A DNA stretch of 64,000 nt from Halosimplex salinum (lineage in GTDB: Archaea > Halobacteriota > Halobacteria > Halobacteriales > Haloarculaceae). Position 1 is the first letter of the stretch; every line of letters starts with the position of its first letter. Shown in pieces: positions 1 through 64,000 of the stretch. The position numbers and the translations under genes are program-made. The stretch lies in NCBI RefSeq assembly GCF_003730195.1, contig NZ_QWGG01000008.1, positions 124,969 to 188,968 of the forward strand. Direction: 5' to 3'. Below the pieces are notes generated by a model, which did not search any database, had not been told where the DNA came from, and saw only the letters and a program-made list of their open reading frames with translations.

Positions 1-182
1 TTCATCTCACCGTGAGTCGTCCTCCGTCGTTCGACGGGACCGCCGGGCGACGCGTCACGTCGACGTACCACGGCGAGTCTTACAGTCGTTTCCCCGCCGC
101 GGCCGACGCCGTCGCCCGCGGGCCAGGAGACCCTCAGTTTCCGGGGTCTGGTTTTATCAGGCTTCTGACCCTACGTGCTAGC

Positions 183-635
183 ATGTACGACCGGTTGCTG
201 CTGCCGACGGACATGAGCGCCGGTATCGACCAGGCCGTCGAGCACTCGATCGACGCGGCCGAGCGGTACGACGCCGAGTTACACGTGCTCTACGTCGTCG
301 ACGCGGAGGCCTACAGTTCCTATCCCGCCGACGAGTACGTCCACGAGTTCGAGGGGCTCGAACACGCCCTCGAGGAGGCGGGCCGGGAGGCGGTCGAGGA
401 CATCGCGACGACCGCGGCCGACCACGGCGTCGCGACGACGACCGAGATCCGACACGGGGTGCCCCACGAGGAGATCCTCGAGTACGTCACCGACGCCAAT
501 ATCGGCCTCACGGTCGTCGGCTCGAAACACCGTCCCGGGGAGTACCGGCGCCTGCTCGGGAGCGTCGCACAGCGCGTCGTCGAGATGGCCGAGCGCCCCG
601 TCACCGTCGTGAAGACGCCGGTCGACCCCGAGTAA
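183..635 (+). CDS. UspA-type universal stress protein
   Basis: A single UspA domain of 150 residues, the usual length for stand-alone members. The N-terminus (MYDRLLLPTDMS) is the standard first beta strand, and the C-terminal half contains VVGSKHRPGEYRRLLGSVAQ, which fits the ATP-binding pattern G-2x-G-9x-G-S, so nucleotide binding is likely. These are cytoplasmic, usually dimeric proteins linked to stress or energy status; the actual role here is unknown. The ATG at 183 is chosen because it begins the domain and a TATA-like stretch (GGTTTTATC, about 150-158) lies about 28 bases upstream, giving a nearly leaderless mRNA. A longer in-frame extension to base 12 is not supported by homology. 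Confidence 0.92.
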   Translation: MYDRLLLPTDMSAGIDQAVEHSIDAAERYDAELHVLYVVDAEAYSSYPADEYVHEFEGLEHALEEAGREAVEDIATTAADHGVATTTEIRHGVPHEEILEYVTDANIGLTVVGSKHRPGEYRRLLGSVAQRVVEMAERPVTVVKTPVDPE

Positions 636-740
636 CGGCGTCGCCGCCGCCCGAATCCGGTCGACTCGGGGCGGGCGAGTCCACGGGAGGGACGAAGCAG
701 CGCCGGCCAGCGGTGGCGTCGAGTCTCGTCGGGCCCGAGA

Positions 741-1181
741 TCACGAGAGGTCGCCCGTCGTCTCGGCGAGTTCGACCGTCGAGTCGCGCGTCTCGTCGGC
801 GCGTGCCACCGCCGTGCCCTGGGACCCGCTGAGCCGTTCGCGAGCGGTCGCGACCGAGACCCACTCGGCCGCGACGTGCTCGTCAGAGAGAGACACCGAC
901 CGGCGCTCGGATTCACACAGATAGTACACGGCGAACCGGCCCCTGTCGGCGTCGTTGCGCCACGAGACGGTGTGAACCGGTTCGTGGACGAGCGGGTCGA
1001 GACTCGTCTCCTCGGCGAGTTCGCGCCGGAGTCCGGCGAGCGCGTCCTCGTGTGCGTCGAGCCGCCCGCCCGGGAGCTCCCACCCGCCGTCGCTCGCCCG
1101 CCGCATCAGAAGGACGGTATCGTCAGCGCCGAACACGACACCGCGTAGCGACACCGTCGCCCGGATCGGGTCGTCAGTCAT
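741..1181 (-). CDS. Nudix hydrolase
   Basis: 146 residues with one Nudix fold. The Nudix box starts at Gly39 and reads G-x5-E-x7-R-E-L-x-E-E (Glu45, Arg53-Glu54, Glu57-Glu58), so the metal-binding glutamates are all present; the usual Gly near the box end is Ser60. Such enzymes hydrolyse nucleoside diphosphates linked to another group; the substrate cannot be told from sequence. The ATG at 1181 is chosen because the conserved first strand follows directly; the open frame continues upstream without recognisable protein. A 7-bp-arm inverted repeat (1197-1212) sits just upstream of this start and may regulate it. Confidence 0.9.
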   Translation of the reverse strand: MTDDPIRATVSLRGVVFGADDTVLLMRRASDGGWELPGGRLDAHEDALAGLRRELAEETSLDPLVHEPVHTVSWRNDADRGRFAVYYLCESERRSVSLSDEHVAAEWVSVATARERLSGSQGTAVARADETRDSTVELAETTGDLS

Positions 1182-1196
1182 CGGTACAGATATTGG

Positions 1197-1212
1197 TGAA
1201 ACGAACGTTTCA
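1197..1212. promoter_or_regulatory. Inverted repeat TGAAACG-AA-CGTTTCA upstream of the Nudix gene
   Basis: Two perfect 7-base arms around a 2-base spacer, 16 bases upstream of the Nudix start codon. A second repeat of the same half-site in opposite order, GTTTC-ATC-GAAAC, lies at 1322-1334. The position fits an operator overlapping the promoter, but no cognate regulator is evident nearby. Confidence 0.45.
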
Positions 1213-1677
1213 ATCTGGTGGTCGGTACGGTCACCGCGTTCGCGTCGTTCGACCACGATCTCGGCCGTGCGAACGGACCGAGACCGCCGAGAACGACTGT
1301 GATTCACACACCGTACGTGTTGTTTCATCGAAACTTTTAGTGTGGTACGTTTCAACAATCCAGGCGCCACCGGAGCCCGATCCGGGAGCGACTCCCCGGA
1401 CCGAGTCGACACGCGGTGGCACGACGCCACAGGGCCGGGGCCGCTGACCGTCCCTGCTCGACACCGACCCATCCGCACTCGATCCACACTCCACCGTCGA
1501 GACGGTCAGCCCGGCCACCTGTGATCTCGGTCGTCGAACTCCGACCCGACGAGTTCTCTCTGGTTTCGACCCCCACCCCGTCGGCCGCGACGCCGCGACC
1601 GGCCCGAGCTGACAGCCGAATTTCACAACTGATAGAGAGAGGATCGATCTTTTACGTAAATATCACCAACTCGGCGT
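1213..1677. other. Intergenic gap between the Nudix gene and a small membrane-protein gene
   Basis: Open frames here are arginine/proline-rich with no recognisable domain, so I call none. The left part holds the GTTTC/GAAAC repeat at 1322-1334, immediately followed by CTTTTAG, which could be a weak promoter. The right end has an AT-rich stretch (CTTTTACGTAAATATC, about 1650-1665) placed correctly to be the TATA region of the gene at 1678. Confidence 0.5.
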
Positions 1678-1869
1678 ATGGATTCGGACGCTTCGAAGCT
1701 CGGACACCTGTCCGACGTCGCGGTGATCCTCGTCCTCGGTATCGCGTACGTCGTGCTCCTCTCACTCGGAACGCTCGTCGGATACGTCCGCCGACGCGTC
1801 GGGTCCGCTGCCGCGACGGGAAGAGCGTTCCTCGGTCGGTTCGGCGTCCGAACACGGTCGGCGCGCTGA
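1678..1869 (+). CDS. Small single-pass membrane protein, unknown function
   Basis: 63 residues with one clear hydrophobic helix at about residues 14-35 and a basic C-terminal tail (RRR, GRF, RTRSAR), suggesting the tail stays in the cytoplasm. No family recognised. Support for a real gene comes from the TATA-like element about 20-25 bases upstream of the ATG and the coherent membrane segment. Confidence 0.6.
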   Translation: MDSDASKLGHLSDVAVILVLGIAYVVLLSLGTLVGYVRRRVGSAAATGRAFLGRFGVRTRSAR

Positions 1870-1930
1870 CTGCTGTCTGCCAGCCGAAACGACTAAGCCG
1901 GCGCACCTGTAATCTCGAATAGATATCTCC

Positions 1931-2173
1931 ATGGGCGCAACCGCAGTCGCGTCGGGTTCGGCGGGAGGCGCGTCGCCCCTCGTCTCGGTCGGGCTGGGCG
2001 CCGGCGGGATCGCCGCGTCGCTCGCGCTCGTGTACCTGCTGGCGTACTTCGACGTGCTCTCGGCGAAGCGGGACGCCGACCGGCGCGTCCACTGGACGCT
2101 GGGCGCGATGGCCATCCCGCTCGTGGTGACGTTTCTCGGCATCGTCGCTTTCAATGCTGAGTTCGCGTCGTGA
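1931..2173 (+). CDS. Small two-helix membrane protein, unknown function
   Basis: 80 residues, beginning with a Gly/Ser/Ala-rich segment followed by two hydrophobic helices (about 20-42 and 56-75) joined by a charged loop (SAKRDADRRVHW). This hairpin layout is common in haloarchaeal small membrane proteins of unknown role. It follows the 63-aa membrane protein by 61 bases on the same strand and may be co-transcribed. Confidence 0.7.
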   Translation: MGATAVASGSAGGASPLVSVGLGAGGIAASLALVYLLAYFDVLSAKRDADRRVHWTLGAMAIPLVVTFLGIVAFNAEFAS

Positions 2174-2265
2174 CGGCGACGGTCGCGGTCGACCGCTCAG
2201 CACCCGTTCTCCCCCGATAGCGACACCCGCCGCACCCGACACGGGTCGAACGCCGACGCACGTCG

Positions 2266-3087
2266 CTAGAGGAGGAAGGGGCCTCGCATCGGGATGATCG
2301 CGAACAGGAAGACGTTCAGCGACCCGTGGACGAAGATGACGAACGCGAGACTGTCGAGGTAGTCGTACAGCAGTCCGAACACGAGGCCGACGGCGACGCC
2401 GAACGCGAGCTCCCCGTAGAGCCCGTATCCGGCGTGCATCAGCCCGAAGACGCCGCTCGCGACGAGCAGTCCCGGCCAGCGCCCCAGCTCCGACTCCAGC
2501 GTCCCCTGGAGCAGTCCGCGGAAGAGGTACTCCTCCACGAACCCGACGAGTCCGACCATCACGACCGTGACCAGGAGGAGCTGGCTCACGCTCCACTCGG
2601 CGACGAGCGCGTCCGGCTGGACGATCGCGTACTCGACTTCCGCGAGTGCGAATCCGAGCGGCACCGCCAGCGGAGCCAGCGTCGCGTCGCGTCTCGCACC
2701 TATCGGCACGTCGACGTGGGGGAGCGTGTCCTCGACGAGGACGACCGTCGGGACGAAGGGCCCGTACACCAGCGGGAACCAGTACAGCGCCTGCTCGAAG
2801 AACACCGGCATCCCGAAGGTGACCAGTCGGAAGAGCGGAACGAGCGCGAACACGCGGAGGACGGACAGGTCCCGGTCGGCCCGCTGGAAGACCGTCACAC
2901 AACCGACGAGCGTCACGAGGTGTGCCCACATCGCGGGCCACGTGCGCCCGGTGAACAGCAGTCCCTCGCTGACGACGACCGCCGCGACGGCGACCGCGAC
3001 CGCGACACGGGGACTGGGAGACGCGGCGTTCGAGGCGCGTCTCCACCCGTGGAGGGGCGACGGGCCGGCCGACTCGTCTGAGGCCAT
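2266..3087 (-). CDS. CPBP family intramembrane metalloprotease (Abi/Rce1-like)
   Basis: 273 residues with about seven membrane segments. The three CPBP motifs are present: Glu185-Glu186 with Arg190 in EEYLFRG, His218 in FGLMH, and His254 with Asn258 in HGSLN. These residues bind the catalytic metal in Rce1-like membrane proteases. In archaea most members have no known substrate; some bacterial relatives give self-immunity to bacteriocins. Upstream, a TATA-like CATTTTATG (about 3122-3130 on this strand) is followed by a 7-base inverted repeat (3092-3098 and 3116-3122) over the expected transcription start, which could be an operator. Confidence 0.9.
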   Translation of the reverse strand: MASDESAGPSPLHGWRRASNAASPSPRVAVAVAVAAVVVSEGLLFTGRTWPAMWAHLVTLVGCVTVFQRADRDLSVLRVFALVPLFRLVTFGMPVFFEQALYWFPLVYGPFVPTVVLVEDTLPHVDVPIGARRDATLAPLAVPLGFALAEVEYAIVQPDALVAEWSVSQLLLVTVVMVGLVGFVEEYLFRGLLQGTLESELGRWPGLLVASGVFGLMHAGYGLYGELAFGVAVGLVFGLLYDYLDSLAFVIFVHGSLNVFLFAIIPMRGPFLL

Positions 3088-3212
3088 TGTAGTCGCTGGT
3101 ACGACATCTCTGTCTCAGCGACATAAAATGCCCGGTCGAACGTCCCGTTCGGATTCCGCACCCGAGTCGAACCACCGTCGAGACGGGGGTCGCGCTCACG
3201 GGAGAGTGGAGT

Positions 3213-4985
3213 TTACGGTCTGTCGACGTCGACTCTCACGTCCATGTCCGCGCCGGGGTCCGTCTCCCACTCGAGGACGACGTCCCAGACTCCGTCACCG
3301 GCGTTCCACTCGGGGTACGCCGTGTACGAGTAGTTCACACCGGGAGTCGAGTCGGTGATCGGACGGATGGCGTTGATCTCCGGTGTCACGCGCTCGTCCT
3401 CGCAGACCCCGGAGACGCGCGCGGCGGGACGTGCGCCCGTCCTGAGCGTCACGCGTCTCTCCGCCGCCGAGAAGGTGTTCCCCCGGACCGTGGAGTTCGA
3501 CCCTCTGAGATCGATCCCACTGGCGATGTTGTTCATGTAGGTCACGTTCTCCGGCGCGTTCCGTTCGAGGATTCCGCCGGACCGGATCCAGTTGAACATG
3601 ACCACGGAGTCGCTCGCGCGGAGTTTCATCGACCGCTCCAGCACGTTCCCCATCGCCACACAGTACGAGGACGAGTGGAGGCTCTGTCCGCCGGACCCCT
3701 GGACGAAGTTGTTCGCGAAGAACGAGGGGTGGTCCTGCTCCAGTTGCTTGCCGAGTTTGATGCCGGCGTCGCTCGCATCGAGCACCGTGTTTCCGGTACA
3801 GCGGACCGATTTGCCGACGGTCTGCAGCGAGATCCCGACGTCCGTCTCGTCGGCACAGTCGATGTAGTTGTTCTTCACGTCCGCGTGTGCGTTGTTTCGG
3901 ATCCGGATGCCGGCGCGGCCGGCGTTCCGGATCGTGTTTCCGGCGATCAGGTTGTCCTCGATCGAGAGGTCTCCCGTGTTCGTCACTGTGAGAAGAATAC
4001 CGAAGTCGGACGCGTTCTCGATCGTGTTGTTCGAGATGATGCTGCGTCGCGCGTTGCCGTTCCCGATGTTGATCCCCTTCACGAGATCGGTCGCGATGTT
4101 GTTCGCACACAGGACGTGGCTACTCCGCGCGAGGTTGTACGCCGGGTCTCCCCCGCCCATCACCACGTTGCCGGTGACGATCGCGTAATCAGCGTGTTCG
4201 ACGGCGATCGCGTGGGTGAAGGTGCCGCTGTCGTTCGGATCGCGAACGAGACAGTCGATGACCCGTGGCGACTCCGAGATGGGGTTGAAAATGGAGACGT
4301 TGCTGCAGTTCTCCGCGACGCACTGACGGATAACGTTGTCGCGACCGCCCCGGAATCCGAGCCCACCGTTGCTGTTGTGACTCTCCCGGGCCCCGCAGTC
4401 GACGGCCTTGACCCGGAACATCTCGCACTGGACGCCGCCGAGGATTCGGATCTCGGTGGCTCCGCCCCGGTTGTTCCCTCTGTAGGTGAACCGACCGATC
4501 TTCGCGTCCCGGACCGTGTCCTCGCCGTTGATGATCCTCGCCTCCGACTGTGCGGACAGGACCGTCCGGTCCATTCCCGCTCCGAGCAGGTGCACGCCCG
4601 AGTACATCTGAATGTCGTCGTGGACCTCGTAGACACCCTCCCGCAACTGGACGATGCCGCCGGTCTCCTTCACGCGCTCAATGGCCGTCCTGATCCCGTC
4701 GTCGTCGTCCACGGGGTCGACGTAGACGGTGTCGTTGACCGAATCGAACGACGGGTCCTTCCCCGAAGACACCAGCTCTCGCCACTCCTCACCGTCTCCG
4801 ACGAACGCACACTCCGAATCGGTCGCGAGGAACTTCGCCCCCGCTTTCGGTTCGTACGCTTCGAGAGCGTCCTCCGTATCTCTGACTTCGACTTCCCGTT
4901 CGAGCGCCTCGAAGTTCTGGTTGATGAGATCTCCCCAGTCTGTGGTGCCCTGCTTCGGTCTGTTGTAGTCGTGATTGTCTGCCAT
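3213..4985 (-). CDS. Right-handed parallel beta-helix protein (pectate-lyase fold), no own signal peptide
   Basis: 590 residues. Residues 1-110 form a region (DWGDLINQNFEALE) resembling attachment segments of tail-spike-like proteins; the rest is a right-handed beta-helix with repeating GNxI, NNxI and GIxI turns, seen in polysaccharide lyases, epimerases and spikes. It is a paralogue of the protein at 18605-20635: both share SNGGL-x-RGG-x-DN, the AENC motif, VTNTG-x-LS-x-E-x-NL and NNAHAD blocks. That paralogue has a Tat signal at its own N-terminus, whereas this one starts at MADNHDY with none; a separate short Tat-signal gene ends 2 bases upstream. A role in modifying or binding surface glycan is inferred from the neighbouring glycosyltransferases; catalytic residues cannot be assigned. 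Confidence 0.85.
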   Translation of the reverse strand: MADNHDYNRPKQGTTDWGDLINQNFEALEREVEVRDTEDALEAYEPKAGAKFLATDSECAFVGDGEEWRELVSSGKDPSFDSVNDTVYVDPVDDDDGIRTAIERVKETGGIVQLREGVYEVHDDIQMYSGVHLLGAGMDRTVLSAQSEARIINGEDTVRDAKIGRFTYRGNNRGGATEIRILGGVQCEMFRVKAVDCGARESHNSNGGLGFRGGRDNVIRQCVAENCSNVSIFNPISESPRVIDCLVRDPNDSGTFTHAIAVEHADYAIVTGNVVMGGGDPAYNLARSSHVLCANNIATDLVKGINIGNGNARRSIISNNTIENASDFGILLTVTNTGDLSIEDNLIAGNTIRNAGRAGIRIRNNAHADVKNNYIDCADETDVGISLQTVGKSVRCTGNTVLDASDAGIKLGKQLEQDHPSFFANNFVQGSGGQSLHSSSYCVAMGNVLERSMKLRASDSVVMFNWIRSGGILERNAPENVTYMNNIASGIDLRGSNSTVRGNTFSAAERRVTLRTGARPAARVSGVCEDERVTPEINAIRPITDSTPGVNYSYTAYPEWNAGDGVWDVVLEWETDPGADMDVRVDVDRP

Positions 4986-4987
4986 TG

Positions 4988-5227
4988 TTACATTCCGTAT
5001 TTCGTCTCGCCGTAGCCGCCGTTGCCGTACCCCGTCGTCTCCGCGTCCGTCTCCGTGCCCGCCTGAGCGATACCCGAAACCGACGTCGCCCCGAGAAGAC
5101 CTGCAACGACTTTGATACTATCTCGCCTCGAGACACCTCCGTCCGAACCGTCAGTGCGAGGAGTCGAGCGTGGGTCCCCGTCTGTGACCTCGTTACGCTC
5201 GTCTGGATCGCGATTGGGAGTTCCCAT
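4988..5227 (-). CDS. Short Tat-signal protein preceding the beta-helix gene
   Basis: 79 residues. A hydrophilic 32-residue head precedes SRRDSIKVVAGLLGATSV, a twin-arginine signal, with a signal-peptidase-like site after GIAQA. The mature part would be only about 23 residues, Gly/Tyr-rich (TGYGNGGYGETKYGM). Its stop lies 2 bases before the ATG of the beta-helix gene, so the two are surely co-transcribed and probably translationally coupled. Either it travels through Tat as a partner of the beta-helix protein, or the two are halves of one gene separated by a frame change; the fused paralogue at 18605 makes the second reading worth testing. Confidence 0.75.
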   Translation of the reverse strand: MGTPNRDPDERNEVTDGDPRSTPRTDGSDGGVSRRDSIKVVAGLLGATSVSGIAQAGTETDAETTGYGNGGYGETKYGM

Positions 5228-5516
5228 ACCCGGCGTTACAAACTGGATTATTTGAATGTCTCGTCGTCGTTATCGAATTTGATTTCGCCACATCGAGTAC
5301 GTTTACGTACCATATACAGTAGTTTAGACGCGCAGTATTCGTCGGTAACGACCCATATAGTTACAGGTAGCATATTCTTTAATATATCCGTCGAAATATA
5401 GAAACGAACTCCTGTCGTTCCGGCGGGGTGGCGCTCCAGTTCGGCGGCCCAGGGGATCGAGTTACCAGAACCGGTACCACTTAGAGGATCGAAAAAGACA
5501 GTCGAGACGACAATTG
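5228..5516. promoter_or_regulatory. AT-rich divergent promoter region
   Basis: No gene. From about 5245 to 5405 the sequence is far more AT-rich than the surroundings (for example TAGCATATTCTTTAATATAT near 5370-5390). It separates the Tat/beta-helix operon (leftward) from a glycosyltransferase (rightward) and must hold both promoters. Exact TATA elements cannot be chosen with confidence. Confidence 0.55.
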
Positions 5517-6665
5517 ATGGACACGGAAGCAACGGGCAGTGTTCTCTTCGTCTCTCCCGGTCCGAGTATCGTCGACCCGGAGAGCGGAGAAGGGGCGAGG
5601 CTCCACCACCTCTCGCGAAGTCTGGCCGACCGGTGGGACGTGTACACGCTCGTCCCCGAGGAGAACGCGGACCGCTGTCCCGATTGGGCAGTGCGACAGT
5701 ACACGTACGAGCAGTGGTCACTCCCGTTTCTCACGGATCTCAACCCGTCGTTCGTCGGCGCCGTCCGTCGCGTGTTCTCGAACGAACCGATCGACGTCGT
5801 CCACCTCTCCTCCGGCGTCTGTACGACGCGGCTAGTGAACCGGTTCGACGGCGACGCGTCGGTCGTCTACGCCGCACAGAACGTGGAGGCCGACCACGCG
5901 AAGGACTTCGTCGACCCGACCCTCCCGGCGTACAAACGCGCCGCCGCCCCGAAACTGATCCCCCTCATCGAACGGACGACGGTCGCCTGTGCCGACGCAG
6001 TCACGACCGTGAGTGCGAAGGACAGGGATCGATTCGTGGACCGATACGACGTCCCACGCGACCACGTGCGTGCTATCCCCACGGGGACCGAGAAAGTAGA
6101 CAGGTCCGCTCTCGAGGAGACGCCGACGATCCGGGACCGATTCGGACTGGACGACCGTCCCGTCGCGGTCTTTCACGGATACTACGACCACCCACCGAAC
6201 CGCGAAGCCGCGAACCTGATCGGAGAGCGCATCGCACCGGCGGTTCTCGAACGAGACCTCGACGTCCAGTTCCTGCTCGTCGGCCGAAACGCACCGGCGA
6301 TATCGGCGCCGAACGTCCACGTCGCCGGTTTCGTCGACGACCTGTACTCGACACTCGACGCCGCCGACGTAGCGATCGTCCCCATTCTGCACGGTGGCGG
6401 CACGAAGACGAAGATATACGACTACCTCAGCCTCCAGCTACCGATGGTCACGACCCGCAAGGGGATCGAGGGGATCGACATCGAGGACGAGCGACACGCG
6501 CTGGTGAGCGACACCGTAGACGAGGAGTTCGTCGACGCGATCCATCGGCTGATCCGAGACGGGGAGCTGGCAACGGAGCTCCGCGGGAATCTCGGAGCAC
6601 TCGTCGAAACACTGGACTGGACCCGGTCGGCGGATCGACTCGACGAGTTCTACAGAACGCTCTGA
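5517..6665 (+). CDS. Glycosyltransferase family 4 (GT-B fold)
   Basis: 382 residues, standard GT4 length. The N-terminal acceptor domain opens with VLFVSPGPSIVDPESGEGARLHHLSRSL; the C-terminal nucleotide-sugar domain contains GYYDHPPNREAANLI, VHVAGFVDDL and PILHGGGTKTKIYDYLSLQLP. The last block corresponds to the E-x7-E region, with Lys and Tyr in place of the first Glu, as in some PelF/WbuB-like members. It would transfer a sugar from a nucleotide donor to a lipid-linked or glycan acceptor at the inner face of the membrane. A TTG codon lies directly before the ATG at 5517; ATG is preferred. It converges with the next gene, leaving a 22-base gap. Confidence 0.9.
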   Translation: MDTEATGSVLFVSPGPSIVDPESGEGARLHHLSRSLADRWDVYTLVPEENADRCPDWAVRQYTYEQWSLPFLTDLNPSFVGAVRRVFSNEPIDVVHLSSGVCTTRLVNRFDGDASVVYAAQNVEADHAKDFVDPTLPAYKRAAAPKLIPLIERTTVACADAVTTVSAKDRDRFVDRYDVPRDHVRAIPTGTEKVDRSALEETPTIRDRFGLDDRPVAVFHGYYDHPPNREAANLIGERIAPAVLERDLDVQFLLVGRNAPAISAPNVHVAGFVDDLYSTLDAADVAIVPILHGGGTKTKIYDYLSLQLPMVTTRKGIEGIDIEDERHALVSDTVDEEFVDAIHRLIRDGELATELRGNLGALVETLDWTRSADRLDEFYRTL

Positions 6666-6687
6666 CGGCAGGGGTCGGACCCGTTGC

Positions 6688-7836
6688 TCACTCGAGGGCC
6701 GCCTCGTAGACTCGTTCGGTCTCCGCGGCCACGGTGTCCCACGTTCTCGACGCGGCAGTCTCCCGGGCGTTCCCCGCCATCTCGTCGAGCAGGGACGGAG
6801 TCCCGGCGAGTCGATCCACGGCCCGTCCGACGTCGACGGGGTCGTCGTCGACGAACAGACCGTCCTCCCCGTCGGTGACGAGATCCGGAAGCCCACCGGT
6901 CTCCGTCCCTATCACCGGCGTCCCGGACGCCATCGCTTCGAGGAACGTCAGTCCGAATCCCTCGAACCGCGGAAGGAACAGGAACGCGTCGCTGGTCGCG
7001 TAGAGCGACGGGAGGCGGTCTTCCGGGACGAAACCGAGAAACTCGGTGTCGGCGTCGACGCCGAGCTCCCGAGCCCTGCGTTCCAGTCTGTCTCTGTGAT
7101 GTCCCGTCCCGGCGATCAGTAGTTCCACGTCGTCTCGCTCCGTCGCGGCGAGCGCTTCGATCCCCAGTTCGACGTGTTTCCGTGAAACGAGTCGGCCGAC
7201 GTGAAGAAGTGTGAATCGATCGTGAGAGGGCGCCGGATGCGGCGGGTGATCCGGACGGAATCGGTCGCTGTCGACACCGTGCGGGATACGGACTGTATCG
7301 CTCGAATCCGGCGGATAGTACCTGTCCAGGTCCCGTTGAACGACGGAGCTGATGGCGATAGTTTTCGACGTCCGCACCGAGGCGACCGCGTCCATGAGTA
7401 CGTTCGTCGGGTGAAAGACGAACTTTCTGAGAACGTCCGTCGGGACCTCGAGCTTGTGGGTCTGGACTTCCCTGAGAGAGATACTGTGGCACGTGACGAC
7501 GATCGGCGTCTCCGGCGGTGCGACCGTCAACGCGATCGTCGACGCGGGCATCAACGTCCCGTGTATCACGTCGTACGAGCCGAAATCGACCGTTTTGCGC
7601 GCGAGCAGGCTATGATACAGCGTCTCGAACGTGACGAGCGGCCGTCGACGGTCGGAGAGAAACGTCACCGAGAGTCGTTCGTGCCGTGTGCTCTCGGGGA
7701 GCGAACTCCGGTCGCCCAGCGCGAACACGTCTACATCGTGGCCCCGGTCGGCGAGCGCAAGCGCCAGTACGTACGCGTACCGCTCCGATCCGCCGCCGGT
7801 GGGGTCGAACTGCTTCGAGATGAGACACACTCGCAT
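6688..7836 (-). CDS. Glycosyltransferase family 4
   Basis: 382 residues. Starts MRVCLISKQFDPTGGGSERYAY, the glycine-rich acceptor-side loop of GT4 enzymes. The donor domain has LLHVGRLVSRKHVELGIEAL, LIAGTGHHRDRLE, FLGFVPEDRLPSLYATSDAFLFLPRFEGFGLTFLEAMASGTPVI; the EGFGLTFLEA block carries the two glutamates (E-x7-E) that bind the nucleotide sugar, so it should be an active retaining transferase. Donor and acceptor are unknown. It is monocistronic in an island of alternating genes. Confidence 0.93.
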   Translation of the reverse strand: MRVCLISKQFDPTGGGSERYAYVLALALADRGHDVDVFALGDRSSLPESTRHERLSVTFLSDRRRPLVTFETLYHSLLARKTVDFGSYDVIHGTLMPASTIALTVAPPETPIVVTCHSISLREVQTHKLEVPTDVLRKFVFHPTNVLMDAVASVRTSKTIAISSVVQRDLDRYYPPDSSDTVRIPHGVDSDRFRPDHPPHPAPSHDRFTLLHVGRLVSRKHVELGIEALAATERDDVELLIAGTGHHRDRLERRARELGVDADTEFLGFVPEDRLPSLYATSDAFLFLPRFEGFGLTFLEAMASGTPVIGTETGGLPDLVTDGEDGLFVDDDPVDVGRAVDRLAGTPSLLDEMAGNARETAASRTWDTVAAETERVYEAALE

Positions 7837-7977
7837 TCGGTGATAGTATCAATACGTAGTGGGGATAAAACTGGTCACATTTCACCGGGCCACCCCGACC
7901 GCGCGTCTCGGCCCGAATACGAGACAGTGCTCTGAAAAGATAAACTGATAAATACTACCCGGGTCGGTGTTGAGACG

Positions 7978-9402
7978 ATGCACGCTGACGGTTCGAACGT
8001 GGTTCTTCTGACCGTCGACTGTTTCCGCTACGACAGATGCGGATTCACCGGGCACCACCGTCACACGACACCGTTTCTCGACGAACTGGCGAGCGAATCC
8101 GTCGTCTTCGACAGCGCGTACGCGAGCGGCCCCGACACGTCCGAGTCGTTTCCCGGGATCCTGGCCGGCCGGCTCTCAAGGGACTGTGCGTACGTGGAGT
8201 CGCCGACCAGAAAGGCGCTCCCGGACGACGCTGACACCGTCGCCTCCCACTTTCGAGAGAACGGGTACGAGACGCTCGCGGTCATCAGCAACCCGCAGTT
8301 GACCCGTCGCAGGAACTTCGACGCGGGGTTCGACCACTTCGAAAACCTGCGAGTCCCCGAGCAGAACGAGTCGACGGACGAACCGACGACCGAACGCGAC
8401 GCGGACAACCCGCTCCTGCGACGACTGTCCGTCGGGCAGCGACTGTACGATTTCCGACGACGCATGAAACGGCTGGACTCACTCCCCTTCTACTACAAGG
8501 CGCCCGTCGTCGCGCTCCGGGAGTACCAGTATCGGACGGACTGGCCGACCGTCCCGGGCGAGGAGATCGTGTCACGAGCCGAAACGGCGCTGGCCGATGC
8601 GTCTACCCCGTTTTTCCTGTGGGTCCACCTGATGGATCTCCACGGCCCCATCCATCCCGACACGGTTCGAGAGGGGGGGCTCTGTACTGCCGGGCCGCGG
8701 ACTCAGTTCGGCTGGGACGCCGACCGGATGGCCGACATCGAGGACCCGCGATGTGAACTGCGGTACGACAGCGCGTTACGATACGTCGATTCACAGATCG
8801 AACGATTCGTCGATGGATTGCGGTCAGCCGGCCACTGGGACGATACCGCACTCGTCGTGACCGGTGACCACGGCGAAGCGCTTCACGACAGAGGGCAGTA
8901 CGGACACCCGCACCACTACCTGTACGACGACCTGCTACACGTCCCGGTAGTGGTTCGTGACCCGTCGACGGACAGAGGCGTGGACCGCACCGACCGACCG
9001 TTCTCGCTCGCGTGGATGCACCAACTGCTCTCCGAACTCGCCGAACTTCCCGACGCTCCGGTCCCCGAATCGTCGGATTCGAATCCGTTCGAAGAGGACG
9101 ACACCGGACCGATACTCGCAGATTCGATCAGCCCGGAGGGCCACACCGTCTCCGTCCGGGACGACGGCCACAAGGCGATCGTCCACTCCGACCCGGACTC
9201 GGGGTCGGACGAGGGCGTGGAGATATACCACACCGATATCGACCGAGGAGAGAGGCGCGACGTCGCACCCACGTATCCGGGAAGCAGTCTCGAGTCGCGG
9301 GCGACACAGTTGACCGTTCAGCCGACCGCCCTACCGGAACTGGGCGCCGAGATGTCCGACCAGGTCGAGGACAGACTGAAAGAACTCGGATACATGAACT
9401 AG
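7978..9402 (+). CDS. Sulfatase-fold (alkaline phosphatase superfamily) enzyme
   Basis: 474 residues. Metal-site residues are visible: Asp14 in LLTVDCFRYDR, Asp297-His298 in TGDHGE, and the GHPHHYLYDDLLHVPVVV segment. The nucleophile region reads SGPDTSESFPGILAGR and lacks the C/S-x-P-x-R signature that is converted to formylglycine, so a Thr or Ser nucleophile is more likely and the enzyme may be a phosphotransferase or phosphodiesterase rather than a true sulfatase. It ends VEDRLKELGYMN, the C-terminal L-x-LGY tail common in this superfamily. No signal peptide is seen. An AT-rich TATA stretch (about 7935-7958) precedes the ATG. Likely adds or removes charged groups on glycans. Confidence 0.87.
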   Translation: MHADGSNVVLLTVDCFRYDRCGFTGHHRHTTPFLDELASESVVFDSAYASGPDTSESFPGILAGRLSRDCAYVESPTRKALPDDADTVASHFRENGYETLAVISNPQLTRRRNFDAGFDHFENLRVPEQNESTDEPTTERDADNPLLRRLSVGQRLYDFRRRMKRLDSLPFYYKAPVVALREYQYRTDWPTVPGEEIVSRAETALADASTPFFLWVHLMDLHGPIHPDTVREGGLCTAGPRTQFGWDADRMADIEDPRCELRYDSALRYVDSQIERFVDGLRSAGHWDDTALVVTGDHGEALHDRGQYGHPHHYLYDDLLHVPVVVRDPSTDRGVDRTDRPFSLAWMHQLLSELAELPDAPVPESSDSNPFEEDDTGPILADSISPEGHTVSVRDDGHKAIVHSDPDSGSDEGVEIYHTDIDRGERRDVAPTYPGSSLESRATQLTVQPTALPELGAEMSDQVEDRLKELGYMN

Positions 9403-9554
9403 TCACGGCGGTCCGCCGGTTCTCTCACATCGGGGAACTGTGTTCGTGATAGACGCTTTAGCGGACCGGATAGAACGTCGGAACGAAACGGCCGACTCGG
9501 TCACGGCGCTCCGTGAACGCCATTCGAGAGTCCGGTGCAGTCGGGCACGACTTC

Positions 9555-10445
9555 TCACCGATACCCCAGCGCTCGGAGCTGTTCGTCCCGGGTTACGTTC
9601 TGCGACCGGCCGTCGTACTCTGCTGGCTCGTGACGGTGGCTGTCCCGGGCAGTCGTCTGTATCCACGGGACACGTCGAAGGATCGGTGCGGGCTGGTGTC
9701 CGTGCCCGTAGAGGCCCCACTCACCGAACGCTTCGCCGTGGTCGGCCGTGACCACGACGTCGTCCGCGTCCACGTTGTCGAGTAGAAGCTCCACCTCCTC
9801 GAGCACGAACTCCAGGTTCTCGAGATACGCTTCCCAGGCGGTCGCGACGTCTATCGCTCCGCTCTCGATCCGTTCCCAGAGCGTTACTCTGCCTTCGCCC
9901 CATTCACCCGTCTCCTTTCCGCTTCCGAGTTGCGAGGGGATACTCGGAAAGTGGGGCTGCATGTAGTGAACGACGAGTCTGTCCAGACGGTCGTCTCTGG
10001 CGGCAGCTATCGCCCGGTCCGTGATCGGCCGTGGTGGCATCGTCCCGGCGTCGTCGTCCCACGCGTACCGCCAGACCTCGTCTAGATGCGCGATCCGTTC
10101 GCGGGGGACCTGTTCCGCGGAATACGGATTCCCGGTAACGTATCCCGTGTGGTCGAGCGTCTCCGGCCGGGCCTCCCGGAAGTTCCGGGAGATCCACTCT
10201 TCGGAGTTGCTGCCGACGGACACCTCGGTCGGCACGTGCGAGATCCACTCACGCTCTCGCCCGGCCGCTTCGAGAGCGTCGGGCCTGCACGCGTCGAGGA
10301 CGACCAGCACGTCCCAGTCGGTTTCGAACACTGGCCGCCCGACGTTGTACGGGACGCGGTGATAGAGCCCGAACGCAACCGTCTGGAGTGTAGTAGTCAC
10401 GCGCCGAAACATATCGGTGATCGATCGAAGGGGCACTATATTCAT
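9555..10445 (-). CDS. Short sulfatase-like hydrolase (alkaline phosphatase superfamily)
   Basis: 296 residues, clearly shorter than the other two sulfatase-fold proteins in the window. VLVVLDACRPDAL holds the first metal aspartate, and VVVTADHGEAFGEWGLYGHGHQPAPILRRVPWI holds the DH-G-E and HGH metal ligands. The nucleophile would fall in PTEVSVGSNSEEWISR (Ser or Thr, no Cys). It ends in LRALGYR. The middle region is trimmed relative to full-length enzymes, a form often seen in haloarchaeal polysaccharide loci. A later Met (residue 12) is an alternative start. Substrate unknown. Confidence 0.85.
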   Translation of the reverse strand: MNIVPLRSITDMFRRVTTTLQTVAFGLYHRVPYNVGRPVFETDWDVLVVLDACRPDALEAAGREREWISHVPTEVSVGSNSEEWISRNFREARPETLDHTGYVTGNPYSAEQVPRERIAHLDEVWRYAWDDDAGTMPPRPITDRAIAAARDDRLDRLVVHYMQPHFPSIPSQLGSGKETGEWGEGRVTLWERIESGAIDVATAWEAYLENLEFVLEEVELLLDNVDADDVVVTADHGEAFGEWGLYGHGHQPAPILRRVPWIQTTARDSHRHEPAEYDGRSQNVTRDEQLRALGYR

Positions 10446-10682
10446 TGTTCGGCAAGGTTCGTTCGGATGTTAATTTTGTACTGGTGTTCACAGTGGTAGT
10501 TCACGGATCGTTCGTCCGTCACGGGTTCTCTGGAAGAAGAGCGGCGGAAAACAGGCTGACGTCCGCCCCCGTCGTCGAAGTGCGTCGCTCGGACGTGGAG
10601 ATAGCCGAAGCGGGACCGTCCGTCGTTCCCTACTATCAGTGAAACAGCAATTCTTATGCGGAAGTCGACTGTCCCGTCTCAC

Positions 10683-11435
10683 ATGCCCGAAGTCAGCGTA
10701 ATCGTCGTCACGTTCGAGTCACGGGACGAACTCGAGTGTCTCCGGCCACTCCGGGACAGCGACTTTCGGGACTTCGAGGTCGTTCTGAGAGACGACGAGG
10801 GGATATCTCGAGCGCGAAACGAGGGCATTCGCGAAGCCGCCGCGGACAAACTGGTGTTTCTCGACGACGACGCCATCCCCTGTGACGGGTGGCTGGAGAC
10901 CGTCTCGACGTTACTCGAAGAACACGACGTCGTCGCGGGACGCGTCGAAGACCCTCGCGACCACTTCTTCTCGAAGATGGGGAACAACCGGGGGTACGAT
11001 CAGGGCGACGATCCCGGAGAGGCGGAGACGCTGGTCGGTTGCAACATGGCTTTTCGACGGGACGTGTTCGAAACGGTCGGCACGTTCGACGAGAACATCG
11101 ACTTCGGACACGAGGAGACCCTCTTCGCCGAGCGGGTGCGAGAAGAGTACGAGATACACTACAGCCCGGACCTGGTCGTCGAACACGAGTTCGGAAACAC
11201 GCCGGTCAGCTGGTGGAAGAAACAGCTCCAGTACGGTCCGGCGGACGTGTACCGCGCGAAGAAACTGGACGAACCGGTCTTCACCGACTGGTACGAACTG
11301 GTCCCCGTCTCCGGCGGCAGCAGTCTCTCGGAGGTCGTCGTGAAGACCGCCGGCAAGACGCTGCGCAACGTCAGCCGAGTGAACGCGATGATCCGCGGAG
11401 TCCCGACCCCCCAAACGGAGTCGCGCGGCGAGTGA
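10683..11435 (+). CDS. Glycosyltransferase family 2 (GT-A fold)
   Basis: About 250 residues. Typical GT2 order: VSVIVVTFESRDELECL at the N-terminus, DDEGISRARNEGI, then VFLDDDAIPCDGWLE, where the Asp cluster is the D-x-D metal/nucleotide site, and CNMAFRRDVFETVGTFDENIDFGHEETLFAERV, the acceptor region with the ED-like catalytic acid. The ATG at 10683 begins directly at the conserved first strand and is preferred over the ATG nine codons upstream. Converges with the pyruvyl transferase gene (37-base gap). Confidence 0.9.
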   Translation: MPEVSVIVVTFESRDELECLRPLRDSDFRDFEVVLRDDEGISRARNEGIREAAADKLVFLDDDAIPCDGWLETVSTLLEEHDVVAGRVEDPRDHFFSKMGNNRGYDQGDDPGEAETLVGCNMAFRRDVFETVGTFDENIDFGHEETLFAERVREEYEIHYSPDLVVEHEFGNTPVSWWKKQLQYGPADVYRAKKLDEPVFTDWYELVPVSGGSSLSEVVVKTAGKTLRNVSRVNAMIRGVPTPQTESRGE

Positions 11436-11472
11436 CCGACGCGGGTGGACCGCCGCCGGTCGGCTTCGAGAC

Positions 11473-12387
11473 TCAGTCCCCGTCCGCAGCGTGTGTCAGG
11501 ACGGCTTCGTCCCGGGAGACGAACGTGACGTCGTCACGGTGAGAGAGGGAGTGTTCGTACACGCCTCGCGATTTGTGGTATCCGATCTCGTACCACGTCA
11601 CCGGCGTGTCTAACAGCGACGCGAGAATCGCGACGTGAAGTCGGTCGGTGTGAACGTACTCCGCGTCCGCTGCGGTCTGTACGAACTCCTCGAACGAGTC
11701 CGCGGTGACGCTGATATCGCTGACCTTGATCGGGGCCGAGATGTCCTCCTGCAGGAGCGGGTCGGCGCTCTCCGCGTCTGCCCGCATCGCCACCAGGGTG
11801 TACTCGGGGTCGCGTTCGGTGACGGGGAGGGAATCGGCGGTCAGCGAGAGAGCGGTGTCGTCGTCGAGGTAGACCGAGACGTGTTCGTGCCCGGCCGCGG
11901 CGGCTTTCATCGTCCGATACGAGTACTCCTCCCGACAGAAAAAGTGAGTCTCGTTGTCCACCCGCCCGAAGAGGTCGCTCGGATCGATGCTCTCGAATCG
12001 ACAGCTCTGCGGGCCGACCACGACCGGGCAGTCGAAGTATCGCGTGGCGGCCTCGTAGCAGGCGATCCCTTCGCGCCAGATGTCGTTGAAGTTCCCGCCG
12101 CCGTGGATGTAGACGGCTGACGGTGTCGTCGTGAGCCGGTGCCGGAGGTAGCAGGCGTGCCGGTGGACGACCTTCCCGTAGGTGACGAGGTTGGCAGTCG
12201 GCAGGCTCGGCGGTGCGTCGTACCGATTTTCCCCGCTGCGAAGCGGCACCTGTCCGACGTCTATCTGGTCGGCGATCCGACGAAATCCCCGGTAGATGAG
12301 TTCGTCCCCGTGGTTTCCCCCCGGTTGAACCGTCAGTACCTCTCCCGGGACAGCGACGTCCGACAGGACTCCTTTGACATCACTCAT
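11473..12387 (-). CDS. Polysaccharide pyruvyl transferase family protein
   Basis: 304 residues. Recognised by QPGGNHGDELIYRGF near the N-terminus, YIHGGGNFNDIW in the middle, and a C-terminal half with DRLHVAILASLLDTPVTWYE, which follow the PS_pyruv_trans pattern. These enzymes move pyruvate from phosphoenolpyruvate onto a sugar as a ketal, adding a negative charge; some family members are glycosyltransferase-like instead. Here it most likely decorates the glycan made by the neighbouring transferases. ATG at 12387 is supported by the start of the conserved domain. Confidence 0.88.
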   Translation of the reverse strand: MSDVKGVLSDVAVPGEVLTVQPGGNHGDELIYRGFRRIADQIDVGQVPLRSGENRYDAPPSLPTANLVTYGKVVHRHACYLRHRLTTTPSAVYIHGGGNFNDIWREGIACYEAATRYFDCPVVVGPQSCRFESIDPSDLFGRVDNETHFFCREEYSYRTMKAAAAGHEHVSVYLDDDTALSLTADSLPVTERDPEYTLVAMRADAESADPLLQEDISAPIKVSDISVTADSFEEFVQTAADAEYVHTDRLHVAILASLLDTPVTWYEIGYHKSRGVYEHSLSHRDDVTFVSRDEAVLTHAADGD

Positions 12388-12630
12388 TATGGCTTCGTGT
12401 CAGGAGTTGCTACCGGGTTCAGTTAAAACCGCCTCTCCGGTAGACACCGTCCGCTACCGAGAGACGAGGTCGGGAGTCGGCCCGGCCGGTCGTGCCACCG
12501 TGCCGTGGTGGACCCGGAGCCCACGGTATCGGTGTCGGACCACGAGTCGCCGGAATCGGCTCGCACCGAGCCGGACGCCGATCGTGACAATCACAAGAGT
12601 AAACAAGGAATTCGGTGATACTGCATACGA

Positions 12631-14121
12631 ATGGCAATCCTGGAGTCCCTCAAGCGACTGCTCTCACGGAGCGACTCTCTCGGAGGGAAAGTGGTCACGG
12701 GAGGGATCTGGTCCGGCATCCTGCAGGGGTCGAATCAGGTCTTTCGGATCAGCGTCTACGTGGCGCTCGCCCGATTTCTCTCGCCCGCCGGGGTGGGCCT
12801 GATCGGGCTCGCCACGCTCGTCTACGGGCTCTGCGTGCAGCTCACGGACATCGGGATCAAGACGTCGTTGATCCAGCGGTCGGAGGCCGACGTCGACGAC
12901 TACCTCGACACGGCGTGGTTCCTCCAGGTGGCGAAAGGCGCGTTTCTCGCGGCAGTCCTCGTCGGTCTCTCGTTCGTGGCCCCCGTCGTCTTCGGAGAAC
13001 GCCAGCTCGGGCCGATGTTACAGGTGTTCGCGCTCATCCCACTCGTGAACGGGATTCGGAACCCGGCGGTGCTGTACTTCGAGAAGGATCTGGAGTTCCA
13101 GAAGCTGTTCCAGTACCGGTTCGGGGAGACGTTCGTGTTCGGCGTCGTCACCGTCGGACTGCTACTCGCCACGCCGACCGTCTGGGCGTTCGTGTACGGG
13201 AAGGTGGCCGGAGCGGTCGTCGGACTGGCGTTCTCCTACGGCTTGCACTCGTTCCGACCCGAGCTCACGTTCACGAGAGCGAAGGCGATGGAGATGATAG
13301 ACTACGGGAAGTGGATCTTCGGGTCTAGTCTGCTCATCTACGTGGTCGACAAGGGCGACGACCTCTTTCTGGGCTGGTTACTCGGCACGTCGTCGCTCGG
13401 GTTCTACCGCGCGGCGTATCGATTCTCGAACGCTCCCGCGACTCAGGTCTCGGGCGCGCTATCGAAGGTGTTCCTGCCTTCGTTCGCGGAACTGCAGGAC
13501 GACGTGGACTCCCTCCGGCGCGCGTTCTACAAATCTATCCGCGGCGTGACGCTCATCTCGTTCCCGATGTCGCTCGGCATCGTCGCCGTGACACCGGTGT
13601 TCGTGCCGGTCGTGCTCGGGGCGGAGTGGACCCCCGCGATCGTCACGATGCAACTACTCGCGGTGTGGGGATTCGTCCGTGCAACGGGGTCCGTGTTCAC
13701 GCCGCTGTTCCAGGCCGTCGGGAAACCGGACGTTCAGACGAAGCTCCTCGTGCTCAGGATCGCGCTCATCGCGGTCGCGATCTATCCGCTGACCGACGGC
13801 TACGGCATCGAAGGCGCTGCGTTCGTCATCGTCGGAACGTCGCTCCTGACGTTCCCGGTCGGGCTGTATCTCTGTCTGGACATCGTGGACGGCGACGCCG
13901 TCGTGATCGGAAAGCGGGTCGCTCCGCAGGCCGTCGGTAGCTGTATCATGGCCGTGGCCGTCTGGGCCGTCTCGGGCGTGCTCCCGGTGTCTGTCTTCGG
14001 ATTGATCGGACAGATCGCGACCGGCGTCGCCGTCTACGCCGTCGTGATGGCGATCCAGGAGGCGACGCTCGGCGTCGGTCTCAAACCGCTCTGGGACAAC
14101 CTGAAGGTCGCCGCGGAGTGA
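12631..14121 (+). CDS. Polysaccharide/lipooligosaccharide flippase (MOP superfamily, Wzx-like)
   Basis: 496 residues with about 12-14 membrane helices. The start (GGKVVTGGIWSGILQGSNQVFRISVYVALARFLSPAGVGLIGLATLVYGL) is the hallmark first helix pair of the polysaccharide-synthesis exporter group closest to WzxC. It would move a lipid-linked oligosaccharide across the cytoplasmic membrane to the outer face, linking the cytoplasmic transferases here with surface assembly. It stands alone on the plus strand; downstream, a tandem CGGGG repeat fills much of the convergent gap. Confidence 0.93.
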   Translation: MAILESLKRLLSRSDSLGGKVVTGGIWSGILQGSNQVFRISVYVALARFLSPAGVGLIGLATLVYGLCVQLTDIGIKTSLIQRSEADVDDYLDTAWFLQVAKGAFLAAVLVGLSFVAPVVFGERQLGPMLQVFALIPLVNGIRNPAVLYFEKDLEFQKLFQYRFGETFVFGVVTVGLLLATPTVWAFVYGKVAGAVVGLAFSYGLHSFRPELTFTRAKAMEMIDYGKWIFGSSLLIYVVDKGDDLFLGWLLGTSSLGFYRAAYRFSNAPATQVSGALSKVFLPSFAELQDDVDSLRRAFYKSIRGVTLISFPMSLGIVAVTPVFVPVVLGAEWTPAIVTMQLLAVWGFVRATGSVFTPLFQAVGKPDVQTKLLVLRIALIAVAIYPLTDGYGIEGAAFVIVGTSLLTFPVGLYLCLDIVDGDAVVIGKRVAPQAVGSCIMAVAVWAVSGVLPVSVFGLIGQIATGVAVYAVVMAIQEATLGVGLKPLWDNLKVAAE

Positions 14122-14165
14122 GGACCAGACCGTCGTGGGAGCGGACCCCCGCTGGGTTCGAGAGG

Positions 14166-14209
14166 CGGGGCGGGGCGGGGCGGGGCGGGGCGGGGCGGGG
14201 TGGGGGCGG
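14166..14209. repeat. Tandem CGGGG repeat (7 units) with G-quadruplex potential
   Basis: Seven exact CGGGG units (14166-14200) followed by TGGGGGCGG. With runs of four guanines and one-base loops on the plus strand, this fits a stable G-quadruplex. It lies in the 149-base gap between two convergent genes (flippase and GT2), so a terminator or roadblock role is possible. Copy number is likely variable. Confidence 0.85.
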
Positions 14210-14270
14210 TCGCGATCGATACCGGGGGAGGACCCGATTCGACACCGGCGCTCCGAGGCCCGGAACTACC

Positions 14271-15209
14271 TCAATCGTGTACCATCCCGACGACGCCTCG
14301 CTTCACGGTCTGTGCGGTCTGCAACACCGGATCACCGCCGTACGAGAGGGCGCCGTAGAGGAGTAACGAGCGGTCGAACGGCCACTCCAGAACGGCCCTG
14401 GCGAAGAACGCACGCGCGTCCGAGTATCGACCGTTCATCAGCGCGGACCGGCCGACGCCGTTCCACACCCGACTCTTGAACCGGCGCGTGGCGAATCGCT
14501 GTCGCTCGTGGTCGATAGGACAGTGTTTGTCGATCAGGTATCTCCCGCCGCGTTCGGCCAGATCCGGAGCGTCACTGCGACGGACGTCGGCGTCCGTGTG
14601 GATCTTCGCCAGCGGTTCGTGCACGCCCGTGAACCGATACCGCTCGCTCAACCGGTAGAGAAAGTCCCAATCCTCCCAGAACGGGATCTCCTCGTCGAAG
14701 CCCCCGACGGTTTCGAAGCCGTCGCGTGAGACCACGAACACGGACGGGCCGATGATCGCGCCGGCAAGCGTGCGTGACCGGGCGTCGCCTTCGACGTCCG
14801 GGATAGCGGTCGCTCTGAGATCACCGTCCGGTCCGCGACGCTCGGCGCCAGTGTAACAGACGTCGCACCCGGTCTCTCGGATACGCGAGAGCTGTTTCTC
14901 GATCTTCGTCGGGTACCACTCGTCGTCGTCGTCCAGAAAGGCCAGATACTCGCCGGAGCTGTGGGCGACAGCCTGATTCCGTGCGACTTCCACTCCGGTG
15001 GGTTCCTCGTTGAACACGTGGCGGAACTCCGTCGAGTCGAACCCGGCGTCCGCGAGGAGGGCGGGCACCTGTGGCTCCGTCACGCCCTCCTCGATCACGA
15101 CGAGCTCTATCGGTTCGTACGTCTGGTCCCTGACGCTCTCGACCGCCCGCAACAGCTCCCGTGGACGGTCCATCGTCGGGATTATCGCGGAGACTGTCGG
15201 ATTTTGCAT
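14271..15209 (-). CDS. Glycosyltransferase family 2
   Basis: 312 residues. VSAIIPTMDRPRELLRAVESVRDQTYEPIELVVIEEG is a standard GT2 opening; EYLAFLDDDDEWYPTKIEKQL is the D-x-D metal site; FVVSRDGFETVGGFDEEIPFWEDWDFLYRLSERY gives the catalytic W-E-D-W-D acid motif. The C-terminal 90 residues are helical with an amphipathic character. It ends 66 bases upstream of the carbamoyltransferase stop on the same strand and could be transcribed after it. Donor unknown. Confidence 0.92.
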   Translation of the reverse strand: MQNPTVSAIIPTMDRPRELLRAVESVRDQTYEPIELVVIEEGVTEPQVPALLADAGFDSTEFRHVFNEEPTGVEVARNQAVAHSSGEYLAFLDDDDEWYPTKIEKQLSRIRETGCDVCYTGAERRGPDGDLRATAIPDVEGDARSRTLAGAIIGPSVFVVSRDGFETVGGFDEEIPFWEDWDFLYRLSERYRFTGVHEPLAKIHTDADVRRSDAPDLAERGGRYLIDKHCPIDHERQRFATRRFKSRVWNGVGRSALMNGRYSDARAFFARAVLEWPFDRSLLLYGALSYGGDPVLQTAQTVKRGVVGMVHD

Positions 15210-15275
15210 GCTACTCGCTCGACCGTTTCGGTACCGCGACTGCGCGAGCGGTCCGACTGCCGGGGAGAGGCCGCG

Positions 15276-16988
15276 TCATCGTTTCTCGACGATCAGGTCC
15301 TGCAGGACGAGCGTGTCCAGCCCCATCCCGAAGAAGTCCTTGATGGCCTCGTTCGGTTTCGTGACGACCGGCTCTCCGTGGTCGTTGAACGACGTGTTCA
15401 GGACGACCGGCACGCCGGTGACGTCTTCGAACTCGCTGATGAGCCGGTAGTATCGCGGGTTCTGGTCCTCCCGGACCGTCTGCGGTCTGGTCGTCTGGTC
15501 CGACGGGTGGAGGACCGCGGTGATATCGTCCCGCGCCTCCGGTCTCGTCGAGAACGTCTTGATCATGAACGACGACGGCTCGGCGTTCTCGAGATACTCG
15601 TCCGCGGCTTCCTCCAGCATCGACGGCGCGAAGGGCCGCCACTCCTCCCGGTGTTTCACGAACTTGTTGACCCGGTCGCGCGACGCTTCGGTCCGCGGGT
15701 CGGCCAGGATACTGCGATTCCCGAGCGCACGGGGCCCCATCTCCAGGCGGTTCTGGAACCAGCCGACGAGGTCGCCGTCGGCGAGTCGCTCGGCGACCGC
15801 TCGCTCGAGGTCGTCGGGCCGTTCGTAGTCGAGTTTGTTCGTCTCCAGTCGCTCTTCGATGGTCTCCGTGGAGAAACTCGGTCCCCAGTACACGTCCGTC
15901 ATCTCCGAGGTCCGCCGCGGACCACTCTCGAGCATCCCCGCTCCGATCGCCGTCCCGGCGTCGTTCGCGACCGGCTGGATGAATATCCCGTCGACCGCGT
16001 CCAGCTCCATCACTCGCCGGTTCATCTTGCAGTTCAGCGCCACGCCGCCCGCGAGCCCGACGTTGCTCGTCCCGAACTCCCGGAGGTAGGTCTCGGCGAT
16101 CTCCGTGACCGTCTCCTCGAGGAGGTACTGCGCCGTGAACGCCAGATCCTTCTCCCACTGGTCGAACTCGCCACGGGTCTTGTTTCTGGACCGTCCGAAC
16201 AGCGCCTCGAGCCGTTCCACGCCGGACTCGAACCCGCCCGTGGTCAGTTCGGTGACGTCGTACTCGACGCCGGTGTCGATCACGCCGCGGAGGGTCGATT
16301 CGATCCTGCGGTTCCGCTCGCCGTACGGCGCCAGCCCCATCACCTTGCCCTCTCCGTTGTTCGGGTAGTAGCCGAGGAACTTCGTCACGACGCCGAAGAA
16401 CGTCCCGAGGCTGTTGGGGTACTCGTACGTCTTCACGCGCTCCAGTCGGGCGTTTCGCGCTTCCCAGACGACCGTCGAGTCGTACTCCCCCCGGCCGTCG
16501 ATACTGAGGACCAGTCCGTCGTCGAACGGCGCCGGATGGAGCGCGCTGGCCGCGTGACAGCGGTGATGAGACAGGGTCTCGACGGGCGGGACCTCCGAAC
16601 CGAGGTCCTCCAGCCTGTTCTCGATCCACTCGACGGAGAACAGCGACGAGACGAGCGTCTGCTTCGCGGCCTGACCGGTCTGATAGAACTTCGTTCGGGC
16701 GGACTCTGGCCCGGAGATAGCTTCCTTGAACGTAGAGACGAGCGACTGTCTGTACAGTTCCGGCTCCCAGGGGAGGAGTATCTTGTCGACGTCGCGCAAC
16801 CCGATGTCGCAGTGGTCGAGACAGGCGCGGATGGCCTGCTCCGGGAACGTGTTCACCGCGTGTTTCTCCCGTGTCAACCGTTCCTCCTCGACGCCGTAGA
16901 CGAGCTCCCCGTCACGAAAGATCACGGCACTCGGGTCGTGAGACCCGAACATCCGTACACTCGGGTGAAATGAGAGGACGTATCTCAT
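15276..16988 (-). CDS. NodU/CmcH-type carbamoyltransferase
   Basis: About 570 residues, normal for the family. The N-terminal Kae1-like kinase-fold domain starts MRYVLSFHPSVRMFGSHDPSAVIFRDGELVYGVEEERLTREKH, with HHRCHAASAL (metal-binding histidines) near residue 125-135 and LSIDGRGEYDSTV. The C-terminal domain includes GLAGGVALNCKMNRRV, QPVANDAGTAIGAG, GWFQNRLEMGPRALGNRSILADPR and PVVLNTSFNDHGEPVV. It transfers carbamoyl from carbamoyl phosphate, via carbamoyl-AMP, to a hydroxyl of a sugar or small molecule. Four candidate ATGs lie within 27 bases; 16988 matches the family start. In this island it probably carbamoylates a surface glycan. Confidence 0.92.
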   Translation of the reverse strand: MRYVLSFHPSVRMFGSHDPSAVIFRDGELVYGVEEERLTREKHAVNTFPEQAIRACLDHCDIGLRDVDKILLPWEPELYRQSLVSTFKEAISGPESARTKFYQTGQAAKQTLVSSLFSVEWIENRLEDLGSEVPPVETLSHHRCHAASALHPAPFDDGLVLSIDGRGEYDSTVVWEARNARLERVKTYEYPNSLGTFFGVVTKFLGYYPNNGEGKVMGLAPYGERNRRIESTLRGVIDTGVEYDVTELTTGGFESGVERLEALFGRSRNKTRGEFDQWEKDLAFTAQYLLEETVTEIAETYLREFGTSNVGLAGGVALNCKMNRRVMELDAVDGIFIQPVANDAGTAIGAGMLESGPRRTSEMTDVYWGPSFSTETIEERLETNKLDYERPDDLERAVAERLADGDLVGWFQNRLEMGPRALGNRSILADPRTEASRDRVNKFVKHREEWRPFAPSMLEEAADEYLENAEPSSFMIKTFSTRPEARDDITAVLHPSDQTTRPQTVREDQNPRYYRLISEFEDVTGVPVVLNTSFNDHGEPVVTKPNEAIKDFFGMGLDTLVLQDLIVEKR

Positions 16989-17131
16989 AACTCTCATGCG
17001 AGTTGGCATCTTCAAGAGTCTTTCTGTTAGACCGATAGTTTGGAGCGGAGAACCGACAGCCGCCGGCCCCGTCCGTGCCGCCCGTGAGACGTCGTGACCG
17101 CTCGGTCACGTGCCGACGCGAGACCGGTAAT

Positions 17132-17147
17132 AGTTATTTTAATAACT
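17132..17147. promoter_or_regulatory. Perfect AT-rich palindrome AGTTATT-TT-AATAACT
   Basis: A 16-base inverted repeat with 7-base perfect arms in the divergent gap between the carbamoyltransferase (leftward) and GT4 (rightward) genes. It lies about 110 bases from the GT4 start and 144 from the carbamoyltransferase start. It may serve as TATA/operator element of an upstream start site. Confidence 0.5.
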
Positions 17148-17257
17148 GTTTCGTGTGGAGAACGACGAGAGCGTGGACCGCACTGGACCCGGCCGCAGGA
17201 CTGCTCGGGCGTCGGGACTCGGTGACGGCCCACGACTGACCGGAACATACTACAACT

Positions 17258-18409
17258 ATGAAAATTGCGTTCGTCTACGACGCGGTGTTCCCCTGGGAGA
17301 AGGGTGGGGCACAGAAACGCGTCTGGGAACTCGCACGTCGCCTCGCGGAGGATCACGACGTCCACCTGTACGGGATGCACTACTGGGACGGCCCAGCCGT
17401 CATGGAGAGAGACGGGATCACGTATCACGGCGTCTGTGAACCGTACGACCTCTACACGGACGGCCGCCGCGCGATCCCGCCCGCAGTCAAGTTCGCCGCC
17501 AGTCTCGGACCGGAACTGGTCGGGACCGAGTACGACATCGTCGACTGCCAGCAGTTCCCGTACTTCCCGGTGCTCGCGAGCAAACTGCAGGAGCTCACGG
17601 CGGACACGTCGCTCGTGGTCACGTGGTACGAGGTCTGGGACGACTACTGGTACGACTACCTCGGCTGGAAGGGTGTGTTCGGGAAAGCCATCGAACAGAT
17701 GACGATGCGCACGCCCGAAACGATCGTTCCCATCTCCTCGTTCATCCGGGACGACCTCGTCGAGGCGGGGGGTTCCCGCGAGATGACGGTCGTCGAGAAC
17801 GGGGTCGACTACCAGGGCATCCAGGAGATCCCCGCGGCCGACGAGGACTGGGACGTCGTCTACGTCGGCCGCCTCGCGGAGCACAAGAACGTCGCCTGGC
17901 TGCTCGAGGCCGTCGAGGCCGCGGAAGACCGCCTCGGTCGCCCGGTCGAGACGTGCATCGTGGGCGACGGCCCCGAGCGCGAGCGTCTCGAAGGCATCGC
18001 GGCGGAGCGCGACCTCGAGAACGTCGTCTTCCAGGGCTTCGTCGAGGAAGACGAGGACGTCATCGGCCACGTCAAGGCGGCGGACGTGTTCGTCCTGCCC
18101 TCGATCCGGGAGGGGTTCCCGAACACGATCCTCGAAGCCAACGCCTGCGGCGTGCCGAGCCTCGTCGTCGACCATCCCGAGAACGGGTCGACGGCGGTCG
18201 TCCAGGACGGCAGGACCGGCTTCGTGGTCGACCCGGATCCCGCGGCGATTACCGACCAGATCGCCGAGGTGCTGACCGACGACGTGCTCCTGTCGGCGGT
18301 GTCGGCGGGCGCCCGAGAGTACGGTGCGGCTCACGACTGGGACGAGATCGTCGCCGACCTGGAGGACGTGTACCGGGCCGTCCGGCCCCGACGACGCCGT
18401 GTCGCCTGA
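17258..18409 (+). CDS. Glycosyltransferase family 4
   Basis: 383 residues. MKIAFVYDAVFPWEKGGAQKRVWELARRLAEDHDVHLYGMHYW is the acceptor domain with the GGAQKRVWEL helix start. The donor domain contains VVYVGRLAEHKNVAWLLEAVE, IVGDGPERERLE, VVFQGFVEEDEDVIGHVKAADVFVLPSIREGFPNTILEANACGVPSLVV; the EGFPNTILEA motif gives both E-x7-E glutamates. It begins a plus-strand run with the second beta-helix gene, an epimerase, a sulfatase-fold gene and a DUF2206 gene, likely one functional group. Confidence 0.93.
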   Translation: MKIAFVYDAVFPWEKGGAQKRVWELARRLAEDHDVHLYGMHYWDGPAVMERDGITYHGVCEPYDLYTDGRRAIPPAVKFAASLGPELVGTEYDIVDCQQFPYFPVLASKLQELTADTSLVVTWYEVWDDYWYDYLGWKGVFGKAIEQMTMRTPETIVPISSFIRDDLVEAGGSREMTVVENGVDYQGIQEIPAADEDWDVVYVGRLAEHKNVAWLLEAVEAAEDRLGRPVETCIVGDGPERERLEGIAAERDLENVVFQGFVEEDEDVIGHVKAADVFVLPSIREGFPNTILEANACGVPSLVVDHPENGSTAVVQDGRTGFVVDPDPAAITDQIAEVLTDDVLLSAVSAGAREYGAAHDWDEIVADLEDVYRAVRPRRRRVA

Positions 18410-18476
18410 CACCCCCGGAACATATCAGGGAGGGTGATGAAGTGGCGGTACAGATGGGGGAGCGGTCAACACAGAC

Positions 18477-18608
18477 ATGCACACGTTCGACCAGCGGTAC
18501 GGCGCGCCTCTCGAAGCGGACGAACTCGTTCGGATCGGAGCTGACGACGGAACACGTCGCTCCAGCGGGGGACGACCCGTGATCCGGATCTCGGGGGAGG
18601 GGCGATGA
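18477..18608 (+). CDS. 43-aa small protein translationally coupled to the second beta-helix gene
   Basis: An ATG at 18477 opens a 43-residue frame (MHTFDQRYGAPLEADELVRI, then an Arg/Gly-rich tail) whose TGA overlaps the ATG of the beta-helix gene as ATGA. That 4-base overlap is a usual sign of translational coupling in haloarchaea. No homology or signal is recognised; it could also be a relic of a longer gene or a simple upstream reading frame. Confidence 0.45.
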   Translation: MHTFDQRYGAPLEADELVRIGADDGTRRSSGGRPVIRISGEGR

Positions 18609-20635
18609 CGGACGACACCGACCCGGACGAGACGGGAGCGGCAGGGAGCGGCGGTCTGCGTCGACGGAACGTTCTGATAGGTGCGCTGGCCGCGACGGGG
18701 CTGTTCGGCGCGACCGCATTCCAGTCACGGAGGAGTGAGACGGCACGTAACGTGGACCCCGGGGACGCCACGGGCGAGGCCACACAGAGCCCGACGGCCC
18801 GGGCGAGTCCCGAGCCGACGCGTGCCACGGACGGCGGCACCGAGCTCACGCGCGGACTCCAGGCCGAGTTCTACGAGGGAACGCTCGAGGAGCGGCCGCC
18901 TGCCGGGAGTCGCGGCCGGTACTGGCGCGTTCACGACCCCGAGACGCCGGAACACGGGGTCGTCTACGTCGACGACGGCGACTCGTGGTCGAAAGTCGAC
19001 GTCGGATTCGGATCGGTCGACGTCGGCGAGCAGAACGGGACGGTCCAGTGGGTTCGGTCCGGGAGCGACAGCGCGGCGATCCAGGCCGCGATCGACGACG
19101 TCGCCGATTCGGGCGGGGGGATCGTCAAACTCGAACAGGGCGAGTTCACGATCTCGAACGACGTCACCTGTCGGTCCGGCGTCGTCGTCGAAGGGGCCGG
19201 GATCGGCGAGTCGACCCTGCGAGCACAGGGCGGGTACGGCCTGCAGAGCGAGCCAGACATCTCCCGGGCCGGGATGCGTGAGTTTACCTACGACGGACAG
19301 AACAGCGGTGACGGGGCGTGGATCTTCTGGGTCGGCGGGTCGGAGGGACCGACGTACTGCTTCGCCGACCACGTCGAGGTCCGGAACGCAGGCGCGCGCT
19401 CCTCCGGGAGCAGTAACGGCGGCCTCGCGATCCGCGGCGGTCACGACAACACGCTCGTCAACTGCAGAGCGGAGAACTGCGCGGCGGTCTCGCTCGGTGC
19501 GCCGCTCGGCGAGCGCTCGACGATCGCGTTCTGCGAGGTGAAAGACGCGAACCCCTCGTCGACGTTCAACCACGGCCTCTCGGTCGAGGACGCACACCAC
19601 TCCGTCGTGATCGGCAACCACTGCTACGACACCGACAGGCCGTTGCAGGACCCGGCGATCAACATCAATCGAACGAGCAGGACGGTCTGCCTCGGGAACA
19701 CCGTCTCACAGACGTACAAGGGGATCAACATGGCGAACGGGCGGACGAGAGAGACCGTCGTCGGATTCAACACGATTCACGACGTCGCGAACAAGGGGAT
19801 CATCGTCAGCGTGACCAACACGGGACCCCTCTCGGTGGAGAACAACCTCGTCATCGGAAACGTGGTACGAGGGTGGGAGATCTACGGCCTCCAGGTGAAC
19901 AACGATGCACACGCGGACATCAAGTTCAACACGTTCATCTCCGAGAACGCGTCCAGCAGTCGCGGGAACAAAGGCTCCGCCGTGTTCATCTTCGACCCGG
20001 GGAAGGGGTGTGACGTCGTCGGGAACCGGATCCACGCCTCCCAGGGGACCGGAATCACACACGGGCCGGTCGACGAAGACGAAGACGAGAAGCGGTATCC
20101 GATCCTCGCGAACAACCGCGTCGAGGCGCCGAACGGGCGGTCGATAGAAGTCGCGGCCGACGAAACCAGGATCCTCGACAACTACGTCCGGGACGGGAAC
20201 ACGGTCGTCAGAGGGGCGAACGGCGTCGTCGTCCGTGACACCGGTCCGGCGACCGTGAACACCGTCAACGGCGTGGATCGACTCGTCGTCGACGGGAGAT
20301 ACCGCGTCCCACCGACGTTCTCGCTCGGCGGATCCGACGGCACGATCGCTCCCGAATCGGACCCGGTCGGCAGCTACGACCTGCTCGTCGAAGCGGGCGG
20401 CTCACCGGCGGCCCTCCAGGGGATCGAACCCATGGGGGACCGTCGCGTGACCGCCAGAATCGTTCGCGCGGGCGACGAACGAGTCGTTCTGGAACACGAC
20501 AGCGACGACGCCTCCTGCCCCCTCCTCAATCGAAGCGGCCGGAGCGACGCGCTCGACTCGAACGGCGCGCTGGCGACCTACGAGTTCGACAGTCGACACA
20601 CCGTCTGGCGGCAGACGGCGCTGAATCGGCAGTGA
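18605..20635 (+). CDS. Tat-exported right-handed beta-helix protein
   Basis: 676 residues. A Tat signal (LRRRNVLIGALAATGLFGATAF, about residues 19-40) is followed by a Thr/Ser/Pro-rich linker, an N-terminal domain (AEFYEGTLEERPPAGSRGRYWRV) and then a right-handed beta-helix with many GN, NN and GI turns. It is a paralogue of the protein at 3213-4985, aligning through SNGGL-x-I-R-GGHDN, RAENCAAVS, KGINMANG and VTNTGPLSVENNLVIGNVVRG blocks. Probably folded in the cytoplasm with cofactor or calcium and exported by Tat, then active on or attached to the surface glycan. Catalytic residues cannot be assigned. Confidence 0.87.
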   Translation: MTDDTDPDETGAAGSGGLRRRNVLIGALAATGLFGATAFQSRRSETARNVDPGDATGEATQSPTARASPEPTRATDGGTELTRGLQAEFYEGTLEERPPAGSRGRYWRVHDPETPEHGVVYVDDGDSWSKVDVGFGSVDVGEQNGTVQWVRSGSDSAAIQAAIDDVADSGGGIVKLEQGEFTISNDVTCRSGVVVEGAGIGESTLRAQGGYGLQSEPDISRAGMREFTYDGQNSGDGAWIFWVGGSEGPTYCFADHVEVRNAGARSSGSSNGGLAIRGGHDNTLVNCRAENCAAVSLGAPLGERSTIAFCEVKDANPSSTFNHGLSVEDAHHSVVIGNHCYDTDRPLQDPAININRTSRTVCLGNTVSQTYKGINMANGRTRETVVGFNTIHDVANKGIIVSVTNTGPLSVENNLVIGNVVRGWEIYGLQVNNDAHADIKFNTFISENASSSRGNKGSAVFIFDPGKGCDVVGNRIHASQGTGITHGPVDEDEDEKRYPILANNRVEAPNGRSIEVAADETRILDNYVRDGNTVVRGANGVVVRDTGPATVNTVNGVDRLVVDGRYRVPPTFSLGGSDGTIAPESDPVGSYDLLVEAGGSPAALQGIEPMGDRRVTARIVRAGDERVVLEHDSDDASCPLLNRSGRSDALDSNGALATYEFDSRHTVWRQTALNRQ

Positions 20636-20734
20636 GGGTCGCGTTCGGCCGCTTCCGAAACGATCTGTTCGGCCGAAGTGACTGTCCGTTCCAATAGAAT
20701 AAAATACCGGGGGCCGAACTATCCGAACACGTAA

Positions 20735-21670
20735 ATGAGACTGGATGAGTCGACGGTCCTCGTCACCGGTGGGGCAGGCTTCGTCGGATCGCATCTGACC
20801 GAGCGACTCGCCGACCGCGGCACGGAACTCGTCGTCGTCGACGACCTCTTCGCCGGTCGACGGGAGTACGTGCCGGACGACGCGACGTTCTTCGAACAGG
20901 ACGTGCGGTCGGACGCCTTCGCCGAGACGGTTCGGGAGACGGACCCGGACGGGATCGTCCACCTCGCGGCGATACATCACATCCCGTACTGCAACGCGAA
21001 CCCCGAGGCGGCGTTCGAAGTGAACACGATGGGGACGCGGAATCTGCTCGCCGCGGCCGAGGACCTCGACGACCTCGAGCAGGTGGTCTTCGCGTCGACG
21101 GCGGCGGTGTACGAACCCGAGGACGGACCGCACCGCGAGACTGACGAGCCGGGGCCGATCGACATCTACGGACGGACCAAGCTCGTCGGCGAGGACCTCG
21201 TCGAACAGTTCACCACGAACACCGGTGTGCCCGCGGCGAGCGCGCGCCTGTTCAACGTGTACGGAACGAACGAGACGAACGAACACCTCATCCCGGCCAT
21301 CCTGGACCAGCTCCGGGACGGGTCGCATGCAGTGGAGCTCGGGAACCTCTCGCCGGCCCGCGATTTCGTCCACGTCACCGACGTCGCCGACGCGCTCGTC
21401 GCGCTCCTCACGGAGTTCGACGCCGACTACCGCGCGTACAACGTCGGCACGGGCACCGAACACACAGTTCGTGAAGTCGTCGAACACACCGAGGCGGCGC
21501 TGGGCGAACCGATCGAGATATCCCAGGCCGAGGAACGCGTCCGCGAGTCGGACCGACCTCACCTCTGCCCGTCGACCGAGCGCATCGAACGCGAGATCGG
21601 CTGGACGCCGGACGTCGAGTTCACAGACGGGCTCCGGGAGTTGCTCGAGGCCGAGGGGATCAGGACGTGA
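20735..21670 (+). CDS. NAD-dependent nucleotide-sugar epimerase/dehydratase (extended SDR)
   Basis: 311 residues. Rossmann motif GGAGFVGSHL (G-x2-G-x2-G) at about residues 13-20, ASTAAVYE carrying the catalytic Ser/Thr, and IYGRTKLVGEDL with the Y-x3-K pair. ARLFNVYGTNETNEHLIP and ARDFVHVTDVADAL are typical of GalE/WbpP-like enzymes. It would interconvert a UDP- or dTDP-sugar for the local transferases. A TATA-like AATAGAATAAAATA stretch lies about 30 bases before the ATG. Its stop overlaps the start of the next gene (GTGA). Confidence 0.92.
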   Translation: MRLDESTVLVTGGAGFVGSHLTERLADRGTELVVVDDLFAGRREYVPDDATFFEQDVRSDAFAETVRETDPDGIVHLAAIHHIPYCNANPEAAFEVNTMGTRNLLAAAEDLDDLEQVVFASTAAVYEPEDGPHRETDEPGPIDIYGRTKLVGEDLVEQFTTNTGVPAASARLFNVYGTNETNEHLIPAILDQLRDGSHAVELGNLSPARDFVHVTDVADALVALLTEFDADYRAYNVGTGTEHTVREVVEHTEAALGEPIEISQAEERVRESDRPHLCPSTERIEREIGWTPDVEFTDGLRELLEAEGIRT

Positions 21671-22944
21671 CGCGCAACGTCGTCCTCGTCACGTACGACA
21701 GTCTGCGGGCCGACCACTGCGGCCACTGGGGGTACGAGCGCGACACCAGCCCGAACCTCGACGCGATGGCCGAGACCGGCGTCGTCTACGAGAACGCCAT
21801 CGCCCCGGCGTCGCGCACCAACCCGTCGATGGCCGGCATCCTCACCGGGGAACCGATGGTGTTTCGCGACCAGGTCTCCAACCCGGAGATCGCCCGTTCA
21901 CACCTCGAACGCCACGGGACGCTCGCGGAGCGGTTGCGCGCGGAGGGGTACGCGACGGGCGCGTTCTGTCCGAACGCGTACGCCTCGAAGTTCTACGGCT
22001 TCGACCGCGGGTTCGACCGCTTCGAGGACTTCATGTTCGACAACAGCCGGTATCAGGACATCTTCCAGGACCATCTCGGGGACTCCGGGTTCTACACGCT
22101 GGTACGGAACCTCCGGAACTTCGTCTTCCGGCAGGAAGCGTTCAAGACCTGGGACAGCTACATCGACGAGATGGTCGAGTGGGCAAACGACCAGACCGAG
22201 CCGTTCTTCCTCTGGGCGTTCTCGCTCGACACGCACTTCCCGTACCTCACGCCGCGCACGTACCGGCAGTGGAGCAACCTCTTCGACCAGTACTACTACA
22301 ACTGGCGGTGCAACCAGCTCATCAACGAGTTCGACATCGACATCTCGGAGAGGGAGGTCCGGAAGATCGTCGACATCTACGACGACTCGATCCGGTTCGG
22401 GGACGTGCTGCTCGCGGAACTCCTGGACCGGCTCTCGGCGTTCGACCCCGTGATCGTCGTCCACGGCGACCACGGCGAAGCGTTCGACGAGCGCGGCATC
22501 TACGGTCACTTCTTCCCGTCGCTGTACGAGGAGAACGTCCACGTGCCGTTCGTCGTCGAGGACGGCGAGTCGACGGGGACCGTCGACCGACCGGTGTCGC
22601 TGGTCGACCTCCCGGACGTCGTCACGCGAGCGGCGGGCGTCGAGGACGGCTCGCTCACCGATATCGGAGACGACTACGTGGTCGCGACGGACTACGACGG
22701 CCGGAACGACCGGGACATCACTGCGGTCCGCAGCCGGCGGTTCAAGTACATCCGCAGGAGCGAGAACGGCGACGAGAATCGAGAGTTGTACGACCTCGGG
22801 ACCGACCGCGGCGAAACCGAGAATCTGGTCGAGACACACGATATCGGCGACACCTTCGGAGCCCTCGCCGACCGTCGAGCGAGTCACGAGTCGGAACTGC
22901 TCGGTATCCAGCGGGCCGCGGCCGGCCTGCATGACGAGCCCTGA
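21667..22944 (+). CDS. Sulfatase-fold (alkaline phosphatase superfamily) enzyme
   Basis: 425 residues starting at a GTG that overlaps the epimerase stop. RNVVLVTYDSLRADHCGHWGYERDTSPNLDAMAETG supplies the first metal Asp; VIVVHGDHGEAFDERGIYGHFFPSLYEENVHVPFVV supplies the DH and GH ligands. The nucleophile loop is ASRTNPSMAGILTGE: the usual Cys or Ser of C/S-x-P-S-R is shifted and there is no formylglycine Cys, so Thr or Ser chemistry is expected. Coupled translation with the epimerase links it to the same glycan. Confidence 0.88.
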   Translation: MTRNVVLVTYDSLRADHCGHWGYERDTSPNLDAMAETGVVYENAIAPASRTNPSMAGILTGEPMVFRDQVSNPEIARSHLERHGTLAERLRAEGYATGAFCPNAYASKFYGFDRGFDRFEDFMFDNSRYQDIFQDHLGDSGFYTLVRNLRNFVFRQEAFKTWDSYIDEMVEWANDQTEPFFLWAFSLDTHFPYLTPRTYRQWSNLFDQYYYNWRCNQLINEFDIDISEREVRKIVDIYDDSIRFGDVLLAELLDRLSAFDPVIVVHGDHGEAFDERGIYGHFFPSLYEENVHVPFVVEDGESTGTVDRPVSLVDLPDVVTRAAGVEDGSLTDIGDDYVVATDYDGRNDRDITAVRSRRFKYIRRSENGDENRELYDLGTDRGETENLVETHDIGDTFGALADRRASHESELLGIQRAAAGLHDEP

Positions 22945-22995
22945 GACCGCCACACGAATGATGGGTGTACTACGCAGAGTCGTACTACGTCAGCC

Positions 22996-25320
22996 ATGAC
23001 GGCGGCCAGCGACCACGAGATTCACGCTCCGCTCGGCGAGTCCCGCGGGCGGTCGCTGTCCGTCACGAGCAGACGGGTCACTGCGGCGGTCCTCGTTCTC
23101 CAGGCGCTCGTCCTCGCCATCGTCGGTCTGGAGTGGGTCGGACTGCCGCTCCCCGTGGTCCGTCCGGTCGTCACGGTCGTCTATCTCACGTTCGTTCCCG
23201 GGTACCTCCTCCTCCGGATCGTGGGCGTCACGGACACGAGCCACGTCGAGACCGTGATCTACTCCGTCGGACTGAGTCTCGTCTCGCTGATGGGGGTCGG
23301 AGTCGTCGCGAACTTCGCGCTCCGACAGGTCGGCGTCGTGCGGCCGGTCTCCGAGGGTCCGATGGTGCTCTCCGTCGGCGCGTTCGTCTGTGTGCTCACC
23401 TGGGTGTACTTCACACGCGTCGAAGCGGACAGGTGGGCGACGGTCGACACCCGTCAGCTCACGTCACCGACGGTCCTGACGCTGGCGCTCCTGCCGCTCG
23501 CCGGAATCTACGGCGGGCTAATACTGACCCGGTTCGGGGACAACACGCTCCTGATCGTGCTGTACGGAGCGGTGCTGGTAGTGCCCGTCCTCGTCGTCGC
23601 CGGCCGACTGCCGGACCACCTCCTCCCGTACGTGGTGTGGATCGTCGCCCTCTCGTTGCTGCTGCAGAACACCCTCAGCGGGCACTTCCTGGCGTGGGGC
23701 GATTCGCCGAAGGAGGCGAGTCTCGCGCTGAACGTCGTCCGCGACGGCTACTGGGACCCCGCGCTGGCGCCGAGCCACGGGAACAAGTACGCGATGCTCC
23801 GGATCGTGTTCCTGCATCCGATCTACGCGCTGTTCACGGACCTGAAGTTCGTCTGGGTGTTCAAACTCGTCCACCCGCTGATCTTCTCGCTGACGCCGGT
23901 CGCACTGTATCACGCCTACGAGCAGTATCTCGAGGAGCGCGCGGCGTTCCTGTCGGTGTTCCTCTACGTGTCGCTGTTCTCGTATTTCGTCGTGCTCTCG
24001 CGGAACACTCGCACCGCGACGGCGCTGTTTTTCGTCTCGCTGTTCGCGGCGATGGTCGCCTCCGACCGGATCCCGTTCGCCAGGCGCAAGATCCTCGGTA
24101 TCCTGTTCGTCGCGGGCGTCGTAGTCTCGCACTACGGCGTCTCGTACATGTTCATGCTCGCGCTGGTGCTCGTCGTTCCCGTCCGACTGGTCCTCGACCG
24201 GGTGTCACCGCGGAATCGGACCGAGACTCCCTTCACCTCGCCGGTGTTCGCCTTCCTCTACGGGACGATTCTGTTCGCCTGGTACATCTACGCGTCGCCG
24301 GGGGGCAAGGCGTTCGACACGCTCCTCGGGTTCGCCGACTCGTTCCTCGTCCGCCTGACCGCGCAGTACGTCGCCGACCCGGACAGCGCCAGCGCGACCG
24401 CGCGGTACCTCACGTCCGACTTCACCTCGGCGACGCTCAGCGTGCTCCGGCTGTACAACGTCCTCGTGGGCCTCGTGATCGTCGTCGGCCTCGCGCTGAC
24501 GTACTGGCGACTGATCAGGGGAAGCGACGTCGAGTTCGACACGGAGTACGTCGCCCTCGCGTCGGTGGCGCTCGTCATCTTCGGGATCACGTTCCTCCCG
24601 GTCGAGCGGTTCAACACCGCGCGGACGTACGCGACGACCCTCCTGTTTTTCGCGCCGTTCTTCGTCCTCGGGGTGAGACAGCCAATCGAGTTGGTCGCGC
24701 AGTACCTCGAACCGGTCGGGAGGCTCGACCCACACCACTTCGTCACGCCGGCACTCCTCCTCTTCCTCGCGCTGAACGTCGGGTTCGTCTCCGCGACCGT
24801 CACCCACGAGTACTCGACGAACGCGCTCGTGGAGAAAGACCGGATCATGGACGACGGCGCGCCGCCGGAGAAGAACTACTTCTACAAGCAGTACCCGACG
24901 GTGTACGGCGTCTCGGGGACCGAGTGGCTCCTGTCGACCGGCGCCGACAACTCGACGCTGTACCGCAGTAACTGGCCGGGCGGCACCAAGAGCGCTGTCG
25001 GGCACAGACCGCTCGCGGCTCCACCGGGCGGCGACTCCGCGTCGGCCACGCTCTGGCGGAAGCCACTGGAGCGGGAGATGTTCGCCGACAACGCCACCGT
25101 CGACGAAGGGTACCTGTTCCTCAGCGCGTACAACGACGAGCGGTTCGGGAACATCATCAGCCTCCCGAGCCACCACTTCGTCTTCGAGTACGTCGAGACG
25201 AGCGAGTCACGGGACCACTGGGGCGACAAACACCTGATCTACGACAACGGCGGCAGCCGCGTCTACTACGGTCAGAACCGGACGGCGAGCGAAGTGGCGT
25301 CGGGGACCGGTCCCGAGTAA
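22996..25320 (+). CDS. DUF2206-like polytopic membrane protein (GT-C-like)
   Basis: 774 residues with about 13-15 transmembrane helices over residues 30-620 and a hydrophilic C-terminal domain of about 150 residues. SSR-like acidic motifs and aromatic loops (GNKYAMLRIVFLHPIY, WGDSPKEASLALNVVRDGYWDPALAP) match the DUF2206 architecture common in archaeal glycan clusters, which resembles GT-C transferases or oligosaccharide ligases. I infer a role in assembling or transferring the lipid-linked glycan outside the membrane. It converges with a DUF1616 gene after 10 bases. Confidence 0.8.
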   Translation: MTAASDHEIHAPLGESRGRSLSVTSRRVTAAVLVLQALVLAIVGLEWVGLPLPVVRPVVTVVYLTFVPGYLLLRIVGVTDTSHVETVIYSVGLSLVSLMGVGVVANFALRQVGVVRPVSEGPMVLSVGAFVCVLTWVYFTRVEADRWATVDTRQLTSPTVLTLALLPLAGIYGGLILTRFGDNTLLIVLYGAVLVVPVLVVAGRLPDHLLPYVVWIVALSLLLQNTLSGHFLAWGDSPKEASLALNVVRDGYWDPALAPSHGNKYAMLRIVFLHPIYALFTDLKFVWVFKLVHPLIFSLTPVALYHAYEQYLEERAAFLSVFLYVSLFSYFVVLSRNTRTATALFFVSLFAAMVASDRIPFARRKILGILFVAGVVVSHYGVSYMFMLALVLVVPVRLVLDRVSPRNRTETPFTSPVFAFLYGTILFAWYIYASPGGKAFDTLLGFADSFLVRLTAQYVADPDSASATARYLTSDFTSATLSVLRLYNVLVGLVIVVGLALTYWRLIRGSDVEFDTEYVALASVALVIFGITFLPVERFNTARTYATTLLFFAPFFVLGVRQPIELVAQYLEPVGRLDPHHFVTPALLLFLALNVGFVSATVTHEYSTNALVEKDRIMDDGAPPEKNYFYKQYPTVYGVSGTEWLLSTGADNSTLYRSNWPGGTKSAVGHRPLAAPPGGDSASATLWRKPLEREMFADNATVDEGYLFLSAYNDERFGNIISLPSHHFVFEYVETSESRDHWGDKHLIYDNGGSRVYYGQNRTASEVASGTGPE

Positions 25321-25330
25321 CCGCCCCGCC

Positions 25331-25777
25331 CTACTCCTCGACCTCGAACGCTAGCTGGAGTTCCCGATACGGATCTCCGTCCAGTGGCCGGTCCCGATAG
25401 AGGCGGAGTTCGACGGTCCGCGCACCGGGGTCCCGGAAGGAGAGGGTGAGCGGCCGTTCCCACGTCTCGCCGTCGTCGAGCGTCACCGACCGGTTGTCGA
25501 GTCGCGTGCCGTCGGCGACGGCCGCGAACTCGTAGGTCGTCTCGCGGTGCTCGTCGTTCTCGATGCCGACGACGACAGTCGTCTCCTCGCCGACCGAGAG
25601 GTCGGTCTGGTAGTTCGCGGCCGTTCCGCTCTCGTTGACGACGTAGAACGCGGTGGCCGCCGGCGTCGCCGGCACCGGCGTCACGGCGTAGTAGACGAGC
25701 CCCAGCACGCCGAGAACGAGTATCGCACCGAGCACGCCGGAGACTACCTGACGCGCGCCGATCTCAGTTTGACTCAT
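25331..25777 (-). CDS. DUF1616-like membrane-anchored protein
   Basis: 148 residues. One N-terminal transmembrane helix (about 12-33) and an extracellular beta-rich domain (FYVVNESGTAANYQTDLSVGEETTVVVGIENDEHRETTYEF) as in the C-terminal part of DUF1616 proteins, which in archaea usually carry several more helices upstream; this is a short form. The ATG at 25777 is chosen because recognisable sequence begins there; the open frame upstream is Arg/Pro-rich noise. Function unknown; found beside glycan genes in many archaea. Confidence 0.78.
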   Translation of the reverse strand: MSQTEIGARQVVSGVLGAILVLGVLGLVYYAVTPVPATPAATAFYVVNESGTAANYQTDLSVGEETTVVVGIENDEHRETTYEFAAVADGTRLDNRSVTLDDGETWERPLTLSFRDPGARTVELRLYRDRPLDGDPYRELQLAFEVEE

Positions 25778-26214
25778 GTGTTTCGAGGGTGTGTCGGGAA
25801 CCGACCGTGTCGGCGTCGAGTCGCGACAGGTTCCCGGTCGTGTTCGATACCGGACGCCGCTGGTTGAAAAACGTGTCGTGTAGTTCACACCGAGCGCCGG
25901 GTCGCGTTCGCCACGGGACGTGCGAGGCGTCGCGACGTGAACGCCGGTCAGCGATAGCGTTCCGCGTCGATCCGACAGTTCGTCGCCGGGCGCGGGTATG
26001 TGAACACCATTACATCTTTGTACGCGATAGGCGTGGAAGGTACCGTGAGACGGGATCCGGGGGAGAGAGAACGGGGAGACCGCGGTCACGGGGGCGTGAG
26101 TGCGCTCCCCTGGGAAGGGGGCGTTCGTTCCGGGCCGACCAGGGCAGTCCCACCAGCGTCGACTCGTTCGCGGACGGCGTGTACGGCCGCCGATCGGTGG
26201 GTGCGGTGAGACGG
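25778..26214. other. Intergenic gap before the lasso-peptide cluster
   Basis: 437 bases between the DUF1616 gene (leftward) and the nucleotidyltransferase (rightward). An AT-richer stretch (GAACACCATTACATCTTTGT, about 26001-26020) is the best candidate for promoter elements. An open frame runs through it into the nucleotidyltransferase but its translation is Arg-rich and unlike protein. Confidence 0.45.
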
Positions 26215-27447
26215 ATGGGGAGTTCTCGCGGTCCCGGAGCGGGCAGTTCCGAGGCGGGCGGTTCGTCCCCCCTCGCGTCTCTGGACGCCGAACAGACCGC
26301 GATTCTCGACTGTTTGCGGAGACAGATCGACACCGGTTCGGGTCGGCTGGAAGCCGCGTCCGACACGGCACTCGACTGGGACCGACTCGAGGAACTGGCG
26401 CGCAGACACCGCGTTCGACCCATCGCGTATCACGTCCGCAGCGAGCACCACTCGGACGGCGTCCCGCGGGACAGACTCGGTCAGTGGACGGAACAGCTCG
26501 AACGCAACACCAAGCGGAACCTCCAGTTGTCCGCGGAGCTGTGTGCACTGCTCGAAGCGTTCGACGAGCGTGGCGTTCGCGCGCTCCCGTACAAGGGACC
26601 CGCCGTCGCGGCCGAGGCGTACGGGGACGTCTCGGCCCGCGAGTTCGGTGACCTGGACGTCATCATCTCGAAACCCGATTTCGAGGCGGCCAAACGAGTG
26701 CTCCGGGACAGGGGGTACGAGATCCAGTACGAGTCGCCGACGACGGACGGACTGTCCCGGGCTCAGGAGTCACTCGTCCTCCAGTTCGGCCGCGGATTCG
26801 AGTTCGTCAGCGAGGACCGGCGCGTGTCGGTCGACCTCCACTGGCGCTTTCTCCCGCCACGCTCCTCGTTCCCGGTCGACTTCGACGACGTCTGGGCCCG
26901 GCGACAGACGGTGTCGGTCGCCGGCAGGGACGTCCCGAAGCTCTCGACGGAGGACACGGTGCTCCTGCTCTGTGTCCACGGAACTCGACACGGTCTCCAG
27001 TTGCTCCGCGGCGTGTGCGACCTCGGGGCGCTGATCGAACGATCCGAGATCGACTGGGCGCAGGTCTCCCGTCGCGCCTCCCGCCTCGGCTGTGAGCGAC
27101 GGGTCGGGATCGGTATCAAGGTGGCCCGCGAGCTCCTCGCAGTCGACGTTCCCGACGAGGTCGTCGACCGGCTGGAGTCCGACCCCGTCGTCGCCGACCT
27201 CGTCGAACAGCTGTACGACTGGCTGTTCGACGCCGAACACGACTCCAGGGACGACCCCAGGTTCAAGTACCGGATGCACGAGCGGCGCCGAGACCGACTC
27301 ACGTTCCTGATCCGGTGGACCTTCTACCCGCATCAGAAGGAGATCGAACTGGTCTCACTGCCCGAGTCGCTCGCCGTGCTCTACTACCCGTTGCGGCCGC
27401 TCCGGCTGCTCGGGGAAGCCAGCACGCGACTGCTCCCCGGGACGTAG
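26215..27447 (+). CDS. NTP_transf_5-type nucleotidyltransferase (lasso tailoring protein N)
   Basis: 410 residues of the uncharacterised nucleotidyltransferase family that accompanies lasso and capsule loci. The core LPYKGPAVAAEAYGDVSAREFGDLDVIISKPDFEAAKRVLRDRGYEI has the GDLDVII motif with the metal aspartates, and VDLHWRFLPP provides the third acidic strand. As I recall, in Bacillales lasso clusters a homologue acts after the peptide kinase and further modifies the phosphorylated C-terminal Ser; the same order (N, D, K) is seen here. ATG at 26215 is chosen because residues before it look non-coding. No membrane segment. It is the first gene of the plus-strand arm of the cluster. Confidence 0.88.
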   Translation: MGSSRGPGAGSSEAGGSSPLASLDAEQTAILDCLRRQIDTGSGRLEAASDTALDWDRLEELARRHRVRPIAYHVRSEHHSDGVPRDRLGQWTEQLERNTKRNLQLSAELCALLEAFDERGVRALPYKGPAVAAEAYGDVSAREFGDLDVIISKPDFEAAKRVLRDRGYEIQYESPTTDGLSRAQESLVLQFGRGFEFVSEDRRVSVDLHWRFLPPRSSFPVDFDDVWARRQTVSVAGRDVPKLSTEDTVLLLCVHGTRHGLQLLRGVCDLGALIERSEIDWAQVSRRASRLGCERRVGIGIKVARELLAVDVPDEVVDRLESDPVVADLVEQLYDWLFDAEHDSRDDPRFKYRMHERRRDRLTFLIRWTFYPHQKEIELVSLPESLAVLYYPLRPLRLLGEASTRLLPGT

Positions 27448-27669
27448 TCCGGGACGAGACCGAGCGGGGGCGTCGCTCCGGCCACCCGTAAGAACTATCT
27501 TTTCTGCGACAGGACGACACGGTATCCGGGTGGACCGAAGCGTCACGAGCGGGCTCAGTCGCCCACACGAACCGTGTCCGTCGCGTCGGGCAGTCGTTCG
27601 GGCAGCAACGCCGACCGAGCGACCTGACCGCGGCGGCGTCACAGCGACGGACACCGGACGGTGGGACGG

Positions 27670-29451
27670 ATGAGCGTCGGCCGTGACGAGAAGTTCGCCG
27701 CGCTCCGGGAGGCGGTCACGTACAGGCCGAAACTCGGGGCGGTGATCGTCGCACTGAGTCTGTTCACCGCGCTCCTGGAGGGCGTCGGCGTGGGGTTCAT
27801 CCTCCCCGTCGTCGAGTTCGCACAGTCGACTCCGTCGACAGCGGAAGCCGACGGGCTGCTGGGGCTGTTCGTCCGGGCGTACGCGCTGCTCGACGTCCCG
27901 TTCAGCCTGGAGTACCTGATCGCGGGCGCGTCGGCCGTCGTGTTCGTCCGGTTCACGACGAGTTTCGTCGTCGGCTGGTTACGGGCCGTCCTGAACACCA
28001 GCTATCAGCGGTCGTTGCGACAGCAACTGTTCGAACGCATCGCGTACGCGCCGGTCACGTACATCGACGACGAAGGGTCCGACGACCTGCTCAACAGCAT
28101 CGTCACGGAAGCGCACCGGTCGGGCGGCGCCGCCGCCGCCGTCTTCACCGTCGTCGACATCGCGCTTCGCGGGCTCATCTACCTCGCCATCGCCTTCGTC
28201 ATCTCGCCGCGGTTGACGCTCGTCGCTCTCGTCGGACTCGCTGCGAGCACGCTGTTCGTCCGGTTCGTCCTCGAACCGGCCTACGCCGTCGGCGACGAGG
28301 TCGCCGGCCTGAACAGCCGGATCCAGACCGTCGCACAGACCGCGATCCAGGGCGCCCGCGACGTCCGCCTGTTCAACCTGCGGTCCGAACAGGTCGAGGA
28401 GATGCGGGAGACGCTCGACGAGTTCGTCGACGTGCGGGTCAGGTACCTCCGCAACAAGACCGCGCTCGGCAACTTCAACCAGCTCACGAACGCGCTGGTC
28501 GTGTTCGGCCTCGTCTACGTGGGGATCAGGCTCACGGCGCTCTCTATCGCCGAGATCGGCGTGTTCCTCGTCGCGGTCTACCGGCTGTCGCCGGTGGCGA
28601 CGCAACTCAACGAGACCGTGTACATGATCGGCGGCCAGCTGCCCCACCTCGTCAGAGTCCAGGCTCGGCTGGACGAACTCGACGCGACCGCCGAAAACAC
28701 GACCGCGGGCGGCGAGCCAGTCGACTCCGTCGACCGCCTGGCGTTCGAGAACGTCCGGTTCGGCTACGACGGGGACGACCGGGTGCTCCGGGGAGTCACG
28801 TTCGACCTCGAACGGGGAGAACACGTCGCGCTCGTCGGCCAGTCGGGAGCGGGCAAGTCCACAGTGGTGTCTCTGCTCGGCCGGTTACAGACCCCCGACT
28901 CCGGTCAGATACTCGCCGACGGGACGCCCATCGACGCGTTCGATCTCACCCAGTGGCGTGAACGGCTCGCGGTGGTCCGGCAGAACCCATACATCTTCGA
29001 CACGACGCTCCGGGAGAACGTCACGGTCGGCCGTCGAACCGCCTCGCAGCGCGAGATCGAGCACGCCTGCGAGATCGCACAGGTCACGGAGTTTCTCGAC
29101 GAGCTCCCCGAGGGGTACGAGACGGAACTCGGCGAGGACGGCGTCCGCCTGTCGGGCGGACAGAAGCAGCGAGTGGCTCTCGCACGCGCGTTGCTGAAAG
29201 ACGCAGACGTGCTCGTGCTCGACGAGGCCACCAGCGAACTCGACTCGAACATCGAACAGCGGGTTCACGACAACATCGACGAGGTGGAGGACCGGTACGC
29301 GACTATCAGTATCGCGCATCGGCTCTCGACGGCGGCGGACGCCGACAGGATCTACACCCTCGTCGACGGGACAGTCGCCGAAGCCGGCACCCACGACGAG
29401 CTGGTCGAGAGCGGCGGTGTGTACGCGACCCTCTACGCGACACAGAGCTGA
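27670..29451 (+). CDS. ABC exporter, fused membrane and ATPase domains (lasso transporter D)
   Basis: 593 residues from the ATG at 27670 (a GTG three codons earlier is possible). Residues 1-330 are a six-helix type IV exporter membrane domain; the ATPase has Walker A GQSGAGKSTVVSLLG, Q-loop RQNPYIFD, signature LSGGQKQRVALARAL, Walker B VLVLDEATSELD and the switch His in SIAHRLST, so it should be active. Half-transporters of this kind export mature lasso peptide and give self-protection. No peptidase C39 domain is present, as expected since leader removal is by B2. Confidence 0.9.
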   Translation: MSVGRDEKFAALREAVTYRPKLGAVIVALSLFTALLEGVGVGFILPVVEFAQSTPSTAEADGLLGLFVRAYALLDVPFSLEYLIAGASAVVFVRFTTSFVVGWLRAVLNTSYQRSLRQQLFERIAYAPVTYIDDEGSDDLLNSIVTEAHRSGGAAAAVFTVVDIALRGLIYLAIAFVISPRLTLVALVGLAASTLFVRFVLEPAYAVGDEVAGLNSRIQTVAQTAIQGARDVRLFNLRSEQVEEMRETLDEFVDVRVRYLRNKTALGNFNQLTNALVVFGLVYVGIRLTALSIAEIGVFLVAVYRLSPVATQLNETVYMIGGQLPHLVRVQARLDELDATAENTTAGGEPVDSVDRLAFENVRFGYDGDDRVLRGVTFDLERGEHVALVGQSGAGKSTVVSLLGRLQTPDSGQILADGTPIDAFDLTQWRERLAVVRQNPYIFDTTLRENVTVGRRTASQREIEHACEIAQVTEFLDELPEGYETELGEDGVRLSGGQKQRVALARALLKDADVLVLDEATSELDSNIEQRVHDNIDEVEDRYATISIAHRLSTAADADRIYTLVDGTVAEAGTHDELVESGGVYATLYATQS

Positions 29452-29581
29452 GTCGCGTCTCGCACGCGTCGTTCCCCCTCGGACAGACCGCGCTCCGGCG
29501 CCGCCCCGGCAGGGAATGGTAAAGTAACCATTAAGAGGGACAGCTGTATTTTCGAGATAACGACCGGAGCAGTCGCATTCC

Positions 29582-30469
29582 ATGTACCACTACGCTGCGT
29601 ACGGGCTGAGCATCCAGTCGGCGTTCGAACTCCCGGAGTTACCGGCGGTCGACGGGGCGCCAGCGCCGGACGTCACTATCAGAGACGACGCGGTCGAAGC
29701 GGTGCCGCGTTCCGTCGACGCGTTCGGTGAGTTCCGCGTCCAGGCCGAACCGGGGGTCGCCCGACTGTCCTACGAGTCCGTCGGTACGTTTCTCGTCGAA
29801 TCGGGCGAACGGGTGACGTTCGACCCGGTCGCGGCCGACACGCTGGACGACCCGACCGTTCGTCGACTCCTCGAGAAAGAGATACTGGGGCTGGCGCTCC
29901 ATCAGCGCGACCGGCTGGTGCTCCACGCCAGTGCCGTCTCCGTCGACGGCGAAGCCGTGCTGTTCCTGGGCGAACAGGGCGCCGGGAAGTCGACGACCGC
30001 CGCCGCGTTCCACCAGGCCGGGCACGACGTCCTCGAGGACGACATGGTCGTGATCCGGACTGACGGCGAGGTCCCGACGGTCGCGCCGGGCGTCCCACAG
30101 ATCCGGCTCGAACCCGACTGCGCCGACGCGATCGGTATCGAACAGACCGACGAGTTCCCGGACGTCGAGCAGGTCGACAAGGTGCTGAAGCGACTCGATT
30201 CGACGCCGGACCCGGCGCCGCTCGCGCGATGTTACGTGCTCCGGCGCGACGGGCCGCTCGCCGTCTCGGACCTGTCGTTGCAGGACACGTTTCTCGAGCT
30301 GATATCCCAGACCTTCGCGCGCGGAGTGCTGTCCGACACGAACGCCGCGGACACGCACTTCGAGCAGTGCTCGGATATCGTCGAGACGACGCCGTTCCGG
30401 GAACTCCAGTACCCCGAAACGGTGTCGCGACTCCCGTCGGTGGTCGACCGAGTGACCGACGAGCTGTGA
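29582..30469 (+). CDS. HPr-kinase-like peptide kinase (lasso tailoring protein K)
   Basis: 295 residues. After an N-terminal beta domain comes LVLHASAVSVDGEAVLFLGEQGAGKSTTAAAFHQAGHDVLEDDMVVI: the HAS motif (His115), a P-loop (Gly130 to Thr138, Lys136) and an acidic Walker-B-like LEDD. This is the HPr kinase/PEP carboxykinase-like fold of lasso kinases such as that of paeninodin, which phosphorylates a C-terminal Ser of the precursor. Both precursors here end Gly-Ser-(Ile/Val)-Phe, so Ser49 is the natural candidate, although it is third from the end rather than last. TATA-like AT-rich sequence lies about 30-50 bases upstream. Confidence 0.87.
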   Translation: MYHYAAYGLSIQSAFELPELPAVDGAPAPDVTIRDDAVEAVPRSVDAFGEFRVQAEPGVARLSYESVGTFLVESGERVTFDPVAADTLDDPTVRRLLEKEILGLALHQRDRLVLHASAVSVDGEAVLFLGEQGAGKSTTAAAFHQAGHDVLEDDMVVIRTDGEVPTVAPGVPQIRLEPDCADAIGIEQTDEFPDVEQVDKVLKRLDSTPDPAPLARCYVLRRDGPLAVSDLSLQDTFLELISQTFARGVLSDTNAADTHFEQCSDIVETTPFRELQYPETVSRLPSVVDRVTDEL

Positions 30470-30502
30470 CGGCGGCGGCGTCGGGACCGCCGACGACCGC
30501 CT

Positions 30503-30543
30503 GCACGGAGCCGTCGGCCGCTCGCACGGAGCCGTCGGCCGCT
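30503..30543. repeat. 20-bp direct repeat, two copies
   Basis: GCACGGAGCCGTCGGCCGCT occurs at 30503-30522 and again at 30524-30543, separated by one base. It sits between the kinase stop and the precursor genes that converge on it. May be a recent slippage duplication; a terminator role is possible. Confidence 0.85.
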
Positions 30544-30713
30544 GGCCCGAAGTGCTGTCGAACGTCACGCCCGGCGGGCGCTGTGGCGGCCACCTCGTCC
30601 TGCGCCGACCGACGTACCTGCCGGTCTCGGACTGGGTGGCCGAAAATCGCGGGAACGGCTGGTGCGTCCCCACTGGTGTTCCGCAGACGGGCCGACTCCG
30701 CCGTCCACTGGCC

Positions 30714-30869
30714 CTAGAAAACGGACCCGGTGAGCGGCGTCGCACCGGAGTACTCGTCGGTGTTGTCACCGACCTTGTTGGTACCGCTCCCCGTCCGCGT
30801 GATCTGTTCGACCGTGCCGTGTCTCTGGACGACCGGCGTCCTGTACGACCGTCGGGTCGGTTTCGCCAT
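30714..30869 (-). CDS. Lasso-peptide precursor A2
   Basis: 51 residues. The leader has Tyr9, Pro12, Gly18 and Thr24 in YRTPVVQRHGTVEQITRT, matching the B1-recognition pattern Y-x2-P-x5-G-x5-T. The core follows: GSGTNKVGD then NTDEYSGATPLTGSVF. Asp35 could close a ring with Gly27 (9 residues), Ser28 (8 residues) or Gly29 (7 residues). Ser28 would leave Thr at position -2, the usual leader end, while Gly is the commonest first residue, so the cleavage site is open. It starts 4 bases after the stop of A1, in one transcript. It is 19/25 identical to A1 from Gly27 on and has exactly the same length. Confidence 0.9.
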   Translation of the reverse strand: MAKPTRRSYRTPVVQRHGTVEQITRTGSGTNKVGDNTDEYSGATPLTGSVF

Positions 30870-30873
30870 GGGA

Positions 30874-31029
30874 TCAGAATATCGACCCGGTGAGCGGGGT
30901 CGTGTTCGAGTATTCGTCCGTGCTGTCCCCCTGCTTGTTGTTACCGCTACCCGTCTCGGTGATCTCCTCGACCGAACCGTGTTCGTTGATCTGCGGTGCC
31001 TCGTACCCGTGACTGTCAGCATCTGACAT
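30874..31029 (-). CDS. Lasso-peptide precursor A1
   Basis: 51 residues. Leader YEAPQINEHGSVEEITET (Tyr9, Pro12, Gly18, Thr24, Thr26) and core GSGNNKQGD followed by STDEYSNTTPLTGSIF. Asp35 is the only acidic residue at ring distance from Gly27/Ser28/Gly29; Tyr40 and Phe51 are bulky residues that could act as plugs holding the threaded tail. The ATG at 31029 is about 25 bases from a TATA-like TTTTTTAACA, so the mRNA is probably leaderless. Positions varying between A1 and A2 are conservative or in the loop, suggesting selection on both peptides. Convergent with the kinase gene and downstream of the cyclase. Confidence 0.91.
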   Translation of the reverse strand: MSDADSHGYEAPQINEHGSVEEITETGSGNNKQGDSTDEYSNTTPLTGSIF

Positions 31030-31045
31030 TGATCGTCGTTATGAG

Positions 31046-31062
31046 TTAACATGTTAAAAAAG
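31046..31062 (-). promoter_or_regulatory. Promoter of the precursor genes with palindrome TTAACATGTTAA
   Basis: On the minus strand, CTTTTTTAACA lies 20-30 bases upstream of the A1 ATG, the right distance for a TATA box of a leaderless transcript. It overlaps a perfect 12-base palindrome (31046-31057), a plausible operator. The precursors therefore seem to be transcribed separately from the cyclase gene, which would allow excess substrate. Confidence 0.6.
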
Positions 31063-31179
31063 TTGTCCCGGCAGGTCTGATTCGGGCCGCAGAGCGCGAT
31101 ACGCCGGCGATTCGCAGCTCGCTGGGACGTCGATGGTAATTGATCCGACGTTCACGATACGAACGTGTCGCGATTCACG

Positions 31180-33117
31180 CTACCGAACGTCGTCGTTCGT
31201 CGCAACGGTGGAGCGGGGGGTCGTCGCGTCGGCCGAAGCCACGCGGTCTCGCTCCCCGCGTTCCTCGAGCCAGACGTACAGCGAGAGGGCTCGCCAGATC
31301 GGCTTCGGGTCTTCGGACGTGACGTCCCGGTCGAACCGGTCGTAGGACTCGCGGAGCGCGTCCACGTCGACGTACGTCGCGAGTCGGCCCGGGTCCGACA
31401 GCATCCGTCGAACGTGCTCGTCTTCCGCGGCGAGCGCGTTCCTGAACCCCTCGTCGAGCATGGCCTTCCAGGGTCGCCACTGAATCTTGTCGGGCAGGAG
31501 GTCGCCGAGCGCCCGGCGAGCGATCGAGCGCGTGTACCCGTCCGAGAGGTGTTGCTCGGGCGGCATGGCGAGCGAGAACTCGACCAGTCGAACGTCGGTG
31601 AACGGGTGACGTGGTTCGACGCCGAACAGCGCGTGTAACTGGTCGACCGTCTCGAACGTGGCCGTGATGTGCCCCGAGAGCAGCGACCGGCGCTGCCACC
31701 TGCGGGCGCTGCGACGGAGCACCGAACCGGTGTTCTGCAGCGACTTGTATCGCCCCTGAAGCCCGTACTCGTCGACGAACTCGGGGTTCACCGTCGGGTT
31801 CACCGCCTCCAGTAACACGGGGTCGCCTCGGAGTCGCTGATACGTCCGCTCGACGGGATCCGGAACGAGGTTCGCCAGCGCCATCGACTTGAACAGGCGC
31901 GGGAACGGCGCCCCCGTCACGTCGCTCATCTCACGGAGCGTCCTGTAGAGCCGGAGCCAGTGGCCGGTGCGGAGCATCTGCGGGAGCCAGCCGAACCCGT
32001 AGTCGATGGCGCTGTCGCCGAGGGCGCCGCTGAGGTGGACGCCGACCTCGTCGTCCCGGATCCGCCGGAGCTTCTGCCACTTCCCGAAGTGCATGACGTT
32101 GTGCGCCGGTTCGTCGTAGTACGGGAGCCACTCGTCGACGTCGACGAGCGTCCCCACACCGTCGAGATAGACGTACCGCGGGACGATCCCCGGTCGGTCG
32201 GTCAGCGTCTCGATGAACTCCCGCTCGTCGCTGGTCGGCGACTCGTCGTAGACGTTCGAGTACGTGTACAGCGGCTCGTCCGACGGCAGCAGGTCCCGCG
32301 CCACGGCCGTGACCGCCGACGAGTCGAGACCGCCGCTGAGGTCCGAACCGACCGATCCATCGGTCCGGAGGCGACAGTCGACGGCCTGTTCGAGCAGTTC
32401 GCGGAACCGCCGTTCGTAGGCCACGTCGGACTCCAGACTGACCGTCCGGGTCGGGTCCAGGTCCCAGTACTGCCACGTTCGAGCCTCGGACGCGTCGATG
32501 CGCATCGCGTGTGCGGGCGGCAGTCGACGGATCGCCTCGTAGTACGTGTTCTCCTTGTCTTCCCACGTGTTCAACAGGAAGTCGCCGATCTTCAGGTCGT
32601 CGAGCGTCCCGGGGACGAACGGGAGCGCGAGGAGCGCCTTCGCCTCGGAGGCGGCGGCGAACCCGCCCTCGCCCTCGTGATAGTACAGCGGCTTGACGCC
32701 GAAGTGGTCCCGAGCACAGAACACCGACTGCTCGTTCGCGTCCCAGACGACGAACGCGAACGCGCCGACGAGGTGGTCGACGCAGTGTTCGCCCCACTCC
32801 CGGTAGGCCGCTGCGAGCAGTTGACTGTCGGGGACCTGACCGGGCGGGTCGACGATCCGGAGGGTCTCCAGTAGCTCGTCGCGATTGTCGATGCGTGCGT
32901 CCGCAGAGACGACGAGCCCCCGGTCGCGAGACGGCTGGTCGTCGAAGCGTCCTTCCGGTGTGGTCCGTAGCTGCTGGTGGCCGAGCCCGACGCGGTCGTC
33001 CAGCCAGGCGTCCTGCCCGTCCGGTCCGCGGTGGTCGAGCGTGTCCAGCGCCCTCGTCAGGACGTCCCGGTCGAGGCTTCCACGGCCACGGTCGAACAGG
33101 CAGAGTATCCCGCTCAT
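31180..33117 (-). CDS. Asparagine-synthetase-like lasso cyclase (C protein)
   Basis: 645 residues. N-terminal Ntn-type glutaminase-like domain starts MSGILCLFDRG: the Cys2 nucleophile of true AsnB is Ser2, so glutamine hydrolysis is probably lost, as in lasso cyclases. The synthetase domain has the pyrophosphate loop SDLSGGLDSSAVTAVA (Ser261 to Ser267), so it can adenylate a carboxylate; the substrate would be Asp35 of the precursors, followed by attack by the core N-terminus to form the macrolactam. C-terminal motifs (LFGVEPRHPFTDVRLVEFSLAMPPEQ, DLLPDKIQWRPWKAML) are typical of the family. Its ATG overlaps the stop of a 41-aa gene. Confidence 0.92.
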   Translation of the reverse strand: MSGILCLFDRGRGSLDRDVLTRALDTLDHRGPDGQDAWLDDRVGLGHQQLRTTPEGRFDDQPSRDRGLVVSADARIDNRDELLETLRIVDPPGQVPDSQLLAAAYREWGEHCVDHLVGAFAFVVWDANEQSVFCARDHFGVKPLYYHEGEGGFAAASEAKALLALPFVPGTLDDLKIGDFLLNTWEDKENTYYEAIRRLPPAHAMRIDASEARTWQYWDLDPTRTVSLESDVAYERRFRELLEQAVDCRLRTDGSVGSDLSGGLDSSAVTAVARDLLPSDEPLYTYSNVYDESPTSDEREFIETLTDRPGIVPRYVYLDGVGTLVDVDEWLPYYDEPAHNVMHFGKWQKLRRIRDDEVGVHLSGALGDSAIDYGFGWLPQMLRTGHWLRLYRTLREMSDVTGAPFPRLFKSMALANLVPDPVERTYQRLRGDPVLLEAVNPTVNPEFVDEYGLQGRYKSLQNTGSVLRRSARRWQRRSLLSGHITATFETVDQLHALFGVEPRHPFTDVRLVEFSLAMPPEQHLSDGYTRSIARRALGDLLPDKIQWRPWKAMLDEGFRNALAAEDEHVRRMLSDPGRLATYVDVDALRESYDRFDRDVTSEDPKPIWRALSLYVWLEERGERDRVASADATTPRSTVATNDDVR

Positions 33118-33239
33118 GGTTCGCCGTCGCCGGGCGGCCGTGACGGTTCGTCCCCCTCGACGACCGTCCGGTCACGGAGCCACGTTCCCCCGAGGCCCGT
33201 TCGGGACCGAACGGCGATGATATCGGTTTGTATTCCCAT
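33114..33239 (-). CDS. 41-aa gene between B1 and the cyclase
   Basis: ATG at 33239, 12 bases after the PqqD-type stop, and TGA overlapping the cyclase ATG (ATGA). The peptide begins MGIQTDIIAVRSRTGLGGTW and has a charged, Pro/Gly-rich end. No Y-x2-P leader pattern, so it is not a third precursor. The tight packing suggests it is translated, perhaps only to couple cyclase expression to B1, or as the remnant of a linker between them. Confidence 0.5.
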   Translation of the reverse strand: MGIQTDIIAVRSRTGLGGTWLRDRTVVEGDEPSRPPGDGEP

Positions 33240-33251
33240 TCGACTACTCCG

Positions 33252-33542
33252 TCAGATGTCGCTGTCGACCTCGACGAGCCCGTGCTCCGCCATCTCGGCG
33301 AGCGTGTCCTCGAGGTCCCGTTCGCACTGTTCACGGTCGACGTCGTACCGCGAGAGAATCGCCTCCCTGAGTTCGGACACAGTGGCGGCGGTTTCGAGAC
33401 GCTCCCACACGAACGTCGCGGTCTCGTTGAACCCGTAGTAGGTCCCGGACTCCGTCTCGAGCATGACCGCCTCCCCGTCGACGGTCGTCGCGAGCACTGT
33501 CTCCGAGCGTTCCACCCCTGTCGAATCTGAGAAGGTAATCAC
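33252..33542 (-). CDS. PqqD-type RiPP recognition element (lasso B1)
   Basis: 96 residues starting at GTG. It has the winged-helix RRE layout: three N-terminal strands (VLATTVDGEAVMLETESGTYYGFNETATFVWERLE) then helices (SELREAILSRYDVDREQCERDLEDTLAEMAEHGLVEV). PqqD-like B1 proteins bind the leader through Tyr and Pro of the YxxP motif, present in both precursors, and present it to B2 and C. A TATA box (CTTTATAC on this strand, 33580-33587) sits about 40 bases upstream, so this is the first gene of the B1-orf41-C transcript. Confidence 0.92.
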   Translation of the reverse strand: MITFSDSTGVERSETVLATTVDGEAVMLETESGTYYGFNETATFVWERLETAATVSELREAILSRYDVDREQCERDLEDTLAEMAEHGLVEVDSDI

Positions 33543-33579
33543 GTGTATACCCCTAATTGTCCGTGATAGATCCGCCGCA

Positions 33580-33587
33580 GTATAAAG
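33580..33587 (-). promoter_or_regulatory. TATA box of the B1-orf41-cyclase operon
   Basis: CTTTATAC on the minus strand, about 40 bases upstream of the B1 GTG, giving an expected 5-prime leader of roughly 10-15 bases. Confidence 0.6.
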
Positions 33588-33642
33588 GTCAGGTCTCTAA
33601 CCGGTACACACAATACGGTGTGAGGGAAAGTTCGATCCGTCA

Positions 33643-34248
33643 ATGTTGCCATGGGGGCATCTCGCCGTCGGCTATCTGTTGTACTCAGGAGGAACTCGGC
33701 TGTGGCATCGGCGGTCGCCGGACGACGCGCCGACGCTCCTGGCACTGCTCGGGACACAGGCGCCGGACCTCGTCGACAAACCGCTGAACTGGTGGTTAGC
33801 GGTCTTCGACGGCCGTGGGATCGGACACTCGCTCCTGACGACCGTCCCGGTCTGTGCGATGGTCTACCTCTTCGCGCGACGCCGCGGGCGTGGCGAGTGG
33901 GGCGCAGCGTTCGGATTCGGCGTCCTCACGCACCTGTTCGCGGACGCGTTCTACCCGGTCCTTCGCGGGGCGTCGAGCCTCGACGCACCGTATCTCCTGT
34001 GGCCGCTCCGCGAGGCGCCCACCTACCCCTCGGAGAACGTGATGGACCACGTGCTGCGAGTCGTCGTTCACTTCTCCGCTCTCAGGCACCGGGCGCCGGT
34101 CGACATCCTGACCGACAGGTTCGTCATCCAGGTGTTACTGGTCCCGCTCGTCGTGGGTATCTGGGCACTCGACGGGTTCCCTGGTCTCCCTGACCGCGAC
34201 CCGTCTCCCGGCGGCGACAGCACGAACGACTGGATGGAGAAGTGGTGA
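33643..34248 (+). CDS. Membrane-bound metal-dependent hydrolase (YdjM/DUF457-like)
   Basis: 201 residues with about four membrane helices. MLPWGHLAVGYLLYS starts with the His, GTQAPDLVDKPLNW gives the D-x-x-DK pair, IGHSLLTT and THLFADAF (H-x3-D) supply the rest of the metal site of this phospholipase-C-like membrane family. Cellular role unknown. It lies between B1 and B2 of the lasso cluster, on the B2 strand, but the family is widespread in haloarchaea outside such clusters, so it may be a bystander. Confidence 0.82.
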   Translation: MLPWGHLAVGYLLYSGGTRLWHRRSPDDAPTLLALLGTQAPDLVDKPLNWWLAVFDGRGIGHSLLTTVPVCAMVYLFARRRGRGEWGAAFGFGVLTHLFADAFYPVLRGASSLDAPYLLWPLREAPTYPSENVMDHVLRVVVHFSALRHRAPVDILTDRFVIQVLLVPLVVGIWALDGFPGLPDRDPSPGGDSTNDWMEKW

Positions 34249-34385
34249 CCGGGACGCGAGTGACAGTGACGTAGTCGCGGCCGTGGTAGTCCTCGCGTGA
34301 GAGCGCGTCGACGTATCACGGGCCCTCAGCGAGTGGGAACGAGTGGATTCGAGTCGGTCAGCGGTGGTCGGTCAGCGGTGGCCGT

Positions 34386-34613
34386 TCACTCGTTGAGATA
34401 CCCGAGGGATTCGAGTCGGTCCCGGACTTCCTGCTCCTCGACGTCCTCGAAGTCCCCGTCGCCGGCCTCCGTCTCGACCCGGTGGAGCACCTCCTCCAGC
34501 ACGTACGCGATGTACTCCCCGGACGATTCGAACTCCGTCCGCGAGAGACGTTCCTCGACCTGGTCGACGACCTCCGTCGGGAGCTCGACGGCCTGCATCT
34601 GTTCTGCGCTCAT
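34386..34613 (-). CDS. Small ribbon-helix-helix-like protein
   Basis: 75 residues: AVELPTEVVDQVEERLSRTEFESSGEYIAYVLEEVLHRVE matches the strand-helix-helix order of CopG/Arc-type dimers with a short acidic linker, then EEQEVRDRLESLGYLNE. The last segment repeats the C-terminal L-x-x-LGY tail of the sulfatase-fold proteins in this window. A DNA-binding regulator is likely but unproven. It faces away from B2 and could control the divergent unit starting at 34722. Confidence 0.72.
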   Translation of the reverse strand: MSAEQMQAVELPTEVVDQVEERLSRTEFESSGEYIAYVLEEVLHRVETEAGDGDFEDVEEQEVRDRLESLGYLNE

Positions 34614-34721
34614 GTGTGAAAGATGTGTCAGGAGAAGGCCCGTACACGAACATAACAGTTCCGGTGCCCCGGCGGCCGGCGACTGGATTTATGTCGGTCG
34701 GCGAGAAGGGGACGGTAACGA

Positions 34722-34919
34722 ATGCCCTTCGCAGACCACCGAACGTCCCCGACTCGGGTCGCTTCGACCGGGGCGTCGCTCTCGACACGCTCCGGTGACC
34801 GGCGGGTCCGTCACACAGCGGCGGAGGACCCCGCGACCCACGGGTCGGACCGGCACCGTCGTGACCCGCTCGTCGAACCGGCCGCCGAAGTGGACCGCAG
34901 TCGCCACGAACAGCCGTAG
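34722..34919 (+). CDS. Possible 65-aa gene immediately upstream of B2
   Basis: ATG at 34722 lies about 30 bases after a TATA-like GATTTATG (34686-34693) and the TAG ends one base before the B2 ATG. Third codon positions are GC-rich as in real genes here, but the product (MPFADHRTSPTRVAS onwards) is Arg/His/Ser-rich with no recognisable feature or lasso leader motif. It may be a true small gene, or just the 5-prime leader of the B2 transcript. Confidence 0.35.
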   Translation: MPFADHRTSPTRVASTGASLSTRSGDRRVRHTAAEDPATHGSDRHRRDPLVEPAAEVDRSRHEQP

Positions 34920-34920
34920 A

Positions 34921-35361
34921 ATGGGGACCGTCGCTCGATTGCGCGCGCTCTCCCGGGGGGATTACTTGCGCCTGTTCGCGGCGAGCGGCCTGCTCGTCGT
35001 CGCCCGAGTCGGGCTTTCGCTCTGGTCGCTCCACGGACTGCGAACCCTCCTCGTTCGAGTGGCCAGACGCGTGACCGTTCCGGGGTCACCCACGCCGCTC
35101 CGGGTCGCGTGGGCCGTCTCGACCGCTGACAGACGGCTCCCCGGGTCACGGACGTGCCTGATGCGCTCCGTGGCCACCGAGACGTTGTTGCGGCTGTACG
35201 GGTACACGCCGACGCACCGTCTCGGCGTCGACAGAGAGGGGTCCGACAGCATCGAGGCACACAGCTGGATCGAACTCGACGGCGACGTCCTCATCGGCGG
35301 TCAGCCGGACCTCTCCCGGTTCGACACGTTACCGCCACTGAACGAACGTGAACGTCCGTAA
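34921..35361 (+). CDS. Transglutaminase-like leader peptidase (lasso B2)
   Basis: 146 residues, the usual B2 length. The N-terminal helix region is followed by LPGSRTCLMRSVATETLLRLYG with the catalytic Cys79 and EAHSWIELDGDVLIGG with His114; Asp120 or Asp122 completes the Cys-His-Asp triad. This protease cuts the leader from the B1-bound precursor so that the cyclase can close the ring. It lies 1.4 kb from B1 on the opposite strand with two genes between, an unusual split for B1/B2. Confidence 0.9.
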   Translation: MGTVARLRALSRGDYLRLFAASGLLVVARVGLSLWSLHGLRTLLVRVARRVTVPGSPTPLRVAWAVSTADRRLPGSRTCLMRSVATETLLRLYGYTPTHRLGVDREGSDSIEAHSWIELDGDVLIGGQPDLSRFDTLPPLNERERP

Positions 35362-35584
35362 CGATACGCTCTACCGGTGCGGTCGGACACGACGTCACGT
35401 TCACGTTTCGATACGACGCCCGGACTACGACCGGCCGATCACGCGACGCACCGGAGTGTAACACATCGTGGAATCACCCGACAGCATCCCGGTTTCGGTG
35501 TGAGGGGCGGGCCACAATAGTCAACTCAGAGAAAAGTATTTTATACCGTTCACCCAACTGGATTATCGACAACGGTGAGAATAG

Positions 35585-35764
35585 GTGGGCCGCTATCCAC
35601 GAGCTGCACGGACGGCAAGTATCAAGTGTATCGACTGTAACGCGCCGGTTGTCGAAACGATCGAAGGAACCTACGTCTGTGTCGAGTGTGGGGGACGGCC
35701 GGTCCGGTGTGACCGGTCGTCGGGCGCTCGACTCGTAGCTGACGGCGGTGAGTCGTCGGAGTAA
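35585..35764 (+). CDS. 59-aa double-CxxC zinc-ribbon protein
   Basis: GTG at 35585, about 40 bases downstream of a strong TATA-like TATTTTATACC (about 35538-35548); the next in-frame stop upstream is close, fixing the start region. The protein has CIDC (Cys15, Cys18) and CVEC (Cys32, Cys35), spaced as in a small zinc ribbon, followed by a basic then acidic tail. Its TAA ends one base before the ATG of the membrane GT2, so the two are co-expressed. Function unknown. Confidence 0.7.
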   Translation: MGRYPRAARTASIKCIDCNAPVVETIEGTYVCVECGGRPVRCDRSSGARLVADGGESSE

Positions 35765-35765
35765 C

Positions 35766-37040
35766 ATGGTACCCGATCCCGAAGGAGAAAACGACAACAC
35801 TCACGGAACTCCGAACGAGTCGGTCGCGGTCGCCGACCTCTCGGAGACGAACGAGGGAACGACGGACCTGCACGGGGACGACCTGCTGGTCCAGAAAGAC
35901 AGCGCGCAGGAACCGAGCCTGACGGTCGTCATGCCCACTCTCGACGAGGAGGAGGGCATCGCGGAGTGCATCGACCGTATCAAGACGGCCGTCGCCGAGC
36001 TCGGCGTCGTCTCGGAGATCATCGTCAGCGACAGTTCGACCGACCGCACGCCCGAGATCGCACGCGAGCTGGGGGCTATCGTCGTCGAACCGGACGAGAG
36101 CGGGTACGGCAACGCGTACAAGTACGCCTTCGAGCACGCGCGAGGGGAGTACATCGCCATCGGGGACGCGGACACGACGTACGACTTCGAGGAGCTCCCG
36201 AAACTCGTCAGGCTCGCGAACCGGGACGACACCGACATCGCGATGGGGAGTCGGCTCGAGGGGGAGATCAAGTCCGGCGCGATGCCGGCGCTCCACCAGT
36301 ACGTCGGGAACCCGCTCCTGACCCGGTTCCTCAACACGTTCTACGACGCGGGCGTGAGCGACGCGCACAGCGGGCTCCGCGTCATCGACCGGGACGCGCT
36401 GGAGGAGCTAGAGCTCGAGACGACCGGGATGGAGTTCGCCAGCGAGATGATCATGGACGCGGCCGCGAAGGACATGAACATCGAGGAACGACCGATCACG
36501 TACTACGAGCGCGAGGGCGACGCGACGCTCGATAGCTTCCGTGACGGCTGGCGACACGTGAAGTTCATGCTCGTGAACGCCCCCGGCTACCTGTTCTCGG
36601 GGCCGGCCGTGCTGTTCGCGTTGCTCGGCGTCACGGTCATGGGTCTCTCGCTGTTCGAGGTCCAGCTCGGCTCCGCGACGTTCGGACTCCAGACGATGAT
36701 CGCGGGGAGCCTGATCACGGTCGTCGGCTACCAGATAGGCTGTCTCGCGATGTTCAGCTCCGTCGCGACGGACCCGATACGCGAGCCGGCCGACCCGATC
36801 ACCGACCTGATCCGCGACCGGTTCCAGCTCGAACACGGCGCGTCGCTCGGGCTGGTGATCTTCGCCGGCGGCGCGACCGTCCTGTGCTACGCCGTCGTCG
36901 CCTGGACGATCGAGGGGTGGGCAGCAGTCCCCTCCGCGTCCGTGAACCTGCTCGCGTCGACGGTCACCCTGATCGGCGTCCAGACCGTGTTCAGCTCGTT
37001 CTTCCTGAGCATGCTGGTCGGTGCGGAACGGTCGGTGTAA
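35766..37040 (+). CDS. Membrane-anchored GT2 (dolichyl-phosphate sugar synthase-like)
   Basis: 424 residues. An acidic 45-residue head precedes TVVMPTLDEEEGIAECIDRI, VSDSSTDRTPEIA, YIAIGDADTTYDFEELPKLV (D-x-D) and GNPLLTRFLNTFYDAGVSDAHSGLRVI, the classical pattern of DPM1/GtrB-like enzymes. Four C-terminal transmembrane helices follow (about 275-420). Such enzymes load a sugar from a nucleotide onto dolichyl phosphate for use outside the membrane, as in archaeal N-glycosylation. A specific Agl name cannot be given. Confidence 0.9.
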   Translation: MVPDPEGENDNTHGTPNESVAVADLSETNEGTTDLHGDDLLVQKDSAQEPSLTVVMPTLDEEEGIAECIDRIKTAVAELGVVSEIIVSDSSTDRTPEIARELGAIVVEPDESGYGNAYKYAFEHARGEYIAIGDADTTYDFEELPKLVRLANRDDTDIAMGSRLEGEIKSGAMPALHQYVGNPLLTRFLNTFYDAGVSDAHSGLRVIDRDALEELELETTGMEFASEMIMDAAAKDMNIEERPITYYEREGDATLDSFRDGWRHVKFMLVNAPGYLFSGPAVLFALLGVTVMGLSLFEVQLGSATFGLQTMIAGSLITVVGYQIGCLAMFSSVATDPIREPADPITDLIRDRFQLEHGASLGLVIFAGGATVLCYAVVAWTIEGWAAVPSASVNLLASTVTLIGVQTVFSSFFLSMLVGAERSV

Positions 37041-37084
37041 CCCCGACCGTCACTACGGGCCGGCCGAACCGGCGCTGTCGCGTC

Positions 37085-38062
37085 TCAGCGGTCCGACTCC
37101 GACCGTCCGAGAGACGTGTTCGCGCCGATCTGCGCGTTCGAGAGGGTGACCGAGTGGAGCTCCGTCCCCTCGTCGACGATGGCGGACTGCGTCTCGCACG
37201 ACGAGAGCGTCGCGTCCGGGAACACGACCGTCCGTTCGAGCGTCGAATCCGTCACCGTCGCACCGCGCATCACGTGGACGTTCTCCCGGAGTCGAGAGTC
37301 GCGGACGGTCGCCTCCGGGTGGACGAGCGTCTCGCCGTCGAGCGACCACGAGAACGCGTCGAGGTAGCCGTCGGGCGTTCCGATGTCGAACCACGCGCCC
37401 TCGAAGGAGAACGCGAAGACGGGGTCCCGACCGAGGAGCCACTCGACGAACCAGCCGGGTTCGTCCGGGTTGTTGTCTCCCGAGAGATAGGTGTCGAACA
37501 GGTCGATGGTCTCGGCGGGGAACGCGTAGCACGCGATCGAGACGAGCGTGCTGGGCGGGTCGGACGGTTTCTCCTCGAACTCCACCACGCGGTCGCCGTC
37601 GACGTCGATCACCCCGTACTGCGTCGCTCGTTGCGGATCCCCCACGTCGTAGGCGGCGATAGTCGTCGCTCCGTTCGCTTCGAACGAGTCGACGAACTCC
37701 GGGAGCGAGAAACTGATCAGGTTGTCGCCGGCTATCACCAGCGTGTCGTCGTCCAGCCCCTCGCGCTCGACCAGTTCGGCGAGCGCACCGACGACGCCGA
37801 ACTTCTCCGCTTCCGCCTCGGCCCCCTCGACCGAGACGGTCGGTTTCTCGAACGGCGACTCCGAGATGTGGCGCCGGAAGTCGTCCGCGAACTCCGCGTT
37901 CGTCGAGACGTACACGTCCTCGATCCGAGCGTCACTCTCGAGGTCCCGGAAGATGTCGTCGATCACCGTCGTCTCGCCGATCGGCAGGAACATCTTCGGA
38001 CGGTCCCGTGTGACCGGCCACAGTCGTGTCGCGAACCCCCCTGCGAGAACGATCGCGTCCAT
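37085..38062 (-). CDS. Sugar-phosphate nucleotidyltransferase with left-handed beta-helix tail
   Basis: 325 residues. MDAIVLAGGFATRLWPVTRDRPKMFLPIG is the nucleotidyltransferase signature (GGxxTRLxPxTxxxPK, here with Ala instead of one Gly). DTLVIAGDNLISF gives the second nucleotide loop, and the last 80 residues carry hexapeptide-like repeats (ATVRDSRLRENVHVMRGATVTDS) of a left-handed beta-helix. It makes a UDP- or dTDP-sugar from sugar-1-phosphate, feeding the glycosyltransferases. It resembles haloarchaeal AglF-type enzymes but I leave it unnamed. Convergent with the GT2. Confidence 0.9.
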   Translation of the reverse strand: MDAIVLAGGFATRLWPVTRDRPKMFLPIGETTVIDDIFRDLESDARIEDVYVSTNAEFADDFRRHISESPFEKPTVSVEGAEAEAEKFGVVGALAELVEREGLDDDTLVIAGDNLISFSLPEFVDSFEANGATTIAAYDVGDPQRATQYGVIDVDGDRVVEFEEKPSDPPSTLVSIACYAFPAETIDLFDTYLSGDNNPDEPGWFVEWLLGRDPVFAFSFEGAWFDIGTPDGYLDAFSWSLDGETLVHPEATVRDSRLRENVHVMRGATVTDSTLERTVVFPDATLSSCETQSAIVDEGTELHSVTLSNAQIGANTSLGRSESDR

Positions 38063-38113
38063 GCGTCCGCTTCAGTGTCAGTTCTCTTTGTTCTTACTCA
38101 TGTGACGACGCCC

Positions 38114-38146
38114 CCTGTGAACGAACGGATCCGTTTCGTTCACAGG
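38114..38146. promoter_or_regulatory. Long inverted repeat with TGTGAAC arms
   Basis: Perfect 12-base arms CCTGTGAACGAA and TTCGTTCACAGG flank a 9-base centre that contains CGGATCCG, itself a palindrome. It lies in the divergent gap between the nucleotidyltransferase and the winged-helix gene, 52 bases upstream of the former, so an operator is likely. The TGTGAA half-site recurs at 39264-39290 and 40063-40085. Confidence 0.65.
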
Positions 38147-38259
38147 CGTGTGCCCGTGGGCGGCTCTCGGAATGTGCTTCGTCAGTACTTTCAGAACCGG
38201 CGACATAAGGGATACTTTTATTTGATGGATTTCGTAGGATAGTAGCGGGCGGTACACGG

Positions 38260-39117
38260 ATGGGCAAGTCAAAAACTGCGCGTGTCGAGAGCGGTCGTGA
38301 GAGCGTCTCACGGCCACGGGCGATGATTCACAAGAAGATACTGGACGTTGCGCGGTCGAACCCGGACGCGTCGCTCACTGCGATCTCGGAGATGGTCAGT
38401 GGCGCGTCGGAGACGTTCGTCGAGCGCGTCCTGGAGGAGTACGGCGACCCGGCGACGACCGGCACCCGACCGAACCGAGGGGACGAGGGGGACGAACCCG
38501 GTCACGACGGCGTACCCAGCGAACAGGCGGATTCAGATATGAACGGTATCTCTGAACCGGACCCGACGGAGGAGTCGGGCACCGACACGATAACGGACAC
38601 AGGGGGAACGAACGGCGATGCGGAGACCGAAGCGGATCTGACGATAGATCTCGCGACGGTGAGCTCGGAGGGTGAAGCGACAGAGCGACCGGTGGTCGAT
38701 CCGTCGGAGTTGACGGAGAAACAGCTGGAGACGCTCCGGGCGGTCCACCGGGATCCGACCGCAACGCAAGAAACGATCGCGGGGGAACTCGGCGTGACGA
38801 GAGCGACGATATCGAAACGCGTGAACGAGATCCCGGGCTTCGACTGGGCGGACCGGCGAGCGTTCGTCCGACGGCTGTTCGACAGCGCCCCGGCCGGAGC
38901 GGCCGGCGTCGACTACGCGAGGCCCGGGCGGGACGCGACCGTCCAGACCCTCCGGTCCCGGGTCGCATCACTCGAGGAGCGCCTCGACGAGCGCGGCGAC
39001 TCCGGGGGAGAGTGTGCACTGGATCCCGATCTCACGCACAAGATGGTTCACGCGTGTATGGACGCCGACTACGTCTCGAAGGAGGAGGAACTCCAGATCC
39101 TGCGTCAGGTCCTGTAA
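38260..39117 (+). CDS. Winged-helix/HTH DNA-binding protein
   Basis: 285 residues. An N-terminal helical domain (IHKKILDVARSNPDASLTAISEMVSGASETFVERVLEEYG) looks like a first HTH; an acidic disordered linker (about 65-145) follows; then VDPSELTEKQLETLRAVHRDPTATQETIAGELGVTRATISKRVNEIPGFDWADR is a clear second winged helix. A C-terminal coiled-coil-like segment and a short helical domain end the protein. Many haloarchaea have such dual-HTH proteins of unknown target. TATA-like ACTTTTATTTGATG (about 38212-38225) precedes the ATG by about 40 bases. The nearby TGTGAA repeats are candidate binding sites. Confidence 0.82.
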   Translation: MGKSKTARVESGRESVSRPRAMIHKKILDVARSNPDASLTAISEMVSGASETFVERVLEEYGDPATTGTRPNRGDEGDEPGHDGVPSEQADSDMNGISEPDPTEESGTDTITDTGGTNGDAETEADLTIDLATVSSEGEATERPVVDPSELTEKQLETLRAVHRDPTATQETIAGELGVTRATISKRVNEIPGFDWADRRAFVRRLFDSAPAGAAGVDYARPGRDATVQTLRSRVASLEERLDERGDSGGECALDPDLTHKMVHACMDADYVSKEEELQILRQVL

Positions 39118-39263
39118 CCCGATAGCCTCGACGCGACGGTTCGGGCACGCTTCGCCAACGCCCCGAGACGGGTCGACGGCAGTCAGCGACTGCTGTGGCG
39201 ACCGACAACGCGGTGTCGCTGTACTCCTCTCTCTCCGGGACCCACTTTCTTCGGAACGTGCAA

Positions 39264-39290
39264 CGTGTGCGAAACACGTTTCACACGTAT
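39264..39290. promoter_or_regulatory. Imperfect inverted repeat around GAAACACGTTTC
   Basis: CGTGTGCGAAAC is followed directly by ACGTTTCACACG; the arms match except for a two-base offset. It carries a TTCACA half-site like the repeats at 38114 and 40063 and lies about 150 bases after the winged-helix gene. Confidence 0.4.
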
Positions 39291-39492
39291 CGGACCCCCT
39301 GAACGATCCTCGAGAACCGCGAGATTACAGTCATAGACTTGTTATTGAGATTCGGGAGTTCGAGAAACTCGTGTAACTCTACTGTCTGAAATGCCGACGT
39401 GAGCGCGGGGAGTCCCGACAGCCGTCTGACAGCAGCACTCGACGCACGATCCGACCAACGAGTCGGAGAAAAACTGAACGGATTAATATTAC

Positions 39493-39532
39493 ATAGTGAT
39501 CGCTTGGATATATGTTGCTCGTCGATCACTAT
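39493..39532. repeat. Perfect 10-bp inverted repeat with 20-bp spacer
   Basis: ATAGTGATCG (39493-39502) and CGATCACTAT (39523-39532) in the AT-rich part of the gap. Could form a stem-loop in RNA or be a paired binding site; no gene follows closely. Confidence 0.55.
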
Positions 39533-40062
39533 CGGAGCGTCTCGGCCCGATTATAGAATTGTAAGAATACAGTAATAAACTCCCAAGTGTTCGAGAGAAT
39601 CAGTTCTGATAGAGGACGGGTCGACAGAGACGGGACGGATCTCTGTGATCCCTCCGTGCGGAGACAGGAACCGAGCGCGAACAGAACCGAGAAAAACAGT
39701 GAACGGTCGGCGAAACGTCCATCGGTAGTGCCGCTACCGCTCGATCACGGGTTCACGATCTTCGAGGTCCGCGGTGGTCGTCGAGACGTGATTGCAGGGG
39801 AACAGCGGAACAGCCCGGCGGACATTCGTCGGATATCACGAGGATCATCGGGGGAGCGCTCGCCGAACTCACCCGGGACTGAGCGCCGTCGCAGTTGCGG
39901 ATTCGAGGGTAACGTGCGTGCTGTGGCGCCTCGAGCGGAGGGACGGCCCTCTCGGAACTCGGCGAAGTGTGGTCTCGAACTTTCGAGGTCCACTGACGAA
40001 GCGACGTGAGCGGCCCCGAACGAGCGCGGCGGACAGCCGTCGGATCCCGGAGTCCCCGTCCC

Positions 40063-40085
40063 GGAATTCACACGTTGTGAATTCC
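40063..40085. promoter_or_regulatory. Perfect inverted repeat GGAATTCACA-CGT-TGTGAATTCC
   Basis: Ten-base perfect arms around a 3-base centre, a typical size for a homodimeric HTH operator. It contains TTCACA/TGTGAA half-sites as at 38114-38146. It lies about 355 bases before the wHTH gene at 40440. Confidence 0.6.
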
Positions 40086-40439
40086 AGGCCGTGGAGCGCG
40101 TCAGCCGTGTCTCCGCGATCGTCCGATCTGTCCCGAGATCGGGGTTTGTCACTTTCGACAGCGGCCACGGTTCCGGTGGCTACGACGGTCTTTCTGCGGT
40201 CGGAACTCCCTCGTGTCGTAGATCGTTATATCCGCCGGATCCGTCATCTCGCTGTGTACACAGCTTTCACCGGACCGGTGTGGACGCTCTCGAGACGACT
40301 CTCGCTCTCTTCGCACACCAGTCGTACCGGGCCCGAGAGGATCGTGAGGGGCGTCCACGGGCCACCACCGACCGGCTCGGCAGGTGGGAGACGGCCGACG
40401 ACAAGAGCTAATACCTTCTGATACAAACGAATACTCGAA

Positions 40440-40751
40440 ATGCCGATCTCGAGGGACGAGTTCCAGCGCGTCGACGAGGACGGGCCCCCGGTCCCGGACC
40501 TGTCGGCGGAGACTACGCAGGGGACGGTGTATCGCTTCCTCGTCGAGCACGGGGACCGGGCGTTCCGGCAACGGGAGATCGTCGACCGCGTCGACGTCCC
40601 GGCGGGGAGTGTCGGGCCCACGTTGCACCGGCTCGAGCGACACGGGCTCGTCGAGCATCGCGACCGGTTCTGGGCGGTCGCCGACGGCTCGACGGAGTCG
40701 GTGGTCGCTCCCGTCGACGACGGATCCAGTCACGGCGGCGAGGAGCGGTAA
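40440..40751 (+). CDS. MarR-like winged-helix regulator
   Basis: 103 residues. GTVYRFLVEHGDRAFRQREIVDRVDVPAGSVGPTLHRLERHGLVEHRDRFWAV is a full winged helix with the recognition helix VPAGSVGPTLHRLE. Short haloarchaeal relatives of this type usually act as local repressors, often next to toxin genes; no toxin is seen here. It is followed by a 38-aa frame and the integrase with tight spacing, so it may control them. TATA-like sequence (GCTAATACCTTC, about 40407) precedes the ATG. Confidence 0.82.
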   Translation: MPISRDEFQRVDEDGPPVPDLSAETTQGTVYRFLVEHGDRAFRQREIVDRVDVPAGSVGPTLHRLERHGLVEHRDRFWAVADGSTESVVAPVDDGSSHGGEER

Positions 40752-40757
40752 CCCCCG

Positions 40758-40874
40758 ATGACTGACCGAGACGCCGTCGTCGGAACGCGACGGGGTGTTT
40801 CTGTTGGGGCAACCGGACAGAGAACCGACGCCGCGACCTCGTCCGTGGACAGTCGGCGGACCGATTCGGTATGA
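40758..40874 (+). CDS. 38-aa frame coupled to the integrase
   Basis: ATG at 40758, 6 bases after the wHTH stop, ending in TGA that overlaps the integrase ATG. The product (MTDRDAVVGTRRGVSVGATG then a Ser/Thr/Arg tail) has no known family. The spacing supports translation, but the composition is not convincing. Confidence 0.35.
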   Translation: MTDRDAVVGTRRGVSVGATGQRTDAATSSVDSRRTDSV

Positions 40875-42121
40875 TCGACGACGACCCCGTTCGGGACGGC
40901 GGCGATCGGCCGCTGGCGAGTTCGTTCGATCGGTACCTCCAGGACAAGGGGAAGGGTCGCGCCGGCGACGGCGGGAACTACCGCCGGAACGCCGCTCGCG
41001 AGCTCCGGCGCTTCGAAGCGTGGGCGGCCGGAGACCGGGGGAGCGACGACTGGACCGGGATCACACCTGCCGACACCGACCGACCGCCGGCCTTCACCGA
41101 CCTCGACGAACGGGTGTTCCGCGCGTACGCCCGTCACCTCGCCGGCGACCGCGGCCTCAAGCAGAACACCGTCAAGACCTACTACGCGTACGTTTCGGCG
41201 TGGTGTGGCTGGTGTGTCAACGAGGGATACCTGGAGGCCCACTACGCGCAACGGGCCAGCGCGATGTCGCCCCTCCCCGAGGACGACGGTCGCAAGCCGG
41301 GCGACCAGCAGGCCTGGACGCCGGAGCAGCGACACGCCCTCACGCGCTACGTGGACGACGAGGCCCGGAGCGCCATCGAGGCGTTCACGACGCTGCCCGA
41401 AGACACGAACGCGCTCGAGAGACAGCGAGCGCGCTACGCGGCGCTGAAAGCGGCACGTGACAGGGCACTCGTCTTCGTTCTCGCGTACACGGCTGTCCGG
41501 GTTGGCGAACTCCTCCGCGACCCGAACGACCCGCGACGGCGCGGCGTCCGCTGGGGAGAGGTCGACGTCGACGAGGGGCGGATGGACGTCTATCGAAAGA
41601 AACAGCAGTGGGACGCGGCCAGCCTCCCGGACCCGGTGGGACACCCGATCCGGAGCTACCGCAGACTCGTCGACCCGCCGAGCGAGCGGTGGCCGGTGTT
41701 CCCGACCTTCGACCGCCGGTCGCTCGCGAGTCTGGTCGACGAGGAACTGGCCGACCGCGGACTCGACCCGGAGGCGATCGCCGCCCGGCGGGACGAGCAC
41801 GCTCGCGACCTGTTGCTCGCGCTCGAAGCGGACGTCCGCCCGCCGTCGATGACGACCGACGGCGCCCGGTCGGTCCTGCGACGCCTCTCCGACGAGGCCG
41901 GCCTCACCGTCGACCACCCGAAACACGACTACCTCGCGCCACACGGCGGTCGGCGCGGGATGGGCGAGGTGCTCGTCCGCGCGTTCGGGTACACCGTCGC
42001 CGCGCGCTACCTCGACAACTCGGAACAGATGGTCCGCGAACGCTACTCGCACATCGAGGCGGGCGAACTCGGCGACGTGGCGACCGAAGCGCTGGCGGAC
42101 GTGAGACACCCCTCGGAGTGA
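40871..42121 (+). CDS. Tyrosine recombinase / integrase-like protein
   Basis: 416 residues. N-terminal SAM-like core-binding domain (residues 15-125: SFDRYLQDKGKGRAGDGGNY, FRAYARHLAGDRGLKQNTVKTYYAYVSAWCGWCVNEG). The catalytic domain shows Arg in YTAVRVGELLRDP, the H-x2-R box as APHGGRRGMGE (with extra Arg), and Tyr in MVRERYSHIEAGEL. Haloarchaeal proteins of this type may act in site-specific recombination of a local element or, as with XerC/D relatives, in chromosome maintenance. No tRNA attachment site or second boundary was found in the window. Confidence 0.85.
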   Translation: MIDDDPVRDGGDRPLASSFDRYLQDKGKGRAGDGGNYRRNAARELRRFEAWAAGDRGSDDWTGITPADTDRPPAFTDLDERVFRAYARHLAGDRGLKQNTVKTYYAYVSAWCGWCVNEGYLEAHYAQRASAMSPLPEDDGRKPGDQQAWTPEQRHALTRYVDDEARSAIEAFTTLPEDTNALERQRARYAALKAARDRALVFVLAYTAVRVGELLRDPNDPRRRGVRWGEVDVDEGRMDVYRKKQQWDAASLPDPVGHPIRSYRRLVDPPSERWPVFPTFDRRSLASLVDEELADRGLDPEAIAARRDEHARDLLLALEADVRPPSMTTDGARSVLRRLSDEAGLTVDHPKHDYLAPHGGRRGMGEVLVRAFGYTVAARYLDNSEQMVRERYSHIEAGELGDVATEALADVRHPSE

Positions 42122-42152
42122 GTCACCGGCGTTCGGGGGACCGGCGGACGGC

Positions 42153-42884
42153 TCAGCGCTCCAGTCGCTCGCAGAGCGGGTCGAAGTGGCCGAGGCCGAC
42201 GACGGCGACCACGTCACCCCGCCGGCGGAGGTCGCGGATCCGGTCGGCCATGTGCGCTTCGCGCGTCTCGGAGCGGAGCCGAGACGCCGGCGGCGACTCG
42301 AAGGCGTCGAGCACGGCGGTCGCCGCGTCGATCTGTCGGTCCTCGTCCGCCGCCTGTCGAGCGGGCGGGTCCGAAGCCGACACGTCGTAGGTTGTTTTCG
42401 ACCCCACGGTCGGGGAGAACGGCGTCAGTCGCGTCACGGTCGCGGCGAGGCGACAGCTGACCGCGGTGGAGGTGACAGACCCCAGCCCCCTGAGGAACTT
42501 CTCCGCCGTCGCGGCGGACGGTCGTTCCGTGGCGAATCGAGCCGTGAGTCTACGGTAGAACGCCAGTGACGGGCCGTCGATCCCGACCACGTCGTCGGTG
42601 TCGGCCGCCTGGATGGCCGCACCCATCTCTCCACCGAACGTCAGCGGGTCCGTCCCGTCCGCCGCGTGCGCCTCGTACAGCGGGACCGCGAGCGGCGGCA
42701 GTTCGAGCGCGAGCACCGCTGGCGACAGCTGTTCGACCGCCCGCCGGACCCGGAAGACGGTCGCCGGGTGGTCGTGGACGACGCCGACGAGCGTCACGGA
42801 TCCCGGCCGCTCGTCGTCGAACGTGTGCAGATACCTCGTCTCCAGTCGCGGGTCCGTCGCCCCCTCGTCTCTCATGCGTGACAC
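42153..42884 (-). CDS. TraB-family protein
   Basis: 243 residues. VTLVGVVHDHPATVFRVRRAVEQL carries the first conserved histidines, PAVLALELPPLAVPLYEAH the E-L-P motif, SETREAHMADRIRDLRRRGDVVAVVGLGHFDPL the E-R-x2-M helix and the C-terminal GH motif of the TraB/PrgY fold (related to TIKI metalloproteases). No C-terminal membrane helices, so this is the soluble domain only, unlike the longer archaeal TraB membrane forms. Function in archaea unknown; possible peptidase. A start three codons later is possible. Confidence 0.8.
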   Translation of the reverse strand: MSRMRDEGATDPRLETRYLHTFDDERPGSVTLVGVVHDHPATVFRVRRAVEQLSPAVLALELPPLAVPLYEAHAADGTDPLTFGGEMGAAIQAADTDDVVGIDGPSLAFYRRLTARFATERPSAATAEKFLRGLGSVTSTAVSCRLAATVTRLTPFSPTVGSKTTYDVSASDPPARQAADEDRQIDAATAVLDAFESPPASRLRSETREAHMADRIRDLRRRGDVVAVVGLGHFDPLCERLER

Positions 42885-43282
42885 ACCATCGTCGGTACGA
42901 TCAGGCTACTCTCTGTAAGCCGAAGGTAATAGTGTTGCGCTCGATCCGGGAAACGAGTAATAATAAGAAATCAGATACGACGGCACTCAATGCCCGGATC
43001 ACTACCCGGTAAATGCCGTTCGCTACCGAGATACATACCAATTAGTTCCAATACACGTAGACGGTACTATGCGGATACGAAAAGAGACAGCGTATACAGG
43101 CGAGGACTCAGTGGTTTCGAGCGAGGACGGTGATCGATGGTCACCGGTCGGCGGACGGGCGCGCGACCGTCCAGACGGTGGTAGCCACTCTATACCGGGA
43201 TTATGGGCGGATAGGACGGTGTTATGCTCGATATCAGCTCTATTACAAAGGAGGAGAGCCGAGTAGTCATCGGTGAAGTCGC
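42885..43282. other. Intergenic gap, no gene seen
   Basis: 398 bases between divergent genes. A 65-residue frame (43069-43266) exists but looks like chance. The sequence is AT-richer than average (for example around 42930-43075) and must contain promoters for the TraB-family gene and the DUF1328 gene. Confidence 0.45.
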
Positions 43283-43516
43283 ATGTTCGGTACACTCACC
43301 ACAGCTGCTCCGACGTTCGAATCGGTAGGCGCGCTGAGTACGATCCCCCTGCAGTTCTTCTCGGGGGACTTCCTCACACTCGCGATCGCGTTTTTCGTCC
43401 TCGCGATCGTCGCCGCACTCCTCGGCGCGCGCGGCGTCGCCGGGTTGAGCATGGAGATAGCGAAGTGGCTCGTCCTGATATTCCTGGTGCTGGCAGTCGT
43501 CTCGCTGGTGTTGTGA
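43283..43516 (+). CDS. DUF1328-type small membrane protein
   Basis: 77 residues with two hydrophobic helices; the core [48 protein letters not shown] matches DUF1328, in which the GxxG-rich turn joins two helices. Widespread in bacteria and haloarchaea, often stress-linked, no known mechanism. It converges with the next small membrane protein gene, 10 bases apart. Confidence 0.87.
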
Positions 43517-43526
43517 CCGCCGTCGG

Positions 43527-43766
43527 TCACAAACTACCGGAGACGGTTTGGCGCCGGAACGTCGCGAGCTGGTAGCGCGTCACGAGCACCGAGTAGGCTA
43601 CCATCATCGCCGCGACGGCCGCGACGAGCCACAGGTTAGAGCCGTGAACTGCGGCGTTCAGGAACTGTGCTGCACCGATCACGAGCGGTCCGAGAGTGAA
43701 AAGCGCGGTCCGGATCGGGAAGTGACGACACATCTTCCCGAAGGACGGCTGCTGTCGCGACGCCAT
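43527..43766 (-). CDS. Small two-helix membrane protein, unknown
   Basis: 79 residues, basic N-terminus (MASRQQPSFGKMCRHFPIR) then helices at about 20-40 and 44-64 and a polar tail. No family recognised. Convergent with the DUF1328 gene. Confidence 0.7.
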   Translation of the reverse strand: MASRQQPSFGKMCRHFPIRTALFTLGPLVIGAAQFLNAAVHGSNLWLVAAVAAMMVAYSVLVTRYQLATFRRQTVSGSL

Positions 43767-43816
43767 TAAGGCGGGCTTTCGGGGAGACAGTTATGAATTT
43801 TTCGGTGTCAGCGACC

Positions 43817-44731
43817 TCAGAGGCGCGGTGATTGTCGTTCGACGGTCGTCGCCAGTTTGTCGAGTTCGCTCGCGAGCAACACGAGCGCGTCGTCGAGTGT
43901 GACGATCCCCCGGAGTCGCCCCTCGTCGTCGACGACCGGGAGCCGTCGGATCGTCTCGTCGCTCATCAGCTGGAGCGCGTCGAAGATGCTCGTCGACGCG
44001 TCGACGCTGATCAGGTCGCCGTCGATCAGTTCCTCCGCCGTCTCGTCCGCCACGTTCGGATTCTCCTCCAGCGTGAGCGCGATCTTCCGGTCGGTGAGGA
44101 TCCCGATGGGGCGGTCGTCCTCGACGACGACCACGGACCCGACGTCGCGCTCTGCCATCTTCGCGACAGCCGTACGGATGGGCGTGTCCCGCTCGGCGGT
44201 CACCACGTCCTCGGCCACCACGTCGTCGACCGAGACCGGTCTGAGGAGCGAGCGCTCCCGGGAGGAGGGGGCACGCCCCATCCCCCCGGCCGGGCGAGCG
44301 CCCGTGGCCTGCGGGCCACCCTGAATACCGCTACCCGCCTGTTGCTGCTGTCGGCCGCCCATCTGCGGCGTGCCTCGTGTCGGTCGTGGCTGTGACTGCT
44401 GAGCGCCTGTCGCCGTCGGCGACTGCGCACCCGTCTGCTGGTGGGGTTGCTGTGGGATCGCTGGCGACTGCTGGGGTGGCTGATACTGTTGCTGGGGCGC
44501 CCCGGCCTGTGGGTGGTGACCCTGCTGAGCGGGTTGCCCTCGCTGCTGGGGTGGTTGCCCCTGCTGTGGCGGCGATTGGCCCCCCTGGGGAGTCGGCTGG
44601 CCCTGCGGTGGTTGGCCCTGTGGCGGTTGGCCCTGCGGGCCGCCCTGTCCCTGCTGGGGCGGTTGCTGTCCGGTGCCTCGGTGCTGTCGTGCCCGTGGGT
44701 CTGACGGGTCTCGTCCCTGATTCGGTGTCAT
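43817..44731 (-). CDS. CBS-pair protein with long Pro/Gln-rich N-terminus
   Basis: 304 residues. Residues 1-160 are low complexity, dominated by Gln, Pro and Gly (PPQQGQGGPQGQPPQGQ repeats), surely disordered. From about 170 there are two CBS motifs: VDDVVAEDVVTAERDTPIRTAVAKMAERDVGSVVVVEDDRPIGILTDRKI and LISVDASTSIFDALQLMSDETIRRLPVVDDEGRLRGIVTLDDAL. The pair probably senses an adenine nucleotide. The ATG at 44731 begins the Gln-rich region; the frame upstream is not convincing. Tail chemistry is shared with several other proteins nearby. Confidence 0.87.
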   Translation of the reverse strand: MTPNQGRDPSDPRARQHRGTGQQPPQQGQGGPQGQPPQGQPPQGQPTPQGGQSPPQQGQPPQQRGQPAQQGHHPQAGAPQQQYQPPQQSPAIPQQPHQQTGAQSPTATGAQQSQPRPTRGTPQMGGRQQQQAGSGIQGGPQATGARPAGGMGRAPSSRERSLLRPVSVDDVVAEDVVTAERDTPIRTAVAKMAERDVGSVVVVEDDRPIGILTDRKIALTLEENPNVADETAEELIDGDLISVDASTSIFDALQLMSDETIRRLPVVDDEGRLRGIVTLDDALVLLASELDKLATTVERQSPRL

Positions 44732-45001
44732 GGTAACTCGGTCGGCGCGGACGCTTCGCTGGGTGGCCGACGAGCAACCGTTCGCTCCACCAACCAATAA
44801 AGGTTAGCGGCCCTCCGGGACCCGCCGGTGCTCGCCGGTGCCGAACGCCCGGTCGACCCCGGCCGATCCGCCAGCGAAACCACCGTACCGAGACAGGTCA
44901 CATCCCTGCCAGGGGAGTCGCTTATAGACGTGTATCCCCTACCGTAGTCGACCCCTGTCGGCGCCCCCGACAGGCGGGTCATCGCCGTGGGAACGAGAAA
45001 C

Positions 45002-45238
45002 ATGAGCACCCACAACAGCACCGTCAGATCCGTCGCACCGTCCTACCCCGACGCCGAACCGGTCGGCCCGCACCTCGTCATCGACAAGACGGAGTGGGTC
45101 CCCGGTCGGCACCCCGAATCACATCGCGGCTTCGCCGACCAGCGCGGCTACCGGGAGTCCTACTACCGCTGTATCAGGTGCGGTGCCGAGCGCCTCTCGA
45201 CGGCAGATCTCCCCGAGGAGTGTTCCGCCCGGTCGTGA
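45002..45238 (+). CDS. Small hypothetical protein with C-terminal Cys cluster
   Basis: 78 residues from the ATG at 45002 (an upstream ATG at 44987 adds five residues). SESYYRCIRCGAERLS-like segment (YYRCIRCGAERL) has a C-x2-C and a later Cys (EECS), suggestive of a small metal site, and the rest is charged. A TATA-like CTTATAGACG (about 44922) is 80 bases upstream. Function unknown. Confidence 0.68.
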   Translation: MSTHNSTVRSVAPSYPDAEPVGPHLVIDKTEWVPGRHPESHRGFADQRGYRESYYRCIRCGAERLSTADLPEECSARS

Positions 45239-45462
45239 CGACCGACCGCCGGTGACCGGACGCCGGCGAGAACCAATTTCGACCGTCAGTTCGCCGCGAG
45301 CCGCCGTCGCCACCGCGGCGACCGCCCCCGGTCGTCGAGCGACGCCGAAAAGGAGAGCTTATCCGTAGAAGGGGGCGGAAACCCGTCGAATCATCAGGCG
45401 GATTTAACCGTCGCCGCCGGGAACGGCCCGTGTCAGCACGCGGCGTGGCTGGCGGAGTACTC

Positions 45463-46398
45463 ATGAGCCCCGAAGACACCGACTCCGACCACGGCGACGA
45501 CCCGGCCGACGAGGCGTCGACCGGATCGGACACGAACGAACAGGCCCGCGACCCGGAGACCGGACAGTTCCTCCCGAAAGACGATCGCGGGTCCGAATCG
45601 GCCGACGAGGGGTCGGCCGCCGACGACCCCGACTCGACGGACGAGGACGCCCGACCGGCCGACGACGGAGCCCGGACGACGAAAGCAGACACACCGAGCG
45701 GAGCGGTCGAGCGGAGCTCCACCGGTGCCGGCGCCCCGCAGCGCGGCGAATCACCCAGGCTGTCGTCCGGTGCCGGGGCGTCGAGGGGACCGGCACCGGG
45801 AACGGAACCGTCACCAGGGACGAGACCGCCACCAAGAACGGAACCGACACCGGGGACGAGACCGCCACCGGAGCCCAAATCCACACGGGGCGGGCAGCCA
45901 CCGTCGGGGCCGCCCGACCGGCGACAGTCACACCCCCAATCGGTCCCGCCCCGATCGTCGAGTATGCAATCGTCCGCGGGACAGCCCAGCCAGTCCCCCG
46001 AGACGGGACAGCTCCAGCCGTCGCCGGGCACGGCCCGGGCACCGCCGAGCGGTCAAAGCCGCCGCGCGCTGGCCCCGAGCGCGAAGGCCCAATCACCCGG
46101 CGGGCAGGTGTCGGCACTCCACGCCGGGCGTCTCCAGCCGTCGCGCCCCCGGGAGCGCGACGACCTGTCCGCGCTCTCTCCGGCGCTGGACCTCGTTCCC
46201 ATGCAGGTCGGACTGACCGGTGAACTGGTCCAGCCCGGTCGGGTCGAGCCCGGACGCCGTGCGTTCGCCGTCCCCCCGGCCTCGACGCAGTCGGCCGGCC
46301 ACCCACAGCGCGGGGAACGGGGCCGCGACCGACAGCCCGCCGACACCGGCCCGGCTCCCGGCGCCCGACACCGAGACACCGGCGGGCCGCTGCAGTAG
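45463..46398 (+). CDS. Disordered acidic and Pro-rich protein
   Basis: 311 residues. Residues 1-85 are very acidic and contain RDPETGQFLPKD, a short motif seen in haloarchaeal small stress-type proteins. Residues 90-210 are built of PGTRPPPRTEPTPG-type repeats, then Ser/Gln/Pro-rich sequence; the last 100 residues are less repetitive (LSPALDLVPMQVGLTGELVQPGRVEPG). No fold is evident. Base composition and direct repeats at DNA level (ACCGGGAACGGAACC-like) suggest fast evolution. The acidic N-terminus argues for this frame over the opposite strand. Confidence 0.6.
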   Translation: MSPEDTDSDHGDDPADEASTGSDTNEQARDPETGQFLPKDDRGSESADEGSAADDPDSTDEDARPADDGARTTKADTPSGAVERSSTGAGAPQRGESPRLSSGAGASRGPAPGTEPSPGTRPPPRTEPTPGTRPPPEPKSTRGGQPPSGPPDRRQSHPQSVPPRSSSMQSSAGQPSQSPETGQLQPSPGTARAPPSGQSRRALAPSAKAQSPGGQVSALHAGRLQPSRPRERDDLSALSPALDLVPMQVGLTGELVQPGRVEPGRRAFAVPPASTQSAGHPQRGERGRDRQPADTGPAPGARHRDTGGPLQ

Positions 46399-46527
46399 CG
46401 CGGACTGCCGGCGCCTGACCGACGGTGTACAGTTCGCCGGTCGGCGCCGACGTGCGCGTGGCGTGCCAGCGCGGTTCGGCGACCGACGCGAAGCCACTAA
46501 GTGTCCGTTTTCACTAGAACGTGGACG

Positions 46528-47160
46528 ATGGAGGACCCGGGACCGGCCGACGGGGAGAGCGAAGGTGAGTGTTCCTGCAAGATCGGTCGGGCGGTTCGAA
46601 CGTACGACCTCGGCGCGTTCGACAGGACGCTGATCGATAGACGGCGGGACGGCGCGAGCCTCCGCGACCTGGAGACCGTCGTCAACGAGGCCGTCCTGCG
46701 GGCGGCGCTGCGCGAGGCCGACGCCGACGTGATCGGCGACGTGTCGAGCGTCTACGAGGGGCTCGCGGGCGACGAGGCCAGCGCGGGTGAACGGGCCGAA
46801 CTCCGCGACCGACTCGCCCGTGCGGGCGTCGACGTCGACGAACTCGAAGCCGACTTCGTCTCCTACCAGACCGTTCGCACCCACTTCAGAGAGTGTCTCG
46901 ACGTCGACACGGACCGACAGGCGTCACTGTCCGTTGAGGACGCCCGCGGCACCGTCGAGTGGGCGCGCTCGCGGAGCGAAGGTATCGTCGAGCGGACGCT
47001 CGACCGGCTCGCCCGGACCGACGGGTTCACGGCCGGCGACGTGTCGGTCTCGCACGTCGTCCGCGTGACCTGTGACGACTGCGGTGCGAGCTACCCGGTC
47101 GACGCGTTCGTCGACCGCGGCGGCTGTGACTGCTCGACGGCCGACAGCGACGGATCGTAG
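46528..47160 (+). CDS. rdfA: RdfA family protein (rod-determining factor)
   Basis: 210 residues. The layout matches RdfA: CSCKIGRAVRTYDLGAFDRTLIDRR at the start, an all-helical middle (LRDLETVVNEAVLRAALREADADVIGDVSSVYEGL, RDRLARAGVDVDELEADFVSYQTVRTHF) and a C-terminal C-x2-C plus CDC zinc site (TCDDCGASYPVDAFVDRGGCDC). In Haloferax volcanii RdfA is needed for the rod cell form. Paralogues exist in many haloarchaea, so this copy may have a different task. The homologue is often found with an SMC-related gene; one lies at 49737-51674 here. Confidence 0.85.
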   Translation: MEDPGPADGESEGECSCKIGRAVRTYDLGAFDRTLIDRRRDGASLRDLETVVNEAVLRAALREADADVIGDVSSVYEGLAGDEASAGERAELRDRLARAGVDVDELEADFVSYQTVRTHFRECLDVDTDRQASLSVEDARGTVEWARSRSEGIVERTLDRLARTDGFTAGDVSVSHVVRVTCDDCGASYPVDAFVDRGGCDCSTADSDGS

Positions 47161-47306
47161 CCCCGCGACGAGTGGCCACGGACAGCGAGCGGACGCCGAC
47201 TCGATCCGGTCGCCGTCCGGGGGCGTAATCCGACGCAACGGCGGAATAACGGGTCATGAACAATAGCCGTCGCGCGACGTATCGCACGACACGCCGTTCT
47301 ATCCAG

Positions 47307-48326
47307 ATGTCGAACCCATCCCCGGAGACAGACCCTGCGTTCCCGGAACCCGTCGATTACGCGGAGCCGGCGATCGACAGAGCGGCCCGGCGGCTCGACG
47401 AGAAGCCCATCGGCGACAGGGTCAGGCTCAGGCGTCGAACCCGTCGACGGCTGACACTGCTGGTGACGGGGTATCTGGTGGTTCTCGCGGCGAGCGTGCT
47501 CGTCGTCGACGACGGCCCCGCCGACTCCCGGTCGGTTCGGGCCCTGTTCCTCCCGGGCGTCTTCCTCGCGGGGTTCGTCTTCGAGACGCTGGACTCCGCC
47601 TCCGGGATGGGGTTCGGCACGTCGCTGACGCCGCTGCTGTTATCGTTCGGGTACGCGCCGCTGGAAGTGGTGCCGGTGCTGTTCGTCACGGAGACCGTGA
47701 CCGGACTGCTCGCCGGCGCGCTCCACCACGAGTTCGAGAACGTCCAGTTCTCGGTGACGCCGCCGTTGACCGACGCCACCAGGGCGGTCGCGCTGCTGGC
47801 GGGCGTCGGCATCCTCGGGACGCTCGCTTCCATCGGCTTCGCGTACCTCGTGGTCGAGTTGCCCGAGCGGGCCATCGAGATCTACGTCGCCCTGCTGGTC
47901 ATCGCCATGGGCGTCATCGGCCTCCTCCGGCAGTTCCTGCCGAGCGACGTGATCTACCGCCCGCGCAGACTCGCCGGGTTCGCGCTGCTGGCGGGCATCA
48001 ACAAGGGGATCTCCGGCGGCGGCTACGGGCCCATCGCGACGCTCGGCCAGATCTACGCCGGCGTCTACGAGAAGACGGCGACGGCGATCACGTCGCTCGC
48101 GGAGGGGATGGTGTCTCTCGTCGGCGCGTTGGCGTACTTCGGACTGTTCCTCGGCGGCTTTCCGATCGAGTACGGCCTGTTTCCCTCGCTGTTCACCGGC
48201 GCGTTCTTCGCTGCGATCGTCGCGCCGTATCTCGTGCGCGTCCTCCCGGGGCGGGTGCTTGAGTACCTGATCCCGCTCTACGCCTTCGCCATCGGCGCGT
48301 TCGCGCTCCTCCAGCTTACCGGGTGA
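47307..48326 (+). CDS. TauE/SafE (TSUP) family membrane permease
   Basis: About 339 residues, eight membrane helices. Duplicated TSUP motif: FVFETLDSASGMGFGTSLTPLLLSFGYAPLEVVPVLFVTETVTGLLAG and ALLAGINKGISGGGYGPIATLGQIYAGVYEKTATAITSLAEGM. Family members export sulfite or sulfonates or move other anions; the substrate here is unknown. An upstream in-frame ATG at 47256 adds 17 basic residues; 47307 is preferred because the acidic start is more typical. Confidence 0.9.
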   Translation: MSNPSPETDPAFPEPVDYAEPAIDRAARRLDEKPIGDRVRLRRRTRRRLTLLVTGYLVVLAASVLVVDDGPADSRSVRALFLPGVFLAGFVFETLDSASGMGFGTSLTPLLLSFGYAPLEVVPVLFVTETVTGLLAGALHHEFENVQFSVTPPLTDATRAVALLAGVGILGTLASIGFAYLVVELPERAIEIYVALLVIAMGVIGLLRQFLPSDVIYRPRRLAGFALLAGINKGISGGGYGPIATLGQIYAGVYEKTATAITSLAEGMVSLVGALAYFGLFLGGFPIEYGLFPSLFTGAFFAAIVAPYLVRVLPGRVLEYLIPLYAFAIGAFALLQLTG

Positions 48327-48377
48327 GCGAAGCCGCCCTCCGGATCGTCCCGACGAGCGGTCACGTGACCGGGGCGG

Positions 48378-48761
48378 TCACGCCGTCCCTTCGACGTGGG
48401 CTTCCATCACGTCGACGTTCCGCTTGTTGACCTTCCACCCGGCGTCCAGGATCGTCCCGAGGACCGGGACCGAACCGACGACGAACTCGACCGTGATCCG
48501 GCCGAGCATCGCGACGACGCTCCGCGTCGGGACGCCGACTTCGACGGCCTTGAACACGATGTACAGCGACGCGAGCGCGGCGACGAGGTCGCCGGAGACG
48601 GGCGCGATCCCGAGGATCGGGTCCGCCCCGATCCGGACTGGCGTCCCCGGGATGCGGACCGCCTCGTCGAGCAGGTGGGCGACGGACTGCGCCCGCTCCA
48701 GCGCCGCCCGGTCGTCGCTCTCGCCCGTCGGTTCCGCCTCGCCTGTCGTGACGCTTGCCAT
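48378..48761 (-). CDS. DUF4112 protein
   Basis: 127 residues. LLDEAVRIPGTPVRIGADPILGIAPVSGDLVAALASLYIVFKAVEVGVPTRSVVAMLGRITVEFVVGSVPVLGTILDAGWKVNKRNVDVM is a textbook DUF4112 domain: a short amphipathic N-terminus, the IGxDPIxGxxPxxGD motif, and two membrane-associated helices. Function unknown, widespread in bacteria and haloarchaea. Confidence 0.92.
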   Translation of the reverse strand: MASVTTGEAEPTGESDDRAALERAQSVAHLLDEAVRIPGTPVRIGADPILGIAPVSGDLVAALASLYIVFKAVEVGVPTRSVVAMLGRITVEFVVGSVPVLGTILDAGWKVNKRNVDVMEAHVEGTA

Positions 48762-48841
48762 GGGCTCCGTTGGGGGTGGCGACGATTACGTGTTGCCCCG
48801 GCGCCCCCGTCAGTCGCCGGTCGCGGTCCGCCGCCGGCGCG

Positions 48842-49543
48842 TCAGGTGTCGACCTCGTGGCGCATCCGCGGGGACACGTCGTGGTCGCGCCGGTGGATCT
48901 TGTGGTACAGCGCGTTGGTGATGATCGTCTCGTGAGCTCGGCGGAGCCGCTCGGAGAGCGCCTGGTGGGACACGTCGAAGTACTCCGCGAGTTCCTCCTG
49001 GTTGACGGTGCGCGGTACGTCGTAGTAGCCCGCCTCGTAGGCACTGACGAGTGTCTCGTACTGGCGTTCGGTGAGTCCGAGGTGGCCGTACTCCGAGGCC
49101 TCCGAGAGGCGGTTGATCCGCTCGAGTTCGAGGTCGATCCCGTACTCCTCGCAGAAGTCACTGGTCGTCGACACGAGTTCGTGGTCGGGGAAGAAGATCT
49201 GGAGGTGCCACGTGTCGTCCTGCCCGGAGGCGTCGAGTATCGTCGCGTCCTCTTCGGCGACGATGGAGACGAGCACCCGGACGCGGGGCGCCCAGTCCAC
49301 CCGGAACAGCGACTCGCCGTCGAAGTCGGCGAGCACTGAGACCCGTTCGGTCGTGGGGTCGTTCACGAGCGCGTCGTGCAGTCGTTCGGTGTCCTCACAG
49401 CCCGCCCAGAGGAACGGCATCACGTACTCCGACCCGTGCGCGACCAGCCGGACCATCCGAACCTCCGCGTCAGGCACCGTCGAGAGCGCCTCCGCGAGCG
49501 CGAACTGGTCTGCTGGCACTGTCGCCTCGACGATCGTACTCAT
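48842..49543 (-). CDS. Bat-type HTH regulator (HTH_10) with N-terminal sensor domain
   Basis: 233 residues. The N-terminal 150 residues (MSTIVEATVPADQFALAEALSTVPDAEVRMVRLVAHGSEYVMPFLW) form the bacterioopsin-activator-like sensor fold; the C-terminal part GLTERQYETLVSAYEAGYYDVPRTVNQEELAEYFDVSHQALSERLRRAHETI is the Bat HTH. Such proteins control transcription in response to unknown, often redox or light, cues. A closely related paralogue is at 59516-60160. It is upstream of DUF4112 on the same strand. Confidence 0.92.
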   Translation of the reverse strand: MSTIVEATVPADQFALAEALSTVPDAEVRMVRLVAHGSEYVMPFLWAGCEDTERLHDALVNDPTTERVSVLADFDGESLFRVDWAPRVRVLVSIVAEEDATILDASGQDDTWHLQIFFPDHELVSTTSDFCEEYGIDLELERINRLSEASEYGHLGLTERQYETLVSAYEAGYYDVPRTVNQEELAEYFDVSHQALSERLRRAHETIITNALYHKIHRRDHDVSPRMRHEVDT

Positions 49544-49736
49544 CGCCTGTATCTACGGTGCCCACCGGAAAAGAACGTGCCCCCTAGGTGTTTCGACCCT
49601 CCCATCCCGGCCCGGACGGCGCGTCTCGCCCGGGCGGCCGGGTCAGGGCGTCCCGACCCGGGTTCCATAAGCTCGGCTTAACAGTGATATCATCGTGAAG
49701 AGGAGCGTGCGGACGGTGGTGACGGCGCGCGGCGCG

Positions 49737-51674
49737 TCAGGCGACCGTCTCGTCCATCGGGACGCGCTCGTGGTGCTCCGGGAGCGCCCGGGCGTCCTCC
49801 GGGAGGAGGGCGACGACCAGATACGTCGCGTGGTCGGCGAAGTACTCGACGAGGTCGGCGATCCGCTCGGCGTCGATCGCCTCCAGCGAGTCCAGCAGGA
49901 CGAACGGGACCGTCTCCGCCACGTCGTGGACGAGATACCCCGCGAGCGCCACGACCAGTCCGATGACCTCGCGCTCGGACTCCGAGAGGTGGTCGACGGT
50001 GTCGTCGTAGACGGACCCCTCCGGCGTCGACCGCACGACGTGCAGGTCGAACTCGCTCTCGGGGGCCACCGCGTCCGGGTCCGCGTCGGTCTTGCGTTCG
50101 AGCCACACCCGCTCGACGTTGTCGTAGCCCAGTCGGTCGAGCACGGTCGCCATGTGGTCGTTGAACGTCTCGACTGCCGCCCGCTCCAGGTCTGCGATCC
50201 GGTCGCGCAGGTCTGTCAGCGCCTCGCGGTGGGCTTCGATCTCCGTTTCGAGGCGGTCGCGCCGGTCTCGCTCCGCCTCGACCGCGTCGATCTCCCCCTC
50301 CAGCGACCCGATCGCCTCGTCGATCTGCCCGCGCTCGTACTCCAGTTCCGAGAGGCGACGGTACCGCTCCACCAGGTCGCTGTCGGCCGCCGCGGCCGAC
50401 GCTTCGGCCTCGCGTTCGAGGTCGTCGATGCGCTCCCGGAGGTCGTCGACCCGGTCCGTCAGGTCGTCGATCCGCGACTCGCGGCGGTCGATCTCCTCGT
50501 CGAGGTCCTCGAGTTCCGCAGCCAGTGACTCGTGTTCCTGCACGTCCTCTCGCAGGGTGGCGACGCGTTCGCGCTGTTCGCCGAGCCCGTCGCGGAGGTC
50601 GTCGCGTTCGCGCCGTTTCTCCTCGATCACCGACCGCAAGTCGTCGACGCGCTCGGCGATCTCGCCGCGCTCGACCGTCGTCCCGCAGGTCCAGCACTCG
50701 ACCCGCTCCGCACTCGGGTCGAGCGCCGAAGTCACGTCGCCGCCGTCTCCGTCGCCCGCGCCGTCTACCCCCGGGACGACGTCGGCGGTCCCGTCGGCGA
50801 GGCCCTCGTTGAACTCGACGATCGACACGAGGTTGTTGATCGTGTTCTCGAGCGACCGGCGGCGCGCCTGGAGCGAGTCGAGTTCGTCCCTCGCCGCCTC
50901 GAGTTCGGCCCGCGGCGCGTCGATACGCTCGAGCCGTTCTGCGACGGACTCGCGCTCGTCCTCGAGCGACTCCACGGACGCCCGCTGGGTCTCCAGTCGG
51001 TCCCGCACGTCCTGATACTCCTCACGCGCGTCTCTGAGCCGCTGGACGACGCCCCCGGCCGCCTCGTCGGGCGGGGCGTCGGCCTCGCCGTCGACCGCCG
51101 TCTCGACGGTCTCCAGCTCCTCGACGACCGCCTCGCGCTCGTCGCGGCGGGCCGCGAGGCGCTCCCGGAGGTCGGGCAAGCGGTCGAGTTCGCGCTCCGC
51201 GTCGGCGAGCTCCGCCGAGAGGGTCCGTACTTCCCGCCCGCGACGGTCGATCTCGGCGCGGATCTCCCCGGTGTCGACGGGGGCCATCACGACTTCGCGG
51301 AGGGCGTCGCCGTCGCCCCGCTCGGCGGCCTGTCGCGCGCGGTTCGTCGCGAGCACGCAACTGAACAGGTCGGCGAGCGCCGACTCGTCCGTGTACGGGT
51401 CGCCGCTCGTGCGGACACCTCCCTCTGTCCGTTCGAAGCGCCGCGTGTAGGTCGCTCCGCCGACCGCGAGTTCGACCGACCCCTCGTCGGCGTCGGCCTT
51501 GAGTTCGCCGGCGGACCCGCCCAGCGCCGCCGCGATCGACCGCAGCAGCGACGTGCGGTTCGTCGCGTTCCGACCCGTGAGCACCGTCACCCCGGGGTCG
51601 AACGTCACCTGCCGGTCCTCGATACCGCCGAGGTTGCGAACGGAGACGGTCACGGCGTCGTCGGGCGTCGTCAT
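49737..51674 (-). CDS. Archaea-specific SMC-related ATPase
   Basis: 645 residues, RecF/SMC-like. N-terminal ATPase part VTVSVRNLGGIEDRQVTFDPGVTVLTGRNATNRTSLLRSIAAALGG, two long coiled coils (about 155-300 and 345-510) with a CWTC zinc-hook-like turn near residue 323, then LSESEREVIGLVVALAGYLV (signature) and VPFVLLDSLEAID (Walker B with Asp). The P-loop reads GRNATNRTS rather than GxxxxGK(S/T): the invariant Lys is Arg. This is characteristic of the haloarchaeal SMC-related group and may mean altered or lost ATP hydrolysis. Likely role in chromosome organisation or repair, possibly with RdfA. Confidence 0.87.
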   Translation of the reverse strand: MTTPDDAVTVSVRNLGGIEDRQVTFDPGVTVLTGRNATNRTSLLRSIAAALGGSAGELKADADEGSVELAVGGATYTRRFERTEGGVRTSGDPYTDESALADLFSCVLATNRARQAAERGDGDALREVVMAPVDTGEIRAEIDRRGREVRTLSAELADAERELDRLPDLRERLAARRDEREAVVEELETVETAVDGEADAPPDEAAGGVVQRLRDAREEYQDVRDRLETQRASVESLEDERESVAERLERIDAPRAELEAARDELDSLQARRRSLENTINNLVSIVEFNEGLADGTADVVPGVDGAGDGDGGDVTSALDPSAERVECWTCGTTVERGEIAERVDDLRSVIEEKRRERDDLRDGLGEQRERVATLREDVQEHESLAAELEDLDEEIDRRESRIDDLTDRVDDLRERIDDLEREAEASAAAADSDLVERYRRLSELEYERGQIDEAIGSLEGEIDAVEAERDRRDRLETEIEAHREALTDLRDRIADLERAAVETFNDHMATVLDRLGYDNVERVWLERKTDADPDAVAPESEFDLHVVRSTPEGSVYDDTVDHLSESEREVIGLVVALAGYLVHDVAETVPFVLLDSLEAIDAERIADLVEYFADHATYLVVALLPEDARALPEHHERVPMDETVA

Positions 51675-51974
51675 CGATTATCCACTCTATTGAGGGGATC
51701 GCCAGCCGACACTTCAACCTTTGGACCCGCTTACCGGCGGTACGCCCGTCGTACCGGAACGTGCACGGGAGATCGCCCTCGCGCCGGAACAGTGTCCGGC
51801 GTGGCGACGGTCGTGCCGCGATGTCCCGGTGCGGGGCCGCGGCGAGGCCGCGCCACGGCGTCCCGGTGCGGGCCGGGCGACGGTCGTGGCGCAGTGGCAC
51901 CGGGCGAGCCAGAGGCGACGACAGCGCCGCAGTGACCCGCTGCGAGACCCGCGCGACGACGGTCCCGCCCTCGG
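51675..51974. other. Intergenic gap, no gene seen
   Basis: 300 bases between the SMC-related gene start and the YwbE-family stop, both on the minus strand. An AT-rich stretch at about 51675-51695 (ATCGATTATCCACTCTATTG) likely holds the promoter of the SMC-related gene. The remainder is GC-rich with no clear signal. Confidence 0.45.
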
Positions 51975-52181
51975 TCACACCTCGGGCGCGATCCGCTTCA
52001 CGCGGCCGGTGACGCCCGACTCGAGTTTGACTCCGATTCCGTCCGAGTGGGTCCGTTCGTCGGTGACGATCACCTTGACGTCGCCGACGATCGGTTCGCT
52101 CTCGTCGGTTTGCTGGTCCCGGACGACCTCGACGGCCATTCCCGGCCGGAGGCCGTCGCGACTGGGCAGGTCGGCGGCCAT
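51975..52181 (-). CDS. YwbE family protein (DUF2196)
   Basis: 68 residues covering one complete YwbE domain: RDGLRPGMAVEVVRDQQTDESEPIVGDVKVIVTDERTHSDGIGVKLESGVTGRVKRI. The small beta-barrel with the GxV(K)xILT-like turn and HxxGIKVxLxxGxxGRV is preserved. Function unknown, suggested nucleic-acid or translation link. ATG at 52181 is the only good start. Divergent from the CBS gene at 52330. Confidence 0.92.
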   Translation of the reverse strand: MAADLPSRDGLRPGMAVEVVRDQQTDESEPIVGDVKVIVTDERTHSDGIGVKLESGVTGRVKRIAPEV

Positions 52182-52329
52182 ACCCGGAGTTACGGTCGCC
52201 GCGGAAAAAATCCCCGCCCGGCGGACGACGGGTCGGCACCCGAATCGAGTGGTTCGGACCGCGACGCGGCCCGAATACTGGCGCTTGCAAGCCCGCGCCA
52301 TATCAGCCGAGCGCCCGAACAGCGTTCGA

Positions 52330-53559
52330 ATGGATATCGCGGAGGCTCTCACGACCGAGTATCGCGAGTTCGACCCCAACACGACGGTGTCGAAGCTCCT
52401 GGGCGCGTTCCATACCCACCGCGATCCCGGGCTGTTAGTCGGCTCCGGCGACGGGATCGTCGGCATCGTCACGCGCGACGTGCTGATCAACTCCCAGCAC
52501 GACCCCGATCAGAAGGCGAAGTCGGTCATGCGCGACGACGTGCCGCGCGTCGACCGCCGCGACGACATCCGCGAGGTGTCACGCCGGATGGTCGAGAGCG
52601 AGTTCCCCATCCTCCCCGTCTACGACGGCGAGCAGTTCGAGGGCGTCGCCACCAACGAGAGCGTCGCCGCCGCGACCGAACCGTTCCTCGACGCGCTCGA
52701 CGTGAGCGACGTGTACAGCCGCGACCTGCGCTCGGTCCAACCCGACACGACCCTCGGCGAGGTGATCAACCTGCTCCGCACCAACAGCATCTCGCGCGTG
52801 CCGGTCATCGACGAGTCCGGCGACGCCGTCGGGATCATCAGCACCTTCGACCTGCTGGATTTCACCGTCCGCGCGACCAAGCAGGAACAGGGCGGGAACG
52901 CCAGCGGCTTCGGCGAAGGGACGGGGTCGGGAGACACCGCGAAGTCCCACGGCGGGTTCGGCGAGCGCGCCGGCGTCGCCTCGCGGATGCTCGACCTGCC
53001 CGCCCGGGACGTGATGAACTCCCCCGTCGAGACCACCGGCCCGACGACCGGCCTCGGCGAGGCCGTCCACGAGATGCTGGAGAACGACTACTCGTCGCTG
53101 GTCGTCGAGATCCCCGGCGAGGGCGTCGACGGCATCGTCACGCTGACCGACGTGCTCCGGTCGCTCACGTGGACCCCCGACGAGGGCGCGACGCGCCTGC
53201 AGGTGTTCGGCGCCCGGTATCTCACCAGCATGAGCAGGGAGGAGATCGCCGACCTCATCGACAAGGTCGAGGGGAAGTACGACGAGATGGACGTCATCGA
53301 GGCCTACGTGATCCTCCACAAGCACAAGGAGCGCCAGCGCGGGTCGCCGCTCATCCAGGCGACGATCCGGCTGTTCACCGACCGCGGCCGCTTCGCCGGC
53401 ACCGGCGAGGAGTACGGCGACGCGCCGGCGATCCGGAGCGCCCGCGACAACCTCGAACGCACGGTGCTCGACGACAAGGGGCGCACGATGAAGGACCGCC
53501 GCGGTCGGCGGAGCCAGGAGGACGCCGAGCGACTCCTCGGCTGGTGGCTCGAAGCCTGA
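52330..53559 (+). CDS. Four-CBS-domain protein
   Basis: 409 residues with two CBS pairs: residues 10-115 (GAFHTHRDPGLLVGSGDGIVGIVTRDVLI, MVESEFPILPVYDGEQFEGVATNESV) and 125-285 (LLRTNSISRVPVIDESGDAVGIISTFDLLDF, MLENDYSSLVVEIPGEGVDGIVTLTDVL). The last 110 residues (TRLQVFGARYLTSMSREEIADLIDKVEGKYDEMDVIEAYVILHKHKERQRGSPLIQATIRLFTDRGRF) resemble a ribosome-hibernation/HPF-like or dsRBD-like fold, a combination common in haloarchaea. It may link energy charge to translation. The ATG at 52330 follows the initial domain boundary. Confidence 0.9.
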   Translation: MDIAEALTTEYREFDPNTTVSKLLGAFHTHRDPGLLVGSGDGIVGIVTRDVLINSQHDPDQKAKSVMRDDVPRVDRRDDIREVSRRMVESEFPILPVYDGEQFEGVATNESVAAATEPFLDALDVSDVYSRDLRSVQPDTTLGEVINLLRTNSISRVPVIDESGDAVGIISTFDLLDFTVRATKQEQGGNASGFGEGTGSGDTAKSHGGFGERAGVASRMLDLPARDVMNSPVETTGPTTGLGEAVHEMLENDYSSLVVEIPGEGVDGIVTLTDVLRSLTWTPDEGATRLQVFGARYLTSMSREEIADLIDKVEGKYDEMDVIEAYVILHKHKERQRGSPLIQATIRLFTDRGRFAGTGEEYGDAPAIRSARDNLERTVLDDKGRTMKDRRGRRSQEDAERLLGWWLEA

Positions 53560-53631
53560 CCGCCGTCGGAGTCCGGCCGCCGCTCACGCTCGAATCGCTC
53601 GACACCCCGACCGACCCGGAGACCGCTTACC

Positions 53632-53802
53632 ATGAACTCGATTTCCAAATCACAGGGCCTGCGCCCGAACGGCGAGATGAGCATGATCGGCTACGCGATC
53701 GCTGCCATCCTCTTCGTCGGGTTGCTCCCGCTGTTGCCCGTCTTCGTAGTGTACTACGTCGTCGACAAGATCACCGGTGGCGGACGCGAGTCCGATTACT
53801 GA
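53632..53802 (+). CDS. 56-aa small membrane protein
   Basis: MNSISKSQGLRPNGEMSMIG precedes one strongly hydrophobic helix (about 18-45: YAIAAILFVGLLPLLPVFVVYYVV) and a short charged tail. The EMSxIGY motif before the helix recurs in a family of small haloarchaeal membrane proteins of unknown function. 72 bases after the CBS gene on the same strand, possibly co-transcribed. Confidence 0.75.
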   Translation: MNSISKSQGLRPNGEMSMIGYAIAAILFVGLLPLLPVFVVYYVVDKITGGGRESDY

Positions 53803-53832
53803 ATCCGGCCGGCCCGCTCGATACCGGCCTGT

Positions 53833-53922
53833 ACCGTCGACCGCTCACCCCCGCTCGGTACCGCCCCGCACCGTCGACCGCTCACCCCCGCTCGGTACCG
53901 CCCCGCACCGTCGACCGCTCAC
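53833..53922. repeat. 37-bp tandem repeat, 2.4 copies
   Basis: Unit of 37 bases beginning ACCGTCGACCGCTCACCCCC occurs at 53833-53869 and 53870-53906, with a partial third copy at 53907-53922. The partial copy overlaps the last codon and stop of the minus-strand glycosylase gene, hinting that the array grew by duplication of that gene end. No known function; likely slippage. Confidence 0.9.
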
Positions 53923-54479
53923 TCCCCTTCGGCGATCTTCCTGGCTACCCGCAGGTCCCGTTCGAGCATCGGCTCGATAGCGTCGTCGTAGAACGTCGCC
54001 GCGGGGTGGTAGGTCGGCAGGATCAGCCGGCCGTCGACCTCGTAGGTCTCGTCGCGGAGGTCGCCGATCGGCTCGTCGCTGTCGAGCAGCGCCCCGCCCG
54101 CGACGGCGCCGAGCGTGACGACGACGTCCGGGTCCACGAGGGCCAGTTCCGCCTCCAGAACCGGCTTCCAGGCCCGTCGCTCGTCGGCCGTCGGGCCCCG
54201 GTTCTCCGGCGGTCGGACCTTGACGAGGTTCGTGATGTACACGTCCGCCCGGTCGATCCCGGTCGTCTCGAGGAGCGCGTCGAGGCGCCGCCCCGCCTGA
54301 CCGACGAACGGCGCGCCCTGCTCGACCTCGGTCGCGCCCGGCGCCTCTCCCACGAACGCGATCGACGCGTCCAGCGGCCCGCTCGCAGGCACGAACCGCT
54401 CGCTGTCGACGAACGTCTCGGGGACCGCGTCGAGTTCCGCCGCGAATCGCTCCTGGAAGTCGAACTCGGTCATGTTCAC
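53919..54479 (-). CDS. Uracil-DNA glycosylase family 4-like, without Fe-S cysteines
   Basis: 186 residues. Family motifs: IAFVGEAPGATEVEQGAPFVGQAGRRLDALLE (GEAPG-x2-E, G-x-PFVG-x-AG), YITNLVKVRPPENRGPTADERRAWKPVL and LPTYHPAA (the HPA motif that holds uracil). The protein contains no cysteine at all: in family 4 enzymes the K-C-R-PP and A-C-x-P-x-L positions carry 4Fe-4S ligands, here Val and Trp. So it either folds without the cluster or has changed role. It would excise uracil from DNA in base-excision repair. A Met two codons in is an alternative start. Confidence 0.87.
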   Translation of the reverse strand: MNMTEFDFQERFAAELDAVPETFVDSERFVPASGPLDASIAFVGEAPGATEVEQGAPFVGQAGRRLDALLETTGIDRADVYITNLVKVRPPENRGPTADERRAWKPVLEAELALVDPDVVVTLGAVAGGALLDSDEPIGDLRDETYEVDGRLILPTYHPAATFYDDAIEPMLERDLRVARKIAEGE

Positions 54480-54604
54480 GGTTGGGCGCGGACGCTGAAC
54501 GGGCTTTCGCCGGCGAGTGAGGGCGAAACGGGGAGCGAGTCCGCGCAGTTCACCCCGCCTGCGCCGGGAGCAGACCTTTCCGGGTCGTCGGCCTGGCCGG
54601 AACG

Positions 54605-54793
54605 ATGCCGGACGACGGTGATTCGTACGACCCGGACCCGGAACGCGTCCGGCGCTCCGCGAACGAGCGCCGCAACGAGCGAACGGGGATCGTCGACTTC
54701 GAAGACGGCGACGCGTACGTCGATCCGGACCCCGGGATCGCCGAGACGGTCGCTATCGCCGTCGCAGACTTGCGAATCCACCGTCAAGTTTGA
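54605..54793 (+). CDS. Small acidic hypothetical protein
   Basis: 62 residues, acidic N-terminus (MPDDGDSYDPDPERVRRSANERRNER) followed by GIVDFEDGDAYVDPDPGIAETVAIAVADL. No family recognised. The composition is typical of a real haloarchaeal protein; the final YVDPDP segment resembles YVDPHPSITD in the protein at 62640-63965. Confidence 0.6.
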   Translation: MPDDGDSYDPDPERVRRSANERRNERTGIVDFEDGDAYVDPDPGIAETVAIAVADLRIHRQV

Positions 54794-54833
54794 TAGGAGC
54801 ACCCCGCTAACCGGGCGCTCGGAGAGCACTCCT

Positions 54834-55616
54834 ATGAGCCAGATGTACGAAACGACCCCGACCCCGCAGCGGAACAGCCAGCACACTCCCCAGCAGTTCT
54901 CGGGCGACACTCAGTCAGGGGCGAGCGGCAGCCAGGCCCCCGCGCCCCAGACACAGGCCGAGATGCCACAGAGCCAGGCCGGGATGGCGCAGGGGCAGGC
55001 CGGCGCTCCGACCGCGCCGGTCGGCCAGCTGTTCCCGACCCGCAGTTACCTGCCCGAGCCGGTCAGGGCGAGGAGCATCGGCGTACTCAACCAGTGTCTC
55101 GCGGACCTCACGGCCATCCAGATGCAGCTCAAATCGGCCCACTGGAACGTCAAGGGCCAGGAGTTCTACCAGCTTCACGCGCTCTTCGAGGACATGATCG
55201 AGGAGTTCGAGGGCTTCGTCGACGAGGTCGCCGAGCGAGCCAGCGCCCTCGGAGGCCGTCCACCGGGAACGGCCCGGGAGGTCGCACAGAACACCACGAT
55301 CCCGGCGCTGGCGCCCCAGACCGTCGAGGGAATGGCGCTCGTGTCGGAGATGGCCGACCGACTCGCTATCCTCGACGCGAACCTCTACGAGCAACTCGAG
55401 ACCGTCACCCAGGAGAACGACCTCGACACCGCCGACCTCATCAACGAGGTGTCGCGGGCGGTCGCCAAGTCGCTGTGGTTCCTCGAAGCTCACCTCCAGT
55501 CCGCACTCCCCGCGCAGCCGGCCGGCGGTGCGGGCGGCGGACAGCCCGCGGGGGGGCTGTCGACCACCGAGACGGGCATCCAGCAGTCGATGAACTCGCA
55601 GGGCCCGATGCGGTAG
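54834..55616 (+). CDS. Dps-like ferritin with disordered N-terminus
   Basis: 260 residues. Residues 1-70 are Gln/Pro/Ala-rich (PQRNSQHTPQQFSGD, QTQAEMPQSQAGMAQGQAG). The Dps core follows: LNQCLADLTAIQMQLKSAHWNVKGQEFYQLHALFEDMIEEFEGFVDEVAERASALGG, with His of HWNVKG and Asp/Glu of the FEDMIEEFE helix forming the intersubunit ferroxidase site. Dps 12-mers oxidise iron with peroxide and protect DNA. The last 40 residues (AQPAGGAGGGQPAGGLSTTETG) are again disordered. Both tails are far longer than in usual Dps and would decorate the shell surface. Confidence 0.9.
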   Translation: MSQMYETTPTPQRNSQHTPQQFSGDTQSGASGSQAPAPQTQAEMPQSQAGMAQGQAGAPTAPVGQLFPTRSYLPEPVRARSIGVLNQCLADLTAIQMQLKSAHWNVKGQEFYQLHALFEDMIEEFEGFVDEVAERASALGGRPPGTAREVAQNTTIPALAPQTVEGMALVSEMADRLAILDANLYEQLETVTQENDLDTADLINEVSRAVAKSLWFLEAHLQSALPAQPAGGAGGGQPAGGLSTTETGIQQSMNSQGPMR

Positions 55617-55713
55617 ACCGCGACCGGCCGGCGGCCTCGGTCGGCGGTCTCGTTCGGAGTGGCGCGAACGAACCCGCAAACAGAGTTTTCCACCCGGGAC
55701 CCCAACTGAGAGT

Positions 55714-56052
55714 ATGAGCGGAAGAGGCGAGACGCCCGACGAGGAATCGGACCAGCAAGCCACCGACGACGTCGAGTCGCTGTCGTTCGGCCAAACGCTC
55801 TTCGACGACGCCGGCCGCCCCGTGGGGACGATCCGCGGGATCGAGGAGGGCGGCGTCTTCGTGACGACGCGCGAGGGCGTCGAGTCGCTTAGCGTCGAAC
55901 ACGCCCGGTCGGGCCACTCCTTCGGCGAGGCCGAACTGATGTGGCGCTGCACGAACTGCGGCGAGATGGGCGAGATACAGGACGGGCTCCCCGACACCTG
56001 TCCGGGCTGTGGCACCGAGAAGGAAGACCTGATGTACTGGACCGAGGACTGA
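55714..56052 (+). CDS. PRC-barrel-like protein with zinc ribbon
   Basis: 112 residues. LSFGQTLFDDAGRPVGTIRGIEEGGVFVTTREGVESLSVEHARSGHSFGEAELMWRCTNCGEMGEIQDGLPDTCPGCGTEKEDLMYWTED: an N-terminal beta-barrel-like half and a C-terminal rubredoxin-like ribbon with CTNC and CPGC, four Cys for one metal. Common in haloarchaea next to Dps or other oxidative-stress genes; it could be an electron-transfer or regulatory partner. Starts at the first ATG after the Dps gene, same strand. Confidence 0.82.
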   Translation: MSGRGETPDEESDQQATDDVESLSFGQTLFDDAGRPVGTIRGIEEGGVFVTTREGVESLSVEHARSGHSFGEAELMWRCTNCGEMGEIQDGLPDTCPGCGTEKEDLMYWTED

Positions 56053-56494
56053 GACCGCCCCTGGCGCGGAGCCACCGAGACGACGCCGCCGCTCGGACCG
56101 GCCGACGACACGAGGGGTCCCCCGGGCGTCCGCCATTTTTCGTCCAGATCGTGAGAAAGCGACAGGGAAGAGAGGGGAGACTGTGAGGTGAGAGTGGGGT
56201 GGGTCGGGTGGGTGGGGTGGGGTCGGAGTGATTCCGACGGGGTCAGTGCGCTGACGGAACAGCAACGTCTCCCCGGGTGGACAATACATGTGCATCGGTA
56301 TCAAACCACATATTATCTCGGTTAATCACGGATCGGCGACTCGCCGTCGACGCGGTGAGCGTCCGCGCTGCTATCGCTGTGAGAAGTGTGCAGACGGCTC
56401 GGTCGAAGCGAGTCGGCGCCCGCTGGCGGCGAGTCGCGAGCGTCGAGACACCGGCCGCGTCCGTTCGTCCGCGACGGCTGTGAGCCGGTGGCCG
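56053..56494. other. Convergent intergenic region with G-rich quadruplex motif
   Basis: No gene. From 56196 to 56223 the plus strand has six runs of three or four guanines separated by T or TC, an excellent G-quadruplex candidate. It lies between the ends of convergent genes, like the CGGGG array at 14166, and may help terminate transcription. Confidence 0.65.
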
Positions 56495-56860
56495 CTACTG
56501 TCCGCCGGTATCGTAGGGGTTCTGAGCCGGACCGCCGGGGAACTGCTGGGCCTGCTGTTGCTGAGCCATCTGGCCCTGTGGACCGGCCGGAGGGGACGGC
56601 GGCGCGCCTCCCCGACCGGGCTCGGGTGTCGCGGCCCGACTCCCGGGCCCGCCGGTCTGGACCATCTCGTCCGGGACGACGAACCGGAGCTCCGTGATCG
56701 GAACGAAGCCGGTCGCTCTCCGTTCCTCGGACTCCTCTTCCTCCTCGTCGTCCGTCCGTGTCTCGCGACGGCCGGTGTCCTGGTAGAGCAACACGCCGGA
56801 GTCTAACGCCTCGAAGTCGGTACACTGGATCGAAGTGCCGTCTTTACAGACAACTTGCAT
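56495..56860 (-). CDS. Hypothetical beta-rich protein with disordered Gln/Pro tail
   Basis: 121 residues from the ATG at 56860. Residues 1-75 (MQVVCKDGTSIQCTDFEALD, then LLYQDTG, acidic EEEEESEE insert, GFVPITELRFVVPDEMVQ) look like a small beta domain broken by an acidic loop; residues 80-121 are Gly/Pro/Gln-rich (MAQQQQAQQFPGGPAQ). No named family recognised; similar short proteins occur in haloarchaea without known role. The upstream frame extension is not convincing. Confidence 0.7.
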   Translation of the reverse strand: MQVVCKDGTSIQCTDFEALDSGVLLYQDTGRRETRTDDEEEEESEERRATGFVPITELRFVVPDEMVQTGGPGSRAATPEPGRGGAPPSPPAGPQGQMAQQQQAQQFPGGPAQNPYDTGGQ

Positions 56861-57014
56861 CGTGAAACACCACCGGCGATTGGCCGCCCGGTGGGATAAG
56901 TATCGGCGAACTATCACGGACGGAACCGACAGGTATCGTCGGGTTACTCCAGAGAACCGCGGTCGCTCGATCCGGGTGTACCGAACGATGCGGCCGTCGG
57001 ATTGCCCGGACGGC

Positions 57015-57977
57015 TTAGCTGTTCTCGGTCGGCGTCTCGGCCGCCGTCGACTCGCTCTCGCCGACGCCAGTCACCTGTGCGGCGGGACGCTGGCTGTCAG
57101 CCCGCGACTGAGAAGGGGCCTGCTCGCTGCCCACTTCCTGTCGAATCGGCGGCGTCGGCCGCTGTGCGTCCGCTGGACGGTACTGCCCGTTCCCCGGCGA
57201 CTGCGTCGGCGGCTGGCCGGTCTGCGCTCCCTGGATAGGTGGCGCTGACAGCTGTCGAGGGTGGTGCGCCTGCTGCTGTGACTGTGGAGGCTGCGGCAGC
57301 TCCTGGCCCTGAATCTGTGGCTGTGGAGGGGCCTGCGGGAAGGGACCTTGCGGGATCGGTTGCTGCGGGGGCTGGGCCTGCGGCTGTGGAGGTTGTGCCT
57401 GTGGTTGCGAGGGGTGGGGCTGGGTCTGTGGCTGTGGAGGCTGATCCTGCGGCTGTGGGGGCTGGGCCTGTGGTTGCGGGGGCTGACCCTGTGACTGTGG
57501 GGGCTGGGTCTGTGGCTGCGAAGGTTGCGCCTGCGGTTGCGGAGGTTGCGCCTGAGGCTGTGGAGTCTGACCCTGTGTCTGTGGAGGCTGGCCCTGTGAC
57601 TGTGCGGGCGGTTGTCCGGCCATCGCGCCGTCGCCGGAGACGGCCGACGCGAACTGCTGGCCCGTATCGAGGCTCTGCTGGCCGAGCGAGGTCGCCCCCT
57701 GCATCCCCTGTTCGGTCAGTTCGGAGGTGTCACGGGCGGCGCTCTCGACGGTGTCGAGGTACGTGTCGAGCGCGTTGCGGGTGAGCTCGACGCCCTGTGT
57801 CCCCATCCAGTCGGATATCTCCAGCCCGTTGAGCATCATCTGGGCGACGTTACGCTGGAGGGCGACGGTCTGCTGGAGCGGAACCTCGACGGCCTGCTCC
57901 ATCGCTCGCTGGCTGTTCTCGAGTGTGTTCCGTTGCAGCTCGATCGCTTTACTGACGAGTTGGTTTGTCTGACTCAT
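57015..57977 (-). CDS. Phasin-like helical protein with long PQ-repeat tail
   Basis: 320 residues. The first 115 residues are amphipathic helices (LVSKAIELQRNTLENSQRAMEQAVEVPLQQTVALQRNVAQMML, QGVELTRNALDTYLDTVESAARDTSELTEQG) resembling phasins, the surface proteins of polyhydroxyalkanoate granules. From 120 to 230 the chain is almost entirely QPPQPQAQ-type repeats, then mixed low complexity. At DNA level this is an 18-24 base repeat. A role at a granule or other hydrophobic surface is inferred; no PHA synthase gene is in the window. Confidence 0.72.
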   Translation of the reverse strand: MSQTNQLVSKAIELQRNTLENSQRAMEQAVEVPLQQTVALQRNVAQMMLNGLEISDWMGTQGVELTRNALDTYLDTVESAARDTSELTEQGMQGATSLGQQSLDTGQQFASAVSGDGAMAGQPPAQSQGQPPQTQGQTPQPQAQPPQPQAQPSQPQTQPPQSQGQPPQPQAQPPQPQDQPPQPQTQPHPSQPQAQPPQPQAQPPQQPIPQGPFPQAPPQPQIQGQELPQPPQSQQQAHHPRQLSAPPIQGAQTGQPPTQSPGNGQYRPADAQRPTPPIRQEVGSEQAPSQSRADSQRPAAQVTGVGESESTAAETPTENS

Positions 57978-58310
57978 GTGTGTGATTTCGAAACCTGACG
58001 GTGAGCGGGCGATACGACGCCGACGGCGTCACGGGGTTGCCTGCGGCCCGAAGCGGGCGCTGGCTCCGCTCGTCCGTGGACCCCGTCGTCCCCACGGGAG
58101 TCGACCCTCGCAGGCGGTATAAATCGAGCGTACTGTTCAGCCGGTAAGCCGGTCTTCGACGCCGCTACGCGGGAGAAACCGCCGTCTTCGATACCGAACA
58201 GGCGAAATACCCGCCGACCCAGTCGGACCGTACCGCTCGCCTGCGCGCCGCTCCTCGGTAGGTGGTTCCTGTGGCGGAAACGAGTTCGGGCGGTGAGAAC
58301 CGACGCTCAG
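57978..58310. other. Intergenic gap, no gene seen
   Basis: 333 bases between two minus-strand genes. The upstream region of the phasin-like gene; no clear TATA box or repeat was recognised, and short frames are Arg-rich. Confidence 0.4.
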
Positions 58311-58697
58311 TTACCGCTGTCGGCCCGGCGAGCGCTGGGTACCGGCCGGCTGCTGGGCCCCGGCCGGCTGTTGCGGCGGGACGATCGCTATCTGTCCGTC
58401 GCTGTACACCGTCACCTGGTACCCCCAGATCGTGAACGAGAGGTGACCGTTGATCCGGCGGGTGCCGTCGGATTTGGGCTTGAACAGCATGTCGAGCGCT
58501 TCCGGGTCGACGTGCTCGTTCAGCGTGAACCCCGTGTCCGTCACGTCGATACCAGTTACGTCGGAGATTGCGTGTGCAAGTGTCGTCGTCAGCTCCGCCG
58601 ACCCGTCGAAGTCGTGTTTGACGTAGTACGTCGACGCGCTACCGGCCTGGGACTGCTGCTGTGCGGCCGGTTCGACGTACGATTGGTTGCGATACAT
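58311..58697 (-). CDS. HalOD1 domain protein with Gln-rich ends
   Basis: About 128 residues. Core TYYVKHDFDGSAELTTTLAHAISDVTGIDVTDTGFTLNEHVDPEALDMLFKPKSDGTRRINGHLSFTIWGYQVTVYSDGQIAIV is the halobacterial output domain HalOD1 (LxxAxAxxxGxD, LxxxVDPDALDxLF, VxFxxxGxxVxV). The start at 58697 is preferred over 58724 because a TATA-like CTTTTAGTA (58731-58738) is only about 7-14 bases from the latter, which would leave it outside the mRNA. Gln/Pro-rich at both ends (AAQQQSQAG, PPQQPAGAQQPAG). HalOD1 is often an output of signalling proteins. Confidence 0.85.
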   Translation of the reverse strand: MYRNQSYVEPAAQQQSQAGSASTYYVKHDFDGSAELTTTLAHAISDVTGIDVTDTGFTLNEHVDPEALDMLFKPKSDGTRRINGHLSFTIWGYQVTVYSDGQIAIVPPQQPAGAQQPAGTQRSPGRQR

Positions 58698-59070
58698 TGG
58701 TTGTGACAACCTCTCATTGCTCATCGAATACTAAAAGCCTTTCTCCTCCGACGATTTCCGTTATACAGTGCCAAATCCGGGACGTGGGCGAGTGAACGCC
58801 CAGAGCCGCCCGATCTCCAGACCCGTTCCGTCCACGGTAACGCGACCCTATCGTCGGATAGGTCCGTCGTACCCCGGATCGGCTCCACGGCAACGGGCCG
58901 ACCGTCGACTACGACTCGACCGGGACGGCCGAGTCGGTCGAGACGCCCCGCTCGGTCGAGCGTCGGTTTCACCCGGCACCCTCTGTCGCGTTCGCTCCGA
59001 CGTATTTCCTCGCCGGCCTTGTATTCGCAAGCCGAATCGACTCGGGACCGCCGCGAGACCAGAGGAACGC
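58698..59070. promoter_or_regulatory. Divergent intergenic region
   Basis: Contains the TATA-like element of the HalOD1 gene (58731-58738, minus strand) and the promoter of the gene at 59071, for which no sharp TATA box is visible. Several CGGG/CCCG-rich short repeats, nothing else recognised. Confidence 0.45.
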
Positions 59071-59487
59071 ATGCCATTACGACAGTCCGATACGGCCACG
59101 AGCACAGCCGCGGTCAGAGCCGGCGCCAAATACGCCGTCCGGGAACTCGTCCGCGAACCGGTCAAAGACGCCGTCAGGGAAGCGCTCCGTGAAGAGGCCG
59201 ACGTCAAGGCCCGGGAGGGAGCGACCGTCGACTCCTCGGAGTGGAACTCCGCCGGCGGGCGGGCCGAGACAGACGACCGGTCCGACCAGCGCGGAGACGA
59301 CTCCGGCGGACCCGGCATCGGTCTGCTCTTCCTGGGCCTCCTCGCCACTCTCGGCGCGGTCTACGCCTTCCGCAAGCGCGGGAGCGAGTCGAAACAGTCC
59401 ACGTGGTCCGAGTTCGACGAGGGCGGTGAGACCCACGAGACGGGGCCGACGTCGACGAGTTCGCCGGACGCCACGGCCGGCGAGTGA
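59071..59487 (+). CDS. Small single-pass membrane protein with charged flanks
   Basis: 138 residues. N-terminal amphipathic, mixed-charge helix (AKYAVRELVREPVKDAVREALREEADVKAREG) with heptad-like pattern, a short acidic linker, one transmembrane helix (GIGLLFLGLLATLGAVYAF, about residues 81-100) and a cytosolic-type basic anchor FRKRG with a Thr/Ser-rich tail. No family recognised. Confidence 0.75.
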   Translation: MPLRQSDTATSTAAVRAGAKYAVRELVREPVKDAVREALREEADVKAREGATVDSSEWNSAGGRAETDDRSDQRGDDSGGPGIGLLFLGLLATLGAVYAFRKRGSESKQSTWSEFDEGGETHETGPTSTSSPDATAGE

Positions 59488-59515
59488 GGCGACTCCGGGT
59501 CGCAGCGGCCGACAC

Positions 59516-60160
59516 CTACGGCCCGACGACGTTCTCGATGAGGGCGAGGTGTCCCCGTCGCAGGCGTTCGGAGAGCGCCTGGTGTGAGACGTCGAGCTCC
59601 GTCGCCAGTTCCTCCAGCGTCGTCTCCCGGGGCACCTCGTAGTACCCCCGTTCGAGCGCCGTCCTGACCGTCTTGAACTGCTGGTCGGTGAGGTGGAACC
59701 CGCCGAGCGAGGGGGCGTCGTCGAGGTGGTAGATCTGGGTCACGTCGAGGTCGATCCCCTGTTCCTCGCAGGCGTCGTACGTCGTCGAGACCGCGTCGTG
59801 TTCCGGGAAGAGGACTCTGAACGTCCAGCCGTCGGTCGTCCCGCGGGCGCTGACGACGGCCCCCTGGGCCTCGACCAGGACGTGCGTGACGAAACGGACG
59901 CGCGCGGTCCAGCGCATCTTGAACAGCGAGTCGTGGTTGCGCCGGGAGACGAGCGCGACGTCGTCGGTCGACCCGTCCGCTTCGAGCGCCGCCTCGACCT
60001 CCGTCGAGTCACCGTCGGTCGCCCACAGGAGCGGGACCACCCGGTCGGTGCCGTGCGTGACGAGGCGGACCGCGTCGAACTCCACGTCCGGGACCGTCTC
60101 GAACGTCTCGGCGAGTGCGAACTGCTCGGCCGGCAGCGTGGCTTTTACGATCGTACTCAT
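59516..60160 (-). CDS. Bat-type HTH regulator, paralogue of the one at 48842
   Basis: 214 residues from the ATG at 60160; an upstream in-frame start adds 11 residues. MSTIVKATLPAEQFALAETFETVPDVEFDAVRLVTHG and HLTDQQFKTVRTALERGYYEVPRETTLEELATELDVSHQALSERLRRGHLALIENVVG align throughout with the other copy, so the pair arose by duplication. The sensor part differs more than the HTH, suggesting similar DNA targets but different signals. Confidence 0.92.
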   Translation of the reverse strand: MSTIVKATLPAEQFALAETFETVPDVEFDAVRLVTHGTDRVVPLLWATDGDSTEVEAALEADGSTDDVALVSRRNHDSLFKMRWTARVRFVTHVLVEAQGAVVSARGTTDGWTFRVLFPEHDAVSTTYDACEEQGIDLDVTQIYHLDDAPSLGGFHLTDQQFKTVRTALERGYYEVPRETTLEELATELDVSHQALSERLRRGHLALIENVVGP

Positions 60161-60320
60161 TCGAGTGCTCGACGCTTCGCCGCCGACACCCAATAGTATA
60201 CGCCGCCCACCGTTGCAAATGCCGGGTTACGCTGCACAAGGGTCGGGTTACTGCGAGATCGAGTGCGTAAAAACGCCCCCTTGCTGTCGCAAGGCGACCT
60301 CTCGTGCCGAAGTTCGGCGG

Positions 60321-61103
60321 TCAGTCCCTATCCCCTCGTTTCGAGTCGCTCCCGTACTCCGAAGCGTCGCCTCGCTCTGAGTCGCTCCCGTGCTTCGAAC
60401 CGTCACCGAGTTCCGGCGGACGGCCGCGGTCGGCGTCCGGCCTGCGGAGGCGGGCGAGCGGGAACAGGTACCGTCGCGGTGGCCGCTCGACCGAGACGGC
60501 CTGGGGGTACACCGCCTCCACGACCGGTTCGTCCGGTGGATACGCCTCGTTCCCCGGGTACTCGGCCACGGCGCGGTCGTCGTCCGGGAGCGAGACCACG
60601 TCGGCGGGTCGACCGGGTTCCGAGACGACCAGCAGCGGCGTCTCCTCGTCGCCCTCCGTGTCGACGACCAGGTCGCCGGGTTCGAGTCGGCACTCCCCGC
60701 AGAGCGCGGGCGGGGAGTCCGCCACGGAGACGGCGACCTGACGGCCGCAACTCCCGCAGGCGACCGTCCGCTCGGCGGGCGGCGGCACCCGGCCGAGATT
60801 TATCTCGATGGCGACCCGGCGGACGTGCTCACAGCGGTCCTCCGCCGGCGAATCGCCGCATGAGCAGTCGCTCGGCGCGAGCGAGACGTAGTGGGTCCCC
60901 GACTCGCAGTCCACGAGGTACCCGTCCCCGAACGGGCGCACGGTCATCGCTGCCGTCCACGCTCTGCGGGACGCCTCGTCGAGTCGCGTACCGTCCGCTC
61001 GGTCGGCCGGTACCAGCGGCGATTCCGACAGTGACGCTTGTGTGTTTCCTGGACGCGTCATGGCTCGGCGGACACCCGTCTCCGGCCGCGGGGCGCTCGT
61101 CAC
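60321..61103 (-). CDS. SWIM-type zinc-finger protein
   Basis: Up to 260 residues (a Met at 61061 may be the true start). The SWIM pattern C-x-C-x8-C-x-H is clear in CSCGDSPAEDRCEHVRRVAIEI, preceded by a beta hairpin (VRPFGDGYLVDCESGTHYVSL). A second CGSCGRQ plus CGECR ribbon follows (ACGSCGRQVAVSVADSPPALCGECRLEPGDLVV). The tail has SDSKRGD-type repeats. SWIM domains bind DNA or proteins; the target is unknown. Confidence 0.85.
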   Translation of the reverse strand: MTSAPRPETGVRRAMTRPGNTQASLSESPLVPADRADGTRLDEASRRAWTAAMTVRPFGDGYLVDCESGTHYVSLAPSDCSCGDSPAEDRCEHVRRVAIEINLGRVPPPAERTVACGSCGRQVAVSVADSPPALCGECRLEPGDLVVDTEGDEETPLLVVSEPGRPADVVSLPDDDRAVAEYPGNEAYPPDEPVVEAVYPQAVSVERPPRRYLFPLARLRRPDADRGRPPELGDGSKHGSDSERGDASEYGSDSKRGDRD

Positions 61104-61259
61104 ACCCCGACCGCCGCGGTCCGGGCGATCGGACCGGGAGACTGCCGCAGTCGGGTGATTCCGTCCCGCGAGCGTATGCCCTTCGCCCTCCTAAACCCTT
61201 CGGGGGTATGATCGGCGTACCGGCCGCTCGACGGTCGATTCGCCGTTCGTTCGGGAGTC

Positions 61260-62012
61260 CTACAGGTACGAGGCGTCCCACCGGGTTGCCTTGCGCCGAT
61301 TGCCGCAGTCGTTGCACTCGATGTGGCCCATCGAGTCCATGGCGGTGGCGATCGACTCGCAGTTGCTACAGTACCAGCCGAACCGGTCGCTCAGGTCTCG
61401 GCTCCGGTAACTGGCGTAGAACGGCGCCGTCGACCCGCGTTCCCCCTCGCCGTAGTTCACGAACAGTTCGCCCTCCGAGCTATCGATCCGCTCGACGACC
61501 GCGTCGTCGGCCGAGTCACCGATCGAGTGCTCGTAGACGTACTCGGTGAACGTCTCGTCGGCGATGGTCACCTCGCGCTCGTCGACGCGGTCGAAGCCGT
61601 AGTTCTCGTAGAACGACCAGCCCTCCTCGTTCTCGGCGAGCACGTCTCCCTGAATGGTGCCCGCGCCTCGCTTCTCGAAGGTCTCCTGTATCTGCCCGAG
61701 GAGCTGGCGCGCGAGGCCCGACTCGCGGGCGTCGGGCGCGACGTGGAGCCAGTCGATCTCGCCGACCGGCGGCGACGCGTCGAGGAGCGCCCCCTGGACG
61801 AACCCGACAACCTCGCCGCCGTCTTCGGCGACGAGCCACGCGGACGCCTCGTCGTCCAGCAGTTCCGCCACGCGGTCCTCGGCGTACCAGTCTGCGACGA
61901 CCTCGTCGATCGTTTCCGCCTCGAACACGTGCCCGTACGACGCCTCGAGTGAGTCGGCGGCGGTCGTCGCGATTTCGTCCGCGTCGCTCGTCCGAGCCTC
62001 TCTGATCTCCAT
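61260..62012 (-). CDS. GNAT acetyltransferase with C-terminal zinc ribbon
   Basis: 250 residues. GNAT core: MEIREARTSDADEIATTAADSLEASYG, VVGFVQGALLDASPPVGEIDWLHVAPDARESGLARQLLGQIQETFEKRGAGTIQGDVLAENEEGWSFYENYGF with the pyrophosphate-binding Q/R-x2-G-x-A-like loop (ARESGLARQLL). The last 75 residues carry CSNC and CNDC (YCSNCESIATAMDSMGHIECNDCGNRRKATRWDASYL), a four-Cys ribbon. It would acetylate an amine using acetyl-CoA; the substrate is unknown. Confidence 0.9.
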   Translation of the reverse strand: MEIREARTSDADEIATTAADSLEASYGHVFEAETIDEVVADWYAEDRVAELLDDEASAWLVAEDGGEVVGFVQGALLDASPPVGEIDWLHVAPDARESGLARQLLGQIQETFEKRGAGTIQGDVLAENEEGWSFYENYGFDRVDEREVTIADETFTEYVYEHSIGDSADDAVVERIDSSEGELFVNYGEGERGSTAPFYASYRSRDLSDRFGWYCSNCESIATAMDSMGHIECNDCGNRRKATRWDASYL

Positions 62013-62088
62013 GCACCCCGTACGCGTGCAGCGACCGTAAACCTCGGGGACCGGTCACTTTTCCGGCGAGGGCTCGAAGGGTGAACGC

Positions 62089-62358
62089 ATGTCAGAACAC
62101 GACTCCGGCGCCGACAGTGACGACGCGCCCTCCGGCGCCCGTATGATGCTCGACCCCGACACGATCCACGAGCGACCCGGCGAACTCGCCCTCGACTGCC
62201 CGGCCTGCGGGTCGACGGCCTCTATCCAGCAGATCGTCGAGGAGGGGCACTGCTCGGGGTACGTCGAAGACGACGAGATGGACGCGCAGGGCGGCGATCA
62301 GGTCCGGTCCGGCGGCTGTACGGCGGAGCTGTCGCTCGAACTCGTGTGGGAGGACTGA
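62089..62358 (+). CDS. Small Cys-rich hypothetical protein
   Basis: 89 residues. MMLDPDTIHERPGELALDCPACGSTASIQQIVEEGHCSGYVEDDEMDAQGGDQVRSGGCTAELSLELVWED has CPAC plus two later Cys, consistent with a zinc-ribbon fold, and an acidic surface. No named family recognised with certainty. Confidence 0.72.
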   Translation: MSEHDSGADSDDAPSGARMMLDPDTIHERPGELALDCPACGSTASIQQIVEEGHCSGYVEDDEMDAQGGDQVRSGGCTAELSLELVWED

Positions 62359-62469
62359 CCGACAGCCCGACCGGCGCGTTTCCCGAGCAACCACTGGTGG
62401 CCGCACGGATCCGCGGGCGCTACCGGCGCGAGCGCCGGTGAGCACCGCCGCCTCGTTCGGGCGCGATTC

Positions 62470-62660
62470 TCCGTCCCGGACGGGACTGTCTGTCCCCGCC
62501 CGACGGGACAGCCCGTTCCCGCCGATCGGGGCTATCAGTCCCTGTCGAACGGGACTGTCCGTCCCCGCCGACGGGGACTATCCCTCCTTCTCGGGGGGAC
62601 TACCCGTCTAATCGAGCGACTATCCGTCCAGTCGAGCGACTATCCCTCCCGGTCGACGCC
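62470..62660. repeat. Degenerate 20-24-bp tandem repeats
   Basis: About eight diverged units, roughly GGGACTATCCGTCCC followed by GTCGAG or GCCGAC; the last three (ACTACCCGTCTAATCGAG, ACTATCCGTCCAGTCGAG, ACTATCCCTCCCGGTCGAC) are closest. The array runs into the stop codon of the minus-strand gene, so it began at that gene end and duplicated outward, as with the 37-bp array at 53833. No known function. Confidence 0.75.
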
Positions 62661-63965
62661 GAGGACGACCTGGTCCTCCTCGATGCGGGCGACGTGGTCG
62701 TTGTCGACCGGGTACGTATCGTCGTCGTCGCCGGCACCCCAACCGAGTGCGGTCCGGATCCGGTCGGTGATCGAGGGGTGCGGGTCGACGTACATCTGCC
62801 CGCCTTCGACGGCCGTCACCATCCCGACCTCGTCGCCGCTCGCGTTGACGACGGTCTTCCCCTTCTCGTCTTCCGTCGGCCGGACCGTCTCGCTCGTCTC
62901 GGCCGTCTCGTAGTCCACGTCGGCCGCCGACTCCTCGCCGCTGGCGGGCCTCGCTTCGCTCGTCGTCGTCAGGTCCTCGGCGGCGAGGTCGACGTCGTGC
63001 TCGTCGGGGTCGACGATGTCGCTCTCGACGGCCACGTGCGAGATGGTCTCGGACGTGAGCGTCTCGGCGTCGGACACCTCGCCCGTGACCAGACGCCGGA
63101 CGGACAGCTCCTCCTCGACGACCTGGGTCCTCATCAGGTGGGTGAAGATCGTGTCGTCCTCGCCGAACTGGCTCTCGACGTGGCCCCTCTCGACGGCCTG
63201 CTCGGCCGTGTGCGGCGAGTCGACGAGTTCCCCCTCCAGCACCGTTCGCTCGACGCCCTCCAGGTCCACCGTCTCGCGGATGGTGTCCGTCTCGAGCGTG
63301 TCCGTCTCCTCGACGTTCGACTCGACGATCCGGCTCTCGATGGTGACCCGCTCGATGTTCTCCTTGGTGACCGTCCACGCCTCGTCGATGGTGACCTCCA
63401 CGTCGCAGTCCACCTCGGAGCGCGCGCTGGTCCCGAAGGTGTCGAGCGCCTCGAGTCCGGGGTCGGTCGTGTCGACGTCCGTGACCCGGCAGTCCTCGAC
63501 GTCGCGCGAGATCAGCTCGACGTCGACGGTGTCGGACTCGACGAGCTCGCGGTCGGTCACCTCGCTCTCGACGGTCATCTCCTCGACGATCGTTCGCTCG
63601 ACGACCGACCGCTCGGTGAACTCCGACCGGACCGTCTCCCCTTCGAGCAGGCGCTCCTCGACGTCCTCGTCGGTGATCGCGGCGTGTCCGACCACCTCTG
63701 TCCGGTCGATCACGTCGAACTCGCCATCGCCTTCCTCGTGGCGGACGACGACCATGTCGTTGTCGCGCATGTGGGTGTCGAACTCGTCCCAGTCGAGGCG
63801 CTCGTGCCGGTCGTCGATGTCCGACTCCCGGACGAGCGAGTGGCGCGTCTCACCTTCCTCCTCGTAGCGGACCGGAGACACCTCGTGTGTCTTCCCCCAG
63901 TCCCTGATCGTATCCGTGTCGCTCGTGATCTGACTCTCTCTCGGTGTGTTTCGTTCTCCCGACAT
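62640..63965 (-). CDS. Repetitive acidic protein with C-terminal PRC-barrel-like segment
   Basis: 441 residues from MSGERNT at 63965 (ATGs at 63968 and further upstream exist). Residues 20-330 consist of many short imperfect units with V-x-E-x-x-x-V-x-S pattern (ERTIVEEMTVESEVTDRELVESDTVDVEL), predicting a long beta-rich or solenoid-like stretch, extremely acidic. The end (DEKGKTVVNASGDEVGMVTAVEGGQMYVDPHPSITDRIRTALGWG) looks like a PRC-barrel half. Function unknown; similar proteins occur in haloarchaea. The gene start is close to the window edge. Confidence 0.75.
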   Translation of the reverse strand: MSGERNTPRESQITSDTDTIRDWGKTHEVSPVRYEEEGETRHSLVRESDIDDRHERLDWDEFDTHMRDNDMVVVRHEEGDGEFDVIDRTEVVGHAAITDEDVEERLLEGETVRSEFTERSVVERTIVEEMTVESEVTDRELVESDTVDVELISRDVEDCRVTDVDTTDPGLEALDTFGTSARSEVDCDVEVTIDEAWTVTKENIERVTIESRIVESNVEETDTLETDTIRETVDLEGVERTVLEGELVDSPHTAEQAVERGHVESQFGEDDTIFTHLMRTQVVEEELSVRRLVTGEVSDAETLTSETISHVAVESDIVDPDEHDVDLAAEDLTTTSEARPASGEESAADVDYETAETSETVRPTEDEKGKTVVNASGDEVGMVTAVEGGQMYVDPHPSITDRIRTALGWGAGDDDDTYPVDNDHVARIEEDQVVLGVDREG

Positions 63966-64000
63966 CATCGGCCGTTCGTCCCGCTGTCTCATAAGGCCGC

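What the first reader, a model, noticed from the sequence alone, without database searches (positions are those of the whole stretch)
26215..35361. Apparently complete lasso-peptide biosynthesis cluster in a haloarchaeon
Seen: PqqD-type B1 (33252-33542), transglutaminase-like B2 with Cys79/His114 (34921-35361), AsnB-like cyclase with Ser2 replacing the glutaminase Cys (31180-33117), ABC exporter (27670-29451), HPr-kinase-like kinase (29582-30469), nucleotidyltransferase (26215-27447) and two tandem precursors. Known: B1, B2 and C are the minimal lasso machinery; kinase and nucleotidyltransferase accompany it in some Bacillales. Inference: an intact, tailored lasso system in an archaeon that lives in saturated salt. 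Archaeal lasso peptides are little described.
Basis: partly seen in the sequence, partly recalled or inferred. Interest (0 to 1): 0.97.

Follow-up and report, generated by a model that had tools for sequence, protein, structure and literature searches.

The report
Haloarchaeal lasso peptide gene cluster
A salt-loving archaeon carries what looks like a complete, intact set of genes for making two knotted (lasso) peptides that are probably also phosphate-tagged, and comparison across its relatives shows that the tagging enzymes are more constant than the enzyme that ties the knot.

Summary
B1, B2, C, two precursors, an HprK-like kinase, a PF14907 nucleotidyltransferase and an ABC exporter are all intact at the stated places. 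C scores 603 bits against the lasso-cyclase model NF033535 (cut-off 525). It falls in a well-supported 17-member haloarchaeal clade and lacks the glutaminase Cys that AsnB paralogues keep. The precursors (A1 30874-31029, A2 30714-30869, minus strand) belong to a family of 24 sequences with fixed leader geometry, an invariant core Asp, and a Gly-Ser near the C-terminus in 23 of 24.

(1) Archaeal lasso clusters are already known in silico. In 391 Halobacteria genomes, B2 is over cut-off in 31 and C in 16. (2) Kinase and nucleotidyltransferase occur in exactly the same 31 genomes as B2 (plus one orphan nucleotidyltransferase), so tailoring looks obligate and cyclisation optional. (3) The window's precursors carry a spacer after the leader Thr, so the usual cut does not put an Asp at core position 7-9; the core boundary is unresolved. 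(4) The likely phospho-acceptor Ser is not C-terminal, so this is not a paeninodin. A new variant of a known kind. No product, ring or phosphorylation is shown here.

The parts
26215..27447 (+). PF14907 (NTP_transf_5) nucleotidyltransferase-like protein, 410 aa; homologue of the proposed PsmN-type tailoring enzyme
   Evidence: Pfam 226 bits, cut-off 31; strong homologues in the same 31 of 391 genomes as B2 plus one
27670..29451 (+). ABC exporter, fused membrane and ATPase domains (MsbA-like)
   Evidence: ABC_membrane and ABC_tran; 44-64% identical exporter in most related clusters
29582..30469 (+). HprK-like peptide kinase, 295 aa, His115-Lys136-Asp153-Asp154
   Evidence: HprK_rel_A 41.7 bits and Hpr_kinase_C 29 bits, both under cut-off; HKDD residues in 33-34 of 34 homologues; model matches HprK/P and PEPCK folds; same 31 of 391 genomes as B2
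30714..30869 (-). precursor A2, MAKPTRRSYRTPVVQRHGTVEQITRTGSGTNKVGDNTDEYSGATPLTGSVF
   Evidence: lasso leader model NF033521 18.1 bits (cut-off 19); member of the 24-sequence family
30874..31029 (-). precursor A1, MSDADSHGYEAPQINEHGSVEEITETGSGNNKQGDSTDEYSNTTPLTGSIF
   Evidence: NF033521 25.5 bits, cut-off 19; member of the 24-sequence family
31053..31061 (-). AT-rich TATA-like box about 24-32 bases before the A1 start
   Evidence: read by eye from the sequence printed; inference
31180..33117 (-). lasso macrolactam cyclase C, 645 aa, Ser2 in place of glutaminase Cys, intact SGGLDSS ATP motif
   Evidence: NF033535 603 bits, cut-off 525; haloarchaeal lasso C clade 99/97
33252..33542 (-). B1, PqqD-type RiPP recognition element (GTG start)
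   Evidence: PqqD 76 bits; best NCBIfam models are lasso B1 models, NF033536 62.6 bits (cut-off 80) and NF033530 50.2 (cut-off 70); best PDB match TbiB1, 7e-13
33581..33586 (-). TTTATA box about 40 bases before the B1 start
   Evidence: read by eye; inference
33643..34248 (+). YdjM-family membrane protein; possible, unproven extra component
   Evidence: Pfam YdjM 51.9 bits; a YdjM gene lies at the cluster in 7 of 9 lasso genomes checked, though genomes hold 6-13 copies
34921..35361 (+). B2 leader peptidase, transglutaminase-like, Cys79/His114
   Evidence: NF033537 93.9 bits, cut-off 33; Cys and His invariant in 28 of 28

Best explanation
This is most likely a working lasso-peptide pathway with phosphate tailoring. 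B1 binds the YxxP leader of A1 and A2. The HprK-like kinase phosphorylates the precursor, most likely on the family-conserved Ser49 of the Gly-Ser near the C-terminus. The PF14907 protein further decorates that phosphate, perhaps with sugar as reported for PsmN in pseudomycoidin. B2 cuts off the leader. C activates a core Asp with ATP and joins it to the new N-terminus, closing a ring round the threaded tail. The ABC protein exports the product. Shown here: the genes, their family membership, their catalytic residues and their co-inheritance. Inferred by homology: every catalytic step. The family alignment points to Asp38 as ring Asp with a 9-residue ring starting at residue 30, but this start is not the position that the Thr(-2) rule gives.
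For: C over the lasso-cyclase cut-off (603 against 525), B2 over its cut-off (93.9 against 33) and A1 leader over its cut-off. C lies in a haloarchaeal lasso clade of 17 rows (99/97), apart from 13 haloarchaeal AsnB-like proteins, 12 of which keep Cys2. The clade members lack Cys2. B2 Cys79/His114 28 of 28 and kinase HKDD 33-34 of 34. B1 is closest in the PDB to lasso B1 proteins such as TbiB1 and TfuB1. 24 precursors with constant Y-to-T spacing of 15, invariant Y, P, G, T, K and D, and Gly-Ser in 23 of 24. Kinase and nucleotidyltransferase in the same 31 of 391 genomes as B2. Kinase, nucleotidyltransferase and B1 roles follow characterised bacterial systems (PMC9266682, PMC10368454, PMC13381572).
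Against: No product is known. After the Thr(-2) cut that both the Thr and the YxxP spacing predict, the first Asp is at core position 10 and the family Asp at 13, outside the 7-9 range that defines lasso rings. B1 is under the curated cut-offs of both lasso B1 models. The kinase is under every curated cut-off and its presumed acceptor Ser is not at the C-terminus. Two cyclase-less sister clusters have a precursor that ends in Asp with no Ser or Thr in the core although the kinase is present, which weakens the assumption that this kinase family always acts on a peptide Ser. The C structure prediction was too poor to use.
Confidence: 0.82

Rival explanations
1. The cluster makes a linear phosphorylated and decorated peptide, as in the Bacillota LPP family, and C does something other than lasso closure.
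For: Cyclase-less haloarchaeal clusters with the same B1, B2, kinase and nucleotidyltransferase exist; a linear polyphosphorylated RiPP family sharing much of this enzyme set is established in Bacillota (PMC13381572); the window's core does not fit the 7-9 ring rule after the usual cut.
Against: The window has an intact C over the lasso cut-off with the ATP motif; related precursors with the same core and no spacer put an acid at position 8 or 9.
Confidence: 0.1
2. It is a surface-glycan locus: C is an AsnB/XrtA-type amidotransferase and the PqqD and HprK-like proteins belong to an exosortase-type system, not to a RiPP.
For: Neighbours are epimerase, sulfatase, DUF2206, GT2 and sugar NTP-transferase genes; C also matches TIGR03108 and TIGR01536, and the kinase's best NCBIfam model is HprK_rel_A.
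Against: C scores 207 bits against TIGR03108 (cut-off 817) but 603 against the lasso cyclase model; it lacks the glutaminase Cys; B2 and a lasso leader are over curated cut-offs. Bacillota paeninodin clusters also lie in capsule loci (PMC13381572), so the setting does not separate the two.
Confidence: 0.04
3. A decayed or unexpressed relic of a lasso cluster.
For: The cluster is accessory: a genome of the same genus (G161) lacks B2, kinase and nucleotidyltransferase. Expression was not tested.
Against: No frameshift or stop in any gene, catalytic residues kept, and two precursors that have diverged with the family motifs intact.
Confidence: 0.04

Closest known systems
Paeninodin and pseudomycoidin type phosphorylated lasso peptides (Bacillota)
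   Same: Discrete B1 and B2, C, HprK-like kinase with HKDD, nucleotidyltransferase in pseudomycoidin, ABC exporter; location in polysaccharide loci (PMC9266682, PMC13381572)
   Different: Precursors end in Phe, not in the phosphorylated C-terminal Ser; leader is YxxP, not the WxxP favoured by paeninodin B1; C is about 28% identical to the C of a Priestia paeninodin-family cluster
Bsf lasso peptide of Bradymonas
   Same: Kinase with B1-assisted phosphorylation of a precursor Ser that is not at the C-terminus (PMC10368454)
   Different: Bsf is phosphorylated on Ser3 inside a Gly1-Asp8 ring with Ile at -2; here the family-conserved Ser is near the C-terminus and the leader Thr is kept
Linear polyphosphorylated peptides, LPP (Bacillota)
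   Same: RRE, HprK-like kinase, NTP transferase and MsbA-like exporter (PMC13381572); resembles the cyclase-less haloarchaeal sister clusters
   Different: LPP uses an SpI-like signal peptidase and has no cyclase; the window has B2 and C
Other haloarchaeal clusters: Halopiger xanaduensis pHALXA01, Natronoglomus mannanivorans, Halosimplex carlsbadense, Candidatus Halobonum tyrrellensis, Halorubrum kocurii
   Same: Largely the same enzyme set, same precursor family, C 54-59% identical
   Different: Gene order differs; the window's precursors have the longest Thr-to-core spacer (+4)

Membership tests
Lasso peptide cluster (B1/B2/C type) | macrolactam cyclase C with ATP motif | tested here: met
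   NF033535 603 bits, cut-off 525; SGGLDSS present
Lasso peptide cluster (B1/B2/C type) | B2 transglutaminase-like leader peptidase with Cys and His | tested here: met
   NF033537 93.9 bits, cut-off 33; C79 and H114 invariant
Lasso peptide cluster (B1/B2/C type) | PqqD-like B1 | tested here: met
   Pfam PqqD 76 bits; best specific models are lasso B1, though under their cut-offs; best PDB match TbiB1
Lasso peptide cluster (B1/B2/C type) | precursor with YxxP leader and Thr 15 residues after the Tyr | tested here: met
   both precursors; NF033521 over cut-off for A1, just under for A2
Lasso peptide cluster (B1/B2/C type) | Asp or Glu at core position 7-9 after the Thr(-2) cut | tested here: inconclusive
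   Thr24(-2) cut gives Asp10 and Asp13; other cuts give G27-D35, S28-D35 or N30-D38. Spacer-free homologues give 8 or 9
Lasso peptide cluster (B1/B2/C type) | threaded ring held by an isopeptide bond | not testable with these tools
   needs the purified product
Paeninodin family | HprK-like kinase with His-Lys-Asp-Asp | tested here: met
   H115, K136, D153, D154
Paeninodin family | conserved C-terminal Ser in the precursor | tested here: not met
   both end in Phe; Ser is third from the end
Paeninodin family | WxxP leader motif | tested here: not met
   YxxP in all 24 precursors
LPP family | no macrolactam cyclase | tested here: not met
   intact C in the window
LPP family | SpI-like signal peptidase | not tested
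   no search for SpI was made
AsnB / XrtA amidotransferase | N-terminal catalytic Cys2 for glutamine | tested here: not met
   Ser2; 12 of 13 haloarchaeal AsnB-like proteins used for comparison keep Cys2

The most novel reading that the evidence does not exclude
In the subclade to which the window belongs, the leader really is cut one residue after the conserved Thr, as both the Thr(-2) rule and the fixed YxxP spacing predict, and the cyclase closes rings of 10 to 13 residues, larger than the 7-9 residue rings of known lasso peptides.
Probability: 0.1. Interest if true: 0.85.

Novelty: new variant of a known kind. Interest (0 to 1): 0.6.

Why it matters
I found no report of a characterised archaeal lasso peptide in the library searched. 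This cluster and its relatives give a defined archaeal precursor family with testable predictions: which Asp closes the ring, where the leader is cut, and which Ser is phosphorylated. The exact co-inheritance of B2, kinase and nucleotidyltransferase, with the cyclase optional, suggests that in haloarchaea the conserved chemistry is the phosphate-based decoration rather than the knot. That bears on how linear phosphopeptide RiPPs and lasso peptides are related.

Tried and rejected
Structure prediction of C: mean pLDDT 45, not used. Kinase model: pLDDT 65, HprK/P and PEPCK matches with low TM-scores, used only as weak support. Sequence search of B2 against the PDB: no match. An EPS/XrtA amidotransferase reading was considered and rejected on model scores and the missing Cys2. 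YdjM as a proven component was rejected: it is common in these genomes (6-13 copies), although one sits at the cluster in 7 of 9 lasso genomes checked. A paeninodin label was rejected because the C-terminal Ser and WxxP features fail. Two papers on paeninodin and pseudomycoidin were not held, so their results are taken from a review (PMC9266682). Bacterial C proteins in the tree sit on long branches and their starts were poorly set, so no donor lineage is claimed.
Full report
WHAT IS THERE. The window is a 64-kb stretch of contig C27 of a 5.07-Mb haloarchaeal genome. Nucleotidyltransferase 26215-27447 matches PF14907 with 226 bits. Exporter 27670-29451 has both ABC domains. Kinase 29582-30469 matches HprK-type models weakly, below cut-offs. 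C 31180-33117 matches NF033535, the lasso isopeptide-forming cyclase, with 603 bits against a cut-off of 525. B1 33252-33542 is PqqD-like. B2 34921-35361 matches NF033537 with 93.9 bits against 33. The two precursors, for which no coordinates were given, are the 51-residue ORFs at 30874-31029 and 30714-30869 on the minus strand. The leader pattern occurs only at these two places in the window and never in 60 simulated windows.

IS C REALLY A LASSO CYCLASE. The obvious rival is an asparagine synthetase or exopolysaccharide amidotransferase, since the neighbours are epimerase, sulfatase, GT2 and sugar-nucleotide genes. C scores 207 bits for the XrtA amidotransferase model (cut-off 817) and just under the cut-off for AsnB (250.5 against 267.1). 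In a maximum-likelihood tree it lies in a 17-member haloarchaeal clade of cluster-associated C proteins (support 99/97), apart from haloarchaeal AsnB-like proteins. The clade members start MSG or MSA, so they lack the nucleophilic Cys2, whereas 12 of 13 AsnB-like comparison proteins start MCGI. The SGGxDS ATP motif is intact. B1's nearest solved structures are lasso B1 proteins TbiB1 and TfuB1 and two recent lasso or PqqD family chaperones.

HOW COMMON IT IS. Searches of 391 Halobacteria genomes found B2 over cut-off in 31 and C over cut-off in 16. A direct scan of genome contigs returned Natronoglomus, Halosimplex carlsbadense, Candidatus Halobonum and Halorubrum kocurii with C 54-59% identical. 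Halopiger xanaduensis has the cluster on a plasmid, where B2 is annotated as lasso B2 but the precursor is not annotated in the gene table held. Genome-mining papers already list lassopeptide clusters in archaea (PMC12144867) and a haloarchaeal draft genome with B1, B2 and kinase resembling the Halopiger cluster (PMC10093198). So the setting is unusual but not new.

CO-INHERITANCE. I compared the genome lists by hand. The 31 genomes with B2 are exactly the 31 with a kinase homologue at E of about 1e-12 or better, and exactly the 31, plus G188, with PF14907 above 140 bits. C is nested within this set: 16 over cut-off, and G002 with a weaker one of 320 bits. A genome of the same genus (G161) has no B2, kinase or PF14907. 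The genomes are not independent, since many belong to one genus (g3), but the set spans many genera of several families. The plain reading is that kinase and nucleotidyltransferase are obligate partners of B2 in haloarchaea and the cyclase is optional.

CYCLASE-LESS SISTERS. Seven loci without C were read (L083-L089). They carry B1, B2 and nucleotidyltransferase, mostly with kinase and exporter close by; L083 belongs to G002, whose weak C is about 20 kb away with its own kinase. In genus g3 the only candidate precursor is a peptide of 30-32 residues, typically MKEYETPSVETYGTVEEKTNWWDHDDGYGKWS; another locus has six short precursors. They resemble the linear polyphosphorylated peptides of Bacillota (PMC13381572), but with B2 in the cluster; SpI was not searched for. 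Two of them end in Asp and have no Ser or Thr in the core, so what the kinase does there is unexplained.

THE PRECURSOR FAMILY. Twenty-four precursors were aligned. Tyr-to-Thr spacing is 15 in every one. The core reads (N/D)KxGxxxD(E/Q)(Y/W/F), with few exceptions, with K and D invariant, and a Gly-Ser near the end in 23 of 24; the exception, L078, ends in Ser. In about half of them the usual cut one residue after Thr puts an acid at core position 8 or 9, a normal lasso ring. In the others one to four extra residues lie between the Thr and the Lys; the window has four. The spacer types follow the C tree: the spacer precursors belong to one subclade and to the outgroup L078, the spacer-free ones to the other subclade, with one +1 exception, L036a. 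For the window the standard cut gives Asp at 10 and 13. Other starts give G27-D35 (9), S28-D35 (8, with Thr at -2) or N30-D38 (9). The family Asp is D38, and in the L080 precursors it is the only acid available, so N30-D38 (T30-D38 in A2) is the family-consistent choice; none is proven.

PHOSPHORYLATION. The kinase keeps the His-Lys-Asp-Asp residues reported as essential in ThcoK (PMC9266682). Paeninodin kinases act on a C-terminal Ser, BsfK and LppK on Ser3 of the core (PMC9266682, PMC10368454, PMC13381572). The window precursors end in Phe; the conserved Ser is Ser49. If the leader is cut after residue 25, Ser28 would be Ser3 of both cores, so a Bsf-like site is a live alternative.

MECHANISM AND CONFIDENCE. 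Most likely order, by analogy: B1 binds leader, kinase phosphorylates, nucleotidyltransferase decorates, B2 cuts, C cyclises, exporter secretes. Genes, families, residues and co-inheritance are shown; all reactions are inferred. Function of the product is unknown; location in a glycan locus, as for Bacillota paeninodins, hints at a surface or biofilm role, which is speculation.

VERDICT. Real, intact, a lasso-peptide cluster of a distinct haloarchaeal subtype: new variant of a known kind.

Noticed in passing
L086 9098-9196, L089 9996-10094, L098-L105: Cyclase-less clusters with B1, B2, kinase and nucleotidyltransferase and an almost invariant 32-residue precursor, MKEYETPSVETYGTVEEKTNWWDHDDGYGKWS: candidate archaeal linear phosphopeptide RiPP.
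   Followed up: partly
L097 1504-1596 and L103 2302-2400: Same precursor type ending in KWD, with no Ser or Thr in the core although the kinase is retained; the kinase substrate there is unexplained.
   Followed up: no
L084 14226-17929: Six short precursors of one family (MTYEKPTLETYGRVESLTQ...), most with a SEP motif, beside a cyclase-less cluster.
   Followed up: no
L036 14875-15033 and L072 5403-5546: A second lasso system in the same loci, with its own C and kinase and a canonical Gly1-Asp8 core with Thr at -2.
   Followed up: partly
window 33643-34248; L036, L038, L078, L094: YdjM-family membrane protein repeatedly next to these clusters; possible immunity or processing role.
   Followed up: partly
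window 20735-21670: NAD-dependent sugar epimerase whose homologues lie near 11 of 17 lasso clusters; may supply the sugar for decoration or just reflect glycan loci.
   Followed up: no
window 40871-42121: Phage-integrase SAM-like ORF near the cluster, consistent with horizontal movement.
   Followed up: no
window 34386-34613 (minus strand): Small acidic 75-residue ORF between B1 and B2, no convincing family match.
   Followed up: no
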